Shown here: positions 1 to 64,000 of the stretch, piece by piece
How positions within the stretch are numbered: position 1 is the first letter of the stretch
Layout of the letters: each line of letters starts with the position of its first letter
NCBI GenBank assembly: GCA_008729055.1
Contig: SDUX01000005.1
Location: 1,806,875-1,870,874, forward strand
DNA: 64,000 nucleotides
From: Pyropia haitanensis
Lineage: Eukaryota > Rhodophyta > Bangiophyceae > Bangiales > Bangiaceae
Direction: 5' to 3'
Position numbers and translations under genes: made by a program
Notes under the pieces: model-generated
Told to the model about the DNA's origin: nothing
The model's database searches: none
Seen by the model: the letters and a program-made list of their open reading frames with translations, nothing else

Positions 1-1137
1 CCCCCCCCGGTTCTGTCCCGCACCCCTCTTCCCCCCCGATTGTCTTGCCTGGTTGGGATCGCCCTTGTCTCTCGCCCCTCCCCCCCCCGGTTCTCTTTCG
101 CCCCTCCTTTCCCCACTGTTTGTCTTGCCTGGTTGGGATCGCCCTGTGTTGGCGTCCGTGTTGGCTGGATCGCCCCGTGCGGGCGTCCGTGTCTGCGCCC
201 GACCCCCCTACACCCTCCTCTGCCTGCAAGCTACCCACCGTGCCCGCGCGCCTGGTGCGACATCTTGGCACGACCGCGCCTGCCGCCTGCGCTGCGTACG
301 TACCCTGCGTGTCGCCTGCTCTCTCGAACATTTCTCCCGCGATGACCGTCTTTCCTCTGTGAGTTTACCTAGTTGCATTTGGCCGGGTTCTGCCCGCCCG
401 TGTGTGCCCACCAGAGTACTGCGGCCACCACTGAGTTGAGTGTGTCTGAATGCGTCTGCCCTTGATGTTTGGGTTTTTCTCACAACCCTCTGCCCCGCGG
501 CCCGATGCTATGCACGACCAAATGTTGCTCCACCCCATGCCCATCTGGTTGTGCCCGACCTCGCTCGAACTGTCCTCCCACACCCGCTCCGAACTCTGCT
601 TTCGCTCCATTCCCTTGGCTGTTTCTCACACTGTGTGTGCCGCGTCATTCCCTGTTGTGCCCGTGCCGATTGCTGTTTCTTTTTGTCCTTGTCAGTCTAT
701 CCTCACGGCTGCGCCATCCTGATGTTCCTCCCGGCTCGCGTTGGTATTCATGTACGTGTGCAGCTATTTTCTGGTCTAGTTTCGGTGTGCGCCTCTCCTT
801 TGCTTGGGTGCATGCTTGCAGCATCGATTTTGATCACGTTTTGCTTGCAATTTCGGGGTGTGGTCACCATCCCGGACCGCAGTATACATCTTGCATTTAC
901 ACGATGCCATTCGTAGCTCGCCGCTGCTGATTGAGTCTCGTTGCGCCTCTCCTATCGTCTCCGTCAGCTCAGAGCCATCCCTCTCCTTCAAATTCTCTCT
1001 GTCATTGCGCTGCTATCCCATGCTGTAAACTGCCGTGCTACTTCCTCCACGGCCTGCTATCCCCTTCGCCTATACCAAACAACAAGTAACCCCTACGGCG
1101 ACGGTGCTTGCGAGCTCTCCCCTTCGCCCCCTCCCTA
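1..1137. repeat. Pyrimidine-rich low-complexity stretch with a short direct duplication; no gene
   Basis: Positions 41-150 carry two imperfect copies, about 79 bp apart, of a unit containing tcttgcctggttgggatcgc. Further related pieces (ggatcgccc, gcgtccgtg) follow to about 200. The rest, to 1137, is C/T-rich on the plus strand. Open frames here are rich in Pro, Cys, Ser and Leu, overlap in several phases and show no domain, so I call no gene. The 3' end of the minus-strand transposase abuts the right edge. Confidence 0.6.
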
Positions 1138-4100
1138 TCAAGCTGCCAAAAATGCCTTGACCCGCGTGAGGAGCTCCGCCGACGGCTGGACCCCCTGCTG
1201 GCCAGAGGAGCTGCCTTGCCCCGACGCCAGCAGGGCTGTCAGCGCTGCGTGCATGGGGTCTGGCGGGAGGGGGGGGGGGGTCGCCTCATGGGCACCAGAG
1301 GCAGGCCGCTTGCGTTTGTTGCCCGTTGTCTTGGGGGGTTGCCCGCGCTTACGAACATCATTGGTTTTCTGCTTCCGCTTAATGCCCTCCGCCATGCGGG
1401 CCACTTGGTCATTGACGTGTGTGGTGGCATTTGGGCCCACCGATGTGGGCAGCATCTTCCGCTTGTCGAAGTTGGAGAGTGCCTCAATCACCTCTAGCAG
1501 CGTCCTCGCGCCACTTTCATTGATGACTTGATTTGTCTGCCGGTTGAGTGACTCCCAACAGTTTGTGTCGTTGCTGCTCGCAAGCAGCTCCGTCCGCCCC
1601 AACGCCCCACTGGCCTTGGGAAATGCGGCCAGCAGGGCTGCCCGCGTCCGCAGCAGCCACTGGATGACGCTCGCGCTGTCTGTTTGACCCGCGTTCACGC
1701 ACTCCAGCTTCAGATCCTCCAGGCTCCGACGCACTGCATCCAGCTTCCCCTCAGACTCCGTCTCCCGGATGGCCATCATCCTCAAAAATAACTGGTCTTG
1801 TACGTTGTTGCCGACCAACGGGAGCAAGAAGCGCTTGTAGTGCACGCCACACCCAATGGCGCGGCCACAGTAGTCGGAGGGCTGGCCGCCAAAGACTCGG
1901 CTCATGGCCAGAAAGAAGCCGTTGTGCTGGGCTGTCTCAAAGTCCATGGTGATTGACACGAATGGTGTCTTTCGCCTGCCCCCCGTGCTCCCCGCGCTTT
2001 GAGACCCCGACCCAGCGGGTGCGACCAGCCCGCTGGCCGCCGCCAACGAAAAATACGTTTCACAGAGCGTCTCGTACATGGCAGTTGTGTTGCCAATGAC
2101 CATGGCACGAAACAGGGTGACGGCGCGGTTCAAAGTTGGAACAAAGGCGCTGTAGCGACAAAAAGAGGAAGTAAGAAAAGGAAAAAAAAGGCTGGAACGA
2201 GCTCTTTCGCACTGTGAGTCGAAGCTCCGACCGCGAACACAAAAAAAACAACTGACGCTGTACACGCCCCCGAGACGGTCCGAGTCCAACGTACACAACC
2301 GAAAAGTGATTCGAGTCAAAGGCCTGCTTGCCGGGGCTGGAGACGGCTTCCGCTGCAACCCCCTCCTTTGCTGCTCCAGGGGCAACCTCCCCGAATGTGG
2401 AATCCGCCTCGCAGTAGCGCACCCTCCCAGAGAGGCGTGCCTGCCCCTCGTTTTGGAGAACCACCATTGTGAAGTCGTCCCTGTCAATGACGGCCTTGAC
2501 GTAGGGGTGCTCATAGCCGCTGCGGCGCCGCAGGTCCAGCACGCCCAAGAGGTCCTGCCCAAACGGATGCACGGATACGCGTGCCTGGTGGCGTAGCTTG
2601 CGTACAAAATCGGTGCTGGCTTGCGCCCCGTCGCTTGCATCAGCGATGGCGCTCTGGTGGCAGGTCCATGAGAGCACAATAAAAAGAACAAACTTGTACG
2701 GTTAGAGAGCTGGTTGCTTGGAGTGATTACCGCTCCGTCTACCCCCCCCTCCTACCCACCCACGGACCGCACCGCCCATGCAACGGACGCAGAGAACAAG
2801 ACTTTTCCGGAAAAAGAGGCCCAACGTCGGCTGCGGTGCTGGAGCAGTCTCCCGCATAAAAAGACCGAGACACCAATATAAGAGAAATTAACAAAGTGCA
2901 TACCTGGAGTGACCGGATTGATAGAGAGGGATTGTCGCCCACAATCTTCTGCACCATGTCGCTGCCTGGCCTGCAGACAGGGAAGATATGGGAGTGAACG
3001 CCGCGGAGCTCGACGATGACACGAATAATCCCTGATGTTGGGAGGGGTATCGGAGTGTGCACCTCCACCCTCACGGGGCACTGGCCGCCAGCCGGTCGTC
3101 GGAGAGGCGGCAGAAGACCGCCGTGCCGCTTGCATGAGCGGTCCTTGACCCGCTTCCTGGATATAAAACAGCAGCTCTCACCAGACTCATCATCCTCCAC
3201 CCCAGAATCCATCCACTTGCAGAGCTTCTTTTCGTCCACCCCATGGGGCAAGGCAGTAGACATGTGCCCGCCGTCGCGCTTCAGCGGGTCGCCGCTGCGC
3301 CAGTCTGAGCAGCCAATGAAGGCACCCCTGCGACCTCTGCCGGGAACAAACGCAGGTGTGCCACCACATGGGCAGCCCTCGTGGTCTCTGAAGGAACATC
3401 CGCCTTCCTCCATCTTCTGAACGGTCTTGTCAAAAGCCTACCGGTGCCAAAAAACAAAATACCAGAAAAAGGGGAGCATGAATGCGCAGTATGGTCAGCC
3501 CCTAAATTCGTACCGTCCGCCACTACAACACCACTCTGGTATTCACATCCGTAGCGCTAGGCGGAGAGAGAAATAAAACGTACCAATGTGGTGTTGTGCA
3601 CACGGCGTTTTGGCGAGTCGTTGTCCTCGCACAGATTCATGGCGGAGACCCAAATGGGGTGCTCAAAGTTCACCTCCTCATGCGTGAGTTCCGCCACAGC
3701 CTGCGGCATCAATGAGCAGACCTTGGGGGGATGGCAGCTGCGCTTTCGCACCAAGTACGGGACATGTTGCCCGCCAATGTCCACGATCGTGCGGTCGCTA
3801 CTCTTGGGCTCCGCCCACGTGTACGGGCTGTCCTTAAACCAGTCACGGCACCCTCTGACGTCCATATCCAGGACATGCGCCACACCGCTGTCGCTGGTGC
3901 AAAGGTACTGCGTATTGGCGTTCGCATCATGGATGACAACGCGCCCAACCGTTTTGCGACTGCTGGTTTGCCCGGTGGAGGAGGAGGGGGGCGCGGGGGG
4001 GGGGATGAGAAAAATAAAAAACAGGCGGGGTAGCAAGAACAATGGTCAAAAGACGAGAAAAACCTATTAGCAATCTTGTTGACCAGTGTCTCGTGTGGCG

Positions 4101-4365
4101 CGCTGATACCCTCAGCCAAGACTCACTAAAAAAAAGAGAAAAAAAGACAACAATATAGCCAGCATTGACGTACTCGGTAGACACCCGAGCGCTTCTTCTC
4201 AAACAGGAGAATTGTGCCCAAGGCGTTGTCAGCATCATCCGTGCCGCTCGCAGCGGCCTCATCGGCGTCAAAGAGGACACGAGCATCTGAGGATGACGAG
4301 TCGTTGCTGTCGATTCCGTCGTAAACAGAAAAAAACTCCGTTGTCCAAAGGAGGTGCAACAGCAA
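1138..4365 (-). CDS. Mutator-like (MULE) transposase, spliced, apparently intact
   Basis: Cut-and-paste transposase. Minus-strand exons can be followed by matching phases: exon 2 about 4121-4064, exon 3 3959-3584, exon 4 3437-2904, exon 5 2653 to about 2275, exon 6 2149-1138 (TGA). Introns have GT-AG ends (GTACGT at 3583, GTATGC at 2903); lengths 104, 146 and 250 bp are clear. Exon 4 carries a topoisomerase-like zinc ribbon (GCPCGG...FIGCSDW) and a C...HxH element (RGVHSH) resembling WRKY-GCM1/FLYWCH fingers of MULEs. Exon 5 has a catalytic-Asp candidate (YCEADSTF). Exon 6 has MDFETAQ, a downstream C..H, and NDTNCWESLNRQ, the TN..ES..N motif. The tail is Lys-rich. The first exon (acidic DGIDSNDSSSS around 4320) and the true start are unresolved; exon 5's donor is ambiguous. 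No stop interrupts the inferred exons. The broken copy at 10290-13975 is a homologue. Confidence 0.7.
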
Positions 4366-4780
4366 CCGCGCTGCACACGCTCAGGTCCGCACGCGTGCAA
4401 TCTCAGCAGTCGGTCCGACCATACGAAAGGGTCATCATAGTACGGCCGTGTGCTCCTGTACCAATGCGGTCGCGTCCGGCCGAGTCAGCCCAACGCGGTC
4501 GAGCCCAGCAGATGGGGTGACTGCCTGGCGATGGCGGTCGCATCATTGGGCGCGCCCACCCCCTATCGTGGCACGCAGTGGCCGTCGTGGCACGCAGTGG
4601 CGAACGCCGCAATTTGGGCGCGCTTTTTTGGCGCCACCAGTGACGGATGCAGTGCGACCGCACCAATCTAACCCAACCCCAATGCAGCATACTTGCTGTG
4701 CAACTTGATCTCGCAGCACCCAAAGAACAACCACCAAGATCCCAACCCTACCCATCCCACCCATTCCAACCCAACATTCA
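4366..4780. other. Spacer between MULE and Crypton; short tandem repeat, no gene
   Basis: Contains two exact copies of cgtggcacgcagtggc, 18 bp apart, at 4567-4600, and a run of CCCATCCC/CCCAACC-type words at about 4730-4780. It should hold the 5' end of the MULE gene (to its left) and the 3' end of the Crypton (to its right), but no terminal inverted repeat or clear promoter was found. Confidence 0.5.
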
Positions 4781-7700
4781 TCACACGTTCCCCGGGCCGC
4801 CCATGTCTGGAAGTAGATTGGTGCAAGCCACCGCGCCGGCCGAAAAAAGTCCTTCAACGCGTCGTCGGCGGCGCGGGGCAGCCGCCTTGCGCTCAGCCAA
4901 CGCCTCCTCCTCACGTTCCACCCACGGCGCGTACAGGTCCAGCAAGACCTCGGGAACCGGGACGCCCAGGCGCGCCGTGCCGTGCGTAAAGCAATCCGCC
5001 GGGCGCCCCGACAAAGCCCGCGTCATGCTGGGGCTGGGCAAGGTGTTGCCGTAGCCGCCGCCCCCGACACAGGGGGCCCAGATGCCCTGCTCTCGGATGT
5101 CTGCCTCGCTCGCGCCACATTGCTTCCCCGCGTGGGCCGGCTTTTTCCGAAGAACGTGCGTCTTGGCCGCTCAGTCCGGCACCTCCTGCGCCGCCAATAA
5201 AGGCCACAAAGAATCGTTGTGGTCACGGTACGTCATCGCCTTCAGCAGGCTGCCATTAGGGGCAGGCACCGAAAGCCATCAGTACCATTGGCGCCGTATC
5301 GACGCCACCCCAGCCTCCCGAAAATGGGCAGGACGGACGCCCGCCTCCAGCAGCTTCTCATCGTTAGGCATATAGACGGGGAGGAAGGAGCCAGACGGGG
5401 CAAAGGCGACCCCGCCGGGGCGGTGACACTTTTCGTAGAACGCGTCCGCCACGCCGCCGGCGATGCATGCCCACTCATCGACGTGCGGCAGTGCCCCGAT
5501 GCAGCGCACCACCCCCTCCGTCGTCTTGGTCGCCGACACGTAGAAGCACAGCACGGGCTGCTCCTTCCCGCCGGCGGAGAACATGCCGGGGAAGGTGTTG
5601 ACGGCAATGTCGCTCCACGTCATGTCGCGCGCGGTGGCCCCCCGCGCGGCCATCGCGAACTGCAGCAGATAAAGCGCGTTCAACCGCGACAGGCGCTGAA
5701 ATTCCACGGCCGTCGTGGGCCGCAGCAGCAGCGCCTGCGCGACTCCGCGCCGCTGCTCATCCGAGACCAATTGCTTCCGCTTGCCCAACGCCTTGGCAGA
5801 TCCAGCCGACGTCTCCTGTAGCAATCGGTCGCGCTTGCGCCGCTCGACAATTGCCGTCCCCGCGTGGAAGGACCCAGCCGACTCGTACTCGGGCACGGAC
5901 CACTTGCGGCAGCACGCGCACGTCGCCAACCGCCAGAGCGGGTTGCACATGTTAGCCACCTAGGCCAGCGCGTTCAGGGCGCCCATAACCGTGTGGTGGC
6001 TCACGAGCCACCTCGGCCCGCGGGCCGCCTCCGGCCCGGAGGTCGCCCAACCCCCCCCCACCCGGGCCGTCCATCGGCCGGCCGCCGACGGGCCATCCAC
6101 CGGTTGCACGTGGGGCGGTGCGCTGCCAGTGCCCCGCGCTCTTCCCGGCGATGCGGCACCGCCGCCGCCTGAATCGCCCCGATCGTTCGTCCCCCGGGGA
6201 GTATTTGGCGACGGCGACATCAAACTCGCAAACCGAACCGGACCGGAAGCCGGCGACTGCCCGCCCCCCCCGCCGGCGCGCCAAGGGCGCTTAGCGGGTC
6301 TTGACGGCCCTCCCCGCTCGCCCACGGCCGGGGCCTCCGTGTCGCTGGCACCCGCCGCCGAGTAGTCGTCCCCGTCGTCCTTGTAATCGTCCTCGTCCAC
6401 TCCACGGGGAGCGTCCTCGCCCGGCCTGCGACGGGGGGGACGAGTGGAGCCGTGCCCCACCAGCCGCCGGCCCGCTTCCGCCTCCAAAAACATCACTACA
6501 GAGTGGCGGCTGAGCGGGAAGAGGCTGGCGTCCGCGGGTAAGTTCTCCCCGCCCCACACACAAAACCGCTGGATGTAGCCCGCGTACTTGGCCATCGTTG
6601 TCTTGGTGCCTTTGCGCGTGGCGCTCACCGTGTGCTTCTCAAAGTCGTTCTTTATCGCGCTAAGGACCGTGTTCACGAGGAGGTGGTTCCCGCGCTCTGC
6701 CACATGCAGCGCCTGCTTCACGACGGCGCGCGTGCACCCGACGTCCAGGCACAAGGCAGCACAGTAGTTGGCCGTGTGGACGATCGACTTGTACGCCCGC
6801 CGGTCCGTCTTGGCCTGCAAGGGGCTGCGCGTGTCCCCCGGCGGCAGGCATGTCCCGACAAAGGCGTTGCCGAGGAATCCCGCGCGGGCTTCGTCCGAAA
6901 ACAAACAGCCTAACTTGACCAGCCGTTTACCAACGCGCGGCGCGCCGGAAACCAACTGGTTCGCGAGGTTTCGCACCGTGTAAGCGTTGAGGCCGTCGAC
7001 CCTGTTGATGTGCCCGGCGGAGGTTTCCGCTGTCACCTGCCCATTGGGCCCGCCGCGCAGATGCACAGCAGGGGAGGCCACAAAGTCCCGGCCGTCCCCT
7101 GCGGCACCGGCAGTGGCCACAATGGCAGCGGCGGGGGCAGGGGCAACGGCAGTAGCGTGGGCGGAGGCGGCAGCAGGTCGGGCGGGGGCCGCAGTTGCGG
7201 GGGCGGCGGCGGGAGAAGCAGGGGTGCGGGTGACAGGGGCGGGGGCGGCAGCCGCCGTTCCCGACGCAGCACCTGCTGCGGCGAGGGCGGTCGTACCGAT
7301 GGCAGGATTGGTGTGGCCTTCTGCGTAGCGGGTCGCCGTAGCGGTGGGGGGGGCCACTAGAGAGGGGTTGTCGGCGACTGCGCCGGCAAAGGGGGCAGTC
7401 GCAGCGGCGGAGGTGGCCAGCGTGAGGGCGCCGGTGACAGGCGCGGGGGCGGGGGCGGCCGTCCCCGAGGCAGCGCCGGCCGCGGCGAGGGCGGCCGCGC
7501 CGACGGCAGGATTGGTGCGGCCGGCGGCGTGGCCGGCCGCCGTAGCGGTCGGGGGGGCCACGAAAGCAGGGGTGGCGGCGACCGCGCCAGCAGGGGGGGC
7601 GGCCGCAGTGGCGGGGGCGGACAGGGAGGGGGCGCGGGCGACCGAGGAGGGGGCAGTCGCCGCCGTCCCCGACGCTGCCCCGGCCACGGCCAGGGCGGCC

Positions 7701-8014
7701 GTGCCGATGTCAGGAGTGGTGGGGCGCGCGGCCTGGCTGGCGGCCGAATCAGTCGGGAAGGGCACGAAAGCGGGGGTGACGGCAATGCCAAGGGCAGGGG
7801 AGGCAGCCGTCGCGGCGGGGGCGGGCGCGCCCCCCGTCGGGGAGGCTGCCGAAGGCATTGGGGCGCCGACCGGCGCAGGGTCCGCGCTGGTAGCCGCCGT
7901 GGGGGTGGTTCCAGGTCCACGAATGGTAGCCCCCACGGGGATGGGGTCAGGCGCGTGCAACAGATTGCGCGCATGGGCTAGTGCAGACTCCGCAGTGGAG
8001 CGTCCGACCCGCAT
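4781..8014 (-). pseudogene. Crypton-type tyrosine recombinase, one frame with three in-frame stops
   Basis: One minus-strand frame of 1,078 codons runs from 8014 to a TGA at 4781, broken only by TAG at 5960-5962, TGA at 5279-5281 and TGA at 5171-5173; spacings of 681 and 108 nt confirm a constant frame. Order: long Ala/Pro-rich N-terminus with three 68-residue repeats; a core-binding SAM-like helix region (TKTTMAKYAGYIQRFCVW, about 6600); then the catalytic domain. Visible there are ARGATARDMTWSDI (first Arg block), SATKTTEG (Lys), GALPHVDEWACIAGG (matching the RH..C..GALA pattern of Cryptons, with the usual Arg-His replaced by Pro-His), THVLRKK (HxxR box, about 5160), GASEADIREQGIW, and YGNTLPSPSM with the candidate nucleophile Tyr. 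Cryptons move through a circular DNA intermediate using this recombinase. All key blocks survive, so only nonsense changes separate it from a full protein. Element ends were not found. Confidence 0.82.
7150..7765. repeat. 204-bp tandem repeat, three copies, inside the Crypton frame
   Basis: Three units of 204, 204 and about 198 bp encode 68-residue Ala/Pro/Thr-rich repeats on the minus strand (each with GAASGTAA and a VAPPTAT- or VPFPTDS-type start). Equivalent plus-strand words begin near 7357, 7558 and 7762. The unit is a multiple of three, so the copies stay in frame. It forms the low-complexity N-terminal region upstream of the recombinase domain. Confidence 0.8.
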
Positions 8015-10289
8015 CTAGGCTGCGTCTCGTGTTGGGGGCGCCGGTCTGGCTGTCCCTTGGGGTGTGCCGCGGGGTTGGACGCGTCACGGCCAGCCGGCTA
8101 ACGTGCCTTGGAAACTATCCAGCAATCCGCACGGCGGCGCCGCCGAGTGCGGATCGGCCCCCACCGCCGTCTCCTCGTTGGAGCAGGGTACTTGCCGTAC
8201 AGCCCCTTTCACGGGAGTCGAAAAAAGACGTGGCAGGGCTGGGCTGCCACCCGCGCAGTTGGGCAAGCGACGCAGGTACGCCACCGGGCCCCACTCAATC
8301 TACAGCCGCGTGTGGGTCAGCAAAGGCGTGACAGAGTAAAGGGGGAGCAATCGGACCCCAACATGAGCCCAGGAAAGAAGCGTCAGATGATCGGTAAGCG
8401 TCGGATCGAACGCCCGCTCCGGGCAACGGTTCGCAACGGTTGGCAAGGACGGGACGACGGCTCAGCACAGGGTACCGCGGAAAAAAACCACGCGCAGACA
8501 GCCTGCACCTCCTTGGCCAAAACGGAAGCGTCGCTTACCCGTTGTAGTCACGCCGCCGCGTCGCGGGCTCTGTGCACCGCCGCGGTCCGCGGCGGCGAGC
8601 GCCGAGGGGCTCGCACAGGCTGCGCAAAAGGCCCCGCGCCGGGCACGCCCAGCCCGAGGCGGGGCCGGGGGGCCGTGTCAGCACGCGAGGGGCCATGCCA
8701 GCGGGGTGCCCCCCGGCCAGGTGCCCACTTGGCCCGAGCGGGGCAGGGCGCGCGGGAAGAACAGTGGAGCGCGGTTGCACGGGGGTGGTGGTGGTCCCTC
8801 CCATGGGGGCTGCTGGTGCGCGCTCCGTCCCGCCACGGAGCCGCGCGGGCGCGAACACGGCCGCGACGCGTGCCACGGACGAGTGCGGGCGGTGGCGCGC
8901 GCGCGCCGATGACTCCGCAGCGGCCTCGTCGCGCGTCCCACGGGCGCGCTCTCCCCCGCCGGTCTCTGCGCGGTTCCGTTCATCGGGGTAGGCAATGGTA
9001 GTGTCTGAAGGGATAGGATGGGTTGCGCGAGAAATCCCGGGGTTGGATTCGGGATCGGAGTTGGGTCAATATTGAAACCTTCTCTCGTCCAAGTGAGGTG
9101 TTACACCATTGATTGCGTACTGCTGAGGTCTCTTCTTGATAAGTGGATAGACTTGACTGATGTGGGTCTGTGGTTGGCTGGGGAGAGGAGTGAGCTGTCT
9201 CGGCGAGGCTCGTTGACGCGTGTGATGGGGCCACAATGCATCTCGGTTCCGACGATGATTGGGTGGACGGGCAGGCTGCTGCGAGGGAGATATACGCAAC
9301 GAGGTGAGTGCGCCTTGCGCCGCTGCTGGCGATCAACGAGAGGCTTGCAATACGCCAAGGCGCGTGGCCAGCGCTGCCGCGGTGTAGGATATCATTGGCT
9401 GCGCGAGTCGGCCGGGCTGTTGAAGGAGGGTGAGGCAGAACGCGACAGTGTTGCGTGCTTGGATCTGCGACAATCCTGGCGTTCTTATTGGTTGTACGGC
9501 AGACATACGGTGGACAGTGCGGGTGGGCGATGACGCACGAAGAGGGTGCAGCGGTGCTGGCGCAGCGTTGCATGGCCAGCGTGGCTGCAGTCGTGTCGTT
9601 GGGGACTCTTTTGTGTTGTGCGGGGGGTGGGGAGGCAGGCGGGGCTCGTGCGCTGTGTTGCTCGGGACAGCGCCTCGGCGTGTCCCCCTGGCAGCCAAGG
9701 GGGGGCTTCCCAGCGCCTCCGTGGCGGGACTGTGCAAGGCTGTCTCTGCGCCTTTGTTGCGCGCGGACCCGCTTGGGCCGCAGAGGGCGCGGTTCTGGGA
9801 CTTGGCAGGATTCTGGCCTCTGGCGGATGCCCCATTGGGTGCGTGGAGGGAGAGTGCCCATCAACAGCTGTTTTATATCCTTTTATTTCTCTCCCATAGT
9901 GATCAGTTTCTATACGCAGCGAGTCTGATGGCACGGCTCCTGTCAAAAGGCGTGCACGTGCAGCGTGCCGCCGAACAAAAAACAAACGAGCATCTGCTCA
10001 AAGATGCGGTTGGTTGTGTGACGACCCTCTTGCTTCTTTGTGCTTTGCAGGCGAGAGGTGGCCACATGCGTGCTACACTCGACGATGCTCTGCGAGCGTT
10101 TAATGCGGTCGAGGGCGTTGCCGCTCGTACGCTGCCCGTCCTCTTGTTCCCCACTCTCTCGCCAACTCGTGGCGCGGTGGGGCCGTACAGCCCTGTTCAC
10201 ATCCACGGACAGACCTAGTGGGACTCGAAGACAAAAAAGACGGAAACAGCAAAAGCACAGAGGCAAAAAGAGAGAGAAAGAAAAAGAGT
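8015..10289. other. No recognisable gene
   Basis: 2.3 kb with no convincing coding signal. Open frames up to 297 codons on both strands overlap each other and are Arg/Ala/Gly-rich with no motif. 8,580-8,960 is especially GC-rich; 9,000-9,900 is closer to average composition and could be old transposon sequence, but I recognise nothing in it. Confidence 0.5.
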
Positions 10290-13200
10290 TGCAACATGCG
10301 CATGCCCGCCTAGGCAGGTGCGACGGCGAAACAACGCCGCTGGCGCCGCCGGGCGCCGAGTCAGAGGGTCCGGCCGCAGAGCCGGCAGAGGTGGTGCTTC
10401 CGACGGCCTGGCCGCCGTCCACTCGGGCTCCAAGGGCGGCGCTGATGGCCTCGAAGATGGCGCCTTGGCGGCTCAGCGTCTCGTCGTGGTTGGCGATGCT
10501 GTTCATGATGGCGCGCACGCGGGACGCCACGACGTCGTACGGGGGCGGCGGAGGGGACACAGCAGTCTCGGTGGCGCGGCGGGGGCGGGGGGGGCGGCAG
10601 GGGCAGCCGGGTGGCCGCGGGCAAGGTGGGGGGCAGCATTCGCGGGGTCGTCGGTTCCGGTGCCGTCGAGCTCCGCGAGCGCTTCGTCTGTCTCGCCCCC
10701 CCACCCGTGCTGCACTGCCCACCCGCGCCGCCACTGCCGCCACCCCCCTCCCGCGCTAGCGACTCTCCGTTACCTGCGTGTGACACCCTTCCGCTTCCCC
10801 ATCTGCGTCCGCGCCTGCCTCCCAGCCCCGCGTCCGCAAAAGCCGCGCCGCCGTGCGACTCATTCCCCTGGCATTCTGGCTCCTCAGCGCCGTCGCCGTC
10901 GTTGCCGTTAGACAAAAGCACCCCCTCGTCAGCAGAGTGCGAGGCGTCCTTATCTCGGCGCTGGTCGTCATCGATAGTCGACGCCAGTACAGCGTCGCTG
11001 GTCCGCGTTGCGTCCCGCGTGGCCGCCGCGCGCTCCTTGCCGCGCTGCGCCTTGCGGTACCGCTTCTCGTCGTTTGCCGGCTGTGCCATCTGCGTCCCCT
11101 CGCTGCCGCGGGCAAAAAACTGCTCCACCATCGCCGCGTCCATCGCCTCGTGGTGCCCAATGACCCATACCAGGGAGCCCGGCGGGCAGCGCAAGTGGTT
11201 GGCATGGTGGCTCGACTCCTGCGTGTTGGTGGTTGTAGCAGTACGGCTACGCCGACCCACAACTTGTGGGGGCGGAACACGCACGCTCGGGTCCCAACTT
11301 GGAACACCGGAAGCAACCCGTGTACCACCAACACGCGACTCGCGTGTGACGAGTGGCGGACTCGCCAAGGCCCGAACAAGATGTGTCTGAGCCAGACAGA
11401 GGTTACTTGGCAGCCAAGGGGGGCCCTCCCCGCCTTGCTGTCCCGCGCATATAAACCCTCGTGTGCACGCATGCGCGCGCACACCCCTCGCAAAACACGC
11501 AAAAAATGAACACTCAGACCACCCAATAAAAAGGCTCCACAATCAAAGCAAGCAAGCGAAGTCCGTCTGGCTCCCGCGCAAAAATCCCTAGGATACGAAC
11601 CACTGCAATACTTTGCAAATGGGGTGCCGAAAGACCCAGTCGGAATCTTGAGCTGAAATCGGAAGACTTCACTCATGGGTCGGGTGATATCCAATCTCAA
11701 TTCTGAGCCACTTGCTCCAAATATTGAAACCCAGATTCGGGGTTTGTCACAGTGGTCGCGGGGGCAGCGGTGAGCAGCTGCTGGTCGAGGCGGCTAAAAA
11801 CGTGAGGGAACATCAGGTACTTGACGATCGGCCGGGCCGCCCACGCGGCCCACTCCCGCATGTCCTTGTGCGCGTGCGCCGCCAGGTCGCTAAGCAGCGT
11901 CGACACCTCCGCCTCGGTGGTCACGCCGTCGGGGGCGGCGTGCAGCCGCACCCACAGGTTCTTGCCCGACCTTGTCCCTCTCCAGCGGCAGCTTGGCAGC
12001 GCACCGAAACATGTGCACGTGGCACCCGCGCAGGAAGGCGCGCACCGCGTCCTTCTCGCTCGCCAGGCCCGCCTGTCGCGCCAACGCGGCTGCGGCTCCC
12101 TGCGCCTGCGCGGTGCAGAAGTCGACTCCCTCTCCCGCTCCGTCTCCTCCGTCCGCCCCCCCATCGAACTCGACACCGTCGGCATCTTCTGTCCACGCAT
12201 CCCGCACTCACGCAAAACTCACTGAAAAGCTCACGATACACGTCGTCACACTCACCAATGACCGCGGCCTTGAAGAGGGTGATTGTCCGCTTCAGCCGGT
12301 TGTTCCAGCACGTAATACTAAACAGGTGCCACTGCCGCGCCGCGTTGGCCGGGCGCGCCAGCCTGCCAAATTTTTTGAAGCTGAGGTCCGCGCAGAAGGA
12401 GCGCTGGGTGGTGGCAATCTCCACCATCTGATCCAAAAAGAACGTCACGTAGCTGTACGGGCGGTTCTGGTGGGCGCCCCCCACGGCACCGAACACGACC
12501 TTGCGCACATACTGCTGCCCGCCCGCCGCCGCCGCCATGCGCGCCATGATGCCGACCTGATCTTCCCCGAGCGGGTTGTTGCTCAGCTTGTACTCCGCGA
12601 CTGCGTGCTTCAACGCGCTGCTGTTGGGCTCCAAGCCGATCTCGTCGCGTATCTTCGCCGCCAGCGCGACCCGCGTCGTGCCGGGCTCGTTGTCCAAAAT
12701 GTCCAGGACGCGGCTACGAAACTTGCCGAGGTGCAGCGTCCGGATCGCGCGCGGGTGAGTGTGCGTGCCGATGAGGACCACCACGGTGTAGTCGGCGAGG
12801 CGGGGCTGCTTGAACGAGTAGGCCTTGATGGCGACGGGGCAGTTGCTGTCGTTGCGCTCCCCCGCGTACACCAGCTGCACGACGTGCGATGGCTCGAGCG
12901 GGCACGTCTTTGCCCGCGCCCAGCGGGACTGCAGGTACAGGCACGTGCGCGGCTGCTCCAACGCGTCGTTGAGCTGCGCGCCGTCCGAGTCGATGAGCTG
13001 CTTGAGATATTCCTTGTCCACGAAGGGAGGGACACGAATAAAACGATGCTTGTCCCCCCGCTCGTACCTCGCACAGCCCAAAAAGCTGAGGCCGCTGGGG
13101 AGGGTGCGGAGGCGAACCGCGCCGTCGCAGCCTTTGGGGTCGGCCGCGCCCAGGTTGAGGTAATCCTGTTCTCTGTGGGGGCACTGGTGCTGCCGGTGGG

Positions 13201-13975
13201 CTCTGTAGAACGAATCTGTGGCCTCTTTGACCACGTGCTGGGGGTTGCGCTCGGCCTCGGCGCGCTCGATGGCCGCCTGAGGCACTGGGTCGTCCTCGCT
13301 GGGGAGCTCGCACTGCTGATGCCGCATCTGATTGGGCATGTGCGGGCAAAGGAGCGGTGCGGAGCAGCCGCGCCCAATAGTGTGGACGACCCCCGACTTG
13401 CCGTAGTACACGAGCGTGCTGGCCCACGAGCCGTGTGGACCCAGGAGGGAGTCCCCGTCCGCGCTGCGCCGCCTGCCGCCGAGGCCATCACACAGCTTGT
13501 CGAGGGACGCCTCGGGCGTCTGGCCCAGGGGGCGCCTGAGGATGTAGGCGACGCCCTCTGGGTGCGTCTCCAGGTACTCTGGCATCTCGGTGATGAAGCG
13601 CACGACCGCCACGGACTGCTTGCGGTTGAGGCGGTAGCCCCTCCTGGGGACAGCCTCAAACGGCTCCACCGCTAGGGGGGGCGGCTGGTTGCTTGTGGCC
13701 GCGGCCGCCGCGGCCGCGGCGCGGGACGGCGCCTGCGCCCGCCGCATCGTGGCGGCCTGCTGGATGGCCGCTTGCTGCCGCGCCCCGGTCGTCTGGCTGC
13801 CGCCACCGTGGCGGCGTTCGTCGGCTGTCGGCCGCGGCCACCCCCGCGCCGCGACCAGCGATGGACGGCACGGCGCGACGCGGGCGCGGACGCGGGCCGC
13901 CACCCCCGCGCCCGAGGAGTAGCGGCCAGGCAGACGACCAGGGGGGAAAAGCGGCAGCGACGGGCTCTGCTGCAA
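10290..13975 (-). pseudogene. Second MULE transposase, intronless, disrupted by frameshifts and an LTR insertion
   Basis: Homologue of the transposase at 1138-4365 but encoded without introns. From 13975 (or the internal ATG at 13747) it shows, in order: an Arg/Ala-rich lead; conserved RRGYRLNRKQS; CPHREQ; a zinc ribbon (PKGCDG...FLGCARY); a C...HxH finger (VVLIGTHTHP); catalytic Asp in FCADLSFKKFG; KAAVIGECDDVYRELF; then, after a frame change near 12210, VDFCTAQ and RGCHVHMFR. A single-base slip in a GGG near 11966 moves the frame to GKNLWVRLHAAPDG. At 11751-11234 an LTR interrupts the frame immediately before the TN..ES motif (TNTQESSHHANHL), which resumes in phase below 11229. Another slip in C/G runs near 10600 precedes a Pro-rich tail and an amphipathic segment (VRAIMNSIANHDETLSRQ). 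The 3' end near 10290 is approximate. It cannot encode a full protein as written. Confidence 0.72.
11234..11751 (+). mobile_element. Solo LTR (518 bp) inserted in the MULE gene, 5-bp target duplication
   Basis: Starts TGTAGCAG and ends TTTGTCACA (TG...CA). It is flanked by identical gtggt at 11229-11233 and 11752-11756, the 5-bp target-site duplication usual for Gypsy/Copia-type integration. TATAAA lies at 11450-11455 and AATAAA at 11525-11530, so it has a promoter and a poly(A) signal on the plus strand, opposite to the gene it interrupts. A 523-bp near-identical copy is at 37117-37639. No internal retrotransposon genes are adjacent, so it is most simply a solo LTR left by LTR-LTR recombination. 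Confidence 0.85.
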
Positions 13976-15725
13976 TCGAATGCGGCGTCAGCGGCGGCGG
14001 CGGCCACGCCGCCACCGACCGCTGACCGTGGCGGGGACGGGAACGTCCACGGGAGGTCGGTGGTGGCGGAGACCTGGACGAGGGGGCGCCGGCGCCGGCA
14101 ACGGCGCCGGCGATAGGGACGTGGACGGGAACGGGGATGAGCCGGGGTCGAGGGCGGGGGCGGGGGCGGGCGGACGGTGGTGGCGACGTCGGTGGTCAGT
14201 CGCCCCGCCCGCCCCTCCCCCCCCCTAAACACGGCCTTCCAGGCACCCCCCCCCCCGCAATGGGGTCAGGAGGGCACCTCAGCCACAGCCACCCCCAGAA
14301 AATGGGGGTCACCCCCCCCCTCCGATCCTCGCCGGTGGCCGCAATCCCGGGACCCACCCCGTCCGGAGGAGGCGTTTTAACGCCCGTGCGGGAAAAAAAC
14401 ACCGAAAAAACTACCTCGTCTGGGTGTTATGGGAGACAGGTCACCCTCCCAGACGGCGCTCTATGGCGGCCACGCCGCCAAAAAAAATGGTCTGGCGCAC
14501 CCGCTAGGATCAGCTGTGGTGCGGGGGGGTGCCCCAAACAGGTGTGTGGGAGCACCTCCCCCCTCCCGAGGGATCGTTCGAGAGGGGGGGGGGTGCCCTG
14601 CCTCGCGCCGAGACCCGTAGTGTCGGGCGGCGCGGAGGCCACACAGCCGCGGCTCCTCCGCGCTGTGGCGGGCCGGCAGCAGCGCTCCCCTCATGGCAAC
14701 ACCTATTGATGGGGGGGTGTGCGAGCACCCCCGTCGCTGCAGGAAACGGGTCGTGGCGCGCCGCTTTGCCGTGGCGCCATGTGGCGTGCCGAGGGTTCAT
14801 TGCCGTCGGGCCCGCTCGAGCCTCAGTTCCGTGCATCGTAAGCGAGGAGATGCGCGGCGGGACGCGGCGGGGCAGGCCGGACCGAACATGCTCGCTGCCG
14901 CGTGTCTTTCTGGGCCATGACGGGGCGCAGTCAATCGTGCAATGACACAGTGCTTGATTCCAAGTTCATTCCCAGTAGGAGTGCAGCATCGTTACATGGG
15001 ATAGGATGGAATAAAATAAAGGTAGCACACCCTGAATTTTGATCTTCCGAATCCTTGAAATACTATCCTAACCGGAGCAAACCTACCCTATAATACCCTA
15101 CCCCGATGACCTAGACTCGTCTCCGCGGGCCCGAGCGCGCGCGCGCGCGCGCTCTGGCGGTCGACCCGACCAAGACCGCTCCCATGCGGGACGGTCCGCC
15201 GACGGGTCCGCCGCGTAAACTGGGGTGCCCCTGCGGGGTCGTGCGGCGCGAAGGAATTGTGCGGGGGCGTCTGGGGCGTCGCTGAATCACATACCCCGAC
15301 CACAGCGGGTTGACCTCCTGACAGCCAATGATTTGGCCGGGGTGCACGCTAAGTGGGCGTGTCACGGCTGTAAGGAGTCCGACAGCCCAATTCGGCGGAG
15401 CGGAGGCGGTCCGATTGTCCGCCCAACGTGGGATACCTGTAGCGTTGTGCGATTTCCTTCCACGTGTGGAAATTTCGTATGTATTACAGGAACCCTCTCG
15501 CTTACCCCGTCAGGTATGCATTTTCGTAATCCATATGTCTTTCCCTTTCTTTCCGACAGGTGGTCCTCCTTCTGGAATGGGATTCATAAGAGCCTTGTCG
15601 CGTCCAGAAGTCCGACTGGTGGGCCATCCAAGTCACGGCGGCAGGCAGACGGCGGTCTTGCTCCTCGTTCGTGTCCCGTCTCTGCCTTTCGTCGCTTTCC
15701 CGCCCATCCCTCGGCGTCCGTAGCG
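13976..15725. other. GC-rich spacer without a recognised gene
   Basis: 13,980-14,230 is a cgg/ccg-rich block upstream of the MULE start; 14,220-14,600 has runs of C and G. 14,960-15,110 is locally AT-richer (ggatggaataaaataaagg). 15,135-15,152 is an alternating gc tract. Frames crossing this region lack motifs. Its right part should contain the hAT left end, but no terminal inverted repeat was identified. Confidence 0.5.
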
Positions 15726-17921
15726 ATGGCCACTCGTCGCGGCATGTATCCTCGGGTGAGGCGGGCGGTGTGGGATTTTGCTGACGTATCGTACGATGAG
15801 GGTAAGCGCTTGTTGTCATGCAAGGCGAGCGTATGTGCGTACAAGAACCATGACAACATCACGCGTGCAGAGGCGCATTTGCGTTCGTGTGTGTTGGCCC
15901 AGGCTGAGCTTCCAGGCATGCTCTCGCGGTTGGCTGCCAGCACTTCTGCGGGCAGATCTGGAGGGGACGCCTCGTCTGGCGCGCAGACTCTTGCGCCTCT
16001 GACTCCGCACGAGTCGCCCTCATGGCAGCAGCAGTGTGCGCAACTGATGTTTGAGGGCTGCCTTCCTTTTTCCGTTTTTGACTCTGAGCCGTGGCGGCGT
16101 TTCTTTTCTCGCATATCTGGAGGTCGATTTTTCTGGCCCGGGCGACCGACGTCGGGTGGGAGGTCCTTTGCTTGACGCTTTGAGTGATGACAAGGAACAA
16201 CGCGTATATTCCAAACTGAGCCAGTCTGATTTTCTTGGCCTTACCGTTGATGGGGTGACGGACGTCAACGCAAGGGGTGTGTATAACATTATGGCGTGCA
16301 CGCCTTTACCTTTCTTACTTGGTGTCCTTCGATTGGGAGCTGCTCCCGCGTCTGCTTCGAACTTGCTGGCTTCTGTGAACGGCGCTTGCCCCCTTTTTTG
16401 ACCGCCCCCACTCTGCAGGCAGGAAACGGGCGGGGATTGAACTTCCGGAGGCCTCGTTTGCAGGAGTTGTGCCGCCGCGTCCTCTGGGGTATGTGCACGG
16501 AAAACGCGTCCGTGATGGTTTCCATGCGAAAGCTGGCGGAATGCCAGGGTTTGGTGCTGCTGTCCTATAGCTGCTTCGCGCATGTATCGAATCCTATCGG
16601 TAAGGACCTGTGCCGCCAGCCATATATCGTTTCCTCTCTTCGCGCCGTTGTTACCGCCGTTGTTTTCTTTCGACGCTACACACGCGCGCACGCAGCGTTG
16701 CAACGCGACCGTGCAACGCAGGCGCCCGCGGGCCACCGAACTCGACAGCTCGCTTCTTTCAGTGAGACTCGGTGGGTGGGACAGAGTCAGACTGTCCGCA
16801 CCTTTCTTTCCAACTTGCCTGGTCTGCGCCAGGTGCTCTTGGCGAACGGGCACGACAACCAGGGTTTCTTAGTGCCACCGGCTGTCTCCACCGCTATCAA
16901 CGATGGTGCCATTGAGGCAGTCTTGACGGCATTTTCTCCCTGTTTGGAGTTACTGGTGCGTGTGTCCGCCTCTCTAGAGGCAGATGCATCCTTCCTGTCC
17001 GCCGTCATCGGTCTTTTTTCCGGCTTCCGTATTGTACTGAGAGGCACGCATTCTGATCTTCTTGTGGAGCTGCGCTGTTTTTTGTCTTCTGCTGTTGTTT
17101 CTCGCTTCTCTGCGTGCTCCCATTTTATCTTGGTGTTGGCGTTTTAGCTGGATCCCTATTTTTCTCCTTGTCGACAGCACGTCGGGACAGAGCATTGGGG
17201 CACGGATTCGCTCCCCATGCGGCGCAACAGGGCTGTACACTACCTTTGTGGCGGTGAAGCGGACCTCGAGACCGCTGTAGTGCGCGAGCTGGGAGGTTTT
17301 TTGCGCTTCTTGGACGCCAATGCGGTGGAGACTCCCGTGGCTAGCCTGCACCCCGCCACGTGGTGGCAGGTGTATGGCGACAAGTGGCCAACCCTGCGTG
17401 AGGTGGCAGTCCGCCTGTTGCGCCTGCCGTGCTCGTCTGCAGGATCTGAACCCGCCTTTAAGCCGCTGGGGTCCTTGCTGTCGCGCCAGCGGAACCGCAC
17501 TCTGGATGGATGCGTGGACAAGCGCTGGAAGGTGTGTGTCAACAGCCGCGCGCTTGGCCGGCAAGACGCAGTTGACGCTTATACTCGCTCGGCGACTGAG
17601 CGGCGCATGGTGGAGCTTGTGTGCCGCGCCACGGCTTGCGGTGGTGGAGCGGACGGGCCCTTTGGCGGATCTGACGGACCAGCGATTGCGGCGGCTCCCC
17701 CAATCATTGGGCAACCGCCGCTCGGTCAAGATATCCCGCCAGCTCCTGCTCCTGAGCCGACTACTGCAGGTCGTGCCGCGGGGCACACGGGCGCGGGGAC
17801 TGGTGGCGACACCGACGAGTCGGAGTCTGGGTCCGACGGGGACGGTGACAGCTCCAGTTCAGCCAGCAAATTTGACGCGGCTGCGACGGATGCCTTGGTG
17901 GATTCGCTCTTTTCGGCGTAA
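15726..17921 (+). pseudogene. hAT-family transposase, frameshifted, one probable intron
   Basis: From ATG 15726: a BED-like zinc finger (SCKASVCAYK...HLRSC), then the hAT block PFSVFDSEPWRRFF. A one-base shift near 16165 continues as SDFLGLTVDGVTDVN (first catalytic Asp region), GVYNIMACTPLPF. A second shift in the poly-T near 16398 leads to MCTENASVMVSMRKL (TDN-A-M region), SYSCFAHV and SETRWVG (the tetRW motif). A probable intron of about 70-80 bp ends gttttag at 17147, followed by LDPYFSP, as in hAT C-terminal parts. The dimerisation domain follows: WWQVYGDKWPTLREVAVRLL, LPCSSAGSEPAF, LLSRQRNR. The protein ends at TAA 17919-17921 after an acidic DESESGSDGDGDSSSS tail. Both shifts could be real decay or base-calling slips; with two corrections the domain order is complete. 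The 8-bp target duplication and inverted ends were not found. Confidence 0.78.
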
Positions 17922-19783
17922 GGAGATGAGCCTGTGTGCCAGTTGCGACCACGGCGGGTGGCGCGGTGCGGTCAAAGGCGGCCGAGCCTCTATTCTCCAC
18001 TTCGACTCTGGCTGGCGCGATTCGCGCGCGTCCGCGCGTCCTGCCTGACACCCCCATCCCCCCCCCTCCCTCCCCGACGACGTCGCCTTCTTTGCATGGC
18101 GGCCGCCCCCGCAGCGGCGGCTGAACGGGTTGGTTGGCGGTGACCCCACCCTTCCCCTCCATCTTCACCTCCTCCCGCCGCACCACCACCCACGATAGTG
18201 GTGGGCGCTACCCCCCCCCCCCCCATCGCCCGATTGCCTCCCGCTGGTGGTGCCCCTCAAGGCGTTGGGCATGCCCGGCGTGCCCGCGGGCGTCGCCACC
18301 GGCACCGTCGCGCGCCCCCCCATGCCCGGTGGCTTTGACGCCGAGTACGCGGCGGGGGAGGTGGGGCGGGTTGGGGCGGCGGCCCCGCGCTGCCCCCGCG
18401 GGGGAGCCGCCCCCGCGGCAAGGCGGCGGCGCCCGCCACAAAGGCGGCGGCAGCCGCAGCCGCAGCAGCGGCAGCGGCGATCGCGGCAACGGCGGCGATG
18501 GCGGCATGGCCGCGGCCACGGCAGGCCGCGGCGGGCGAGGACGGCGGCGGCGACGGGGATGCGGACGTGGCGGCGGCTGCGGCGGCGGCGGCGGCGGTCG
18601 AATAGCATCCCGACGGGGTCGGCGCCCTCTTTGCAGGGGCCCTGCTGTGGGTGCTGCCGGCCAGCGCGTCCGAGACCGTTCGGGCGGTTAGCGCGAGCGC
18701 GCTTCTCGCCACTGCAGCGGAACGCCGCGCGGGCATCGGCGGAGGCCGGGTGGCGGCGCTGCTCGCTTACTCGGCGGCCGGCCGGCTGGGCGCCGCCGGC
18801 CTGGACGCGCCCGCCGCCGACGACCTGAGCCTGTGCGTCCGCACCGCGGGTGGCGGCGGGGGCGGCGGCGGCTGCGGCGGCGGCGCATCTGCATGTGACT
18901 TGTGTCCGTGTTTTTTTTTTTTTTGTTTCTTGTAGTGCACCTGCATGAGGAAGAGCAAAAGGCGGAAAGAAAAGCCGACACCACCACCACCACCGCCGCC
19001 GCCGCCTAGGCAAGTGCGCCGACCGGGCGCGTGCAGCACGCCGCCCGTGAAGGTGGCCGCACGTGGCGAAACGCGTCTGTCCCACCGCAGCCGCCGCACC
19101 GATGTGTTAATTCCACGTCGACAGCTCGCGACCATCAGCAATGTTCCAGGATTTCTTGAGTGCCGTCGACGGTTGCGCTCTCTTCTGAGGGCGATTCACG
19201 GTTATTGTTGTCTTAAGACCAGACTCAACTTGTGTCCCAGATTCTAAGTGCAACTCAGATGAATTTATATATGGTCCTTGTCTGGAGTTCAACTGATCGC
19301 AGTCCTACGGTTCTGCTGGCAACCAAGCGCACCCGCCGCGTGCTCTATCTTTCAGCGCGCCCTGAGACGCGTCACCAAGTCGCCCGTGTCCGCGGCTTGC
19401 CCGCCCTTTACATCGGCTGAGGGTGAGCGCGCCATTTTTTGCTGAGCAGGGTTGCGCCCTTTACGCTGTCTTCAGCGCGCGCGCGCCACTTTTTCTTTGT
19501 AGAGCACTGGCCGAACCATCTGGGCAGAGGGAAGGTGGCAGTGTCTTATGTAAAGAGACGCACGCACCGCCCCTCGCTCTCTTTTTCGCGTACCTGTGGG
19601 CCGTCCCTTCTTGTCTCCTCCCGCGTTTGTGCTGCACTGCCCTAGCTCCTGCCCTCGCCGCCCATCTTTTTCCCGTTCGCCCGCACCTTCCCCTCCCTCC
19701 TCTGCTCCCCCCTCCTCCCCCTCCCGTCCAATATTTTTCCCCCTTCCCCATTTCAAAAAGACCGTCTGCCTGTCCGCGGCGGC
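17922..19783. other. Spacer with triplet repeats; possible unidentified exon at 18641-18892
   Basis: 18,400-18,610 is a (cgg/gcg)-type triplet tract. On the plus strand, 18641-18892 could be an exon: tttgcag precedes it, its frame reads GALLWVLPASASETVRAV and continues with little repetition to SLCVRTAGGGGG, and gcat|gtgact could be a donor, with a T-rich tract and ttgtag at 18925-18935 as acceptor. No family is recognised and it may be chance. 19,100-19,440 is AT-richer and may hold the left end of the Harbinger element. 19,560-19,780 is C/T-rich leader for the gene at 19784. Confidence 0.3.
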
Positions 19784-20671
19784 ATGGCGGGCAAAAAGAC
19801 CGGGACGGGTGGCGCGGCCTCGGCCCCGCGTTCAAAGAACTTTACTGCCGGGGAGTGCATCGGCGTGCTCATGGCAGCCACTACCCACTGGGCGGCGTAC
19901 CGGGGCAGCCGCACAGGCGACAAGAAGCGCCGGTCTGGCGCCGCCTTGCTGGAGGCGTTTTCCAACGCCACGCCGGCCAAGGACCGCGGCCTAGCGCTGA
20001 CCCGCTCAGCGGAGAGTATCAACAAGAAGATCAAAAATATGCGCTCCCGCTACATGGACACGCACCAGGGGCAGAAGTCGACGGGTATGAGCACGGCCAA
20101 GCGCGAAGACCTCCTGATCAAGTTTGGGGGCGCCGAGCTGTATGACCTGGCTCGGGAGACGTTTAAGACGTCCCACGTGTCGACGCAGCTGACAGGGCGT
20201 GAGCCGGTGGACCTCTCTGCCGCCGTGCCGACCGTCGCAGGCGAGAAGGGCTCTACCACTATCGTGCCGTCGCACCCCGGCGCCAGGAGTGCTGTACGCC
20301 CTGTTGGTTCCGGCAACGCCGGTGGGGACGGCGCTGATGCCGCGGAGGAGGATGGGGGACCCGGCAGCGATGGGGGCAGCATCGGAAGCGATGGGGATAT
20401 GGATGGGGAGAGCGGCGCCGAGAGCGCGCCTGAGCCAGCCCCCCGTGATGGTAGCGCAGGGCGCACTGCCACCGCTGCTGACATTGCTGCGGCCGCATCG
20501 CCGGCCAAGAAGGCAAAGCGGGATACTGCCGTGGGGCTCTTCCGCGAATACATTTCCGAGAAGATGCGCCCCGCGTCGGTCGGCAAGGCGGGAGGCACGA
20601 CGGACAGTGATGTGCGCCAAGCGCTGGTGAATAAGATCAATTCCTATGCCGAGAAGGCGCGTCGGGGGTAG
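19784..20671 (+). CDS. Myb/SANT-like DNA-binding protein of a PIF/Harbinger transposon
   Basis: 295 codons, ATG 19784 to TAG 20669-20671, one exon, intact. Residues about 20-115 form a trihelix/SANT-like domain: KNFTAGECIGVLMAATTHW, then KRRSGAALLEAFSNATPAKDR, LTRSAESINKKIKNMRSRY. This matches the plan of the second protein of Harbinger elements, which binds the transposon ends and brings the transposase to the nucleus. A Gly/Asp/Ser-rich acidic linker (about 180-225) precedes a C-terminal helical part with a basic patch (PAKKAKRD). The DDE transposase lies 3' of it on the opposite strand, stop to stop 407 bp apart, so both genes probably belong to one element. An AATAAA follows 64 bp after the stop. 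Alternative: host SANT protein, less likely given the neighbour. Confidence 0.75.
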   Translation: MAGKKTGTGGAASAPRSKNFTAGECIGVLMAATTHWAAYRGSRTGDKKRRSGAALLEAFSNATPAKDRGLALTRSAESINKKIKNMRSRYMDTHQGQKSTGMSTAKREDLLIKFGGAELYDLARETFKTSHVSTQLTGREPVDLSAAVPTVAGEKGSTTIVPSHPGARSAVRPVGSGNAGGDGADAAEEDGGPGSDGGSIGSDGDMDGESGAESAPEPAPRDGSAGRTATAADIAAAASPAKKAKRDTAVGLFREYISEKMRPASVGKAGGTTDSDVRQALVNKINSYAEKARRG

Positions 20672-20734
20672 GCACAGGTCTCGCATCAAAGTTTCTGAAC
20701 GTACGTGTTCTCCACTTTGCATTGCTATCAATAC

Positions 20735-20740
20735 AATAAA
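20735..20740 (+). terminator. Poly(A) signal AATAAA of the SANT-like gene
   Basis: AATAAA in caatacaataaaagtgcagg, about 64 bp after the stop codon at 20671, correct strand and distance for 3'-end processing. The convergent transposase gene ends at 21079, so the two 3' regions share about 400 bp. Confidence 0.6.
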
Positions 20741-21078
20741 AGTGCAGGCGAGCGCCGGTTCACGCAATGCAATGTGGTTCAATCGCCGCCTTGTCTACCT
20801 CTCTCCCTCGCCAGTGACCGCCACAACGATTCCAAGTCTCCGCCTAGCTCCGTCCACTAGGCGTGCTCCCCCCCCCCCCCCTCTCCCCATGACCCATTCA
20901 AAAAAACCGCTCCATACGTGTAGTGGGGACCGCACCACCCCATCACCCACCGACGCCCCTGCATGAGCCCCCCCTCCGCTCTCTTCTGCGATGGGCGCGG
21001 CTCGATCCTGCAACCGCAGTCCACTACCCGCCCCTCCAGCCCCGCCAGCCATTACGCTCCCCCGGCCGCAAACGATGG

Positions 21079-23008
21079 CTACTCGGCATTGTCCACCCAC
21101 GGCAGCCCGAGAGTCTTGACCAGCTCGATACGGCGCTGGGCGCCGGCCGAAGAGACCGCATCGCCACAGTCAGGCGCAGCGAAAGCGGGCTCCTCCTCCT
21201 CAGAGTCCGCCCCAGCCTCCTCGTCATAAGCACCGTTGCACTCCTCCGAAAAATTGTGGAGAAGGACGCAGAGCTCCTGCACACTGGCAGCCAGGGATGG
21301 GTGGGCGTTTGTCATGCGCAGCACATTCCAGCGTTCTTTCAGCCTCCCAAACGCGTTTTCTACAACCACCCGCACTTTGGCGTGCAGGTGGTTGAACCGT
21401 CTTATTGACGCCACGTTGGGGCCGTGCATGTCCGCCTCACGGAACGGGGTGATCTAACAAAAAGGGGGGGGAGGGGGGGGCGGGAGAGCACAGCAGACAG
21501 GCGGATAACGCAAGATAGGCATTGCACGCGGTGGGGGATACAGCAGCTACCCAGTGAAGCTGGAGAGAAATAATGGTCAGCATCCATTGGTCGCCGAAAC
21601 ACAGAGGGCGGCCTGCGACACACGCACACGGCGCGCGCAATCAACGCCCTTGTGCAGGACCTTCCCCCATTACTCCTCCTTCCCTCCACTCCCCGCCCTC
21701 CCCCCCCTCACACTCTTTCGCCGCCCTCAGGCCTCCCACATCTCCAACCCACCGCGCCCTCAGACCCCCAAAGCAGCCGGTCCCCCACCCCCTCCCCGAT
21801 ACTGCGACACGTCCGCACCCATCCGTGAAGAGCAACTCACCAAAAATGGCGCCAGCGCAAAGCCGGCATTCCCGAGAATAAACTCCCCGTCCTCCAATGG
21901 GGGCGGGGAGCTGCTGGGGTTAACCATAGATCGATAGCACGACCGCCCTTTAAAAGCCGCGGAGTCCCCACGCGACCCAGGGAAACCCCCAATGAAGAAG
22001 CGCACCAGCCGCGTGTCTGTGATGGCGATCAACAGGAGAAAACACCGCTGATAACGGTCGGTAAAGTCCTTTTTATGCTCACCAAAAGGGGTGAGCAGAG
22101 GGGTATGACAACCATCCACAGCTCCACAGCTGCACCAACAAGAATGAGAGAAAAGCGGTGCGAACGCAAAGCCAAGTCAGTACATGCCAAAGAGGCAGCC
22201 AAACCACGACACACTCGCCTCTGGCAGCGCAATAAGAAACAAGTAATAGGGAGGAAAAGTACACCTACATGCCACGCCACCCGGTCAGGTTGCCACCGGT
22301 CAAACGAGAAAACTCGACACCAATCCTCTTGCGTTCCATCTTGTCCGGCCAGGTGGGGGGGGGCGAGCCATGCAGCATTGCCTGCACTACGGGAGAGCAA
22401 AACTTGGCAAAGGAAGACTCGGCTACATCCACAGCCCGAGCAACGACACGCTGCCGGTTGCCCTGCGCCAGCCAAAACAGAACGGCAAAGCATCGCCATT
22501 GAGGCGGAATGGCAGCCGGCCCTCGAGAAGAAGCAGGCAGATGAGGAGTTGCACGAGCCACAAGCTCGTCAAAGTGCGCCGGAGTCATACGCACATCTCG
22601 GAAAAAGGCGCCCTGCTCAATGCTTTTCCTAAAAAAACGACCCACAAGATCCCGCGCGCGCGGTGCACACGGGTTTGTCTGACCACATATATCAGACAAG
22701 TCAGCCAGCTCGGCTAGGTCCACCAGCTCGCGCGCACCACACCGACCCTCACTCCTACCTAGGTAAACAGAAGAAAAGGAACGCAGAGCACCACGCAGCT
22801 CCTCACTGTGCTGGTTGCCAGGTTTCAGAGCGTCAACCAGGGCGACGACCGCTTCCACCCACTCCAACAGCGGAGCACCATCCCCAATCGCACATAACCG
22901 GACAGCAGCGCCGCACACAGCCAGCGCGTGGGAAGTCTCTGGTAAATCGGAGTCGACGCTCGCCGCCGTGTTGAGGAAGTCCACGATCTCAGAAGGCAGG
23001 GCGACCAT
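21079..23008 (-). CDS. PIF/Harbinger DDE transposase (DDE_Tnp_4 type), three exons, intact
   Basis: Exons 23008-22269, 22129-21841 and 21453-21079 give 1,404 nt, 467 residues, with matching phases. Intron 1 (22268-22130, 139 bp) is GTAGGT...GTGCAG; intron 2 (21840-21454, 387 bp) is GTGAGT...GTTAG. The N-terminus contains the usual helical region (FRDVRMTPAHFDELVARA, SSFAKFCSPVVQAML). Catalytic acids: D252 in AVDGCHTP, D302 in PGSRGDSAAF, E375 in VVVENAFGRLKERW. ILGNAGFALAPFL and ITPFRE match the GD.GY...P.L..P segments; the usual Asp after Gly is Asn here (LGNAG), which is worth checking. An acidic DEEAGADSEEEEP stretch lies near the C-terminus. Splicing exactly joins WRG-I-CGAVDG, the canonical motif before the first Asp. 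It ends at TAG. No stop or frameshift, so the element may be recent and autonomous together with the gene at 19784. It starts next to a G-rich tract. Confidence 0.85.
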
Positions 23009-24381
23009 GTTGACCGGGGGTTGGGGGGGGGGGGGGGGTTAGGAGGCGGCGAGAAGATCAGAGTTCCGGGGGGGGAAAGGAGGGGGGGGCAAAGAGGGGG
23101 GGGGAAGGGGGCGGGGGCGGTGGGGGCGCCAAATCAGAGCGCAGATCAGAGCGCGGGGGGGGAGGGGGGGGGGAGGCGAAGAAGGTGGGAGTAGGGGGTG
23201 GGCGAGGGGCGGCGGAGGCGCGGCGCAACGAGTCTTTGGCGGGCAGGCGGGGGTTGCACCGTCAGACGGCTGTGTCTAGCGCGGAGGGTGGTGGTTCGCC
23301 TTGCGGCCCGCGTGCGTGAAACAAGAGTGAGCGAGGGTGTCGGCTGTGGGAGGGCGAAGAGTGCGCCGCGGCGGCACGCCGTTGGATGGAATGAACACTA
23401 AATTTCTGTCTCAGGATTTGACCCAGGCTCAGAATCGGAGAAACCTCCGTGGGGGTGTCTCAGACTCAAGCCAGGCCTGAGTCGCTCTGTGGCTCCATTG
23501 AGTCGCTTCATATGGAAGTCCATTTGAGTCCCTTGCTGAGTCGATTCGACTGTGAATAGTCCTCTGACCATCTTTCCGCAACGGTCACGGAATGAGATGG
23601 AGGAAATTTTTCCTGAGTCTAACGGCACAACACTATATACCTGGCTGCATGGATGGCTGAGACGCAGTTGACCAGCGCTGGACCCGGCTCTTGGCTTCGA
23701 CCAGATCGGACAAAATTGAGAAGACAGCAATACAGCGGCCGGTGCCGCGCCCGCTGCTGCGATCCCATTTGGCTCTGTGCTCAACCCATGAGTGAAGTGG
23801 GCAGACGTGAGAGACACGGGCGGCACGTATCGCTGCGGCGCGAGCAAACTGCTGCCCGCGCCGCCCCGGCTGTGCAGCTGGTTGGGGAGGCGGCCGCGGC
23901 CGTCGCTGCCCGTGCGCTTCCGCTTCCGCGCCGCGGCTGCGGGCGCCGCGGCTGTGGTGCCGCCGTGGACGGTCCGTCGCGGTCGCGGTCGGCCGCGGCT
24001 GCCGCGGTGCGCGTTGCCGCTGCCGGTGCCGCCGCCCACCGTGTCCCGGCTGCGTGGCGGGACGGCGTCTGCGCGGCGGCACGCCGCGGCGGCACGGTCG
24101 GCGCGTCGCGGCGGCGGCAGCGGCGGCCGCCGCGAGCGCTTGGGTGCTCTGTGTCGGTCGTTGGGGGCGGCGCGGCTGTCCCGTGGCGGGGTGGGTGCGG
24201 GTCTGCGCTCCCGTGTCGTCCCGCCTCCCCGCCGCCGCTCTCCTTCCCCGTGCCTGGCCGCCGCGGTTGGCGTCGCGGCGCCCCCTCGCTGACCTCGGCG
24301 CGGTCTTCCCCGCCGGGGCTGTCGTCGCCCCGCTGGCCCCCTCCGCTGCGTTACGTCCCCGCTCCCCCCCCCCACCCTCCA
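23009..24381. other. G-rich tract, TGAGTC motif cluster, GC-rich spacer; no gene
   Basis: 23,010-23,200 on the plus strand is a succession of G runs up to 15 long, with strong G-quadruplex potential, directly upstream of the Harbinger transposase start. 23,398-23,640 is clearly AT-richer and holds five TGAGTC words and one GACTCA. It could be a transposon end. 23,780-24,380 is cgg/ccg-rich; its frames on both strands are Arg/Ala-rich and overlap, so none is called. Confidence 0.5.
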
Positions 24382-25151
24382 ATGGCGCCACCCATCGCGG
24401 CCGCCCTCCTCACCGCCACCCTCCTCTTCGCCCTCCTCCGCCGCCGCCGTGCCGCTGCCGCCCGCGCCTCCGTCACCGCCGCCGTCACGGCGCGCGCGGT
24501 GGCGCGCCTGGCGACCCTCTTCCCGGCCACCCCCCCCCCCCCGCCCCCTCCCCGCCGTGCATCATTTGCCTCGACGACCTCCACACCGCCCGCGTCCGCG
24601 CGCTCCACTGCCGCCACACCTTCCACGCGGCGTGCCTCGACAGCTGGGTCGCCGCCGCCACCGCCGCGCACGTGTCGGGCGACGGCGGCGCCGGCGGCGG
24701 TGGCGGCGGCGGTGGCGGCCGCGGCGGTGGGGGTGGGGGGGGGGTGGGCGTGGCGGCGGCGGCGACGGCGGGCCGCCGCCGCGGCCGTGGGTGTGGCACG
24801 CCCCGCCCGGGTGCCCCGCGTGCCGCGCGCGGCTGCCGGTCGTCGAGGCCGACGACGTGATGGCGCTGGCCAAGCGCGCGATGGGGGGGGGGGCGGGGAG
24901 ACGTGGGCGGTGGCGCTGCTCGTCACCCACGCGGTGCCGACCGCGAATGACGCGTCGTGGGTGCCGGGCGCGGCGCCGCGGGGCGGGGGGGGACCCGCGG
25001 GGGGGGTTGGGGGAGGGGGGGGCGCGGCAGCGGGGGGGGGGGGAGTGGCAGTGCGGACCGCTGGTCCGTCGACGGCGAGGCGCGCGCAGCGGCGGTCGCG
25101 GCGCGGGACGCGGCGGTGGCCGCGGCGGAGCGCGAGTCCGTGCCGTTTTGA
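24382..25151 (+). CDS. RING-H2 zinc-finger protein (probable membrane E3 ubiquitin ligase), frame broken at homopolymers
   Basis: ATG 24382 is followed by a hydrophobic segment (IAAALLTATLLFALL) and RRRR, a likely signal anchor. A Pro-rich stretch leads to a RING-H2 finger: CIICLDDL, then LHCRHTFHAACLDSW, a long Gly-rich insert, and PGCPACRARLPVVEADDV, giving C-x2-C...C-x-H-x2-H-x2-C...C-x2-C. The tail (WAVALLVTHAVPTANDASWVPG, then Ala/Arg-rich DRWSVDGEARAAAVAARD) ends at TGA 25149-25151. RING-H2 proteins pass ubiquitin from E2 to substrates; membrane-anchored ones often sit in the endomembrane system. The reading moves between frames at four places, each a run of C or G: about 24530-24545, 24725-24740, 24883-24893 and 25030-25045. 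That pattern points to homopolymer miscounts rather than decay. It carries no transposon signature, so I infer a host gene. Confidence 0.65.
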
Positions 25152-26395
25152 TGGCGCTGGGGCGGCGGTTTGCGCGTTGATGCCGGTGGGGGGGGGGGGG
25201 GGAGGGGGCGGTGCCGGTCGGCTGCGGACGGCTGGGGGGTGGAATGGTGGCGGAGGGAGGGTGAGGCGGGGGGGCGGCTTGGGGGAGGGGGGGTTGTGGG
25301 ACAAGGAGTTGGGGGTTGTGGGGGTGGAGTGGGGGGGGGACGGGTCGTGTTGGTGTGCTGTGCAGGCTTGTCGGGTGTGATGCCGGTGACACGGGCCGCG
25401 CCAGGGGGTACGTGGCGACACGACCGGCTGCCAGGCGGAGCGGGGCTGTGCAGCGGCACGCGCGTGCGCGCGTGAGCGCGCTGGTGGTGTTGACGGCGCC
25501 GGCCGCGGCGGCTGGGACCGGAGGCGGCGGTGTCGCCGCTGGTCGCGGCGTGCGGCTGTGCCCGTCCCCGCGCGTGGCCGGGCGGATCCCTGGGCTGCCG
25601 TCCAGGCGGGTGGACAGACCGCGTCGCTCGTCGTTTGCTGCTATCACCGCGGTGGTCGGGGTCTCCTCATCCGCCTTGGTTGCCGGGTTCTCCCTCGGCG
25701 GGGGGTGCGTTTGGGGGGGGGGGTGTTTTCTTGTTCCCAAGACGCGACGGGCGGCGGCCTGGAGCTGCACGCGCGTCCGGCTACGGGACCACGCCGCGCG
25801 CGCTTCTGCCGGTGGAGCGGGCAAAGAGGCTTGACGCGGCCGACGCGACGGCCACGGTCGACGGCGACAGCGCGGGGATTGGCCTGTGGGTGGGGTGGTG
25901 TGAGCAGCTGTCCCGCGGTGCTAAAGGCGTCATCGCTCTTGGTGGATACTCCCCACGTCCCAGGAGGGGGGCAAGGGGCGCCGTCATCCCTATCCACCAC
26001 GGCAACCGCCGTGTGTGCGGTTTCGTCCATGGCGCCGGTCGCTCGGAAGAGGGTGCTGCGGCTGGTGCCCTCGTGGTCACGTTTGGACGCACCATGGGAC
26101 TTTCCTGTGCCCTGTGCTGTCTCTGCCTAGTCAGCGGTGTGGTTTGGCAGTCTCCGCTTCCTTTCTTCTCTACCGGTCTTTGGGTCTCTGGTGTCTGCGC
26201 GGCTCCGTGTACATCCTCCCGACTCTTTTCTCGGTGTGTCTTTCGGGTCCCCTCCCGCCCCAATGCATGCGACCATCGCTGTTGAGGCCGCTGTGCACGG
26301 GAAGTGTGGAAGACCAAGCGCCAACACCCTCGGGATGCCAACCATGTCCACGCGACTCCATCGCGTCGTCAACCCCAGTGACGAGGGGGTGTCCG
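25152..26395. other. Spacer between RING and Myb genes; no gene called
   Basis: 25,190-25,360 is G-rich. 25,500-26,300 has long overlapping frames on both strands, none with a domain. 26,050-26,290 is more T-rich and less repetitive, and is probably the 3' flank of the minus-strand Myb gene. Both genes end towards this region (convergent). Confidence 0.4.
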
Positions 26396-27307
26396 TCAGC
26401 CAAAGCGGAGCCCCCCCCCGAACGCCGCCGCCGCCCACGCGCCGGCCGCCTCGCCCCGCTGCCGCGCACGCAGCGCGGTGGCCTCCCGGTCCCATACCCG
26501 CGCGACCGCCTTGAGCCGCCGCGCCGCCCGCCGCGACGCGTCCCGCCCGCCTCCGCCGCTGTCGGTGCCCACGGCGGCGGCGGTGGCGGCGGCGGCGGCG
26601 GCGGCGGTGGCGCCCCACTGCCCCGCCGGCATTGCCGGCGCGCCCGCCCCCCAGCCCGGCACGGCGGCGGCGGCGGCGAGGAGCGGGCGCCCGCCCGCCT
26701 CCCCCCCCGCGGCGGGGCGGGGCCCCCCCCGGGCGCCCCCACGGCGGGCCGCTTGGTCAGCCGTCGCGCCGCGTCGGCGGTCGCGGCCGCCGCGGCGTCG
26801 CGGTACCGCGCGAGCAGCCGCGCCCGAACGGCGGCCAGGCCCGCCACCCCCGTCGCCGCCGCCGCGACCGCCGCCGCGGCGGCGGCGGGGGGAACCCCGA
26901 CGGGGGCCACCCCGCGAACGTCCGCGGCGGTCGCCGCAGCGGTCGCGAGGGCGGCCAGCCGCGCGTCGACGCGGGCGGCGGCGGTGAGGGCGGCGGCGAG
27001 GCCCCCGTCGCGGTCCTTAGCCGCCGCCCGCCGGCGGCCGTCACCGCCCGCGCCGCCACCACCGCCTGTGGCGGCGCCGACACGCCCGCCACCGCCGTCG
27101 GCGTTGCCGCAGGCGGCGCGAGGAGGGGTGGCGATCTCGGCGGCGGCGGCGCCGGCGGCGGCGGCGGCCGCCACCGCCAGTGACGGTGCCGCCGCGGCGG
27201 GGCGCCGAAAGGCGGCGGCAACGATCGCCGCGTGCGCGGCGGGCGACGCCGCCGCCGCCGCCGCGGTGACCGCACACCCGCCGACGCGGCGGTCCCGCGC
27301 GGCGTCG

Positions 27308-27338
<31 letters not shown>

Positions 27339-30300
27339 CGGCAGCGGGGGCCATCGCCGAGCCCCCGCTGGTGGCTCCCGCGGCGGCTGCCGCGGCGGCC
27401 GACAGCCGCCGCCGGCGGGGTGGGGGCGTGTCGCGGCCCATCCGCGTGCGCGGGCGCTTGCGGAGGGGCGGCGGCGTGGCGGCAGGCGGCGGCGCGGCGG
27501 CCGCCGCCGACGCCGCTGTGGCCAACCCAGACGCCGCCGCTGCGGCTGCCGCCCGCCGAGACTCGGCCGCGGCGATCGCGCGGGCGGCGGTCGCCGCCGC
27601 GGCGGCGCGGAGGCGCAGCAGCGCCTCGGCGGCGGCGGCGTCTGCTGCGGTGGGGCCGGCAGCCGCCGCCGTGTCGACGGCGGTAGGGGCAGTGGCGGGG
27701 TGGGCGGCGGCAACGGTGGGGGGAGGGGACGCCCCGACAGCGACGCTGGACGGCCCCGCGTCACAAGGGAGCAGACGCAGCGGGTCGGCCGGCCGAGGCG
27801 GCGAGGCCGCGGCGGTCGCGCCGGCCGCTGGCGCCGCCGTCCCCGCCGTCACGGCGTCCATGGCCAAGGCCGCGGCCGCTGGCGCAGGCGGCAAGGGCAT
27901 CGCGGCCGCCACCGGCCCGGCCGGCGCCACCGGCTTGGCCGCCGGCGCCCCGGGGGCACTGGCGCCGTCCACCGCCTGCGGCGGCCCCGCAAACACCTGC
28001 CGCCGCAACAGCAGCGACCGCAACGGCGGCGGCGGCGGCGGCGGCGGCGCATCCCCACCGCTGCCGCCGTCGGTGCGCGCCGGCATAGCGGGGAGGTCGT
28101 CGTCGTCGTCATAGGCGGCCAGCTGGAAGGTCAGCGTGTCGCCCTCGTCGCTGCTGCCGCCAGCGGCAAATGGGGGGGTGCCCGCTGCCGGGTCGTTGGC
28201 CGCGTCGGCGACGGCGACGGCGGTCGGTGTGCCGGTGGGGAGCCCGGCCGCCGCGGCGGCCGGTGCCTCGCTCGCCGTCCCGTCCAGGGCCGAGCTCGCA
28301 TCAGCGTCTGCGGGGAGCGGCAACACCGCCGGTGCGGTCGACCCACGGCGTGCTCCATCACAGCCGCGCACGCGCGTAGAGGAGGGTGAGCCGGAGGCGC
28401 TCAGACTGCCTTCACTGTCACAGGCAGCCGCCGACAACGGGGAGTCGCTGCCGCGGCAGCTGATGGCGGCCGAGCGGCTGTCGCCGGCCTCCAAACCTGG
28501 CTCCACGACAGCGGTGGGAGCAACAGCCGCCAACGATGGCGCCGGACCACGACGGCGCGCCGTGGCCAAGCGGCCCGCCCCACCAGCACCACGGATGCGC
28601 TCACTGGCGACAAGACGCCCCCCGCCGTCGCCGTTGACCGCCCCCTCTCCAATGGAGACCGCAGCGTCACGCTGCGCGGCCGACCGCGTGCGCGACGCGC
28701 GGATGCGCCCGCCGTTGCGGTCACCGCGGGAGCGCGGGCGGCCGCGCTCAGCCGAGCGCCGCCGCTGCCGCGGCGGCGACACGCACGGCCCGTCGGTGGT
28801 CGTGTCGGCGGGCACAGCGTCGGGCGGCAGCTGCAGCGCTCGCGCCGGTGCGGCAGGCTCCTCGTCGTGGTGCTCGGCCACCACCCCCGCAGCACGTGCA
28901 CCACCCGCATCGACCGCCATGGCCGCCGCTAGCGCCGCCGCGGCCGCCGCCATGACTGCATGGCCGGCCGCGTCCGACGCGGGCGTGGACGGGGAGTAGG
29001 AGCGGGGCCGGCGGCGGCGGCGACAGCGGGCCGCTCCTGAGGGCGCGGGAGGAGCGGCGGCAGCAGCGGCAGCAGCAGCTACCGTGGAGGCCGCGGCTCT
29101 AGAGGGGGACGGCGGGTTGCACGTCACAGCGTTGGCAGCAGCGACGGCGGCGGCGGCGGCAGCCACAACCGGCGGCACCGCCGCCGGCGCCGCCGACGAC
29201 CCCGGAGGGGAGTGCCGGGGGGACGTAGCTGCGCGGCCACGGCGAGGGACTGCGCCGGCCACGTGGGCCGGCCGTGCCGGCGGCCGCGGCGACGCGTCCC
29301 GCGGCCGCTTCTTGGTCGCCCGCAGAGGCGGCGAGGCAGATGCCCCACCCGCCGGCGCGGCCGCCGCAACCGCCGCTCCGGCCGACGGCGAGCACTGGCC
29401 CGCCGACGGCGCGCGACGGCCGGTCGGGCGCTCTGCCGGGCGTGGCCCCGCCGGCCGCGGCGCCGACCGCCGCGGCGACGATCGCTGCGGCGACGGCCGC
29501 TCGGTGCGCGCGGGCGTCGACGCCCGCGGGCGCGCCGCGGCCGTCGCCGCCGCGGCCGCCGCCATGTCAGAGCCGGCTGCCGGCTGATCGGTGCCACTGC
29601 CCGTTGCCAGTGGGGCGTCCACCAGCTCCGAGCCCGTGCAAGGACCGCCGCCAGGCTTGGATGGCGCCCCGCGCGCCGCCCGTCGCGCCGCGGTAACCGT
29701 CCGGCGGCGTGGCGGTGGCCGCGCCGCCAACGCCACCACCGCCGGCGCCTTGCCGGCCGCCGCGACCGCCAGCGGCGCGTCGGCCGACACGGCCACCACA
29801 CGCGGCGACGCGGACGTCTGTGCCCCGCGCTTGCGCGGCGGCGGCAGCGGCAGGGCGGCCAGGTGCAACGGCAGGCGCCCGTCGCCGCCCCGCGGCGCGG
29901 CGGCAGCGACGGCGGCGGCGATGGCCGCCGGCATCGACGCGTCGTCGTCCGTGGCGGCGGCGTCTGCCACTGGCCAAGACTGTGCCCCAGAGGGCGGCGG
30001 TGGCGGTGTAACCGCCAGCGCCGCGGCGCCAAAGCCAGCGGCAGCGGCACGGCGGCGCACGGTGCGGGGCGTGGCCCGCAGCCGCTCTGGCGTTGCCGCG
30101 GCCGCCTTGGCCCGCGGCGCCGCCACCGACGGGGAACCCGTCGACGAATCGGCCGAGGCACGCGGCGGCGGCGACGTGACGGCCCCCGCCGACGCGGCGG
30201 CATCCGCAACAGGTGACGGCGCCGCCGGTGCCCGCGCGGACGCGGCCGCCACTGTCCGCGACGGCGCGGCGGCCTCGGACCGCGGCGGCGCGGCAACCTT

Positions 30301-31615
30301 GATCCGCGGCGACGCGGCGGCCTTGGCCCGCGGCGGCGCGGCACCCTTGGCCCGCGGCGGCGTGGCATCCTTGGCCCGCGGAGGCGCGGCACCCTTGACC
30401 CGTGGCGACGCGGCCGCCTTGGCCGGTGACGACGCGGGGGCCTTGGCAGGAGACGACGCGGCGGCCTTGGCGCGCGGCGACGCGGCGGCCTCGGCTGGCG
30501 GCACAGCCGACGGCGGCGGCGGCCGGTCTGCGACCACCTCCCCCCCCCCACCTCGCCGGCCGCGGCGACCGCCGCCGCACCCACCCCCACCCCCGGCGGG
30601 AGCCCGCCCACCGCGGCGAGCTTGTAGAAGTAGTTGCGGCACTGGTAGCCGACACGCCCCGGCACGCGCGACGCGAGGAGCCCCCACCGCGGCCCTGCCG
30701 GGTCCGCCGTCGGGTCTCGCTCCGTGACGGCCGCGCGGAACGCGGCGGCCTCGGCGGCCGTCCACGGCCCGCGGGAGGGCAGCTCCCCGGGGGGAGGGGA
30801 CCGGTCGTGGCACGTGTTGGCGTTGGTGGTCTGCGCCGCCCACGCGGCGGGGCGGCCGGCCGACCAGGCGGCCGGCTCGGGCTGGGGGGGGGGGGGGGGG
30901 GGGGGAAGGAGGGGCCCACGGGCGGGCGCTGCATGCGCCGGCGCTTGGCGGGCGGCGGCGCGGTCGGGGACGCGCCGCCCGCCGCTCCAGCAGACGGGCG
31001 CCCGGTCGCCGGCGGCGGCGGCGGCGGCCGGGTCGGCGGTCGCGGGGGCGCCGCCGCCACGCGTGCCGCCCCCCCGGCGGTTTGTCGGCGCCACCGTGCC
31101 CCCCCGCCCGCTGCCGCAGTCGTGGCGCCCCCCGCCGCCACTGCCGCCAATGCCGACGCCGACGCCGCCGCCGACGCCACCGCCGCCGCCGACGCCGTGG
31201 CGGGCGCGGGAGCCCGCGGCGGCACACCCGCGGCCGGCACCCCCCCCGCAGCCGCCGCGCCGTTGGTCGCCGCCGCCGCCGCGCCGCCGCCACGCCGCCG
31301 CGACGCCCCCGCGGCGCGGCCGCCCGCCGTGGCAGCCGCCGGCCGCTGCCGCCCCTTGCGCCTCGCGGCGGTGGCGCGGCGGGCAGCCCCCACCGCCGCT
31401 GCCGCCGCGGGGGCGGCCGCCGCCACCCGCCGAGGCGGCGGCACGGGCGCGGCGCGGCCGCCGTCGCCAGTCCGCCCGGCTCCCCCGGCTAGCAGCTGCC
31501 GCAGCTGCTGCCGCTCCGACATGGCCGGGTAGTGGGCGAGGATGGCGGCGGTGGCGGGGGTGGTCAGGGCGGCCGTGGCGGCGGCGGCGGTGGCGGTGGC
31601 CGACCGTGGCGCCAT
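26396..31615 (-). CDS. Very long SANT/Myb-domain, Ala/Pro-rich nuclear protein
   Basis: From ATG 31615 (MAPRSATATAAAATAAL) about 1,740 codons can be followed to a stop at 26396. The clear domain is a SANT/Myb repeat near 30785-30625: RGPWTAAEAAAFRAAV, then RWGLLASRVPGRVGYQCRN and YFYKL, the W...RW..IA..V..R...QCR.. pattern of chromatin or transcription regulators. It is followed by ten 8-residue Lys/Pro/Ala repeats, basic RS/RP stretches, an acidic AAYDDDDDLPAMP segment and long Ala tracts. The frame slips at a 22-G run (30884-30905), at a 9-C run (30540-30548) and among C/G runs near 26701-26730; with these the C-terminus reads RDASRRAARRLKAVARVWD. I infer nuclear DNA or chromatin binding. 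It is probably a host gene; family, exact length and splicing are uncertain. Plus-strand frames of up to 700 codons here are mirror images of the repeat composition. Confidence 0.55.
30245..30500 (-). repeat. 24-bp tandem repeat encoding ten ASPRAKAA-type octapeptides
   Basis: Within the Myb protein, just after the SANT domain, units such as ASPRAKAA, ASSPAKAP, ASPRVKGA, APPRAKDA and TPPRAKGA follow each other ten times. The Lys/Pro/Ala composition resembles histone-H1 tails and would bind DNA non-specifically. In DNA this is a 24-bp minisatellite. Confidence 0.75.
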
Positions 31616-31980
31616 GCCCAGCGGCGGGCGGGGAGGGGGGACCATCAGGGGACGGGGAGTGCAAAGAGACCGGGGGGGGGTGGGGGGAGAGGGGTGGGCG
31701 GTGGACCGAGGGGAGGAGCGACCGGCAGGGGAGTCGTCACCGGCCGCGGTGCGTCGGCAACCACCCACCGCCACCTGCTTCGGCGGGCACCGCCACGCCA
31801 GCGGGGGTGCTTACCCCAGCGGCGGCGGCGGCGACGGCAGCGGCGGCGACAGTGGCGGCGGGGGGCGCCACGACTGCGGCAGCGGGCGGGAGGGCAGGGT
31901 GGCGCCGACAAACCGCCGGGGGGGCGGCGCGCGTGACGGCGGCGCACCCGCGGCCGCCGGCCCGGCCGCCGCCGCCGCCG
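31012..31980. repeat. Inverted repeat, arms of about 135 bp, spanning the 5' end of the Myb gene
   Basis: Left arm about 31012-31150 and right arm about 31845-31980 are near-perfect reverse complements: ggtttgtcggcgccacc at 31078 pairs with ggtggcgccgacaaacc at 31899, continuing through ctgccgcagtcgtggcg and its complement at 31866. About 700 bp, including the ATG at 31615, lies between them. The left arm is coding for the Myb protein (minus strand); the right arm lies upstream of it. A transcript through both could fold into a long hairpin. Confidence 0.75.
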
Positions 31981-32233
31981 CCGCCCATACCGCTCGCCTC
32001 TTTGCGCCCGCCACGGGCGGCCGCCCGCGGCGCGCGTCCACGGCCGCGGCGGCCGGCGGGCGCGCGCCCCGCTGGCGGGGCGGCGGCGGCCAACGTGCCG
32101 CGACGGCGACTGGCCGCGCCCGCGCGCGCGCGCGCGCGCGCGGTCGCGCTCCAGGCGAGCGCGGGGCGGAGCGGCGCCCGCTGCCCGCTCCGGCGATAGC
32201 CAGACGCTAGCGGGCGGAGCGGAGGCGGCGGCA

Positions 32234-32264
<31 letters not shown>

Positions 32265-33082
32265 CGAGGGGCGGGGTCAACGCGCAGCAGGGCGCGGCCG
32301 GCCGCGACGACGCGCCGCGGGGCCGCGCGGGCGCGCGCGCGCGGGCGCCGCGACCCGCCGCACAAGATGGGCACGCGGATGCACACCCGTTGCTGCGGTA
32401 TCAACTACAAGGCGACTCCCTTCCTATCCCGCCCGGATTCTCTAGCTAGCCCGGTGGGACAAGAACGGGAAATCGAACGATTGTATCCGCCGGACGCCGG
32501 ATAACAGCCGCTGACGCTAAATAGCTACCACACTGTAATGCGCGGTTTTCACAGTGTTTACATATGGATATGATTTACCGAATTTCTCGAAAAAGGAACG
32601 GGCCGTCTTCCTGGTCACATGAGTGGCTGAAGACAGAGCCGCCTGCAAAGGTGCTGCAGACCAACAGACGCGCCATCTCACCAGCTTTCGAACGGTGCAA
32701 GCTGCGACGCGTTCGACGAACCTCACCGGAAGAAACAGAAACATCAGTGCAGCCGCGCTTCTGAAGAAAGGGCGGGACACATCAAATACTCATGTTCAAT
32801 TGCGGCCTGGGCTGCTCCTCAGAGCGGCTTTTCCAGTCTGCATCGCGGGTCCTCTTCCGGCACGTGGGCATTCAGGTAGCAACCAAGCGCCGACCAGGGT
32901 GTTCCCTGCCGCCCTGCACACGAGACTGCCGTGCGGATCACCAGGCTCTCGGCCAAGTGGCTTGCACTCGTCCTCGCTTCACGACCCTGTCGGCGATCGC
33001 TTCCCACTCCCCTCGCGGTGCCGAGACCGCCCCGAGGTCTGCTGAGGCGCCCGCTTGCGGTGCCAAATCGGGCCGAGCGCCG
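31981..33082. other. GC-rich spacer, then AT-richer left flank of the pogo-like element
   Basis: 32,115-32,140 is an alternating gc tract and 32,220-32,270 a cgg triplet run. Composition changes sharply near 32,400, where less GC-rich sequence begins and continues into the pogo-like element. No gene called before 33083. Confidence 0.5.
32514..32531. repeat. Candidate left terminal inverted repeat of the pogo-like element
   Basis: ACGCTAAATAGCTACCAC here matches the reverse complement of 35345-35363 (ACGCTAAGTAGCGTTACAA) with one substitution and a 2-nt indel in the first 17 bases. The two sites bracket the transposase at 33083-34855 and would define a 2.85-kb element. The match is short and no clean TA duplication is visible outside it. 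Confidence 0.35.
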
Positions 33083-34855
33083 ATGTCTGCCGAGCAGCGG
33101 GCGCGCATGCTGGAGCTTTTGGCGGCTGGCAAGTCCGTGTCAGAGATCGCGGCTGGGGCTGGTGTCACCCGTGGCGTCGCACGACACCTGAAGAAGACGG
33201 GCGGGCAGGCCAGCCGTCCTGGCCAGTCTCCTTTCTTCACCCAAGACGAGGAGTTGCTGCTGTTCCAGTTTCTGCGCGTGCGAGCCATGATTGGGCGGGG
33301 GCTGACCCGCGACGCGTTCCTGTCAAGCTGCGAAGAGTACATCCTGACTCTATTGCCGGCTCGCCAGCAGACGGCAAAGCTCTACTTTGGGGGGACAACT
33401 GAACCTGGACAGACCTTTTTTGAACTCTTCAAGCGTCGATGGCCGGGACTGAAGCGCTTCCGTGTGGGGATGCTGGAGCAGGCGCGTGCGGAGAACTCGA
33501 GACCGGAGGTGCTCGCCAAGTGGTACGCGGGGCTGGAGCTGTGCTACCGGGAGCTGGGAATCAAGCACGTGCGGCAAATCTTCCATATGGACCAGACACA
33601 CGTGCGCTCGCGTGACCTGCTCGTCGGAGACCGGGCGCCCCTTGTGGCGCCTGACGACCTCGACAAGCCGGAAGTCGTGTCCTCTTCCATTGGCGCGGCC
33701 GCATCTGGCTGCTCGGCGGCGTTTACCGTGTCTCCTGGCGGTGTAGCCGCCCCATACTTCTGGGTCGTGGACGGGGCAACGAGTGGTCACGCTTACGCCG
33801 TTGTGATTGAGAACGGTACGAAGCGATACGAGCCACTGGCGGCCGGCCTGTCGAAGGGCTCGGTCGTCACGCGACGCAGGCCACCCGGATTTGACAAGGG
33901 CATATTCGACGCGTACGCGTCGCATTTTAGCGCCTTTGCCGCTGGCTACTTCCCCAATGAGAACAAGCTGCTCGCTGTTGACGGCGCCAAAGTACATCTG
34001 TCGGCTCTTGGGCTGATTTAGCTCTTGAAGAACAAGGTCACCGTCATAGCCGAGCCATCCAAGCTGAGTCATCTCATTCAGGCGCTCGACACGCCAACGC
34101 TTTTTGAACGGTTCCAGCCGGCCGTGCGCCGCTGCATCCGCAAGCGGGCGTCCGACTGCGTGGAGGCGGGCCAGCGGTTTGACGTTTTGGACTTAATGGA
34201 CTGCATCCCCAAGGCGGCAGGCGCCACGTTCACCCCTACCAACCTGGGGTCCGCTTTCCAGCGGCTCGGCATGTGGCCGCTTGACCCGTCGCGCATGTCA
34301 CTCGGGTCGCTGAGCAAGGGCGCCGCCCAGCCGGTTGTGGACGTGGACCTCGCGTTTTAGAAGGCTCGGCTGATTCCTGTCATGCGGAAAGACCTGAGCG
34401 TCCCGGTCGTCTCAAACGGGACACTCTCGACCGCGGGTCGTACTGTGGTGCTGACGGCGCCGGAGGTCTTGGCCGCCTTGCAGGCGCTGGACGCTGACAA
34501 AGAGCGCAAGGCGGAGGCGCTGAGGACGAGTCGCCAGCTCCGAGAGAGACGTGCGGCAGAGCTGAAGGCGGAGCGGGAGGTGAAGGCTCTGGCAGCCGAG
34601 CAGACCCGGGCCCGCAAGGCGTGGAAGGAGCTTTGTGGGGACGTGGTGCAGGCGGCGCAGTCCTTGCAGCTGTTGGCAGCGTCCCCTCGCAAGCGGGCAC
34701 ACCGGCGGCGGGCGGCCAAGCAGCGGCGGGGGGTGCAAGCGGTGGGACGCCCATTGCCGGTGCGAGAGGCGTGGCACCAAGCGAGCACAGAGGCAGCTGC
34801 ACTGGGGCTGTGGAGGCTGTCGTGGGATATGAGGAGCCCGGGCAGCCTGGTGTGA
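33083..34855 (+). pseudogene. Pogo/Tigger-like DDE transposase (DDE_1 type), two in-frame TAG codons
   Basis: ATG 33083 begins a helix-turn-helix (MSAEQRARMLELLAAGKSV, SEIAAGAGVTRGVARHLKK) and then FFTQDEELLLFQFLRVRAMIGRGLTRDAF, the CENP-B/pogo-type DNA-binding region. Catalytic residues follow: D170 in FHMDQTHVRSRD, D300 in LAVDGAKVHLSAL and D336 in LSHLIQALD, 35 residues between the last two. TAG at 34019-34021 (codon 313) lies between the second and third catalytic Asp; TAG at 34358-34360 lies after VVDVDLAF. The frame is otherwise continuous to TGA 34853-34855, with a helical Lys/Arg/Glu-rich C-terminal part (KERKAEALRTSRQLRERR). Both TAGs could come from CAG by one C-to-T change. As written it is truncated before the last catalytic Asp, hence pseudogene. 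An upstream extension of the same frame to 32792 is open but looks non-coding. Confidence 0.8.
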
Positions 34856-37116
34856 CACGTCCGGGCGCGCGGCCACATGCAAGTAAAATACATCGTTTCA
34901 AATACACAGAACACAGTGGGTGGGGCAACCGTTTTCCTATTGGAGTTGGATGGCTGCAAAATGGGGCACCCCCCAAAAAGCAACACGTGCTTCTGACACG
35001 GAAGAAAAAAGCTTCACACAGAGAAAAAAACACCGCTGACCTCGTGACGTGCTGTGCTCTTCAACGGTGTGTTCACATTCCACAGCTGACCAAGAGATCG
35101 AGAGAAAGAAATTGGTTGGTTGCTAACTGGGGTCAGACGGACAATACTTTTTGCGATCGACTGCTTTTTGTTCTGACAGACAGCGAGTGAAGCGCAATCA
35201 ATCGTCAGCGGCCCCACGGAGACAATATCTTTCGTTTCAAAAAAGGGTGAAGCGCCGCCGTCGCCCATGGAGTAAACGAACGACCGAAACCCGCTCTACT
35301 GATTTGGTCGGCGTCCAATGGAGTGGGCGCATCTGTGACGGGGGTTGTAACGCTACTTAGCGTGACGCGTCTCGCTGAGAGCACGGCATATTGCAGATTG
35401 GAAACGAATCGCAGACACACGGGCTGCTGTCGATACGGATAATGTATGCCTATCCGACTGCCGACGGATAGGGCGAGCACGCCGTGCCCGCGTCGTTTTT
35501 CGGCGCCGGCCAGCCACGCTCCCGCGGCGGGTCACGGCGGGGGGCGGCTGCTCAGCGGCAAGCTCCTCCCTGTTTTGGCGCCGCGCGGCGCTGGCGGCAG
35601 GGGTAGGTGCTGCGTTTTGGCGCCTGGGGACGCGGCGGGGCGGCGGGGCGTGCTGCTCTTGGGCGCGCTGGGTGGATGGGGGGGGGGGCGCTGGTGGGCC
35701 TGCTGCCGCCCCTTTTTTTGGCGCGCCGCCTCGTAAGGGCCGGCGGGGGGCAGGCGTCACGCGGTGTGCGGGGGGTCGGCGGGGGCGCTGGTGCCCTGCC
35801 GTTTTTGGGGCTGCGCGGCGCTAGCGGTCGGGGCAGGTGCAGCATTTTAGGCGCCTGGGGACGCGGCGGGGGGCCGGGGCAGGGGGGGGCGTCGTGCTGC
35901 CCTTTCGGAGGCGTGGGGAGAGTGGGTGCGTGGTGCCCGGATGTTCGAGCGTGCTTGGGTGGGCGGAGACCTCATGGTCGGGACTGCACGCGCCGGGCTT
36001 TTCGAGCGTCGCCTGGTGGGGGGCCAGCATCACTCGATGGGGACGGGGGGGGAATCGTCTCAGGCGCTTTGCTGCCTTTCTTCTTTTTTAGCGCGGACCA
36101 CGCCACACGGGCGGACCGCACTGGGTGGCTTTCTTTGCGAATGGTGCCTCTGACGGGGGAGAGGCGGGGCGCGTGGCCCTTTTGGGCTCGCCAGATTGGG
36201 GCGGGGGGTTGGGGTGTGCCCGCTGCTCTGTCTCTATTGTGACGCTTCACCTGGGGCCCAGGGGGGCGTGTTTTTGCATCCGGCGGGTGGGGGGGCACCC
36301 TCCCACGGGCACCAGGGGGTTGACGGAGCTGATGGGGGCACATTCTTCGCGTTGTCCCGGGCCTGGCGCAAGAGGCGCTCTGCCGGGCGGGCAGGTGCGC
36401 TCGTGGGCACGCGCCAGCGGCGGATCGGACGCTGTTACTGCCGCTGTTCGGAGGCTGCGGGCTGTTTGGGGGCCGCAGGCCGGCTGTCTGTTGCCGCTGC
36501 GCCTCTTTGCGACTCTCGTACGTGCCGCCGTGGCAGCGGTGATGCTCTGCGTGGGTCGATGCCTCTTGTTAACGCGGCGCGGTGCTGCGCGCGCTTCTCC
36601 CTCACGCGCACTAGGGGCACCTCCGGGTACGTTTGTTTGCTTTGTCTGTTTTGGCACCATCATTTCTTAGCGAGCAGCGAGCATGCTCCTCGGCAGTCTC
36701 CGCTGTGACCGATTGTTGCCCACCCCTTCCCACGTGCCGGAGAGTGAGCGCGGCGCGGCTGGCGCGGCCGCAATGGGTTGAGGAGTCTACCGCCGGGTTG
36801 CCGGCGTCGGTGTGGGATGAGTGGGGTGTGGCATTCTACACTAGGTAGCCCTTGTCCACAGCAGTGACGTTCGTGCCGCATCTCACACGGTCCCTCCTCT
36901 GCCCCCCTCCGAGCCTCGTGCCATCCCTTTTGGCCCCCCTTGCCACCTGCCTTTGTCTGTCGCTGCCCGCCGCCCTGCAGTTTCCACTGCTCAACCTTAT
37001 CCACTGCTTCCCCTCCCTTCATTACACACCACGGCTGATCGTCCTGTTCCCGCGGCGTCCGGCTTGCCGCAGTGTTCACCAGCCCCGCCGGGGTCACCCC
37101 CGCGGTCACTCCCCCC
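34856..37116. repeat. Spacer with a 231-bp tandem duplication (about 35573-35960); no gene
   Basis: Two imperfect copies 231 bp apart: ttttggcgcctggggacgcg at about 35612 and ttttaggcgcctggggacgc at about 35844, each preceded by cgcggcgct. 35345-35363 is the candidate right end of the pogo-like element. 35,950-36,700 shows overlapping Gly/Arg/Cys-rich frames on both strands. 36,850-37,116 is C/T-rich flank of the LTR. No domain was found, so no gene is called. Confidence 0.5.
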
Positions 37117-37639
37117 TGTAGCAATACGGCTACGCCGACCCACAACTTGTGGGGGCGGAACACGCACGCTTGGGTCCCAACTTGAAACAACGGAAGCAAC
37201 CCGTGCAGCACCAACACGCGACTTGCGTGTGACGAGTGGCCGACTCGCCAAGGCACGAACAAGGTGTGTCGGAGCCAGACGGAGCTTACTTGGCAGCCAA
37301 GGGGGGCCCTCCCCGCCTTGCTGTCCCGCGCATATAAACCCTCGTGTGCGCGCATGCGCGCGCACACCCCTCGCAAAACACGCAAAAAAATGAACACTCA
37401 GACCACCCATTACAAAAGGCTCCACAATCAAAGCAAGCAAGCGTAGAAGTCCGTCTGGCTCCCGCGCAAAAATCCCCAGGATACGAACCACTGCAATACT
37501 CTGCAAATGGGGTGCCGAAAGTCCCAGTCGGAACTTCGAGCTGAAATCGGAATATTTCACTCATGGGTCGGGTGAAATCCAATCTCAATTCTGAGCCACT
37601 TGCTCCGAATATTCAAACCCAGATTCGGGGTTTGTCACA
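37117..37639 (+). mobile_element. Second LTR copy (523 bp), no matching target duplication
   Basis: Starts TGTAGCAATACGG and ends TTTGTCACA; near-identical along its length to 11234-11751. TATAAA is kept at 37333-37338, but the poly(A) hexamer of the first copy (CCAATAAAAAGG) reads CCATTACAAAAGG here, so it is lost. Left flank ccccc and right flank tgttc do not match, so either the insertion is old or rearranged, or one side is the interior of a degraded element. Neither flank shows retrotransposon coding sequence. Confidence 0.75.
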
Positions 37640-38879
37640 TGTTCCCCTCCTCAACAGTCCAGCCGTCCCGGCGGACGTCCAATCATCTGCCACTTGCAGA
37701 TCTCTCGGGGGGTGGCGAGATTGCACCTCCGCAGGTGGGGGGGGCTAAGGATACGAGAGTCACAACTCGTGACGCTCCCACCTCATTGGGTGGACGAAAA
37801 GATTTGGCCCAGTGTCGTGCGGGACACGTACAGGCCGGAGGCGCCGCGCCCACAAACGCGTGTCGCGCGGGCCCCCCCCCCAGGGCGGTCGAGCACATCT
37901 CGTAGCCCGGGTCGCGTGGGCCGTGTCAGGGGGGGGGGGCTAGTGCAGTGTCCGCCCGCACCCCCCCCCTTTCCACATAACCTGTCGCGAGGGGTGGCGC
38001 GAGGTGACTCACCACCCCCCCCCCTCCGAGGGCGTGGCGTGCCGCCTTGGCTCGCCGGATGCGGGGCGTGGCGTGCCGCCTTGGCACGCCGCACGCGGGG
38101 CGCGGGGTGTGCCCACTCGGCACACCTCGTGCAGGGTGCGGGGTGTGCCCACTCGGAACCCCTCGCACATAACGGGCACCTCCTCCTGTTGCTGTTCCTG
38201 GGAGTTTTCAGGGACACGCAGGAGGAGTATCTCCAGGGGGAGGCACCGAGTCAACTTGGCTCGGGCCCCTCGGGTGCAGTCGAGAGCGGGGGATGAGTTG
38301 CCACTCCGCCCCTATATCCGTCGCCTCACTCCGGGTCGAGGTGACGCTTCCCCCGGGGCGAGAGTTTTCTCCCGGGGCCGTCCGGTCGGCGCGCATCTCC
38401 CCTTGCTTTTCCCAGTTTCCCCTTGGTGTTCCAGGTGCGGGGCGGTGGTCGGGGCGCTGCTCTGCCCTTCCCGGCCCCTGTGTCGGGCGCGTGCTCCCTC
38501 CCCCCCTCGGTCGGGTCTGTGTCATCCCTGGTGTTTTTCTCTTCCGCTCCTGGGTCCGGCGGTCGGCGGCGGGGGGTGTGTTCTTTTCCTCCTCCCCCTC
38601 TGGGTCGGGCGGCCGGCGGTCGGCGTGCGTCTCCCTCTCCTCCTTGCTCGGGTTTGGGTCTTCCGTTCTTCCTCCCGCGGGGTCAAGCGGCCATCGGTGG
38701 GTGGTGTGTCTTCGCCTCCCTCCCACGGATCGGGAGGTCGGCGGCTGCGTGATGTCTTCCCCTCATTCCTGCCGTGGGGTTGTGCGGTCATCGATGAAGG
38801 GTGTGTTTTCCCCGTCCGCCTCTGGGTCGGGCGGCCGGCGGCGGGGGTGGTGCCTTCTCTTCCGCCCCTTGGTCAAGGT
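37640..38879. repeat. Spacer with two tandem-repeat blocks
   Basis: 38,030-38,170: direct repeats of about 40 bp built on ggcgtgccgccttggc and gggtgtgcccactcgg. 38,500-38,870: a degenerate minisatellite of about 46-49 bp (words like tctgggtcgggcggccggcg at about 38603 and 38821), C/T-rich on the plus strand, running straight into the Tc1 transposase. 37,640-38,000 has C and G runs. No gene recognised. Confidence 0.5.
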
Positions 38880-39843
38880 GCCGAGCAGGTCTTTGCCGCC
38901 AACCGGACGGCCATCCAGGTGTTGGTGGAAGCGGGACACACCAACAGGTGTGTGGTAGATCACGTTGGCATCCGCCTGGGCACCGTGGCGCGGATTGCGT
39001 GCCGCGTTCGCAGCGAGGGGACGGCCGCGGCGCGCCACCGCCCCGGGCGGCCGTCCCTTCTCGACTCCCAGGCGTCCTGCCGCCTGCAGCTGATCATTTT
39101 CAGGCACCGCCTATGGTCCCTGGACCAGGTCACGGAGGACTTCAATCTCGGTTTGGCGCGCCCCGTCTCCACGCGGATGGTGCGGCGCTGCCTACACCGC
39201 ACGTGCATCTCCAACTACGCGGCAGTCACAAAGCCGATTTTGACGCCCGCACAGGTGCGCCAGCGGCTGCATTGGGGACGTGACAAGGTCCCGTGGCCCC
39301 TTTGTCGCGTGGGAGCACGTCGCATTCTCGGATGAGAGCTCCTTTACTCTGCGGCCTGCTCGAGGTGGGGCGCGCGTCTCGCGACGCTCCGATCAGCGTT
39401 ACCTGCCCGCGTGCCTGCGCCCCTCGTTCAAGTCGGGTCAACAGACCCTCTCCGTCTAGGCTGCGTTTTCCGCGCGCGGCCGGACGCCGCTGGTGCGCGT
39501 TGAGAGCCGATTGAACCAGTTCAAGTATATCGACATTTTGCACGAGCACCTGCTTCCGTTCGTGGAGAGCAAGAACGGCGGCAACAACGACTTCATCCTC
39601 CAAGAGGACAACTATGGGCCCCAACGGGCTCACAACGTCGGCAAGTACCTGGCACTTCATGGCGTACGGCGCCTGGACTGGGCTCCTCAGAGCCCGGACA
39701 TGAACCCGATTGAAAATGCCTGGAGTGTGCTGGAGACTCGGCTGCAGGAGCGCCCGCAGCATCCTACGACTCTGGAAGATCTCTTTACTGCTTTGAGTGA
39801 GGAGTGGGACCGCCTGCCTGTGTGTTTTTGTGCTGGTTTGTGA
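38880..39843 (+). pseudogene. Tc1/mariner transposase (DD34E), one-base insertion and one in-frame TAG
   Basis: N-terminal paired-type helix-turn-helix: FAANRTAIQVLVEAGHTN, VGIRLGTVARIACRV, GRP linker (RHRPGRPSLL), then STRMVRRCLHRTCISN and LTPAQVRQRLHWGRDKVPW. In the cccc at 39297-39300 one extra base shifts the frame; it resumes as VAWEHVAFSDESSF, with the first catalytic Asp. TAG at 39457-39459 stands where Tc1 proteins carry the conserved Trp of VWGA, followed by FSARGRTPLVRVESRLN. The second Asp is in FILQEDNYGPQRAH and the Glu in PDMNPIENAW, with exactly 34 residues between them. The frame ends at TGA 39841-39843. No ATG is obvious at the N-terminus; the start may lie in the C/T-rich repeats upstream. 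Two small lesions make it inactive as written. Terminal inverted repeats and a TA duplication were not found. Confidence 0.85.
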
Positions 39844-41072
39844 GAGTCGATGCCCTCCCGGGTAGCTGCCGTGGTGAAGGCGCCGGGGCACTCAACAAAG
39901 TATTGAGTCGAATGGGCATATGACGCTTTCCAGGCCACTTTTTCCGGTTAAGTCTCAGCCTATCGGAATCGAGCATCCAAAATTGCAAGATCGCTTCTAT
40001 ACTTCTGTCCCCCTCTTGTACACGCCGCGAGCGCGTCGTGTAGGTACCCGGTGGTCGAAGCGGGATCCCCGAGGCGGACCCACGATCCCCGGCCGGTGCC
40101 CCCCCCGGAGGAGGAACCTCGGCCGTAAAAAAAGACCCATTTGGCAGCACGTGGGCGCCCTGCCGCGGGGCGTCCATAGTGGCTGACAGGAATCGACGTA
40201 GTAGCAGTAAGAATGATCTTGCGCCGCCGCACACAAAAAAGCCTCGAGAATCAGGAGGGGGGGAATAACGGTGAAGCGATCCGTTGTCCGCCGTTGTAGT
40301 CGCCCCCTCCCCCGCTGATCCACCAGAAAATGTAGCGGTTTTCGCCCGTTGCCCCGCCCGGCGGATACCCACAACGCAGAAGACCAGACTATCGTAGCCC
40401 GTCTTCACCACCACGAAGGAACCGACCTGCACCGACTGTCACAGTCCCCACCTGCCCCTGAGGGGTAAGGTGAGGAGCGTTGCTCGGGCGGAGAGGTTGG
40501 AACAAAGAATAGTTCATTTGGGTTCGTCGGCGGTGAGTGGCCACCGTCAGCAACACTCAAATACCCTCTAGGCCGGAGGTGGGTTGTTCCGCCGCCCGGC
40601 CCGCCCCCTTGTACCCCCTTGACCACCCACCACCCCTCTCCAGACCGCTAATCAGTCTGGAGACACCCCTGCGTGAGACGAATCTACCAATGCGAAGTGG
40701 CCCCCCCCTTGTCTTCCCCCTTCCCGGTTTTCTCCCGGAAAGGGATCCAATCTGAGGAAAGCAGGGGGCTACTTTGGACCCCCTAGGCGGGGCGCCCTGG
40801 ATCGCAGCCTACAACTCTCCCGACGCCCTTCGCGCGTCCCTTGTACCAGCACCCCCGTCCCCCGCCTGCTGCGCAATGGCTGACCCGACATGCGAGCGAG
40901 ACCCACCGGAGACTGACTACGTTCGCGGGAGCTTGCTTTCTGCCTCTCGACGGACCCGCGCCCCGCCTTTCTGTGGACCCTGCGAAGCATAGTGAAGCAC
41001 TCAGCGCACCATGATTCTGTTTACCGCGCTGTGACCGCCGTGATCTGCAACGTTTACTTCTGTTGAGTACGG
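39844..41072. other. Spacer, no gene recognised
   Basis: 39,890-39,960 is AT-richer flank of the Tc1 element. 40,030-40,600 and 40,640-41,070 contain only short overlapping frames without motifs. Possible remnants of an older element, nothing identifiable. Confidence 0.45.
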
Positions 41073-43708
41073 GTGTTCATGTTGAGCACTCCCCCGCCTC
41101 GTCCGCTATTTTCTCTTCTTCTAGGCTCGGTCTTGTCAGATACACCTCCAACTTTCAATGTACGACTGGTCTTTGACTGTATGGCGCACCCATCCCTGGA
41201 CTCATTGTCCACGGACAAGCCTCTGAGCTTTGTGTGCCTCGCCTGTGAAGATGCTTTCCTCTACCCGACGGCAGCGATGAATGACTACCTGAGGTCTTTG
41301 AGCAATCATCCCTCTGAGCTGAGTGCCCACCAGAGAGCCGCTAGGCTCAGGCAAAGGGGCAACTCCTGCCACATGTATAGGAACTCATCGGGCGTAGTGC
41401 TTGGCACAAGCACAACCTGCAATGAAAGGAGGCGAGTCGTTCGTAAGAAGCGGGCAGCTTCCAACTCAGCCTGCCTATCAACCCGCCACGCCAGCGGCCG
41501 TGCGGTACATGCGTGCTACTCACCGTCACCCGCCCTTTGGTACTTTTTGTGGACCCCCCAAGAAGCTGACGCGGAGCGCGGCAAGCAACGGGACAAGTGT
41601 CGCAAGGTGTGCAGCGGCTGCAGATCCTCGGCTGAAAGGCAATTGTGATCCGAGCGTTTGTCATCCTTCGACGGTGCGGCGGGTGACTGCGATGGTGCCC
41701 CAAGTGATCTTTGCGGGGGACCCCATGCCGGGGGGCTGGACTTGCTTGGCTATGCAGCTTTCACGCCAGGACATTTGAGGCTGTCGTTGTTACTTCCCGC
41801 AGCGGCGGCAACGCCCATCATCCCACCGAAGCCTGCGGGCCTGGATGAGACGTCTGTCACTGTCGTGGCGTCCGAAAGGCCCGACCGTCGCGTGACCGTG
41901 TGTGCCGGTCCAGATTCCTGCGTCTCGCTAGGACTCGCCCAAAAGGACCCCGCGCACGTTTCGCTGTCCGTCGCTGGTCTGGCTGTGGCGCCCGACGCCG
42001 ACCATTGGTCAACGGAGCGGATGCTGGAGAACCTGGTGGCGCGGTATGAGTATTTTGGCGGCGCCAAGCTGCAGCGGTCTGAAGCTTTGCTGACCGAGCA
42101 CCTGCGTAAGACGACGCCCAGCAAAACAAGCTGTAAGTTTAAAGTCGGCGCCAACAGGCGATACGCCTTGCTGCCCGCAGCTGCACCAGGACCCGTGAGT
42201 CTGCGGCGGATGCGGCTGCACGTGCGGCGCACGAGGACGGCGGCAGAATCGGTCCTCAATTAAGATGGCCTGTCTCTGAACCTCAATTCCCTGCTGGCCA
42301 TTTCGCATGAAGCGCACCAGAAGGAGGGCGATTCGGTGGGCCCCATACGACAGCTGTACCGCCTCTATGCGCGGGCGCATGCCCAATTCTTGGCTCAACA
42401 CGACGTCAGCGCCACAACAATGAATGCGCTGCGGCAGGCGCTGGGTGGAAAGCACAGCGGCCTCGCCTTGCGTGAGGACCTCCGGCGCGAGTTGACGGCG
42501 TTATTCCAAAAGCCGGGGCGCCAGGTGCGCGCGGATGACCGCGGCGCGCACCTCGTTAGATTACGGAAGACGCCAAAGGGGCTGTTTGTCGAGCTGGTCA
42601 CACAAGTGGCGAGTTTGTGGATCGCCACGTCATAGGGCCGGACGGAGCACCTGTCCCGCACACCGCTCTTTTTTCGCCAAGTCGAGAACCTCATACCCAA
42701 CACAATGACAAGACTGCTGACGTCCATGTCTGCCACGGATTAGACAAGGGTGGACGTCGTACGGCCTCATCCAAGCTTGTCATTACAGCAATCAACCAGA
42801 TGCGCCCTATAACACGGGCCAGCTCCATCCTCCTATGTACAATGCCTTACGTCAGCGACAACAATGCGGAGCTCCGCCAGATGATTGGCCCATGGGTGCC
42901 GGACATTCAAGAGCTGTTGGCCAGCGGCATCCAGGTGGCCGGCATTCTGCGCGCAGTGCGTCTCTTTTTGGACGGCAATTCAGCTTTCCTGTCTGGTTTT
43001 CTAGGACACCAGAGGGCGTCTGCGCGCCAGCCCTGTGCGTGGTGTACGCCCGTGTCGCGACCCAGCGGAGCCAATGCCGTGCTCGTGGCGGACCTCGGAC
43101 ACCTCCGAAGTCCTGCACCCCCGCCTATCAAAATGAGAACAAGAGAACACCATATTGAGGTGACTGAGGCGTACGCAGACGATGCGAGCGACAGCCTGCC
43201 GGTGCAGCTTTGTCCATCCGAGCATCTGTCCATTGTGCGGCCGTGTTTGTTTGCGGTTTACCCCAGTTAAACTGTCGTGGCGGCGCTCCATTTTACGCTT
43301 AGCGTCATCCAGGCGCCGCTCAGACTTGGAGTCGAGGCTATGTTTCTGGAGAGCGGCCCCGCGGTAGCTCTGGAGGCGGTCATCGCTGTCGGCACTACAT
43401 TGCTGGATGACGTGCGTGTGCATCCTGTCGCCTAGCACGGCGGTGGATTTGAGGGGCGGGAGTGCCACCGCATCCGCAAGCGGTCACGGCTGGTATGCGA
43501 CGCGCTGGCCCCTTCACTGTCGGCCAACCGGACGCATGACTTGCGCGGCGTCCGGAATGACTAGACCCCGCTGTCCCGTACGCTAAGCCGTGCACAAAAT
43601 ATTTATGCTGCCGAGGTGGCCGCCTTTGATGAGGGCGCCCGGCTGTTTGCGCCTGCCTTGTTAATGCGTTCCCGTGGATCAGCGCTACACCACAACTACA
43701 CGCTCTAA
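41073..43708 (+). pseudogene. Decayed DNA-transposon protein, family not assigned (Plavaka/CACTA-like layout)
   Basis: Frame 1 runs 41073-42635 with TGA 41646 and TAA 42261 as interruptions; after a frame change near 42610-42700, frame 2 runs to 43708 with TAA 43268, TAG 43433, TAG 43562 and TAA 43706. Motifs in order: a Cys pair (FVCLACEDAF); VHVCHGLDKGGRRTASSK; a region SDNNAELRQMIGPWV, GIQVAGILRAVRLFLDGNSAF, LGHQRASARQPCAWC; then AALHFTLSV; and HGGGFEGRECHRI. The order SD...L, G..V, R...P/L, D, LG, C..C, LH resembles the intact transposase at 58509-61700 (SDGRNDL, GFPV, RMLVP, D, LGG, CSHC, DLLH), so I infer a distant relative. The catalytic triad is not proven. Most stops fit C-to-T changes in Gln codons. 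Confidence 0.55.
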
Positions 43709-45738
43709 CACACCACGCCCTGACCAAAGAAAAGGTGTTTGTCGTTGCCAGTGGTGAGCAACGTCCCCCCGAGGGCGCAGCTCCGGTCGCGCTCTCCCCG
43801 CTCTTATCCCCCCGAGCGGCCGGGCCCGAGAGCACGGCGCGCCGCGCACCTGCTTCTGCAAGCGCGTTACAGACCCACCCAGGGGCCGCCGCACTGCCGA
43901 TGTCGCCGGGCACGGGCGGATAGCCCACGTTCTCATCGCGCCCCCACGCCACCCCCTTGCGCCGCACGGCGCCGCACGCCAGCGCAGTCGCGCTGGCGAG
44001 TGCGTTTTGCCCAGTTTGTCAGGCTAGCCCTGACACCTCTCCTGCCTCAAAGCACCGACGCGAGAATCAAATGCACACACATAAAAAGCGCAGTCAGTCA
44101 ATCACGTGTGGACACGAATATCGCGAGGCGGTGCTCGGCCGCCCACTGTCCGCCAACACGCCCCCGCCTATTTGAATCGCTTTGGATGCCCAGGCTCTTA
44201 CGGACACCAAGCGCATGAGGCGTGGCCCGGGTTGGTTCACCTACCTAAGCGCGCTGCCCGGCCGACTCCTTCCTTGGAACCTGCGTGCGATTTATGCGGC
44301 TGGCTGCCATAGAGCATCAGCCAGCAGCTGCGAGCGCGCTCGACAAGGGACAGCAACGCAGCTCGTCAGCTGGGTCGCACGTCGCTAGGCGCCCGTCGGA
44401 TAAGCGGCTGCGAGCCAACGAAACGGGCCCTCGCCAGACGACTGTTGGAAGATTAAAAAAGCTGAAAGGGATGCGGGCGTTGGCCCGAAGCCGTGTGAAG
44501 CAAGCAGCCACCAACGGCCAGGCACAAAAGATGAGGCTGCTTTGTGGCCTCGTGCCTCAATCCTTGTCAGCGGGGGACGAGGGCGAATTTGTGCCTGGCG
44601 CAGAGGGCATTGACCTGGCGGCAATCCTCGCTTAGTTGGGTGGGTCTACGGAGGTCTACGATGTAATAGAACACGATGATTTTGACCCTATTGCTTTTTA
44701 CTTATTGAGGTAGAGGTTGACAGGTTGGGGCGCGGGGTCGCGAAGAGAAGCATGAGGAGGTGGGAGGTGGAGTGGACGGCGGAAGGGTGGCAGGCGGCGG
44801 GACGGGTCGGGTGTCATAATGCGGCTGATACGCGCGATGGGCTTCTTGGATGTGTGGACAAAGGGGGACAGGCGGGGCTCAGTTTGCCGACATGCGTGCG
44901 TCGGGGGCGTCGGAGAGGTGACTCACGGATTGCCACCACGCCCGCGCAGAGGACTTGACGTCAGTGTTCTTACGAGTCCAGTTTAGATGCAGTGATGCAC
45001 CTTGAGCCGAGGAAGCCGGTCAGACGCCACACGTGGCTGGATCAGAATTCTTAGTCAAGTGTGTCGTCCAAAAGCCGTATCAGGCTGACAGACCCATAGC
45101 AGGTCAATGGGACGCCTCAGCCATCCTGCAGTCTCAGAAGTCCGCTTGAGAGGCCTCTTAACTGGGTGTGCGCAGAGGGCGGCGCGCTTGCATCGCGCTC
45201 TAGCGTGCACGAGCATTGGCAGAGTGATCCGAGAGGCGTACATAGGTAGTGACAATCTTTGGCGGGAATACTGTCTCGGTAGGTGTGACCCGGTGCGCCG
45301 GCCCCCACATGAGCCGCCGTATCCGAATTCTTTACAGATGAGACTTGACACGTTTTCCCTCCATCCAGTAGAATTCTGCCAAGTGTCGCCGCAAGTACGG
45401 TTACGGTTACGGTTACGGCGAACGGTGCGAGAGCTCTAACTGCCTCATATTCTCGGTAAACAACTTCCATTTTTCACTTTCTGCTTCGGAAAAGAGGCTG
45501 TCAGAGCTTGCACTCGAGTACTTGAGTCTTAATGGCTGGATACATTCGCTCCCGCAGAATCCGGATAGACTCGGCTTCCTCTGCTCATCGGAGTGTCATT
45601 ATACTCAACACCAGAGCTGCTGAGTACGATTTTAAAATCCGGCTCGTCCTCGGATTGGCGCTCTGTCCTGCTGTAATGATGCATTTTATCCCTCGCGGAT
45701 ATATCCGTGGCCATCCCTGATGATGACGTTTAATACGA
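43709..45738. other. Spacer; possible 3' remains of the unassigned element
   Basis: 44,285-44,635 holds an open Lys/Arg-rich frame (VGRLKKLKGMRALARSRVKQ) that could be the basic tail of the element to its left, but no motif supports it. 44,640-45,540 has no gene. Three tandem ttacgg-type hexamers occur at about 45401-45420. Confidence 0.35.
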
Positions 45739-46395
45739 TTACCGATCTGACGAACTAGATCGGCTCGTTGCCGTCGATGATCGGGGCTTGGATAGGGCGT
45801 CTTCACGTCGAGTGTGACGAGCGCCCTTGTGCGTACGGCGGCCGCGCTTGGAGGTACCTTGAGCGGGGCGCTTGCTGTATACTTGAAGAAGAGCCTGAAG
45901 TCTCGCAAAAAGCTCCGCCGTGTCGTGTTTTTCCTTGAGCGGCTCGGGTGCAGGCTGCTTGCGGTCCTTGGGCTGGGCCTTCTTGTTCTGTCGGGGCTTC
46001 TTCGTGGAGCCACTGGCGGATCTGCTTCCCTGAGCAGACTTCTGCATCTCAACCAGCAAATCTTGCTGCTGCTGCGGACTTCGCGTCAGTTCAGCTACCG
46101 TGGTGTGCTCGTCGTTCAGGGCTTGCTCTGCTTGTGCAAAAGCAGCTTTGTAGGTGGCAGTCCAGCAGGCGTCCCCCGCCGGGGCGGTAGGCGTCGGCCC
46201 AGTCGCCGACGCCGGGTCCGCTGGAAACAATAGCAAGTCGTCATCTGGGTCCTCGTGTGCGTGAACCGGTGAGGCCCGACAAACAGGCGGGGGGGGGTCG
46301 TCGCGTTCTTGTGTGGTAGAGGCGGATCTCGTGGTGACGCCCTGTCGACGCGTCCCATCGGAGAGTACTTTGTCTTTCGGCAGGTGCCGATCCAC
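45739..46395 (-). CDS. Hypothetical Gln/Lys-rich protein fragment, possibly gag-like
   Basis: 218 codons without ATG at the open end, so the start may be in an upstream exon (a short acidic frame, RLSSTEEDFFRG, lies at about 46400-46450). Composition is non-repetitive and coding-like: TTRSASTTQERDDPPPP, an acidic DPDDDLLLFPADP, an Ala-rich helix TYKAAFAQAEQALNDEHTTVAEL, a Gln run, and a Lys/Arg-rich C-terminal half with KEKHDTAELFARLQALLQVY. Hydrophilic proteins of this kind occur as gag-like ORFs of retroelements, but no zinc knuckle, protease or polymerase is next to it, so I assign no function. Confidence 0.3.
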   Translation of the reverse strand: MDRHLPKDKVLSDGTRRQGVTTRSASTTQERDDPPPPVCRASPVHAHEDPDDDLLLFPADPASATGPTPTAPAGDACWTATYKAAFAQAEQALNDEHTTVAELTRSPQQQQDLLVEMQKSAQGSRSASGSTKKPRQNKKAQPKDRKQPAPEPLKEKHDTAELFARLQALLQVYSKRPAQGTSKRGRRTHKGARHTRREDALSKPRSSTATSRSSSSDR

Positions 46396-49300
46396 GTTAC
46401 CCCACGAAAGAAGTCCTCCTCCGTCGAGGACAGGCGACCGTTGTCGGCCACGGGGCTACGGCCTCTAGCGATCCCTTGACGTGGTGAGCCATGCTCACCA
46501 CCAACTTAATCCCGGTCCGTTAGTGCCTTGCGCTTCGGCCGCCTGAGTCAAGGTCCACGTTGACACCATTACCCGTCTTTGCCATAGAAGAGAAGAAGGT
46601 ACACGTCCACGCCGCGGCCGACCGCCGCGAGCTTCAGCGTATGCCTTGCTGCTTCAACAATGTGGCAAGACGGGAGCCTCACGGGGTACCGTACGCAGGG
46701 GGAGGGTTGGCGCTCAAACTTGTAACCGCAGTGCCAAGTCAACGGCAAGTAAGCAGGAAAAAGAAGGATACAATTTGTCCTGCCAAGCAGGGAGAGGCAG
46801 GGCGAGAACGCCGTCGCGGGCCCAGAAGAGGCTCCGCCCGCCGGTCACAACCCTCGATCGGAGTGGCATAGTATTCCAAAAAAAACAGCCCACAACGGAT
46901 CCGTCGTGTAGGTGGGCTACTAGTCCGTTGTGCGTCGCTCTGAAGGGTGTTGGGTGGGAGGGGGGGGGTGCGTCTAGGGGGGTTCTGGGGAAGGGGGGGG
47001 GGAAATTCACAGGAAAGCATCGGGGGGGAGATTTACTGGGCCCCCGCTTGAAGGGAATACATATCAGCGCGCTCGCACGGGGGCTCGGGAAGCCCTTGGG
47101 GGGCTCATAAAATTTTACGCGCCAAGCGTGAGCAGGGTGGCCCTTACGCTTTCCCTGCGCGTCGACCTGGGAGGGTCTAGGAAAGCCTGTAGGAGAAGCT
47201 CGTGTTTGTAAAGGGGAGCACGCGAACGATGCAACTCCAGACCTCATCACAGCTACACAGCTGCCAGATGTGGCGCCCTGGATGTATTGCACTGTTTCGG
47301 ACCAAGAGGCCCAGGGACACGTATCAAATGTGGCAGTGGGAGCCACCCTCTGCAAAAGCAGAAAGAATAAAGGGGGAGGGGGGGCAGAGCGGTCTCTGGC
47401 GTGCCCACGTGGCCGGGTTCCACCAGCGCGCGCCATTTCCAACTTCATTGCCGCCGCCGCGAGCTGCCGCTCGCCGTTTCGCCGCCGTCTTTTTGGCCGG
47501 CTGCAGCCAGCGCGCGTCTTGGCCGCCTCCCTCGCGGGCGCTGCGGGCGGCACCCGCCGCCAGTCGGGGCGGCTAGGTTCCGCCGGCGGGCGCTACCGCC
47601 CCCCCCCACCCCGCCGCCGCGGGCTGCCACTCCCCCCCGCACCGCCGCCGCCTCTGCCAGCTGCCACGGGCGCACGTGTCTGCCCCGTTCCCCTCGGCCG
47701 CCTCGGCCGGCTGCCGCCGTCAGTCGAAGCGGCTAGGCTCCGCCGGCGGGCGCTACCGCATCCCCCCCCCCCGCCGTCGCGGACAGCCACTTTCCCCCCC
47801 CCCGCCGCCGCCCGGGCCGGCTGTGCGCGGCGCGCCACAAGCTGCCGTCTCCCTCCGCCACCTCGCGGAGAAGGGTTGAAGGACAGGGCCAGACGACGCT
47901 GGTGGGGGGCAGGTGGGGACCAGCAACCCAGATTGCACACAGAAGTATTTGAAAGAAAAAATGCACAACCGGATTTTCACTGAGAAAAATACATACACCC
48001 CCGACTAGGCTCACATCTTGAGGCTTATCTGCTGAATCAAGTGCGCCACTGGTCTCGTCACCGGGAAAGGGGAGGGGGTGCTGCCTACAAACGCGTGGCC
48101 GTTTATTTGGCATGGGAGGAAACAGTTCCCAAACAGAAAACGGGGCACCAGCGAATGCTGCGCGGGCAACCGGCTAGCGCGGCCGCCCGCGCCAAAACAA
48201 TGGGCGTAAGCCCCCTCCCCGGGCGCAGTGCACGAGAGCCATGGGCAGCACAGGGGCGCGGCAAGAAGAAGGACGTTGCCGCCGACCGCCGGCCAAGGTG
48301 GGTGGGCGGCCCGGGGTTCTTCAGCCGGCCCGCGGGAGCCCGGCCGGCCGGCCGCGGTGCCGCCCGGCCGGTGCCGCCCCGCCGGTGCCACCTGGCGGGG
48401 GCCACCAGTTCTCCCGCCAATGGGGCAGAGACTCGAACCGGCGCGCCGAGCGCGCGCCAGCGGATTACAGCCGCGGCAGGGCGGCTCACCGGCAGGGGTC
48501 AGTTAGCAGTCTTGTCCCGACGGAGGGAAAGGAAACGTATGACAGCCTGCCACGCAGTCTCAGCCGTGCAACCTGAGCAGGGCATCCCGAGTTCATGACA
48601 GCCGGACAAACGATTACTGCACTTGACTCCGCGAATAACCTGGTCTTCGACTGTCAAGTGCTGGGACGCAAGCGGCTGAAGCGCCGGCATCCGAGACGTT
48701 CCCCTCCACACCGCGCGGTCGCCCGCTTCTTCATTTCCTGGCCACCCAGTAGGCCCGGTGGATACACAAGCCAGTTTCACTTGTTCCACTCAGTTGTGAA
48801 TGCGGGGTCTGCACATGTCCGGTAGAGCACAGGCTTAGAAGACGCCATGGACGGACACCTTGCAATCACCATCCTTCCTCGGTTATGCTGCTCGGGGGCG
48901 CTGGTGAAGGTGAAACATTGTCTGTATGGACTTGTTGGCGTCCCTAATGGTCCACGGTCCAGCAGAACACAACTGCTTGAGCAGACAGCGCACAAAAGGT
49001 CCCCCAGTCTGTTTCATCGTCATCAGTAGCCCAGTTTGAGCGCAAAGTATGGAGTGCATGCGCGGCGCACGGCGGGAACTGCTCACCGTTTCTGGGTTAT
49101 ATGAGGACGCTGAATATTTTGTTGTACACATTTAGCGTCACACACCCCCACAGCGGACATAAACAGCGACATACCGGGTGAGTGAAGCGCTTCACGCCAA
49201 CAACACCTCCCCCCTAACAGGTTTTGTGTGCTTCACGGTCCTATTTTTAGTTGCAGACACTGAGTATATGGGTACCTGGTGGCGCACAATTGTACAAAGT

Positions 49301-50322
49301 GGTTGGACGGCTCGCTGGGGTTCCGACATTGATGATCCTGTGTAGAGAGAAGGTTGTCGGACGCTGTTGCGCAGCGGGACGCGCCTATAGATCCGGTGAG
49401 ACCGAAGACAGTACTGGAGAAGGTCTACTGTACTGCTAGGATCTGAGATATGCAGCTTTCAGTGCATGAGAGCACTGTGGCGCACGTCACGTCTCAAGCA
49501 AAGCATCTAATAGGGCGCCTAGAAAGAGTAGCCCATTCCACGCCCTACTACCGTCCTGTGGGACTGCCTGCAAGCCACGGGTCACGCTTCCAATTGGCGC
49601 AGGTTTGCTCCGCGTTTGGCCAAAAGCCAAAACACCGCGCCGAACAGGCTCGTTTGGCGCGCGGATTGGCTCCGCTGTCGTTAAGAGCCAACAACTCGAG
49701 TGCTCTCGAGGCGCATTAAGGTGGGCTCCAGAGCGATTAAGAATTGTGACACGGGTTTCGTTTTGGACCGTCACACGGCCCACTAGTCAGAGCCAAAGCG
49801 AAATCGGTGAAACGGCTGCCACGTAGTTGGCTTCTGGCTTTTGGCTGCATTGGTGGAGATGCTCCAAAACAGCGAAGCACGACGCGGGCCGCTCGCTGGG
49901 TAAGGCCGCTCTTGGCCGGTAGTTGCAGTTGGACGGAGGGGACCTTCAAAAGAAAAACACCTTGATATCGGGGATTTCGAACCTTGATATCCACATTAAA
50001 TCTCTGTATCAAGATCTTTGGAACCCGCGGGGACTCGGCTGATTGTAAAGCCCGGACGCAGGCCAGATTCCGGCCCTCCAGCCCTGGCTCCGGCGCAGGT
50101 CCCAGACAACGTGGCCAATTTCACCTCATTCAGCAAAGGTAGACATGTCAGCGCGGGCGCGTCTAGACGCTTCTAGACCACTCTCGGGCTGCTCCGAGCA
50201 CACTAGTTCTTTCCAGCCCCCATCTGAAGCGTGTGGCTTTGAGCGCATGTGTCAGCTTCCCTGGCTTCTTTCTAAGTGGCCGTCCAGTAACCCGAGCGAG
50301 CGCGCGCGCACCGGCTGGTCCC
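46396..50322. other. No recognised gene; GC-rich with local duplications
   Basis: 46,900-47,040 has long G runs. 47,400-47,880 is C-rich and duplicated (listed separately). 48,330-48,420 repeats ccggccgg/gtgccgcc words. 48,600-50,300 has near-average composition with only short frames. A tRNA-like T-loop on the minus strand near 48430 was examined and rejected. Confidence 0.45.
47560..47880. repeat. 161-bp tandem duplication
   Basis: Two adjacent copies carrying gctccgccggcgggcgctac (47736; ggttccgcc variant at 47575), each followed by C runs and ccgcc(g/t)(c/t)cgcgg. A more diverged third piece may precede them at 47,450. No coding role is visible. Confidence 0.6.
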
Positions 50323-50328
50323 TATAAG
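50323..50328 (+). promoter_or_regulatory. Possible TATA element (TATAAG) upstream of the gene at 50398
   Basis: ggtccctataagagagtccg places TATAAG 75 bp before ATG 50398, a normal TATA-to-start distance with a short leader. It is supported only by position and sequence. Confidence 0.35.
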
Positions 50329-50397
50329 AGAGTCCGTATAGGCACCCACACTGCGCATTTGTCTCAGTCCGTAGCCGCTAAGATCAGCGGGCGCATC

Positions 50398-50703
50398 ATG
50401 TCCGAAAATGATGATGGCTACCGCTTATGCTCGTGCGCCAAGTGCGGCGACGGAACGTCAGTGGCGACAGCTGACAAGCAAAACGACCTTTACCGCCATC
50501 AAGCGAGGAAGCCAAGGCGCGGTAGGGAGCTGGAATGTCGTTCCTTTTTTTTTGCAAATTATTTTCCGGCAAGGTCGCAATTCAATTACGAGAAGACGAG
50601 TCCTACCGCGTGTCAACCGCGCACGCCGCAGCAGTCGAACAAGAAATTGCCGCGACCACGACAACCGCGCCAGCGTCCCAAGCCCGCTGCTTACGCGACG
50701 TGA
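50398..50703 (+). CDS. Short protein with an N-terminal Cys/His cluster; likely transposon fragment
   Basis: 101 codons from ATG 50398 to a TGA at 50701-50703. It opens MSENDDGYRLCSCAKCGDGT and continues VATADKQNDLYRHQARKPRRG, giving C-x-C-x2-C and a later His, a layout seen at the N-termini of Plavaka/CACTA-type transposon proteins. The rest is Lys/Arg/Pro-rich. No DDE sequence follows; instead GC-rich triplet repeat begins at about 50,790. It may be the first exon of a lost transposase, or chance. Confidence 0.35.
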   Translation: MSENDDGYRLCSCAKCGDGTSVATADKQNDLYRHQARKPRRGRELECRSFFFANYFPARSQFNYEKTSPTACQPRTPQQSNKKLPRPRQPRQRPKPAAYAT

Positions 50704-51832
50704 ACGTCCGCTTCTGCTGTTACAAAACCGTCTATTGATTGGTTTTTATCTTGCCGACGGCAGAGACAGGCGGCGGGCCGTTTAAGCGAAGAGCGTGGTG
50801 ACGTCTCCCGGACCGTCTGCAAGCACCGCAGCGCTCGCTGCCGCCGCGGCGGCGCGAGAATGCCACAAGGCCGCGGCCGCCCCGCCCGCCGCGGCGGCCG
50901 TCCCCCCCGCCGCGGCGGCCGCAAACCCCGCCATGGCGGCGGCCATCCCCCCCGCCCAACCCGCCGCGACGGCTGCCGACTCCCTCGCCAGGCCCACCGC
51001 GGTGGCCGCCCACCCTGCAGCTGCGGCCGCCCACCCTGCCGCCCGCCCCGCCACGCCAGCCGCCCACCCCGCCGCACCGGCCGCCAGCCCGGCCGCGGCG
51101 GCCGCACCCCGCCCCTCGCCCCGCCGCGGCGGCCTCTCGCCCCGCCGCCGGCCCCGACCCGGCGGCCGCCGACCCCACCGCGGCGGCCGCCCACCCAGCC
51201 CCCCGCCCCGCTGCGGCGGCCGCCCGCCCGACCGCGGCGGCCGCCCGCCCGGCCGTGGCGGCCGCCCGCCCCGCCGCGGCGGCCGCATGCCGCGCCGCGG
51301 CAGCCGCACTTCTCGCCGAGGCGGCCCCCCGCGGGCGCAGGGCAGCCCAACGTCTGCTCACATGAGACGCACGCCTGCGCACAAGAGCCACACGCCGCGC
51401 TGCGCGGGCCGCGAGCCCCGTTAGGGCGACCGGACGCCGCCCTGCAGTGGCCACCCGACCCCCGCGGGTTGGCCGCCGCGCCGGCGGCCGCACCCCGCGC
51501 GGTCAGTGGTGCCACGCGGCGGCGGCCACCGCCGCGCCCGCCCGCCGCGGCCGGCCGCGACCGGCGCCTCAGCGCGGCGACCGCGACGACGGCAACGGCG
51601 GCCATCACGCCGTCCGCCCCCCCCCCGGAGCGTGTTTGCCTCCCGCGGCACGTCATCCTCATCCACCCCCTCCTCATCCTCCTCATCGTCGGTCCCCCCG
51701 TCTTGCGGCGGGGTTCAAAGGAGGGAACAGGAAGTGGGCGCAGCTTCGGCACGAACAGTACCGCCGGAGCGGCATGCTGCAAATTCCAGGGCAGGGGTGG
51801 TCAAGTCGGAACACGCGCCGTGCAGGCCGGTC
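50704..51832. repeat. GC-rich degenerate ccgcggcgg repeat block
   Basis: 50,820-51,440 is a degenerate short-period repeat of ccgccgcggcggccg words, open in most frames on both strands and reading as Ala-, Gly/Arg- or Pro-rich protein. 51,600-51,700 (minus strand) encodes an acidic run TDDEEDEEGVDEDDV, the only non-repetitive coding-like signal, but a stop lies just upstream and no gene could be built. Confidence 0.5.
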
Positions 51833-52502
51833 AGAGCATGTCGATCGGTGAGCCAAACAGCTATATCCAAAAAGCTATTTTTTTTGGCTCCAGCAGAGCG
51901 CATGTCTATCGGTGTGGAGCTATTATTAACTTTTGCGCCTCAAGTTCTTCTGAAGTCCAAAGTGTGGTGGAGACTGGACGAGCACCACTGCACGCCAGAG
52001 GCTGCTCCCATCCCGGACCGGGCTGTGCCACACCCTGCCGGTCTTCCCCGCTCCCCTCCCCCCCTTCCCCGATCCCCATCCGCGGTCTACGTGGTCACCG
52101 TGGAGCACCCCTTCCCAATTATCCCAGTTTGTCTTGCGGGATGGAGGGTGGATGGGCTAGAATGGCAAGCGAGGGGGTAAGCAGCTCTTCCGGGGGGATG
52201 GAAAAGAGTGGGTGCCACAAGGGCGGGCAGCCAGGCACTGGCCGCGCTGCTGTTCCGTCGAAGAAGTCGCGACACCAACTCAAACGGCCGACCCAACACC
52301 AGGTGGAATGAACGGGCTCGCGGCAGTGTGAGTCCCCGATCCGTGAATCTGATTGGCTTACCTATAAAGCTATCCGCTGAGCCATCCTGCAGAATATAGC
52401 TCAGAGGACAGCTTTTTGGCTCAGGGATATAGCTTTTTAGCGCACCGATAGACGTGCTCTGAGTTAAAAAATGGCTTTTTGGCTCACCGATGGACATGCT
52501 CT
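51833..52502. mobile_element. Non-autonomous DNA transposon (MITE-like), 670 bp, with compound terminal inverted repeats
   Basis: Outer arms: AGAGCATGTCGATCGGTGAG... at 51833 and its reverse complement ending at 52502 match 24 of 25 bases. Each arm contains a second, internal copy of the same word: agagcgcatgtctatcggtg at 51895 and, inverted, cgcaccgatagacgtgctct at 52441. AAAAAGCTAT words lie between the copies on both sides. The interior has no transposase. Flanks show no clear target duplication. The repeated sub-motif looks like a transposase-binding site. Confidence 0.7.
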
Positions 52503-52723
52503 CAGAGTGTTTCCGCCAACGCGAACGATCTGCCTACCATCTCACAGGCAACTTTCGGAATATTCATTTGAGCGACCACGTGGCTGCTGAATGTCGTCTC
52601 CGCCAATGGGAGCGCAGCACGGGCAACCGGGAGTCCGGTGGCGGCCAGATTCGGGCCTCCGATTCGGTTTCAGCCCCCAAAGGAGTTGAGGTAGTTGAAT
52701 CTAACTCTCGAGTGCGACGTACA

Positions 52724-52804
52724 CAAACGAGATGGTCATGACCATCTCGGAGAAGATCTAGGGGGGGGTCGATGGTTTCCGAGATGGTCATGACCATCTC
52801 GTTT
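52724..52804. repeat. Nested palindromes: two 20-bp perfect palindromes inside a 26-bp inverted repeat
   Basis: gagatggtcatgaccatctc at 52729-52748 is its own reverse complement, and the identical sequence recurs at 52781-52800. The flanking aaac / gttt and gg / cc also mirror, so the whole 81-bp segment is an inverted repeat with a 28-bp loop containing a G run. It could extrude as a cruciform or bind a dimeric protein. No gene is adjacent. Confidence 0.85.
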
Positions 52805-53795
52805 CGGGTTATGGGAAGGTCTATTGGGCTAGAATGGGGTCTAGAACGGGACATTGGAGACATCCTCGAAAGTTTTTGGGTGCAACCCGAAAGCCGCACG
52901 GCGGCCGCTCGTCCCGTGCGGAGGTCCCGCGCCGCGAGGTTCCTGCAGGCCCGTCGCCACGGTTGCTGTGGCGGGCCAGTCGCCACGGCTGCTGTGGCGC
53001 CTCGCGCCTGTCACACATTCGCGCCCGTCACAATCCGCGGGCGGCGCCGGCATCGTCAAAGGAGTTGCAGGCCTGAACAATCCCAATTTCGGGCGCATCT
53101 TTGTCGCGGCACAAAATCGTGGAGTCACAGCACGGTTGGAAAACAGTCGCGGACATGTTCGCCCCTCCCGAGACCCTATCGCGACAAAAGCGGCCGACCA
53201 GGCAGAGACTCGCGTGAGCTGAGCTGGCGCGCCCCACGGTGACGACGCACTAATCGCGGTCGCATTCAGCTAACCCATTGCGTGCCTAATGCGGCCATGC
53301 GTCCGCTACGGTCGGCGTCCCACGCGTGGGCGGCAGCGCCGCGCGATACCGGGTGGGGGTGCGGGCGTCATGTGCAGTGCACGGCCACATGCTGTTGAGG
53401 CCATGTCCTTTCTTATGGGAGCGGTGCGACAAGGACAAGCGAAATGCAGCGTGGCGGACCATGAACCTCCACCCATGAACCGTCCTCCTCGCAGCCGACC
53501 TCGTCCCATCCAGCGTCGCATACCCACTCGTCTGCCGCCCGCCGCACCGGCACCCACCGGTACATGAGTGCCAGTGAAGCTCCATGCGACCCGCCCTTCA
53601 CCCATCAACAGTCAATCAATAAAAGCCTCTCCCTGCCCTGGATGCCAGCCTTCAACCTACTTCCGGCGAGCTGCACCACCCGGCACCCTTCAGCCGGCCA
53701 GTCCAGTGCGACTGGCGTGTCACCGTACCGCCATCCCTCAAGCCTCGCAAACCTGGTCTGCTAAGACCGCACACCTTACATCGCCACCGGACGTC
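52805..53795. other. Spacer; 26-bp direct duplication, no gene
   Basis: About 52953-53004 contains two copies of gtcgccacgg(t/c)tgctgtggcg in tandem. The rest, to 53795, is the 3' flank of the minus-strand gene, with aataaaagcc at about 53618 on the plus strand. No coding motif was found. Confidence 0.45.
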
Positions 53796-55736
53796 CTAGT
53801 CAACCTGCTCCATGAGAGCGCCGGCCACGATGACCGCGTCACCTTCCCCGCCGGCCGGCACAACGCCACCACCGGCTGCGCCGCCCGACGCACTGCCACC
53901 ACCGGCTGTTTCCCCCGACGCACCGCCACCACCGGGTGCGCCGCGCGACGAGCCGCCACCACCAGCTGCGCCGCCCGACGGTCCGCCACCACTGGCTGCG
54001 CCGCGCGACGGTCCGCCACCACTGGCTGCTGCGTCGCCGTTGCCAGCGTGAGGGCGCCGGGCAGACGCCCGGGCGGGGTTTGCCGCGTCGACGAGACGCA
54101 GCCCCCTCATTGTCAGCGGCGTCCGCCACATCGCCAGGTCGAGGGACGCCATCTCACGCACCCATGGATCCCGGTGACCCTCGTTGACGCCAGGGTGTCT
54201 GACGACGGCCGCAGCTGGCCCAGCACCGGCGCGCAGCTTGAGGTGCTCGCGCACCTTAGTGACCACCAGCGCGAATTGCGCGAACAGGCACACAACGGTG
54301 TTGGCCCGCGTCTCCGGGACCGTCTCCGAGAACAAGTGGCACGCTTTCAAAGATGCAAACATACTCCTCGCCCCGGCGAGCAGCGCAACGTGTCCGTACA
54401 GCTCGTTGAAAAAGCGGTCGTTCATGAGGAAGAACGCGGCTTCGTCCGCTGACAGCTCCAGAACCGTGCGCGTCCTGCTGCCGCGTACTGCCACCTCTGA
54501 CCCCATACCGGTGCTCTCCTTGACACTTGAAATGAAGGCCTTGACCGCCGCCCTTCCCAGCCCCTCGTAAAAGTGCGAAACTGTCCGCTTGAGGTAGCGA
54601 TAAGCGGCCATCGTGTCCGACCTGCCGTCGGCCTTCCGCTTCGGCACTTTCACTCGCCTCATCAGCTTCGAGTTTGCCTCGCCGGCAGTGATCTCGAGGC
54701 GGTTCGACACCAGGTCGACCAGCGTCGCGTTATGGACGTCCATGGGCTTGTAGACGTCCCACGCGCATTTCGCCTCGATGAAGTCCTTCTTCAGAGCCGT
54801 GGACAGGTCCTTCTACGAGGCAAATCAGGAGAACAGCAAGTGCACAAAAACTCTGTCCAAAGACCAGTAGCCGTCAGTTTCTGAAACAGAGCAAACAGGC
54901 GAACAGGTGGCGTGAAGCGGTCGCATGGGGCCAACTGCCAATGCAAGAGCTTGCACTCAACTCCCCGTGACGTCGCCCGTAGAAAGAAAGACAGAACGTA
55001 CCTTGAAGATCGACACCCAAGCATTGGGGTCCTCCTCCTCATCGATATCAACCTCCCCATCGTTGTCGTCAGTGACAGCCAGCAACTCCTTCTTCTCGTT
55101 GATGCGCTGCATCACTGCGGCCATGGTGGCCTGGTCAGCGGCACGGGCGGTGGCGGCGCTCTCATGAGCGACGGTCAACTGGTCGATCTTGGTCATGCCG
55201 GCAGCCATCTGCCGAGCAAGCTCCACGGACTGGGCTCGCTGCTCGGTCAGGCAAGAACGCACGGACGCGAAGCTGCGCTTGATCCTTTCAACCACGTCGG
55301 CATTGGAGAGCACCGCCGGCTCGGCATCAGACCCCACCGTGCCTCCGTTGTCAGCAGCTGCGGCTGCGCCTCCGGCACGACGAGGGGAGGCAGAGCGCGC
55401 CCGCGGCGACGCAGTGGCACTACGGCGGCGCGCGGCGGCAGGCTCTTGACGGCCTTGACGAGCAGGTGACGGGGGTAGCGCGGCGTAACCTCCGGAAGGC
55501 GGCGCGCCAGTGGGCCCCGCAGACGGCCAAGAAGAAAGGCCTGAAGGAAGCACTCCGTGCGCGTATGACCCGCGTGCGGGGTCTGCCAGGGGGGCTCGGC
55601 GCGAGTCGTAGAAAACACGCACAGCCGAAGAGGCGCCACCATAGGCTGTGTGCATCGTCGTCGCCAGACGGCCGTCGTCCTGCGAGAAGGAGAAGTCGGC
55701 CGGCAGGTCAGCTGCCGGGGGTGCACGGGAAGACAT
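53796..55736 (-). CDS. Unknown 583-residue protein, two exons, possible transposon accessory protein
   Basis: Exon 1 55736-55002 (MSSRAPPAADL start) and exon 2 54812-53796 join in phase 0 (735 + 1,017 nt). The 189-bp intron is GTACGT...CGTAG. Residues 1-140 are Ser/Pro/Ala/Arg-rich and probably disordered; about 143-225 is a predicted helix or coiled coil (NADVVERIKRSFASVRSCL, MAAVMQRINEKKELL); an acidic DNDGEVDIDEEEDP follows. Exon 2 has basic KLMRRVKVPKRKADGR, a mixed helical domain (FFLMNDRFFNELYGHVALL), and a Gly-rich tail of six 10-residue repeats ending at TAG. I recognise no family. It is divergent from the intact transposase at 58509, across tandem repeats. CACTA-type elements carry a second, DNA-binding protein gene, so a similar role is possible, but that is inference from position only. 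Confidence 0.6.
53860..54045 (-). repeat. 30-bp tandem repeat encoding Gly-rich decapeptides
   Basis: Six 30-bp units in the 3' part of the 583-residue protein encode ASGGGPSRGA, ASGGGPSGGA, AGGGGSSRGA, PGGGGASGET and similar. The unit length keeps the frame, so copy number can vary without harming the protein. Confidence 0.8.
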
Positions 55737-56129
55737 AGGTGATCGTAACGCCTGGACAGTCAAGCACCTGGGGAGAAGGGCAAGAAAGGGGGGGGCTCTG
55801 GGTGGGCACGAGCAAAAGTGGAGCGGCGGAGCGGCGAGGAGGCAGTGGCATGTACCAGTGAGTGTCGGGTGCTGGCGATACGGGGTGCACGTTAGAGGCC
55901 CGTCTTATACGCGAACTCCTCCGGGTGACAGGCACTCCGCTGGACTCACACAGTCGGCCCCTCATGTCGCAGGATCGTTGTTCTCTCCGCCAGCGTGCAC
56001 ACACCTGACGCCCCACCCGCCGTCACTCCGCACGATGTGGCCTATTGGACACGTACGTCTGCAACCATCTTGTTCATCGTGCTCCGAGCTTCGCGACGCC
56101 GCGGGCTCGATGCAGGCAGGAGGTTGGCG

Positions 56130-56290
56130 CATATCTCACCAGCGATCCGGGCGTGCGGTTGGCGCAGCTCTCGACAGCGATCCGGGCGGGCGGTCGGCGT
56201 AGCTCTCGCCAGCGACCCGGGCGGACGGTTGCCACCGCTCTCGCCACCGATCCAGGAGGGCGGCTGGCGCAGCCATCGCCTGCGTCGTCT
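56130..56290. repeat. 36-37-bp tandem repeat, four copies, between the divergent genes
   Basis: gcgatccgggcg-type units begin near 56141, 56178, 56214 and 56250, each followed by g(c/t)ggttggcgcagctctcg variants. It lies about 400-550 bp upstream of the minus-strand 583-residue gene, in its promoter side. Confidence 0.75.
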
Positions 56291-57199
56291 GCGCTCGAGT
56301 AGTCGTAGACACTGGCAGCCACGGCAGCTGCAACAGGGGCATGACCCGCCCGGGCCACCGGTGTCAAGGGACGGAGGCCAGCTCGGGCAAGGTCTGCGCG
56401 GCTGGCGTCGCGGCTAAGCGTTCGTGGGTGACAGCGGGGGTGGACAGCCGTCGGCCTGCAGAGGAATCTGGTAAATGGACGTGGCGACGGCGGCACAAAA
56501 GGACAGCCACGAGGAGCCTTATCGGCACGATCTCCACATTTGGTGTGAACAACAGTCAAATTTCGCCACACCAGCCCATCTGATTGGGTGATCTGCACCG
56601 AAAGTGGTCCAAACAGCCTGAAGCTTTCGTCAAAACTCCCCTGTGGAATTGCTGCCGACTAAACAGTTCTGGGATTCAGACGATCCGCTTGGATGTTTTT
56701 CTGACACGCAACCTTCCAGCCGTCCATCTGGCCCATGAGCTACATGATTGTTGCTCCTCGACACTGGGGGTCCTGCGGGGGGGCGCCTTGGCGTTTTCCT
56801 CCTGAAGGTGGTGCTTCTGCGGCGGCTGCACTACGGCCTGTGGCCCCGTTCCTCCGGGAAGCGCGACGGGTACCCTTTAGCGGGCCTGAGCAGCGAAGGG
56901 CGTCAGTTGCGGACGGGTCGGCGCCGACGCAGTATGGCGGGCCACTCGAGGTTGGCCGTCGGCCCGTGCGAGATTGGCCGACGATGCGCCGTGTTGCCTG
57001 GCGGCCAGTGTTTCCTTTCTCCCGCCGCGGCGGACGATGGGGGTTGGCGTAGGAGCGGCCAACAGGAGGAAGCCGAGCTCCCTCACGTAGGATGGCGCAT
57101 GGCGGCGTTCACGGCGACGAGGAGGTTGCAGACGCGCATCGTCCGGCCTTCATTCCTGTGGCCTGCGCCTAGCCGCGTCCTCTTTTGCCTGCTTGCGTG

Positions 57200-58120
57200 C
57201 GGCGACTGCGGTGGGTGTGTCGGGGGGCGACGGCCGGTGAGATCTCTGCGAGCAGCGCGCCGGTGCTGTGTGCCGGCATCTTCGGCGACGACGACGAGGC
57301 AGTCGTCCACGACGGCTTGCCGGGCGGCCGGCGTGATGGGGGTGGCGCGACTGGTGAAGTCGTCGTGGGGGTGCCGTTGGGGGACGCCATCGTCTGTGTG
57401 TGTTTGTGGCGGCGGGCGCCCATCTGGCGTTCTGTTTTGCTTGCTTGAGTGTGGCGGCAGCGGTGGGTGCGTGCGGCGGCGACGGCGGGTGCCATCTTTG
57501 CCAGCGACGCACTGGTGCGGGGTGGCGGCATCTTCGTCGACGACAAAGAGGCGGTCGTCCACGACGGCTTGCCGGGCGGCCGCCGTAAGGGGTGTCGCGC
57601 AACTGGTGCTGTCGTCGTGCGGAAAGCGTGCCGTGATGCCATCTTCTGGGCTTCACCGCGGTTGCAGGCATCCACCCGACTTTGTGCTCTGAAGCGTGGT
57701 CAGCCGCAGCGGGGGTGGGTGAGGCGGCGGCGGCATTGAAGCGCATGTGAGGTGCTGTGGCGGCTGGATCTACCACCACGACGCGTTGACCGAGGACGGG
57801 CTATCGACGGGCCGCCACGAGTGGTGTGGCGCAAGAGTGACTGTTGTTTTGCGGGGGCGGTGCGGTGCAGCATCGTCCGGGTTGTATGGCCCAGGCGGTG
57901 GCCTCCAGGGGACATGGGCACCAGACGGCTTGCGTGCGGCAGCGGTGGTGGGTGCGGTAGCGGCGGCGGGTGCCACCGCCGGAAGCGGCGCGCCGGCGCG
58001 GTGCGGCGACTGCTGCTTTGCCGACGACGACATGGTAGTCTACGACGGCGTGGCCGGCTGCCACCCTGTGCAGTGCCGCGCAGCTGCTGCTGTTGACATA
58101 CGGTTGCAGCACTGCTTCTC
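57200..58120. repeat. About 245-bp tandem repeat, roughly four copies, in the shared upstream region
   Basis: cacgacggcttgccgggcgg recurs at about 57309 and 57559, with diverged equivalents near 57798 (gacgggctatcgacgggccg) and 58040 (tacgacggcgtggccggctg), spacings 239-250 bp. Each copy also carries gcggcggcgg-tgcc and cttcg-cgacgac words. The array lies in the upstream region of the transposase (ATG 58509), whose open frame extends unbroken through part of it. Subterminal repeats binding the transposase or its partner are typical of CACTA elements; a similar role is possible here. Confidence 0.7.
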
Positions 58121-58508
58121 ATCGTCTGGGGTTCACCGCGGTGGGTGGCCACTCGGAACTGTGTACGGTCGGCTTTCGTGTGGCGGCGGCCGGGGGTGGG
58201 GCAGCGGCAGCTGTGCATGTGGTGACAGCTGCGGTCGGCGGGGCGGCAAAGAAGGATTGCATGGCGGTCTGTCTGTGCTGCTGTTCGCGTCCGCAATTGG
58301 CGGCACCGTGGGTGGGCGCCTGACGCAGGTACGCGGGGAACAGCTTCACGGAGGAGGTATTAAGCACGCTGAGCGGCGCGGCATTGCGCTTCTCTCCTGG
58401 AATCGTACCCCCCTCCGCTGCAGTATCTCCCTTTTATCCCAATACACGTTGAGTGCCGCCCCACTCACCTCTCCTTCCTGCTTGTGGTCCACGAAGCGCG
58501 GTGGCGGT

Positions 58509-61500
58509 ATGTCGGCTCCCGGCGGCTCCATCTCCAAGAATGCGCACAAGTGTTCGTTCTGCTGCCGGTGCTTCCCGTCGGCTGCCACGAGGCAGCGCCA
58601 CATGAACGTCGCGCACGTGCGGGAGCAGCTTCTGATGCCGCCGCCGCCCGACTCAGACGAAAAGGAGGATGGCCCTGCTCGGCCGTTGGGAAACTCGTCT
58701 CCTTCCGGCGTGCTGGGCGGTGGCAGCGCGGACGACCTGGACGACATCCATCCTGTGCATCCTACGACGGAGGGCACGGCGGCTGAAGCTGCCGACAATG
58801 CTGCTGCGGCGTCCACCTTCGTCGACCAGAGCGTTGAAGAGTCACGCACCCGTGACAGCAACGAAGGAGTGGCCAGGGGCACTCTGGCTGGACCGCGGCC
58901 ACCTGCGGCCGCGGTGCGTCACGTCCTTAGTTCGAGCGTCGCCGCACGCATCCGAGACTACTATGAGCAGATGCCGGAAGCGTCCCTGTCGACGTCTGTG
59001 GCTGGTCGACCGGAGGGGCTGCCTGCAAGCAAGTTCACCGGCGCAGGTATGCGTAAAGTTCTCCAGTTTGTCGTTTCGGCGGGTGGCTGCGGCCTTTCCC
59101 GGGTCGACCAGTACTCCCTGGCTGAGACACTTTACGCGGTGAAGGCCCAGTTTGACTACTCGGACGGGGAGGCCGCCGTGTTCAAGTCCCTGTTTCCCAC
59201 GCCGTCGTCATTCGCCGCGGGCATCCGCACGGAGCAGAACAGGGTGCTTGCACGGCTGGGCTGGTTGCAGGTCCCCATCGTCGTCAACAACAAGACTCAC
59301 ATGATCTACTACCGTGACCTGCTAAGTACGGCCGTCGAGGCGGTGCAGTCAGCGGCAAAAGTCGACCTCGACGGCGGCGCGCTGCCTGACGCCGCGGACG
59401 GCTCTCGGCGCCGGTCGACCTTCCTCGACTCAGACCTGTTCATCAAGGACTCCCATTCGATCAAGAACCTGCACGGGCCGCAAGCACGACCCCTGTTCGC
59501 AAACCTGCACGCCGACGAAGCACTCGTCTCCGGGAGTGGCGCCCACTATGTCTTCCCCATCCGCGCTGAGTTTCCAAGCGTGAACGGTGGCGGCCGCTGG
59601 GTCACCGTCGGGTACGTCCCGCATATAGCGCGGCCGACGGAGCACGGCAGCAAGGTGCTGCTCGCGGCCAGCGACGGCCGCAACGACCTGCTACAGCGTT
59701 GTTTGGCGGTCTTGCTGCGCCGGTTCGTGCGCGCCAGTGAGCGAGGCTTCCCTGTCCACGTGGGTGGGGAGAGCATGCGGATGTTGGTGCCACGCATTGG
59801 AGGCGTAGTGGTGGACTTCTTTGAGGAACGCGCTCTGTACGCCCTTGGAGGTACGCGGAGCAACATGATCTGCTCGCACTGCCGGGTGAGCCGTGCCGTT
59901 TGCTGCGATGCAAAGGCTGGAGAAGCCCATCCACGCGACGTCGTTGAGACGTTGGAGGCCCAACTGCACGCAGCGAAGCGCCGACTAGTCGGTGAGCGCG
60001 CTTCCCTCCGTGGTCCCCTCGCCCTCGCCCACAGTGCGCTGGCCTTTGTACCGGCATTGGGTGCAGTGCACGGCCTTTCGACGGGGAACCTAAACTACTT
60101 CCGTGTCATCACCTTCGACCTTTTGCACGTTTGGAAGTTGGGCATCTTGCAGATGATGGCGCAGCTTCTGCCTGCCTTTCTGAAGTCGGTTTGTACGTCT
60201 GAGGCGGGCGCCAGGATGGGGACTGTGCAGCGCACGCTGGACGTGATCAACCTGCGCGGCTTCCGGCTTGGGCGTCGCTGTCGTGCTTCTCCCGCGCCTC
60301 CTGGGTGCTTTGTGTCGCCGAAGGAGAAACAGGCCACCATGAATGGCCGGAGCTGGCGGCACTTCGTCGTTCATTGGCCGTTCATGGTTGCCAGACTGGC
60401 GGGCCCGGCGGATCCTCAGCGCCTTTTGTCGTCGCTGCGTCGCAGTCAGCGGGTGAGGGCGCAGTCGCTTTTCCGTGCTGAAGTGGACGAGGAAGACTCG
60501 AGCCCTGGGCTGGAGGAGGAAGATCAACCAGCTCCTTGCGGCTTCGAGATGGGCGAGGGGTCGAACTACCACTCCCTTTTCGGGGAGATGCCGGTGGAGG
60601 ACGCAGTACAGGACATGTACTGCCAAGCCGCGTCACTGAGCGGCCGCTTTGTTGGCGACAATGTCGCGGAAACGGTCTACCTTTCCGGCAACGAGCTGGG
60701 GTCCATTGCGGCGGCGGCTCTCAAGCTGGGACGCTGTATCCAGGTCATTCTGGGGCCGGTCCACACGTCGAAGCTGCACCGGTTAATGCTTCACCTCGCT
60801 GCTGAGTTGCAGAACCGCGGGAACCTGTCGGAGGGCGACACGAGCGTAAACGAGTCGCTTCACAAGCTTTGCAAGAAGATGTATACCCGCTCAAACAAGC
60901 GCGGTCCCACCCTCTCGATGCAGATGATGCGCGGCGAGCAGAGCCAGACGGAGATTTTGCGCGGTATGGTCAACGATGAGGGCAGCGATGACGAGGAGGT
61001 CGCGGACGAGAGCGACGACGAGGAGGCTACGGAACGGCGTCACGCGGCAAGGGACGGTCATGTCGTGGACGTCTCCGACGTCCCGCCGGTCGTGCTGCAG
61101 ATGAGCACTCGTGGCATTTGGTTCGCGCTGGAGGACGTGCTTGGTCTGCCCGGCTTGTCAAACCTGCCCGAGTTGCTGGAGGTTGACCGAGCGACTACTG
61201 TAACGGTTGCCAAGACGCTCTTGTTTGAGCCAAGGTTCGAGTGGGACGCTGCTCGCGACGTGCAGTACCTGCGTGCTACGCCGTCGTTTAATGGCCGCCC
61301 GTGGTATAACCGCCTGCGCTACTTGGACGCGGATGGCGTGGTTTGCTGGGGTCAGGCTCGTTTGGTGCTGCGACGCGTTGAGCGTACCACCCGCCATTGC
61401 ATTGTGGTTTGGCGCATGCGGCGGGCAGAGGCGCGCCCAGGTTGCGTTCTTTCGGCGTACGGCTGCCAGCGGCTGGCCTGGCATTTACCGTTTTCGGGCA

Positions 61501-61700
61501 GCTTGTGGCCGAGTGTGGAGATCGTTGACGTGGAGCAGATCCTGCGCCTCGAGCATGAGTTGCCGGACTGGAGGGACATGGCGGACCGCGGTGGCATCGA
61601 CACCATGGGCTCAGAGAGGGTCGTCACCGTGGCAGAGCGACGTGACGCGCGGTTTTTTGTGAACGCCTTTTACCCTTGGACGTCACGCAAGCAATCGTGA
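58509..61700 (+). CDS. Plavaka/CACTA-superfamily-like transposase, intact, 1063 residues
   Basis: One exon from ATG 58509 to TGA 61698-61700. I chose this ATG because it directly precedes a C2H2 finger (C15, C18, H31, H36: KCSFCCRCFPSAATRQRHMN), although the frame is open upstream to 57747 through repeats. Then follow an acidic linker, a helical region (RIRDYYEQMPEASL), YVFPIRAEFPSVNGGGRWV with VGYVPHI (like the PV...N.P...R...GYLP block of Plavaka proteins), LLAASDGRNDL, GFPVHVGGESMRMLVP, VVVDFFEERALYALGG, MICSHCRVSR, and FDLLHVWKLGILQMM near residue 537, corresponding to the DiLH block. GDTSVNESLHKLCKK (about 780) and an acidic GSDDEEVADESDDEE precede a C-terminal domain. Assignment rests on this motif order; the catalytic acids are not proven. 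No stop or frameshift in 3.2 kb argues for recent activity or selection. Confidence 0.65.
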   Translation: MSAPGGSISKNAHKCSFCCRCFPSAATRQRHMNVAHVREQLLMPPPPDSDEKEDGPARPLGNSSPSGVLGGGSADDLDDIHPVHPTTEGTAAEAADNAAAASTFVDQSVEESRTRDSNEGVARGTLAGPRPPAAAVRHVLSSSVAARIRDYYEQMPEASLSTSVAGRPEGLPASKFTGAGMRKVLQFVVSAGGCGLSRVDQYSLAETLYAVKAQFDYSDGEAAVFKSLFPTPSSFAAGIRTEQNRVLARLGWLQVPIVVNNKTHMIYYRDLLSTAVEAVQSAAKVDLDGGALPDAADGSRRRSTFLDSDLFIKDSHSIKNLHGPQARPLFANLHADEALVSGSGAHYVFPIRAEFPSVNGGGRWVTVGYVPHIARPTEHGSKVLLAASDGRNDLLQRCLAVLLRRFVRASERGFPVHVGGESMRMLVPRIGGVVVDFFEERALYALGGTRSNMICSHCRVSRAVCCDAKAGEAHPRDVVETLEAQLHAAKRRLVGERASLRGPLALAHSALAFVPALGAVHGLSTGNLNYFRVITFDLLHVWKLGILQMMAQLLPAFLKSVCTSEAGARMGTVQRTLDVINLRGFRLGRRCRASPAPPGCFVSPKEKQATMNGRSWRHFVVHWPFMVARLAGPADPQRLLSSLRRSQRVRAQSLFRAEVDEEDSSPGLEEEDQPAPCGFEMGEGSNYHSLFGEMPVEDAVQDMYCQAASLSGRFVGDNVAETVYLSGNELGSIAAAALKLGRCIQVILGPVHTSKLHRLMLHLAAELQNRGNLSEGDTSVNESLHKLCKKMYTRSNKRGPTLSMQMMRGEQSQTEILRGMVNDEGSDDEEVADESDDEEATERRHAARDGHVVDVSDVPPVVLQMSTRGIWFALEDVLGLPGLSNLPELLEVDRATTVTVAKTLLFEPRFEWDAARDVQYLRATPSFNGRPWYNRLRYLDADGVVCWGQARLVLRRVERTTRHCIVVWRMRRAEARPGCVLSAYGCQRLAWHLPFSGSLWPSVEIVDVEQILRLEHELPDWRDMADRGGIDTMGSERVVTVAERRDARFFVNAFYPWTSRKQS

Positions 61701-63890
61701 GCAGGCTTCTTGCAGCTGGCGTCGGCCTTCGTTGGCGGGTGTGCACGTCGGCGGCGATACATCGCTTGCGGTGCCGTCGGCGCGGGCGGGGCCTAGATGG
61801 CGCTGGACATGGTCTTGGTGGTGCGTGAGGGGCGGGACAATGACCCTCGTTCGTGGCGTGTGGTGTTGGCAGGGGTAACGTGTGCCGGGTTGCTGTTCGT
61901 GGTAACGCTTTTTTTGTAAGCGTGGTCGTGCGCTGCGCGAGTCGTCTTTTAGTTTGTTTTTGTGTTGAGTGAGTGCGTGGGTTGCGGTCGACGGAACTGG
62001 CTTCCGTCGTCCTTGTCGGCATCGTCTACCTGCTTTGATAGAATAGTTGTAGGTCTCTTTGACGTTCCCTCTTTATAGAGGCACTTATCCCACACGCTCT
62101 GTAGCGTGGCAGCAACACCGTTCCTGTGTTAACCTATCAGCCATCTCCATGAGACACAGCGACGGATCTCCTCTTTCCGCCTGGCTGGACACGCCCACCG
62201 CAGCCACAGCAACAATTACCCACTGCGACGCCCCTCCCGCCTGCATCAGAAATGTGCAAAAACAACAACTGCTTGCACCGCATACAAGCAAAGCACGGCC
62301 GCCGCGACACCCGTCCCCACCGCTGCCGTAGGTGCCCATCCGCGCGCTGTCCTCGCTGGAGAGCAGACAAGGCTCCGAGTCACCATCAGCCGGCCTTGGC
62401 TGCTGCGTCTGCCGTCCGCAGCTCCACTGAAAACGCCCCGCCTGCTTCACCGCAGCTGCGCGACAGCACAGGTTGGCCACGTTCGCGAGCGGGCCGGCCA
62501 CGGCCGTCACGCCGGGGCCCTTCCCTTCTCGACTGCTATGGCCCCACCGTGCGGCTTCAAGGTTGCCTTACGCTCGAAGTCCACCTCCAACACGCGCCAT
62601 CCCGCCGTGGCCGCCGCCGTCACCGCCGCGACGCGCCTAACGGTCGGCCTGCTGCCGACTCGTCGATGAAGCCCCACACCACCAAGTCCCTGTTCGATGA
62701 TGCCCCACACGACCAATTCGGTTACTAACCAGAGAGCCCGTGCCCTAATTCAAACGGCGGCTATCGTGCTGGACAGTCATTGGTCAGAGTGGCCACGGGA
62801 CGGCTCGGAGCAAGGCAGGATCAAGAGACTCGCTCGCAACAGCCGAGGGCTCCTGCGATTGGGGCCCTCGAGAGCTACCCAAAAAGAGCTGACGCACCTA
62901 CGTTTGTCCAGGCCTTTGTTCGCGGAACGAGGCGCGGCCGAAATTTCAAGCGTTCGGGAACACCCTGTCGTGCGCTCCTGTTCGCAATTTCGTCCTATTG
63001 TCGCTTCCTTTGACGATCCCCGCCCGAGGCGTGTCCCCGTGTGCATCGGGGCCGGCGGGAATGGCACCAGAGAGGGGGGCGGGGCAGGGGTGGCGACAAG
63101 CGGCTGTGCTGCGGCGAGGCAGCATCGGCCGCGGCCCCGCGCGAGAGGGCCGTTCAGGGGCGTGGCGAGCGGGGGCGGGCTGTGGGGGGGGGGTGGGGAA
63201 CCTGCGGCCGTGGCGTGTCGGCCGCGGCCCGACCCAGGAGCATCATTCCCGGACGTGTGGGGGGGGGGGGACGCCCCTACGGGCGCGTGCGGCGGGGGTG
63301 GCAACCAGCGGCCGTGCCGTGTCGGCCGCAGCCCCGCCGGAGAGCATCGCTCTGAGAGGTGTGGGGAGGGGCGGGCGTCACGTGGGAGGCGTCCAAGGGG
63401 GGGTTGGCATGGAGCGGCCATGGCGCGGCCGAGCAGTGTCGGCCGCCCCCGCTCGAGCGCTGCTCAGGTGGTCTGGGAGGGGAGGGTGGGGGGCGGCACG
63501 GGGGAATTGTGGGGGTGCCTGCTCACGAGGGCCGCAGCGTGGCGGCCCCCATGGCCCCCCCCCCACCCTCGACCCTGTTTCGCCCGTGCCTGGTGTGGGG
63601 AGGGGGGGAATGGGTGCTACTGGGTGCATGGTGTGTACCGTGAGGCACGCGCTGCGCTGTTACCCGGTCGCCGTCGCCGTCGTCGTGACCATCCCCAACG
63701 CCGGCACTGCTTCCGCGTCCATCTCTCGCCCCGGCACCGCCGCAATCACCACCATCCCCACCACCACGACGGACACCACCGCCGCCACCGCAGCCGCCAT
63801 CACCACCTGCACGTGAGTGGCTCTGTTTTGTCGCCAGCGGCGCCATCGTGAACGTGTCGGCCGCCCTGTTTTCGCCCGAGGGGCCACGCC
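61701..63890. other. 3' flank of the transposase, then spacer; no gene called
   Basis: 61,700-62,050 is T/G-rich, likely 3' untranslated region. 62,080-62,740 has overlapping frames on both strands without motifs. 63,000-63,640 is a G-rich tandem repeat (listed separately). 63,660-63,820 encodes on the plus strand a Thr/Ala-rich stretch (TTIPTTTTDTTAATAAAITT) of ac/cc-rich triplets, which may be only simple sequence. Confidence 0.45.
63070..63480. repeat. About 90-115-bp tandem repeat, four copies, G-rich
   Basis: tcggccgc words with a g(g/c)ccgtg-c-gtg lead recur near 63126, 63218, 63322 and 63438, separated by G runs up to 12 long. Lengths differ mainly by the G runs, so the true period may be about 105 bp. 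Confidence 0.65.
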
Positions 63891-64000
63891 ATGGACCCGC
63901 CCCTCCCCGCCGTCGATCGGGAGGCGTGGGAGGTGTCTGAGGGGTCGGCCGACGAGACGCGCGCCGCTGTGCTCGCGTCACAGCTCTCTCTTCGGCGGCG
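63891..64000 (+). CDS. Possible start of a gene running off the right edge
   Basis: ATG 63891 opens 36 codons to the window end: MDPPLPAVDREAWEVSEG, then SADETRAAVLASQLSLRR. The composition is non-repetitive and acidic at first, unlike the repeats before it. No domain is visible in so short a piece. Confidence 0.25.
   Translation, partial: MDPPLPAVDREAWEVSEGSADETRAAVLASQLSLRR

What the first reader, a model, noticed from the sequence alone, without database searches (positions are those of the whole stretch)
53796..61700. Candidate two-gene transposon: divergent unknown protein and intact Plavaka-like transposase around tandem repeats
Two complete genes face away from each other: a spliced 583-residue protein of no family I recognise (coiled coil, acidic and basic blocks, Gly-rich repeat tail) and a 1,063-residue transposase with a C2H2 finger and Plavaka-type motif order. 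The 2.8 kb between them holds a 36-bp repeat array next to the first gene and a 245-bp array next to the second. The layout recalls two-gene CACTA elements, but with head-to-head genes sharing a repeat-laden control region. If both belong to one element, the unknown protein would be a new accessory factor and the arrays its binding sites.
Basis: partly seen in the sequence, partly recalled or inferred. Interest (0 to 1): 0.8.

Follow-up and report, generated by a model that had tools for sequence, protein, structure and literature searches.

The report
Two-gene RAG1-like transposon
A complete mobile DNA element, apparently from a red seaweed, carries a RAG1-like transposase and, head to head with it, a second gene for a protein of an undescribed family that accompanies the transposase in distant copies and may help it recognise the element's ends.

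Summary
Window 53,052-63,017 is one DNA transposon with ends CGTCAAAGGA...TCCTTTGACG and a 2-bp target duplication (AT). Two further copies (95.6-97.5% identical over long pieces) share these boundaries, both genes and the arrays. Four more distant copies (three families) have the same layout and similar ends; two of them carry AC/AC or GT/GT, which shows that the dinucleotide is a target duplication and not part of the inverted repeat. All 12 loci where the accessory protein was detected in this genome lie upstream of, and divergent from, a transposase; but 17 of 29 transposase loci show no accessory gene. The transposase is Plavaka-related, and its (low-confidence) model matches RAG1, RAG-like and Transib transposases. 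The accessory protein has no convincing Pfam or PDB relative and is under purifying selection between families; of 22 database relatives, 2 are Pyropia yezoensis 'hypothetical proteins', 1 is from a JGI metagenome and 19 carry the source tag 'lgn' (Logan, my reading). The internal arrays differ in sequence between families and are missing in one, so they are doubtful as general binding sites. A TnpA-like end-binding role for the accessory protein is inferred, not shown.

The parts
53052..63017 (+). whole element including the flanking AT/AT duplication (9,966 bp; 9,962 bp without the dinucleotide on each side)
   Evidence: place where two close copies stop matching
53052..53053 (.). left target-site duplication AT
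   Evidence: AC/AC in C11 and GT/GT in C10b show that this dinucleotide is a direct repeat
63016..63017 (.). right target-site duplication AT
53054..53063 (+). left terminal inverted repeat CGTCAAAGGA
   Evidence: CGTCANAG-type ends in all 7 copies
63006..63015 (-). right terminal inverted repeat TCCTTTGACG
62998..63015 (-). right-end signature CGTCANAGGNNNNGACAA (read on the minus strand)
   Evidence: pattern drawn from the right ends of the copies; 9 exact matches in the 52.9-Mb genome, 0 in the reversed control; 7 of 9 are those right ends by construction, 2 are new
53085..53091 (+). left subterminal motif AATTTCG (also at 62986 + and 62939 -)
   Evidence: k-mer comparison of the outer 350 bp with the interior, no multiple-testing correction; candidate binding motif only; absent in C10b
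55002..55736 (-). accessory gene exon 1 (residues 1-245): low-complexity SP/R-rich part, conserved segment near residues 145-225, acidic patch (read by eye)
54813..55001 (-). intron, 189 bp (GT...AG); a frame break at the matching place in C9, C10b and C8; C11 is one open frame
   Evidence: splice sites inferred
53796..54812 (-). accessory gene exon 2 (residues 246-583): conserved core and Gly-rich tail
54033..54812 (-). accessory core domain (260 residues modelled)
   Evidence: AlphaFold2 pLDDT 83.9, pTM 0.82
53849..54029 (-). 30-bp coding tandem array (Gly-rich tail), 6 copies; 12.5 in C7; 9.7 and 2.0 in C6b, split by an insertion
56108..56284 (.). 35-bp array between the genes, 5.1 copies (5.1 in C7, 4.1 in C6b)
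   Evidence: no array of this unit in C9, C10a, C11, C10b
57208..57732 (.). 252-bp array between the genes, 2.1 copies (2.8 in C7 and C6b)
58509..61700 (+). transposase, 1,063 aa; conserved D336, D389, D436, C455/C458, D537, H540, E782; weak N-terminal C2H2 match

Best explanation
The region is one DNA transposon of the RAG1/CACTA/Transib/Plavaka group with two divergent genes. Shown by sequence: one unit with inverted ends and 2-bp duplications; both genes present in the same layout in seven copies; both genes under purifying selection between families; two nearly identical copies (C9, C10a) at different sites, which implies recent movement. Inferred: the DDE transposase cuts the CGTCA ends and inserts at a purine-pyrimidine dinucleotide (AT, AC and GT seen); the accessory protein, through its conserved exon-1 segment and core, binds short motifs near the ends and pairs them for the transposase, as TnpA does in CACTA elements; it may also control the region between the genes.
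Confidence: 0.66

Rival explanations
1. The element and pairing are real, but the accessory protein is an anti-silencing or regulatory factor (comparable in role to the TET/JBP genes of some fungal Plavaka elements), not part of the cutting complex.
For: Some fungal PlavakaB elements carry a TET/JBP gene (PMC12730594). 17 of 29 transposase loci show no accessory gene. No known DNA-binding domain was recognised.
Against: No enzyme domain was recognised. The core is constrained about as the transposase is, and the gene pairs with it down to about 34% identity.
Confidence: 0.25
2. The accessory gene is a passenger, captured once by an ancestor and carried along without a role.
For: Capture of host genes by DNA transposons is common (recalled).
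Against: dN/dS 0.13-0.30 across families; no stop inside the matched pieces of C9, C10a, C11 and C10b; same orientation and side at 12 of 12 loci and none found without a transposase.
Confidence: 0.05
3. Two independent elements or genes that happen to sit next to each other.
For: Nothing found here favours it.
Against: Shared boundaries in three close copies and shared layout in four more; 12 of 12 pairing.
Confidence: 0.01

Closest known systems
PlavakaB / Plavaka DNA transposons of fungi (PMC12730594; section 3.2.2 and passages read)
   Same: Related transposase, 2-bp duplication (PlavakaB: 2 or 3 bp), ends that differ from CATCA..TGATG in one position (CGTCA..TGACG), C(2)C after the second D; may carry an additional gene.
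   Different: Second position of the end is G instead of A; the extra gene here is a different family, placed head to head, with no enzyme domain recognised; host is apparently a red alga.
CACTA (En/Spm, Tam1, Tgmt*) two-protein elements (PMC2613891, passages read)
   Same: A conserved transposase plus a poorly conserved second protein; in En/Spm TNPA binds subterminal repeats and both proteins are required.
   Different: Ends CGTCA not CACTA, 2-bp not 3-bp duplication, no tnp2 family among the Pfam matches, genes divergent, no dense short repeats next to the ends found in the window family.
RAG-like transposons / Transib (recalled; structures met)
   Same: RAG1-like transposase fold; in ProtoRAG a second protein (RAG2L) accompanies it (recalled).
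   Different: Duplication 2 bp, not 5 bp (the 5 is recalled); partner has no Pfam match, so no RAG2-type domain was seen.

Membership tests
CMCT group (CACTA-Mirage-Chapaev-Transib-Plavaka-RAG1; features from PMC12730594) | RAG1/Transib-type DDE core with C(2)C after the second D | tested here: met
CMCT group (CACTA-Mirage-Chapaev-Transib-Plavaka-RAG1; features from PMC12730594) | H(3-4)H before the last E | tested here: inconclusive
   H540 in 45 of 48; a second conserved H was not sought; E782 in 12 of the 16 sequences that have a letter there
CMCT group (CACTA-Mirage-Chapaev-Transib-Plavaka-RAG1; features from PMC12730594) | 2-5 bp target duplication | tested here: met
   2 bp in 7 of 7 copies, unambiguous in 2 of them
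CMCT group (CACTA-Mirage-Chapaev-Transib-Plavaka-RAG1; features from PMC12730594) | 5'-CA..TG-3' termini (in most cases) | tested here: not met
   CG..CG in 7 of 7 copies; the source says 'in most cases', so this does not exclude membership
Plavaka | match to Pfam PF18759 above its cut-off | tested here: inconclusive
   window protein 18.9 bits, cut-off 26.3; of 6 relatives scanned, 3 (P0017, P0034, P0045) pass and 3 do not
PlavakaB | termini 5'-CATCA..TGATG-3' | tested here: not met
   CGTCA..TGACG in 7 of 7 copies; one position differs
PlavakaB | 2 or 3 bp duplication | tested here: met
CACTA/EnSpm | CAC-type termini and 3-bp duplication | tested here: not met
CACTA/EnSpm | second protein binds subterminal repeats | not testable with these tools
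   binding needs an experiment; candidate motifs only
RAG-like transposon | 5-bp duplication (recalled) | tested here: not met
   2 bp
RAG-like transposon | RAG2-like partner | tested here: inconclusive
   no Pfam family at E<=1 in the window accessory protein; fold search of the core gave no confident match

The most novel reading that the evidence does not exclude
A previously undescribed two-component recombinase: a RAG1-like transposase that needs a dedicated partner with a fold not matched in the PDB, a separate invention of the 'second subunit' role played by TnpA in CACTA and by RAG2 in RAG, kept through the diversification of these elements in red algae.
Probability: 0.4. Interest if true: 0.78.

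Novelty: new variant of a known kind. Interest (0 to 1): 0.62.

Why it matters
It adds a well-delimited two-gene lineage to the RAG1/CACTA group, with a new protein family found beside a transposase at every locus detected in this genome. That makes the question of why such transposases repeatedly acquire a second subunit testable on a compact, recently mobile element, and it could give seaweed genetics an endogenous transposon. The relatives in Pyropia yezoensis carry only 'hypothetical protein' as their source name.

Tried and rejected
Arrays as binding sites: no array of the 35-bp or 252-bp unit in C9, C10a, C11 or C10b. At score 60 or more, Tandem Repeats Finder reported other arrays between the genes in C9/C10a (periods 24 and 60, about 2 copies each) and C10b (period 34, 2.1 copies), and none anywhere in C11; C9 and C10a also have large arrays in their right quarter. 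CACTA subterminal repeats also vary between families (PMC2613891), so a family-specific binding array is not excluded. Shared 10-mers between intergenic regions of four families were 1.7-2.1 times the mean of 50 base-composition shuffles and above the highest shuffle in 5 of 6 pairs; the control ignores dinucleotides, so I draw nothing from it.

Small non-autonomous relatives: the left 740 bp match only the three close copies, the right 1,317 bp those three plus two short weak stretches at C6:492606-492860. The left-end 17-mer has 0-1 mismatch only in those three; with up to 3 mismatches 66 matches against 26 in the control.

Viral contigs: none encodes a relative of either protein by the tool's patterns. 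Papers: among the rows shown by searches I saw no title or abstract start on a Plavaka-type or two-gene element in red algae; several lists were cut, most of these papers were not opened, and subscription journals and Repbase are not held. PMC8101967 reports Merlin elements in Rhodophyceae (abstract start in a listing). A green alga with EnSpm-Plavaka elements is reported (PMC12636532, passage read).

Full report
WHAT IS THERE. The window lies in G000 (52.9 Mb, 136 contigs) at C6:1806875-1870874. Both genes of the finding are confirmed: a 583-residue protein in two exons on the minus strand and a 1,063-residue transposase on the plus strand, 2,772 bp apart. The two arrays between them have periods 35 and 252; a third, period 30, is coding.

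BOUNDARIES. Searching the genome with the transposase DNA gave two further close copies (98% over their pieces; one in two pieces) and weaker ones. Aligned to the window, C7 matches 53050-63017 and C6b 53051-63019, 95.6-97.5% over the long pieces, with different DNA outside. The ends are ATCGTCAAAGGA...TCCTTTGACGAT. In C11 the same place reads AC|CGTCACAGGA...TCCTGTGACG|AC, and in C10b, in element orientation, GT|CGTCACAGGA...TCCTCTGACG|GT. A dinucleotide that is AC on both sides, or GT on both sides, is a direct repeat and not part of an inverted one. So the element starts with CGTCA, ends with TGACG, and makes a 2-bp duplication: AT in 5 copies, AC in 1, GT in 1. AT is a palindrome and proves nothing alone. 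The flanks beyond it differ between the seven copies.

FAMILY. The seven copies form four families: window/C7/C6b; C9/C10a; C11; C10b. All seven have the accessory gene on the left and the transposase on the right, both pointing outward. Two more loci, C8 and C126, have both genes in this layout, but their ends were not seen: 8.5 kb of C8 showed no convincing end and C126 was not fetched. A pattern drawn from the right ends, CGTCANAGGNNNNGACAA, has 9 exact matches in the genome and none for the reversed control; 7 are the right ends it came from, two are new (C77:34915 and C6:2215857). C9 and C10a differ by 1 of 250 codons in the accessory core, 0 of 106 in exon 1, 2 of 451 and 0 of 454 in the transposase, at unrelated places: recent movement. 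C7's transposase frame is broken near residue 118 (two tblastn pieces), and C6b carries two insertions, one in each gene.

PAIRING. Protein searches gave 48 transposase matches (43 of 95 candidates scored), which I grouped by hand into 29 loci, and accessory matches (a third query added no locus) grouped into 12 loci. All 12 accessory loci lie upstream of a transposase in divergent orientation, 2.2-12.5 kb away. Ten are strong; two (C1:421722, E 8e-4; C3:912928, E 2e-4) are weak by score and supported by place. The chance that one hit falls so within 20 kb is about 0.005. The tool scores only its best candidates, so all counts are lower bounds. In the other direction, 17 of 29 transposase loci have no accessory gene detected. 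Seven of them (C26, C57, C89, C16, C124, C134, C118) look like the C53 subfamily by shared pieces; in it only C53 shows a remnant, with stops. The other ten are partial matches of 29-49% identity. Loss and divergence cannot be told apart here. The nine best-scoring transposase loci are all paired.

ACCESSORY PROTEIN. Five family members align: invariant residues run through a segment of exon 1 and a 250-residue core with a GxNxGHRxxW motif; an alignment of eight members with more distant ones keeps G453, N455, G457, H458, R459 and W462. The frame breaks near the window's intron place in C9, C10b and C8, while C11 is one open frame. No PDB sequence relative at E <= 1. Pfam: none in the window protein; among the 5 members six families at E <= 1, best DUF3348 at 0.0016 in one member, which I take as chance. 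Two searches of 5.8 billion proteins (only the some 7,980 candidates sharing most words were scored each time) gave 18 and 21 relatives, 22 together: two Pyropia yezoensis hypothetical proteins, one JGI metagenome protein (P0063, 957 aa), and 19 tagged 'lgn', which I read as Logan contigs. P0049 and transposase P0003 each come from one contig of length 10,470, probably the same; the two P. yezoensis accessory proteins were not shown to lie beside a transposase. The core model is good (pLDDT 83.9, pTM 0.82) and unmatched by Foldseek (best E 1.2).

SELECTION. Nei-Gojobori estimates by my own script: between families dN/dS 0.13-0.30 for the accessory core, 0.22-0.34 for exon 1 (only 41-45 codons in pairs with C10b), 0.11-0.20 and 0.20-0.28 for the two transposase parts; dS is near saturation in many pairs, so the ratios are rough. 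Both genes give C9-C11 as the nearest pair between families. Within the window subfamily changes are few: accessory core 0.26-0.48, exon 1 2.2-2.5 on 1 synonymous change (the third pair has none), first transposase part 0.08-0.29, second 0.28, 0.54 and 0.98. The high values are against strong recent constraint on these copies.

MECHANISM. Shown: one mobile unit, ends, duplication, co-inheritance, constraint. Inferred: cutting by the DDE transposase; end recognition aided by the accessory protein. I favour binding near the ends because the 35-bp and 252-bp units are confined to one subfamily and C11 has no array reported, while the outer segments keep CGTCANAGG and, on the right, GACAA in 4 of 4 families, and on the left TTTCGG about 35 bp in, in 4 of 4 (ATTTCGG in 3 of 4). 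The pairwise test is sobering: without the first 10 bp, most end-to-end scores lie within background; only C9-C11 (48 left, 77 right) and the right ends of window and C10b (29) exceed the 99% value of 28.

CLASSIFICATION. PlavakaB of fungi has CATCA..TGATG ends and 2 or 3 bp duplications (PMC12730594 section 3.2.2, read). Ours differ in one end position, and the window protein misses the Pfam cut-off, so I call it a Plavaka-related element of that group and do not file it as PlavakaB. It appears to work like a two-protein CACTA element (PMC2613891, passages) with RAG1-type chemistry. Novelty rests on the accessory family and the head-to-head layout.

Noticed in passing
G000:C6:1623208-1624071 (in L013): An about 865-bp insertion in the accessory gene of copy C6b, starting TGTGAGG and ending CCTTACA, 99.4% like C10:1490117-1490984; TGT..ACA ends recall those given for PlavakaA (PMC12730594).
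   Followed up: partly
G000:C6:1614952-1616745 (in L012/L013): A 1.8-kb insertion in the transposase gene of C6b, flanked by a 7-bp direct repeat ACGTCTG; another mobile element.
   Followed up: partly
G000:C77:34915-34932: A right-end signature identical to that of C11 on a contig with no transposase match listed: possibly a non-autonomous or truncated copy. Could not be fetched.
   Followed up: partly
G000 contigs C53, C26, C57, C89, C16, C124, C134, C118: Eight partial transposase loci with very similar piece lengths, a possibly amplified degenerate subfamily.
   Followed up: no
G000:C9:2055300-2056240 and C10:752000-753420: Large nested tandem arrays (periods 45-390) in the right quarter of the C9/C10a family, different in length between the two copies.
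   Followed up: no
window 52725-52804: Just outside the element: 34-nt arms, 91% complementary, 12 nt apart, each holding the 22-nt palindrome CGAGATGGTCATGACCATCTCG.
   Followed up: no
protein P0063 (JGI metagenome): A 957-residue relative of the accessory protein with a long N-terminal part and an acidic C-terminal part.
   Followed up: no
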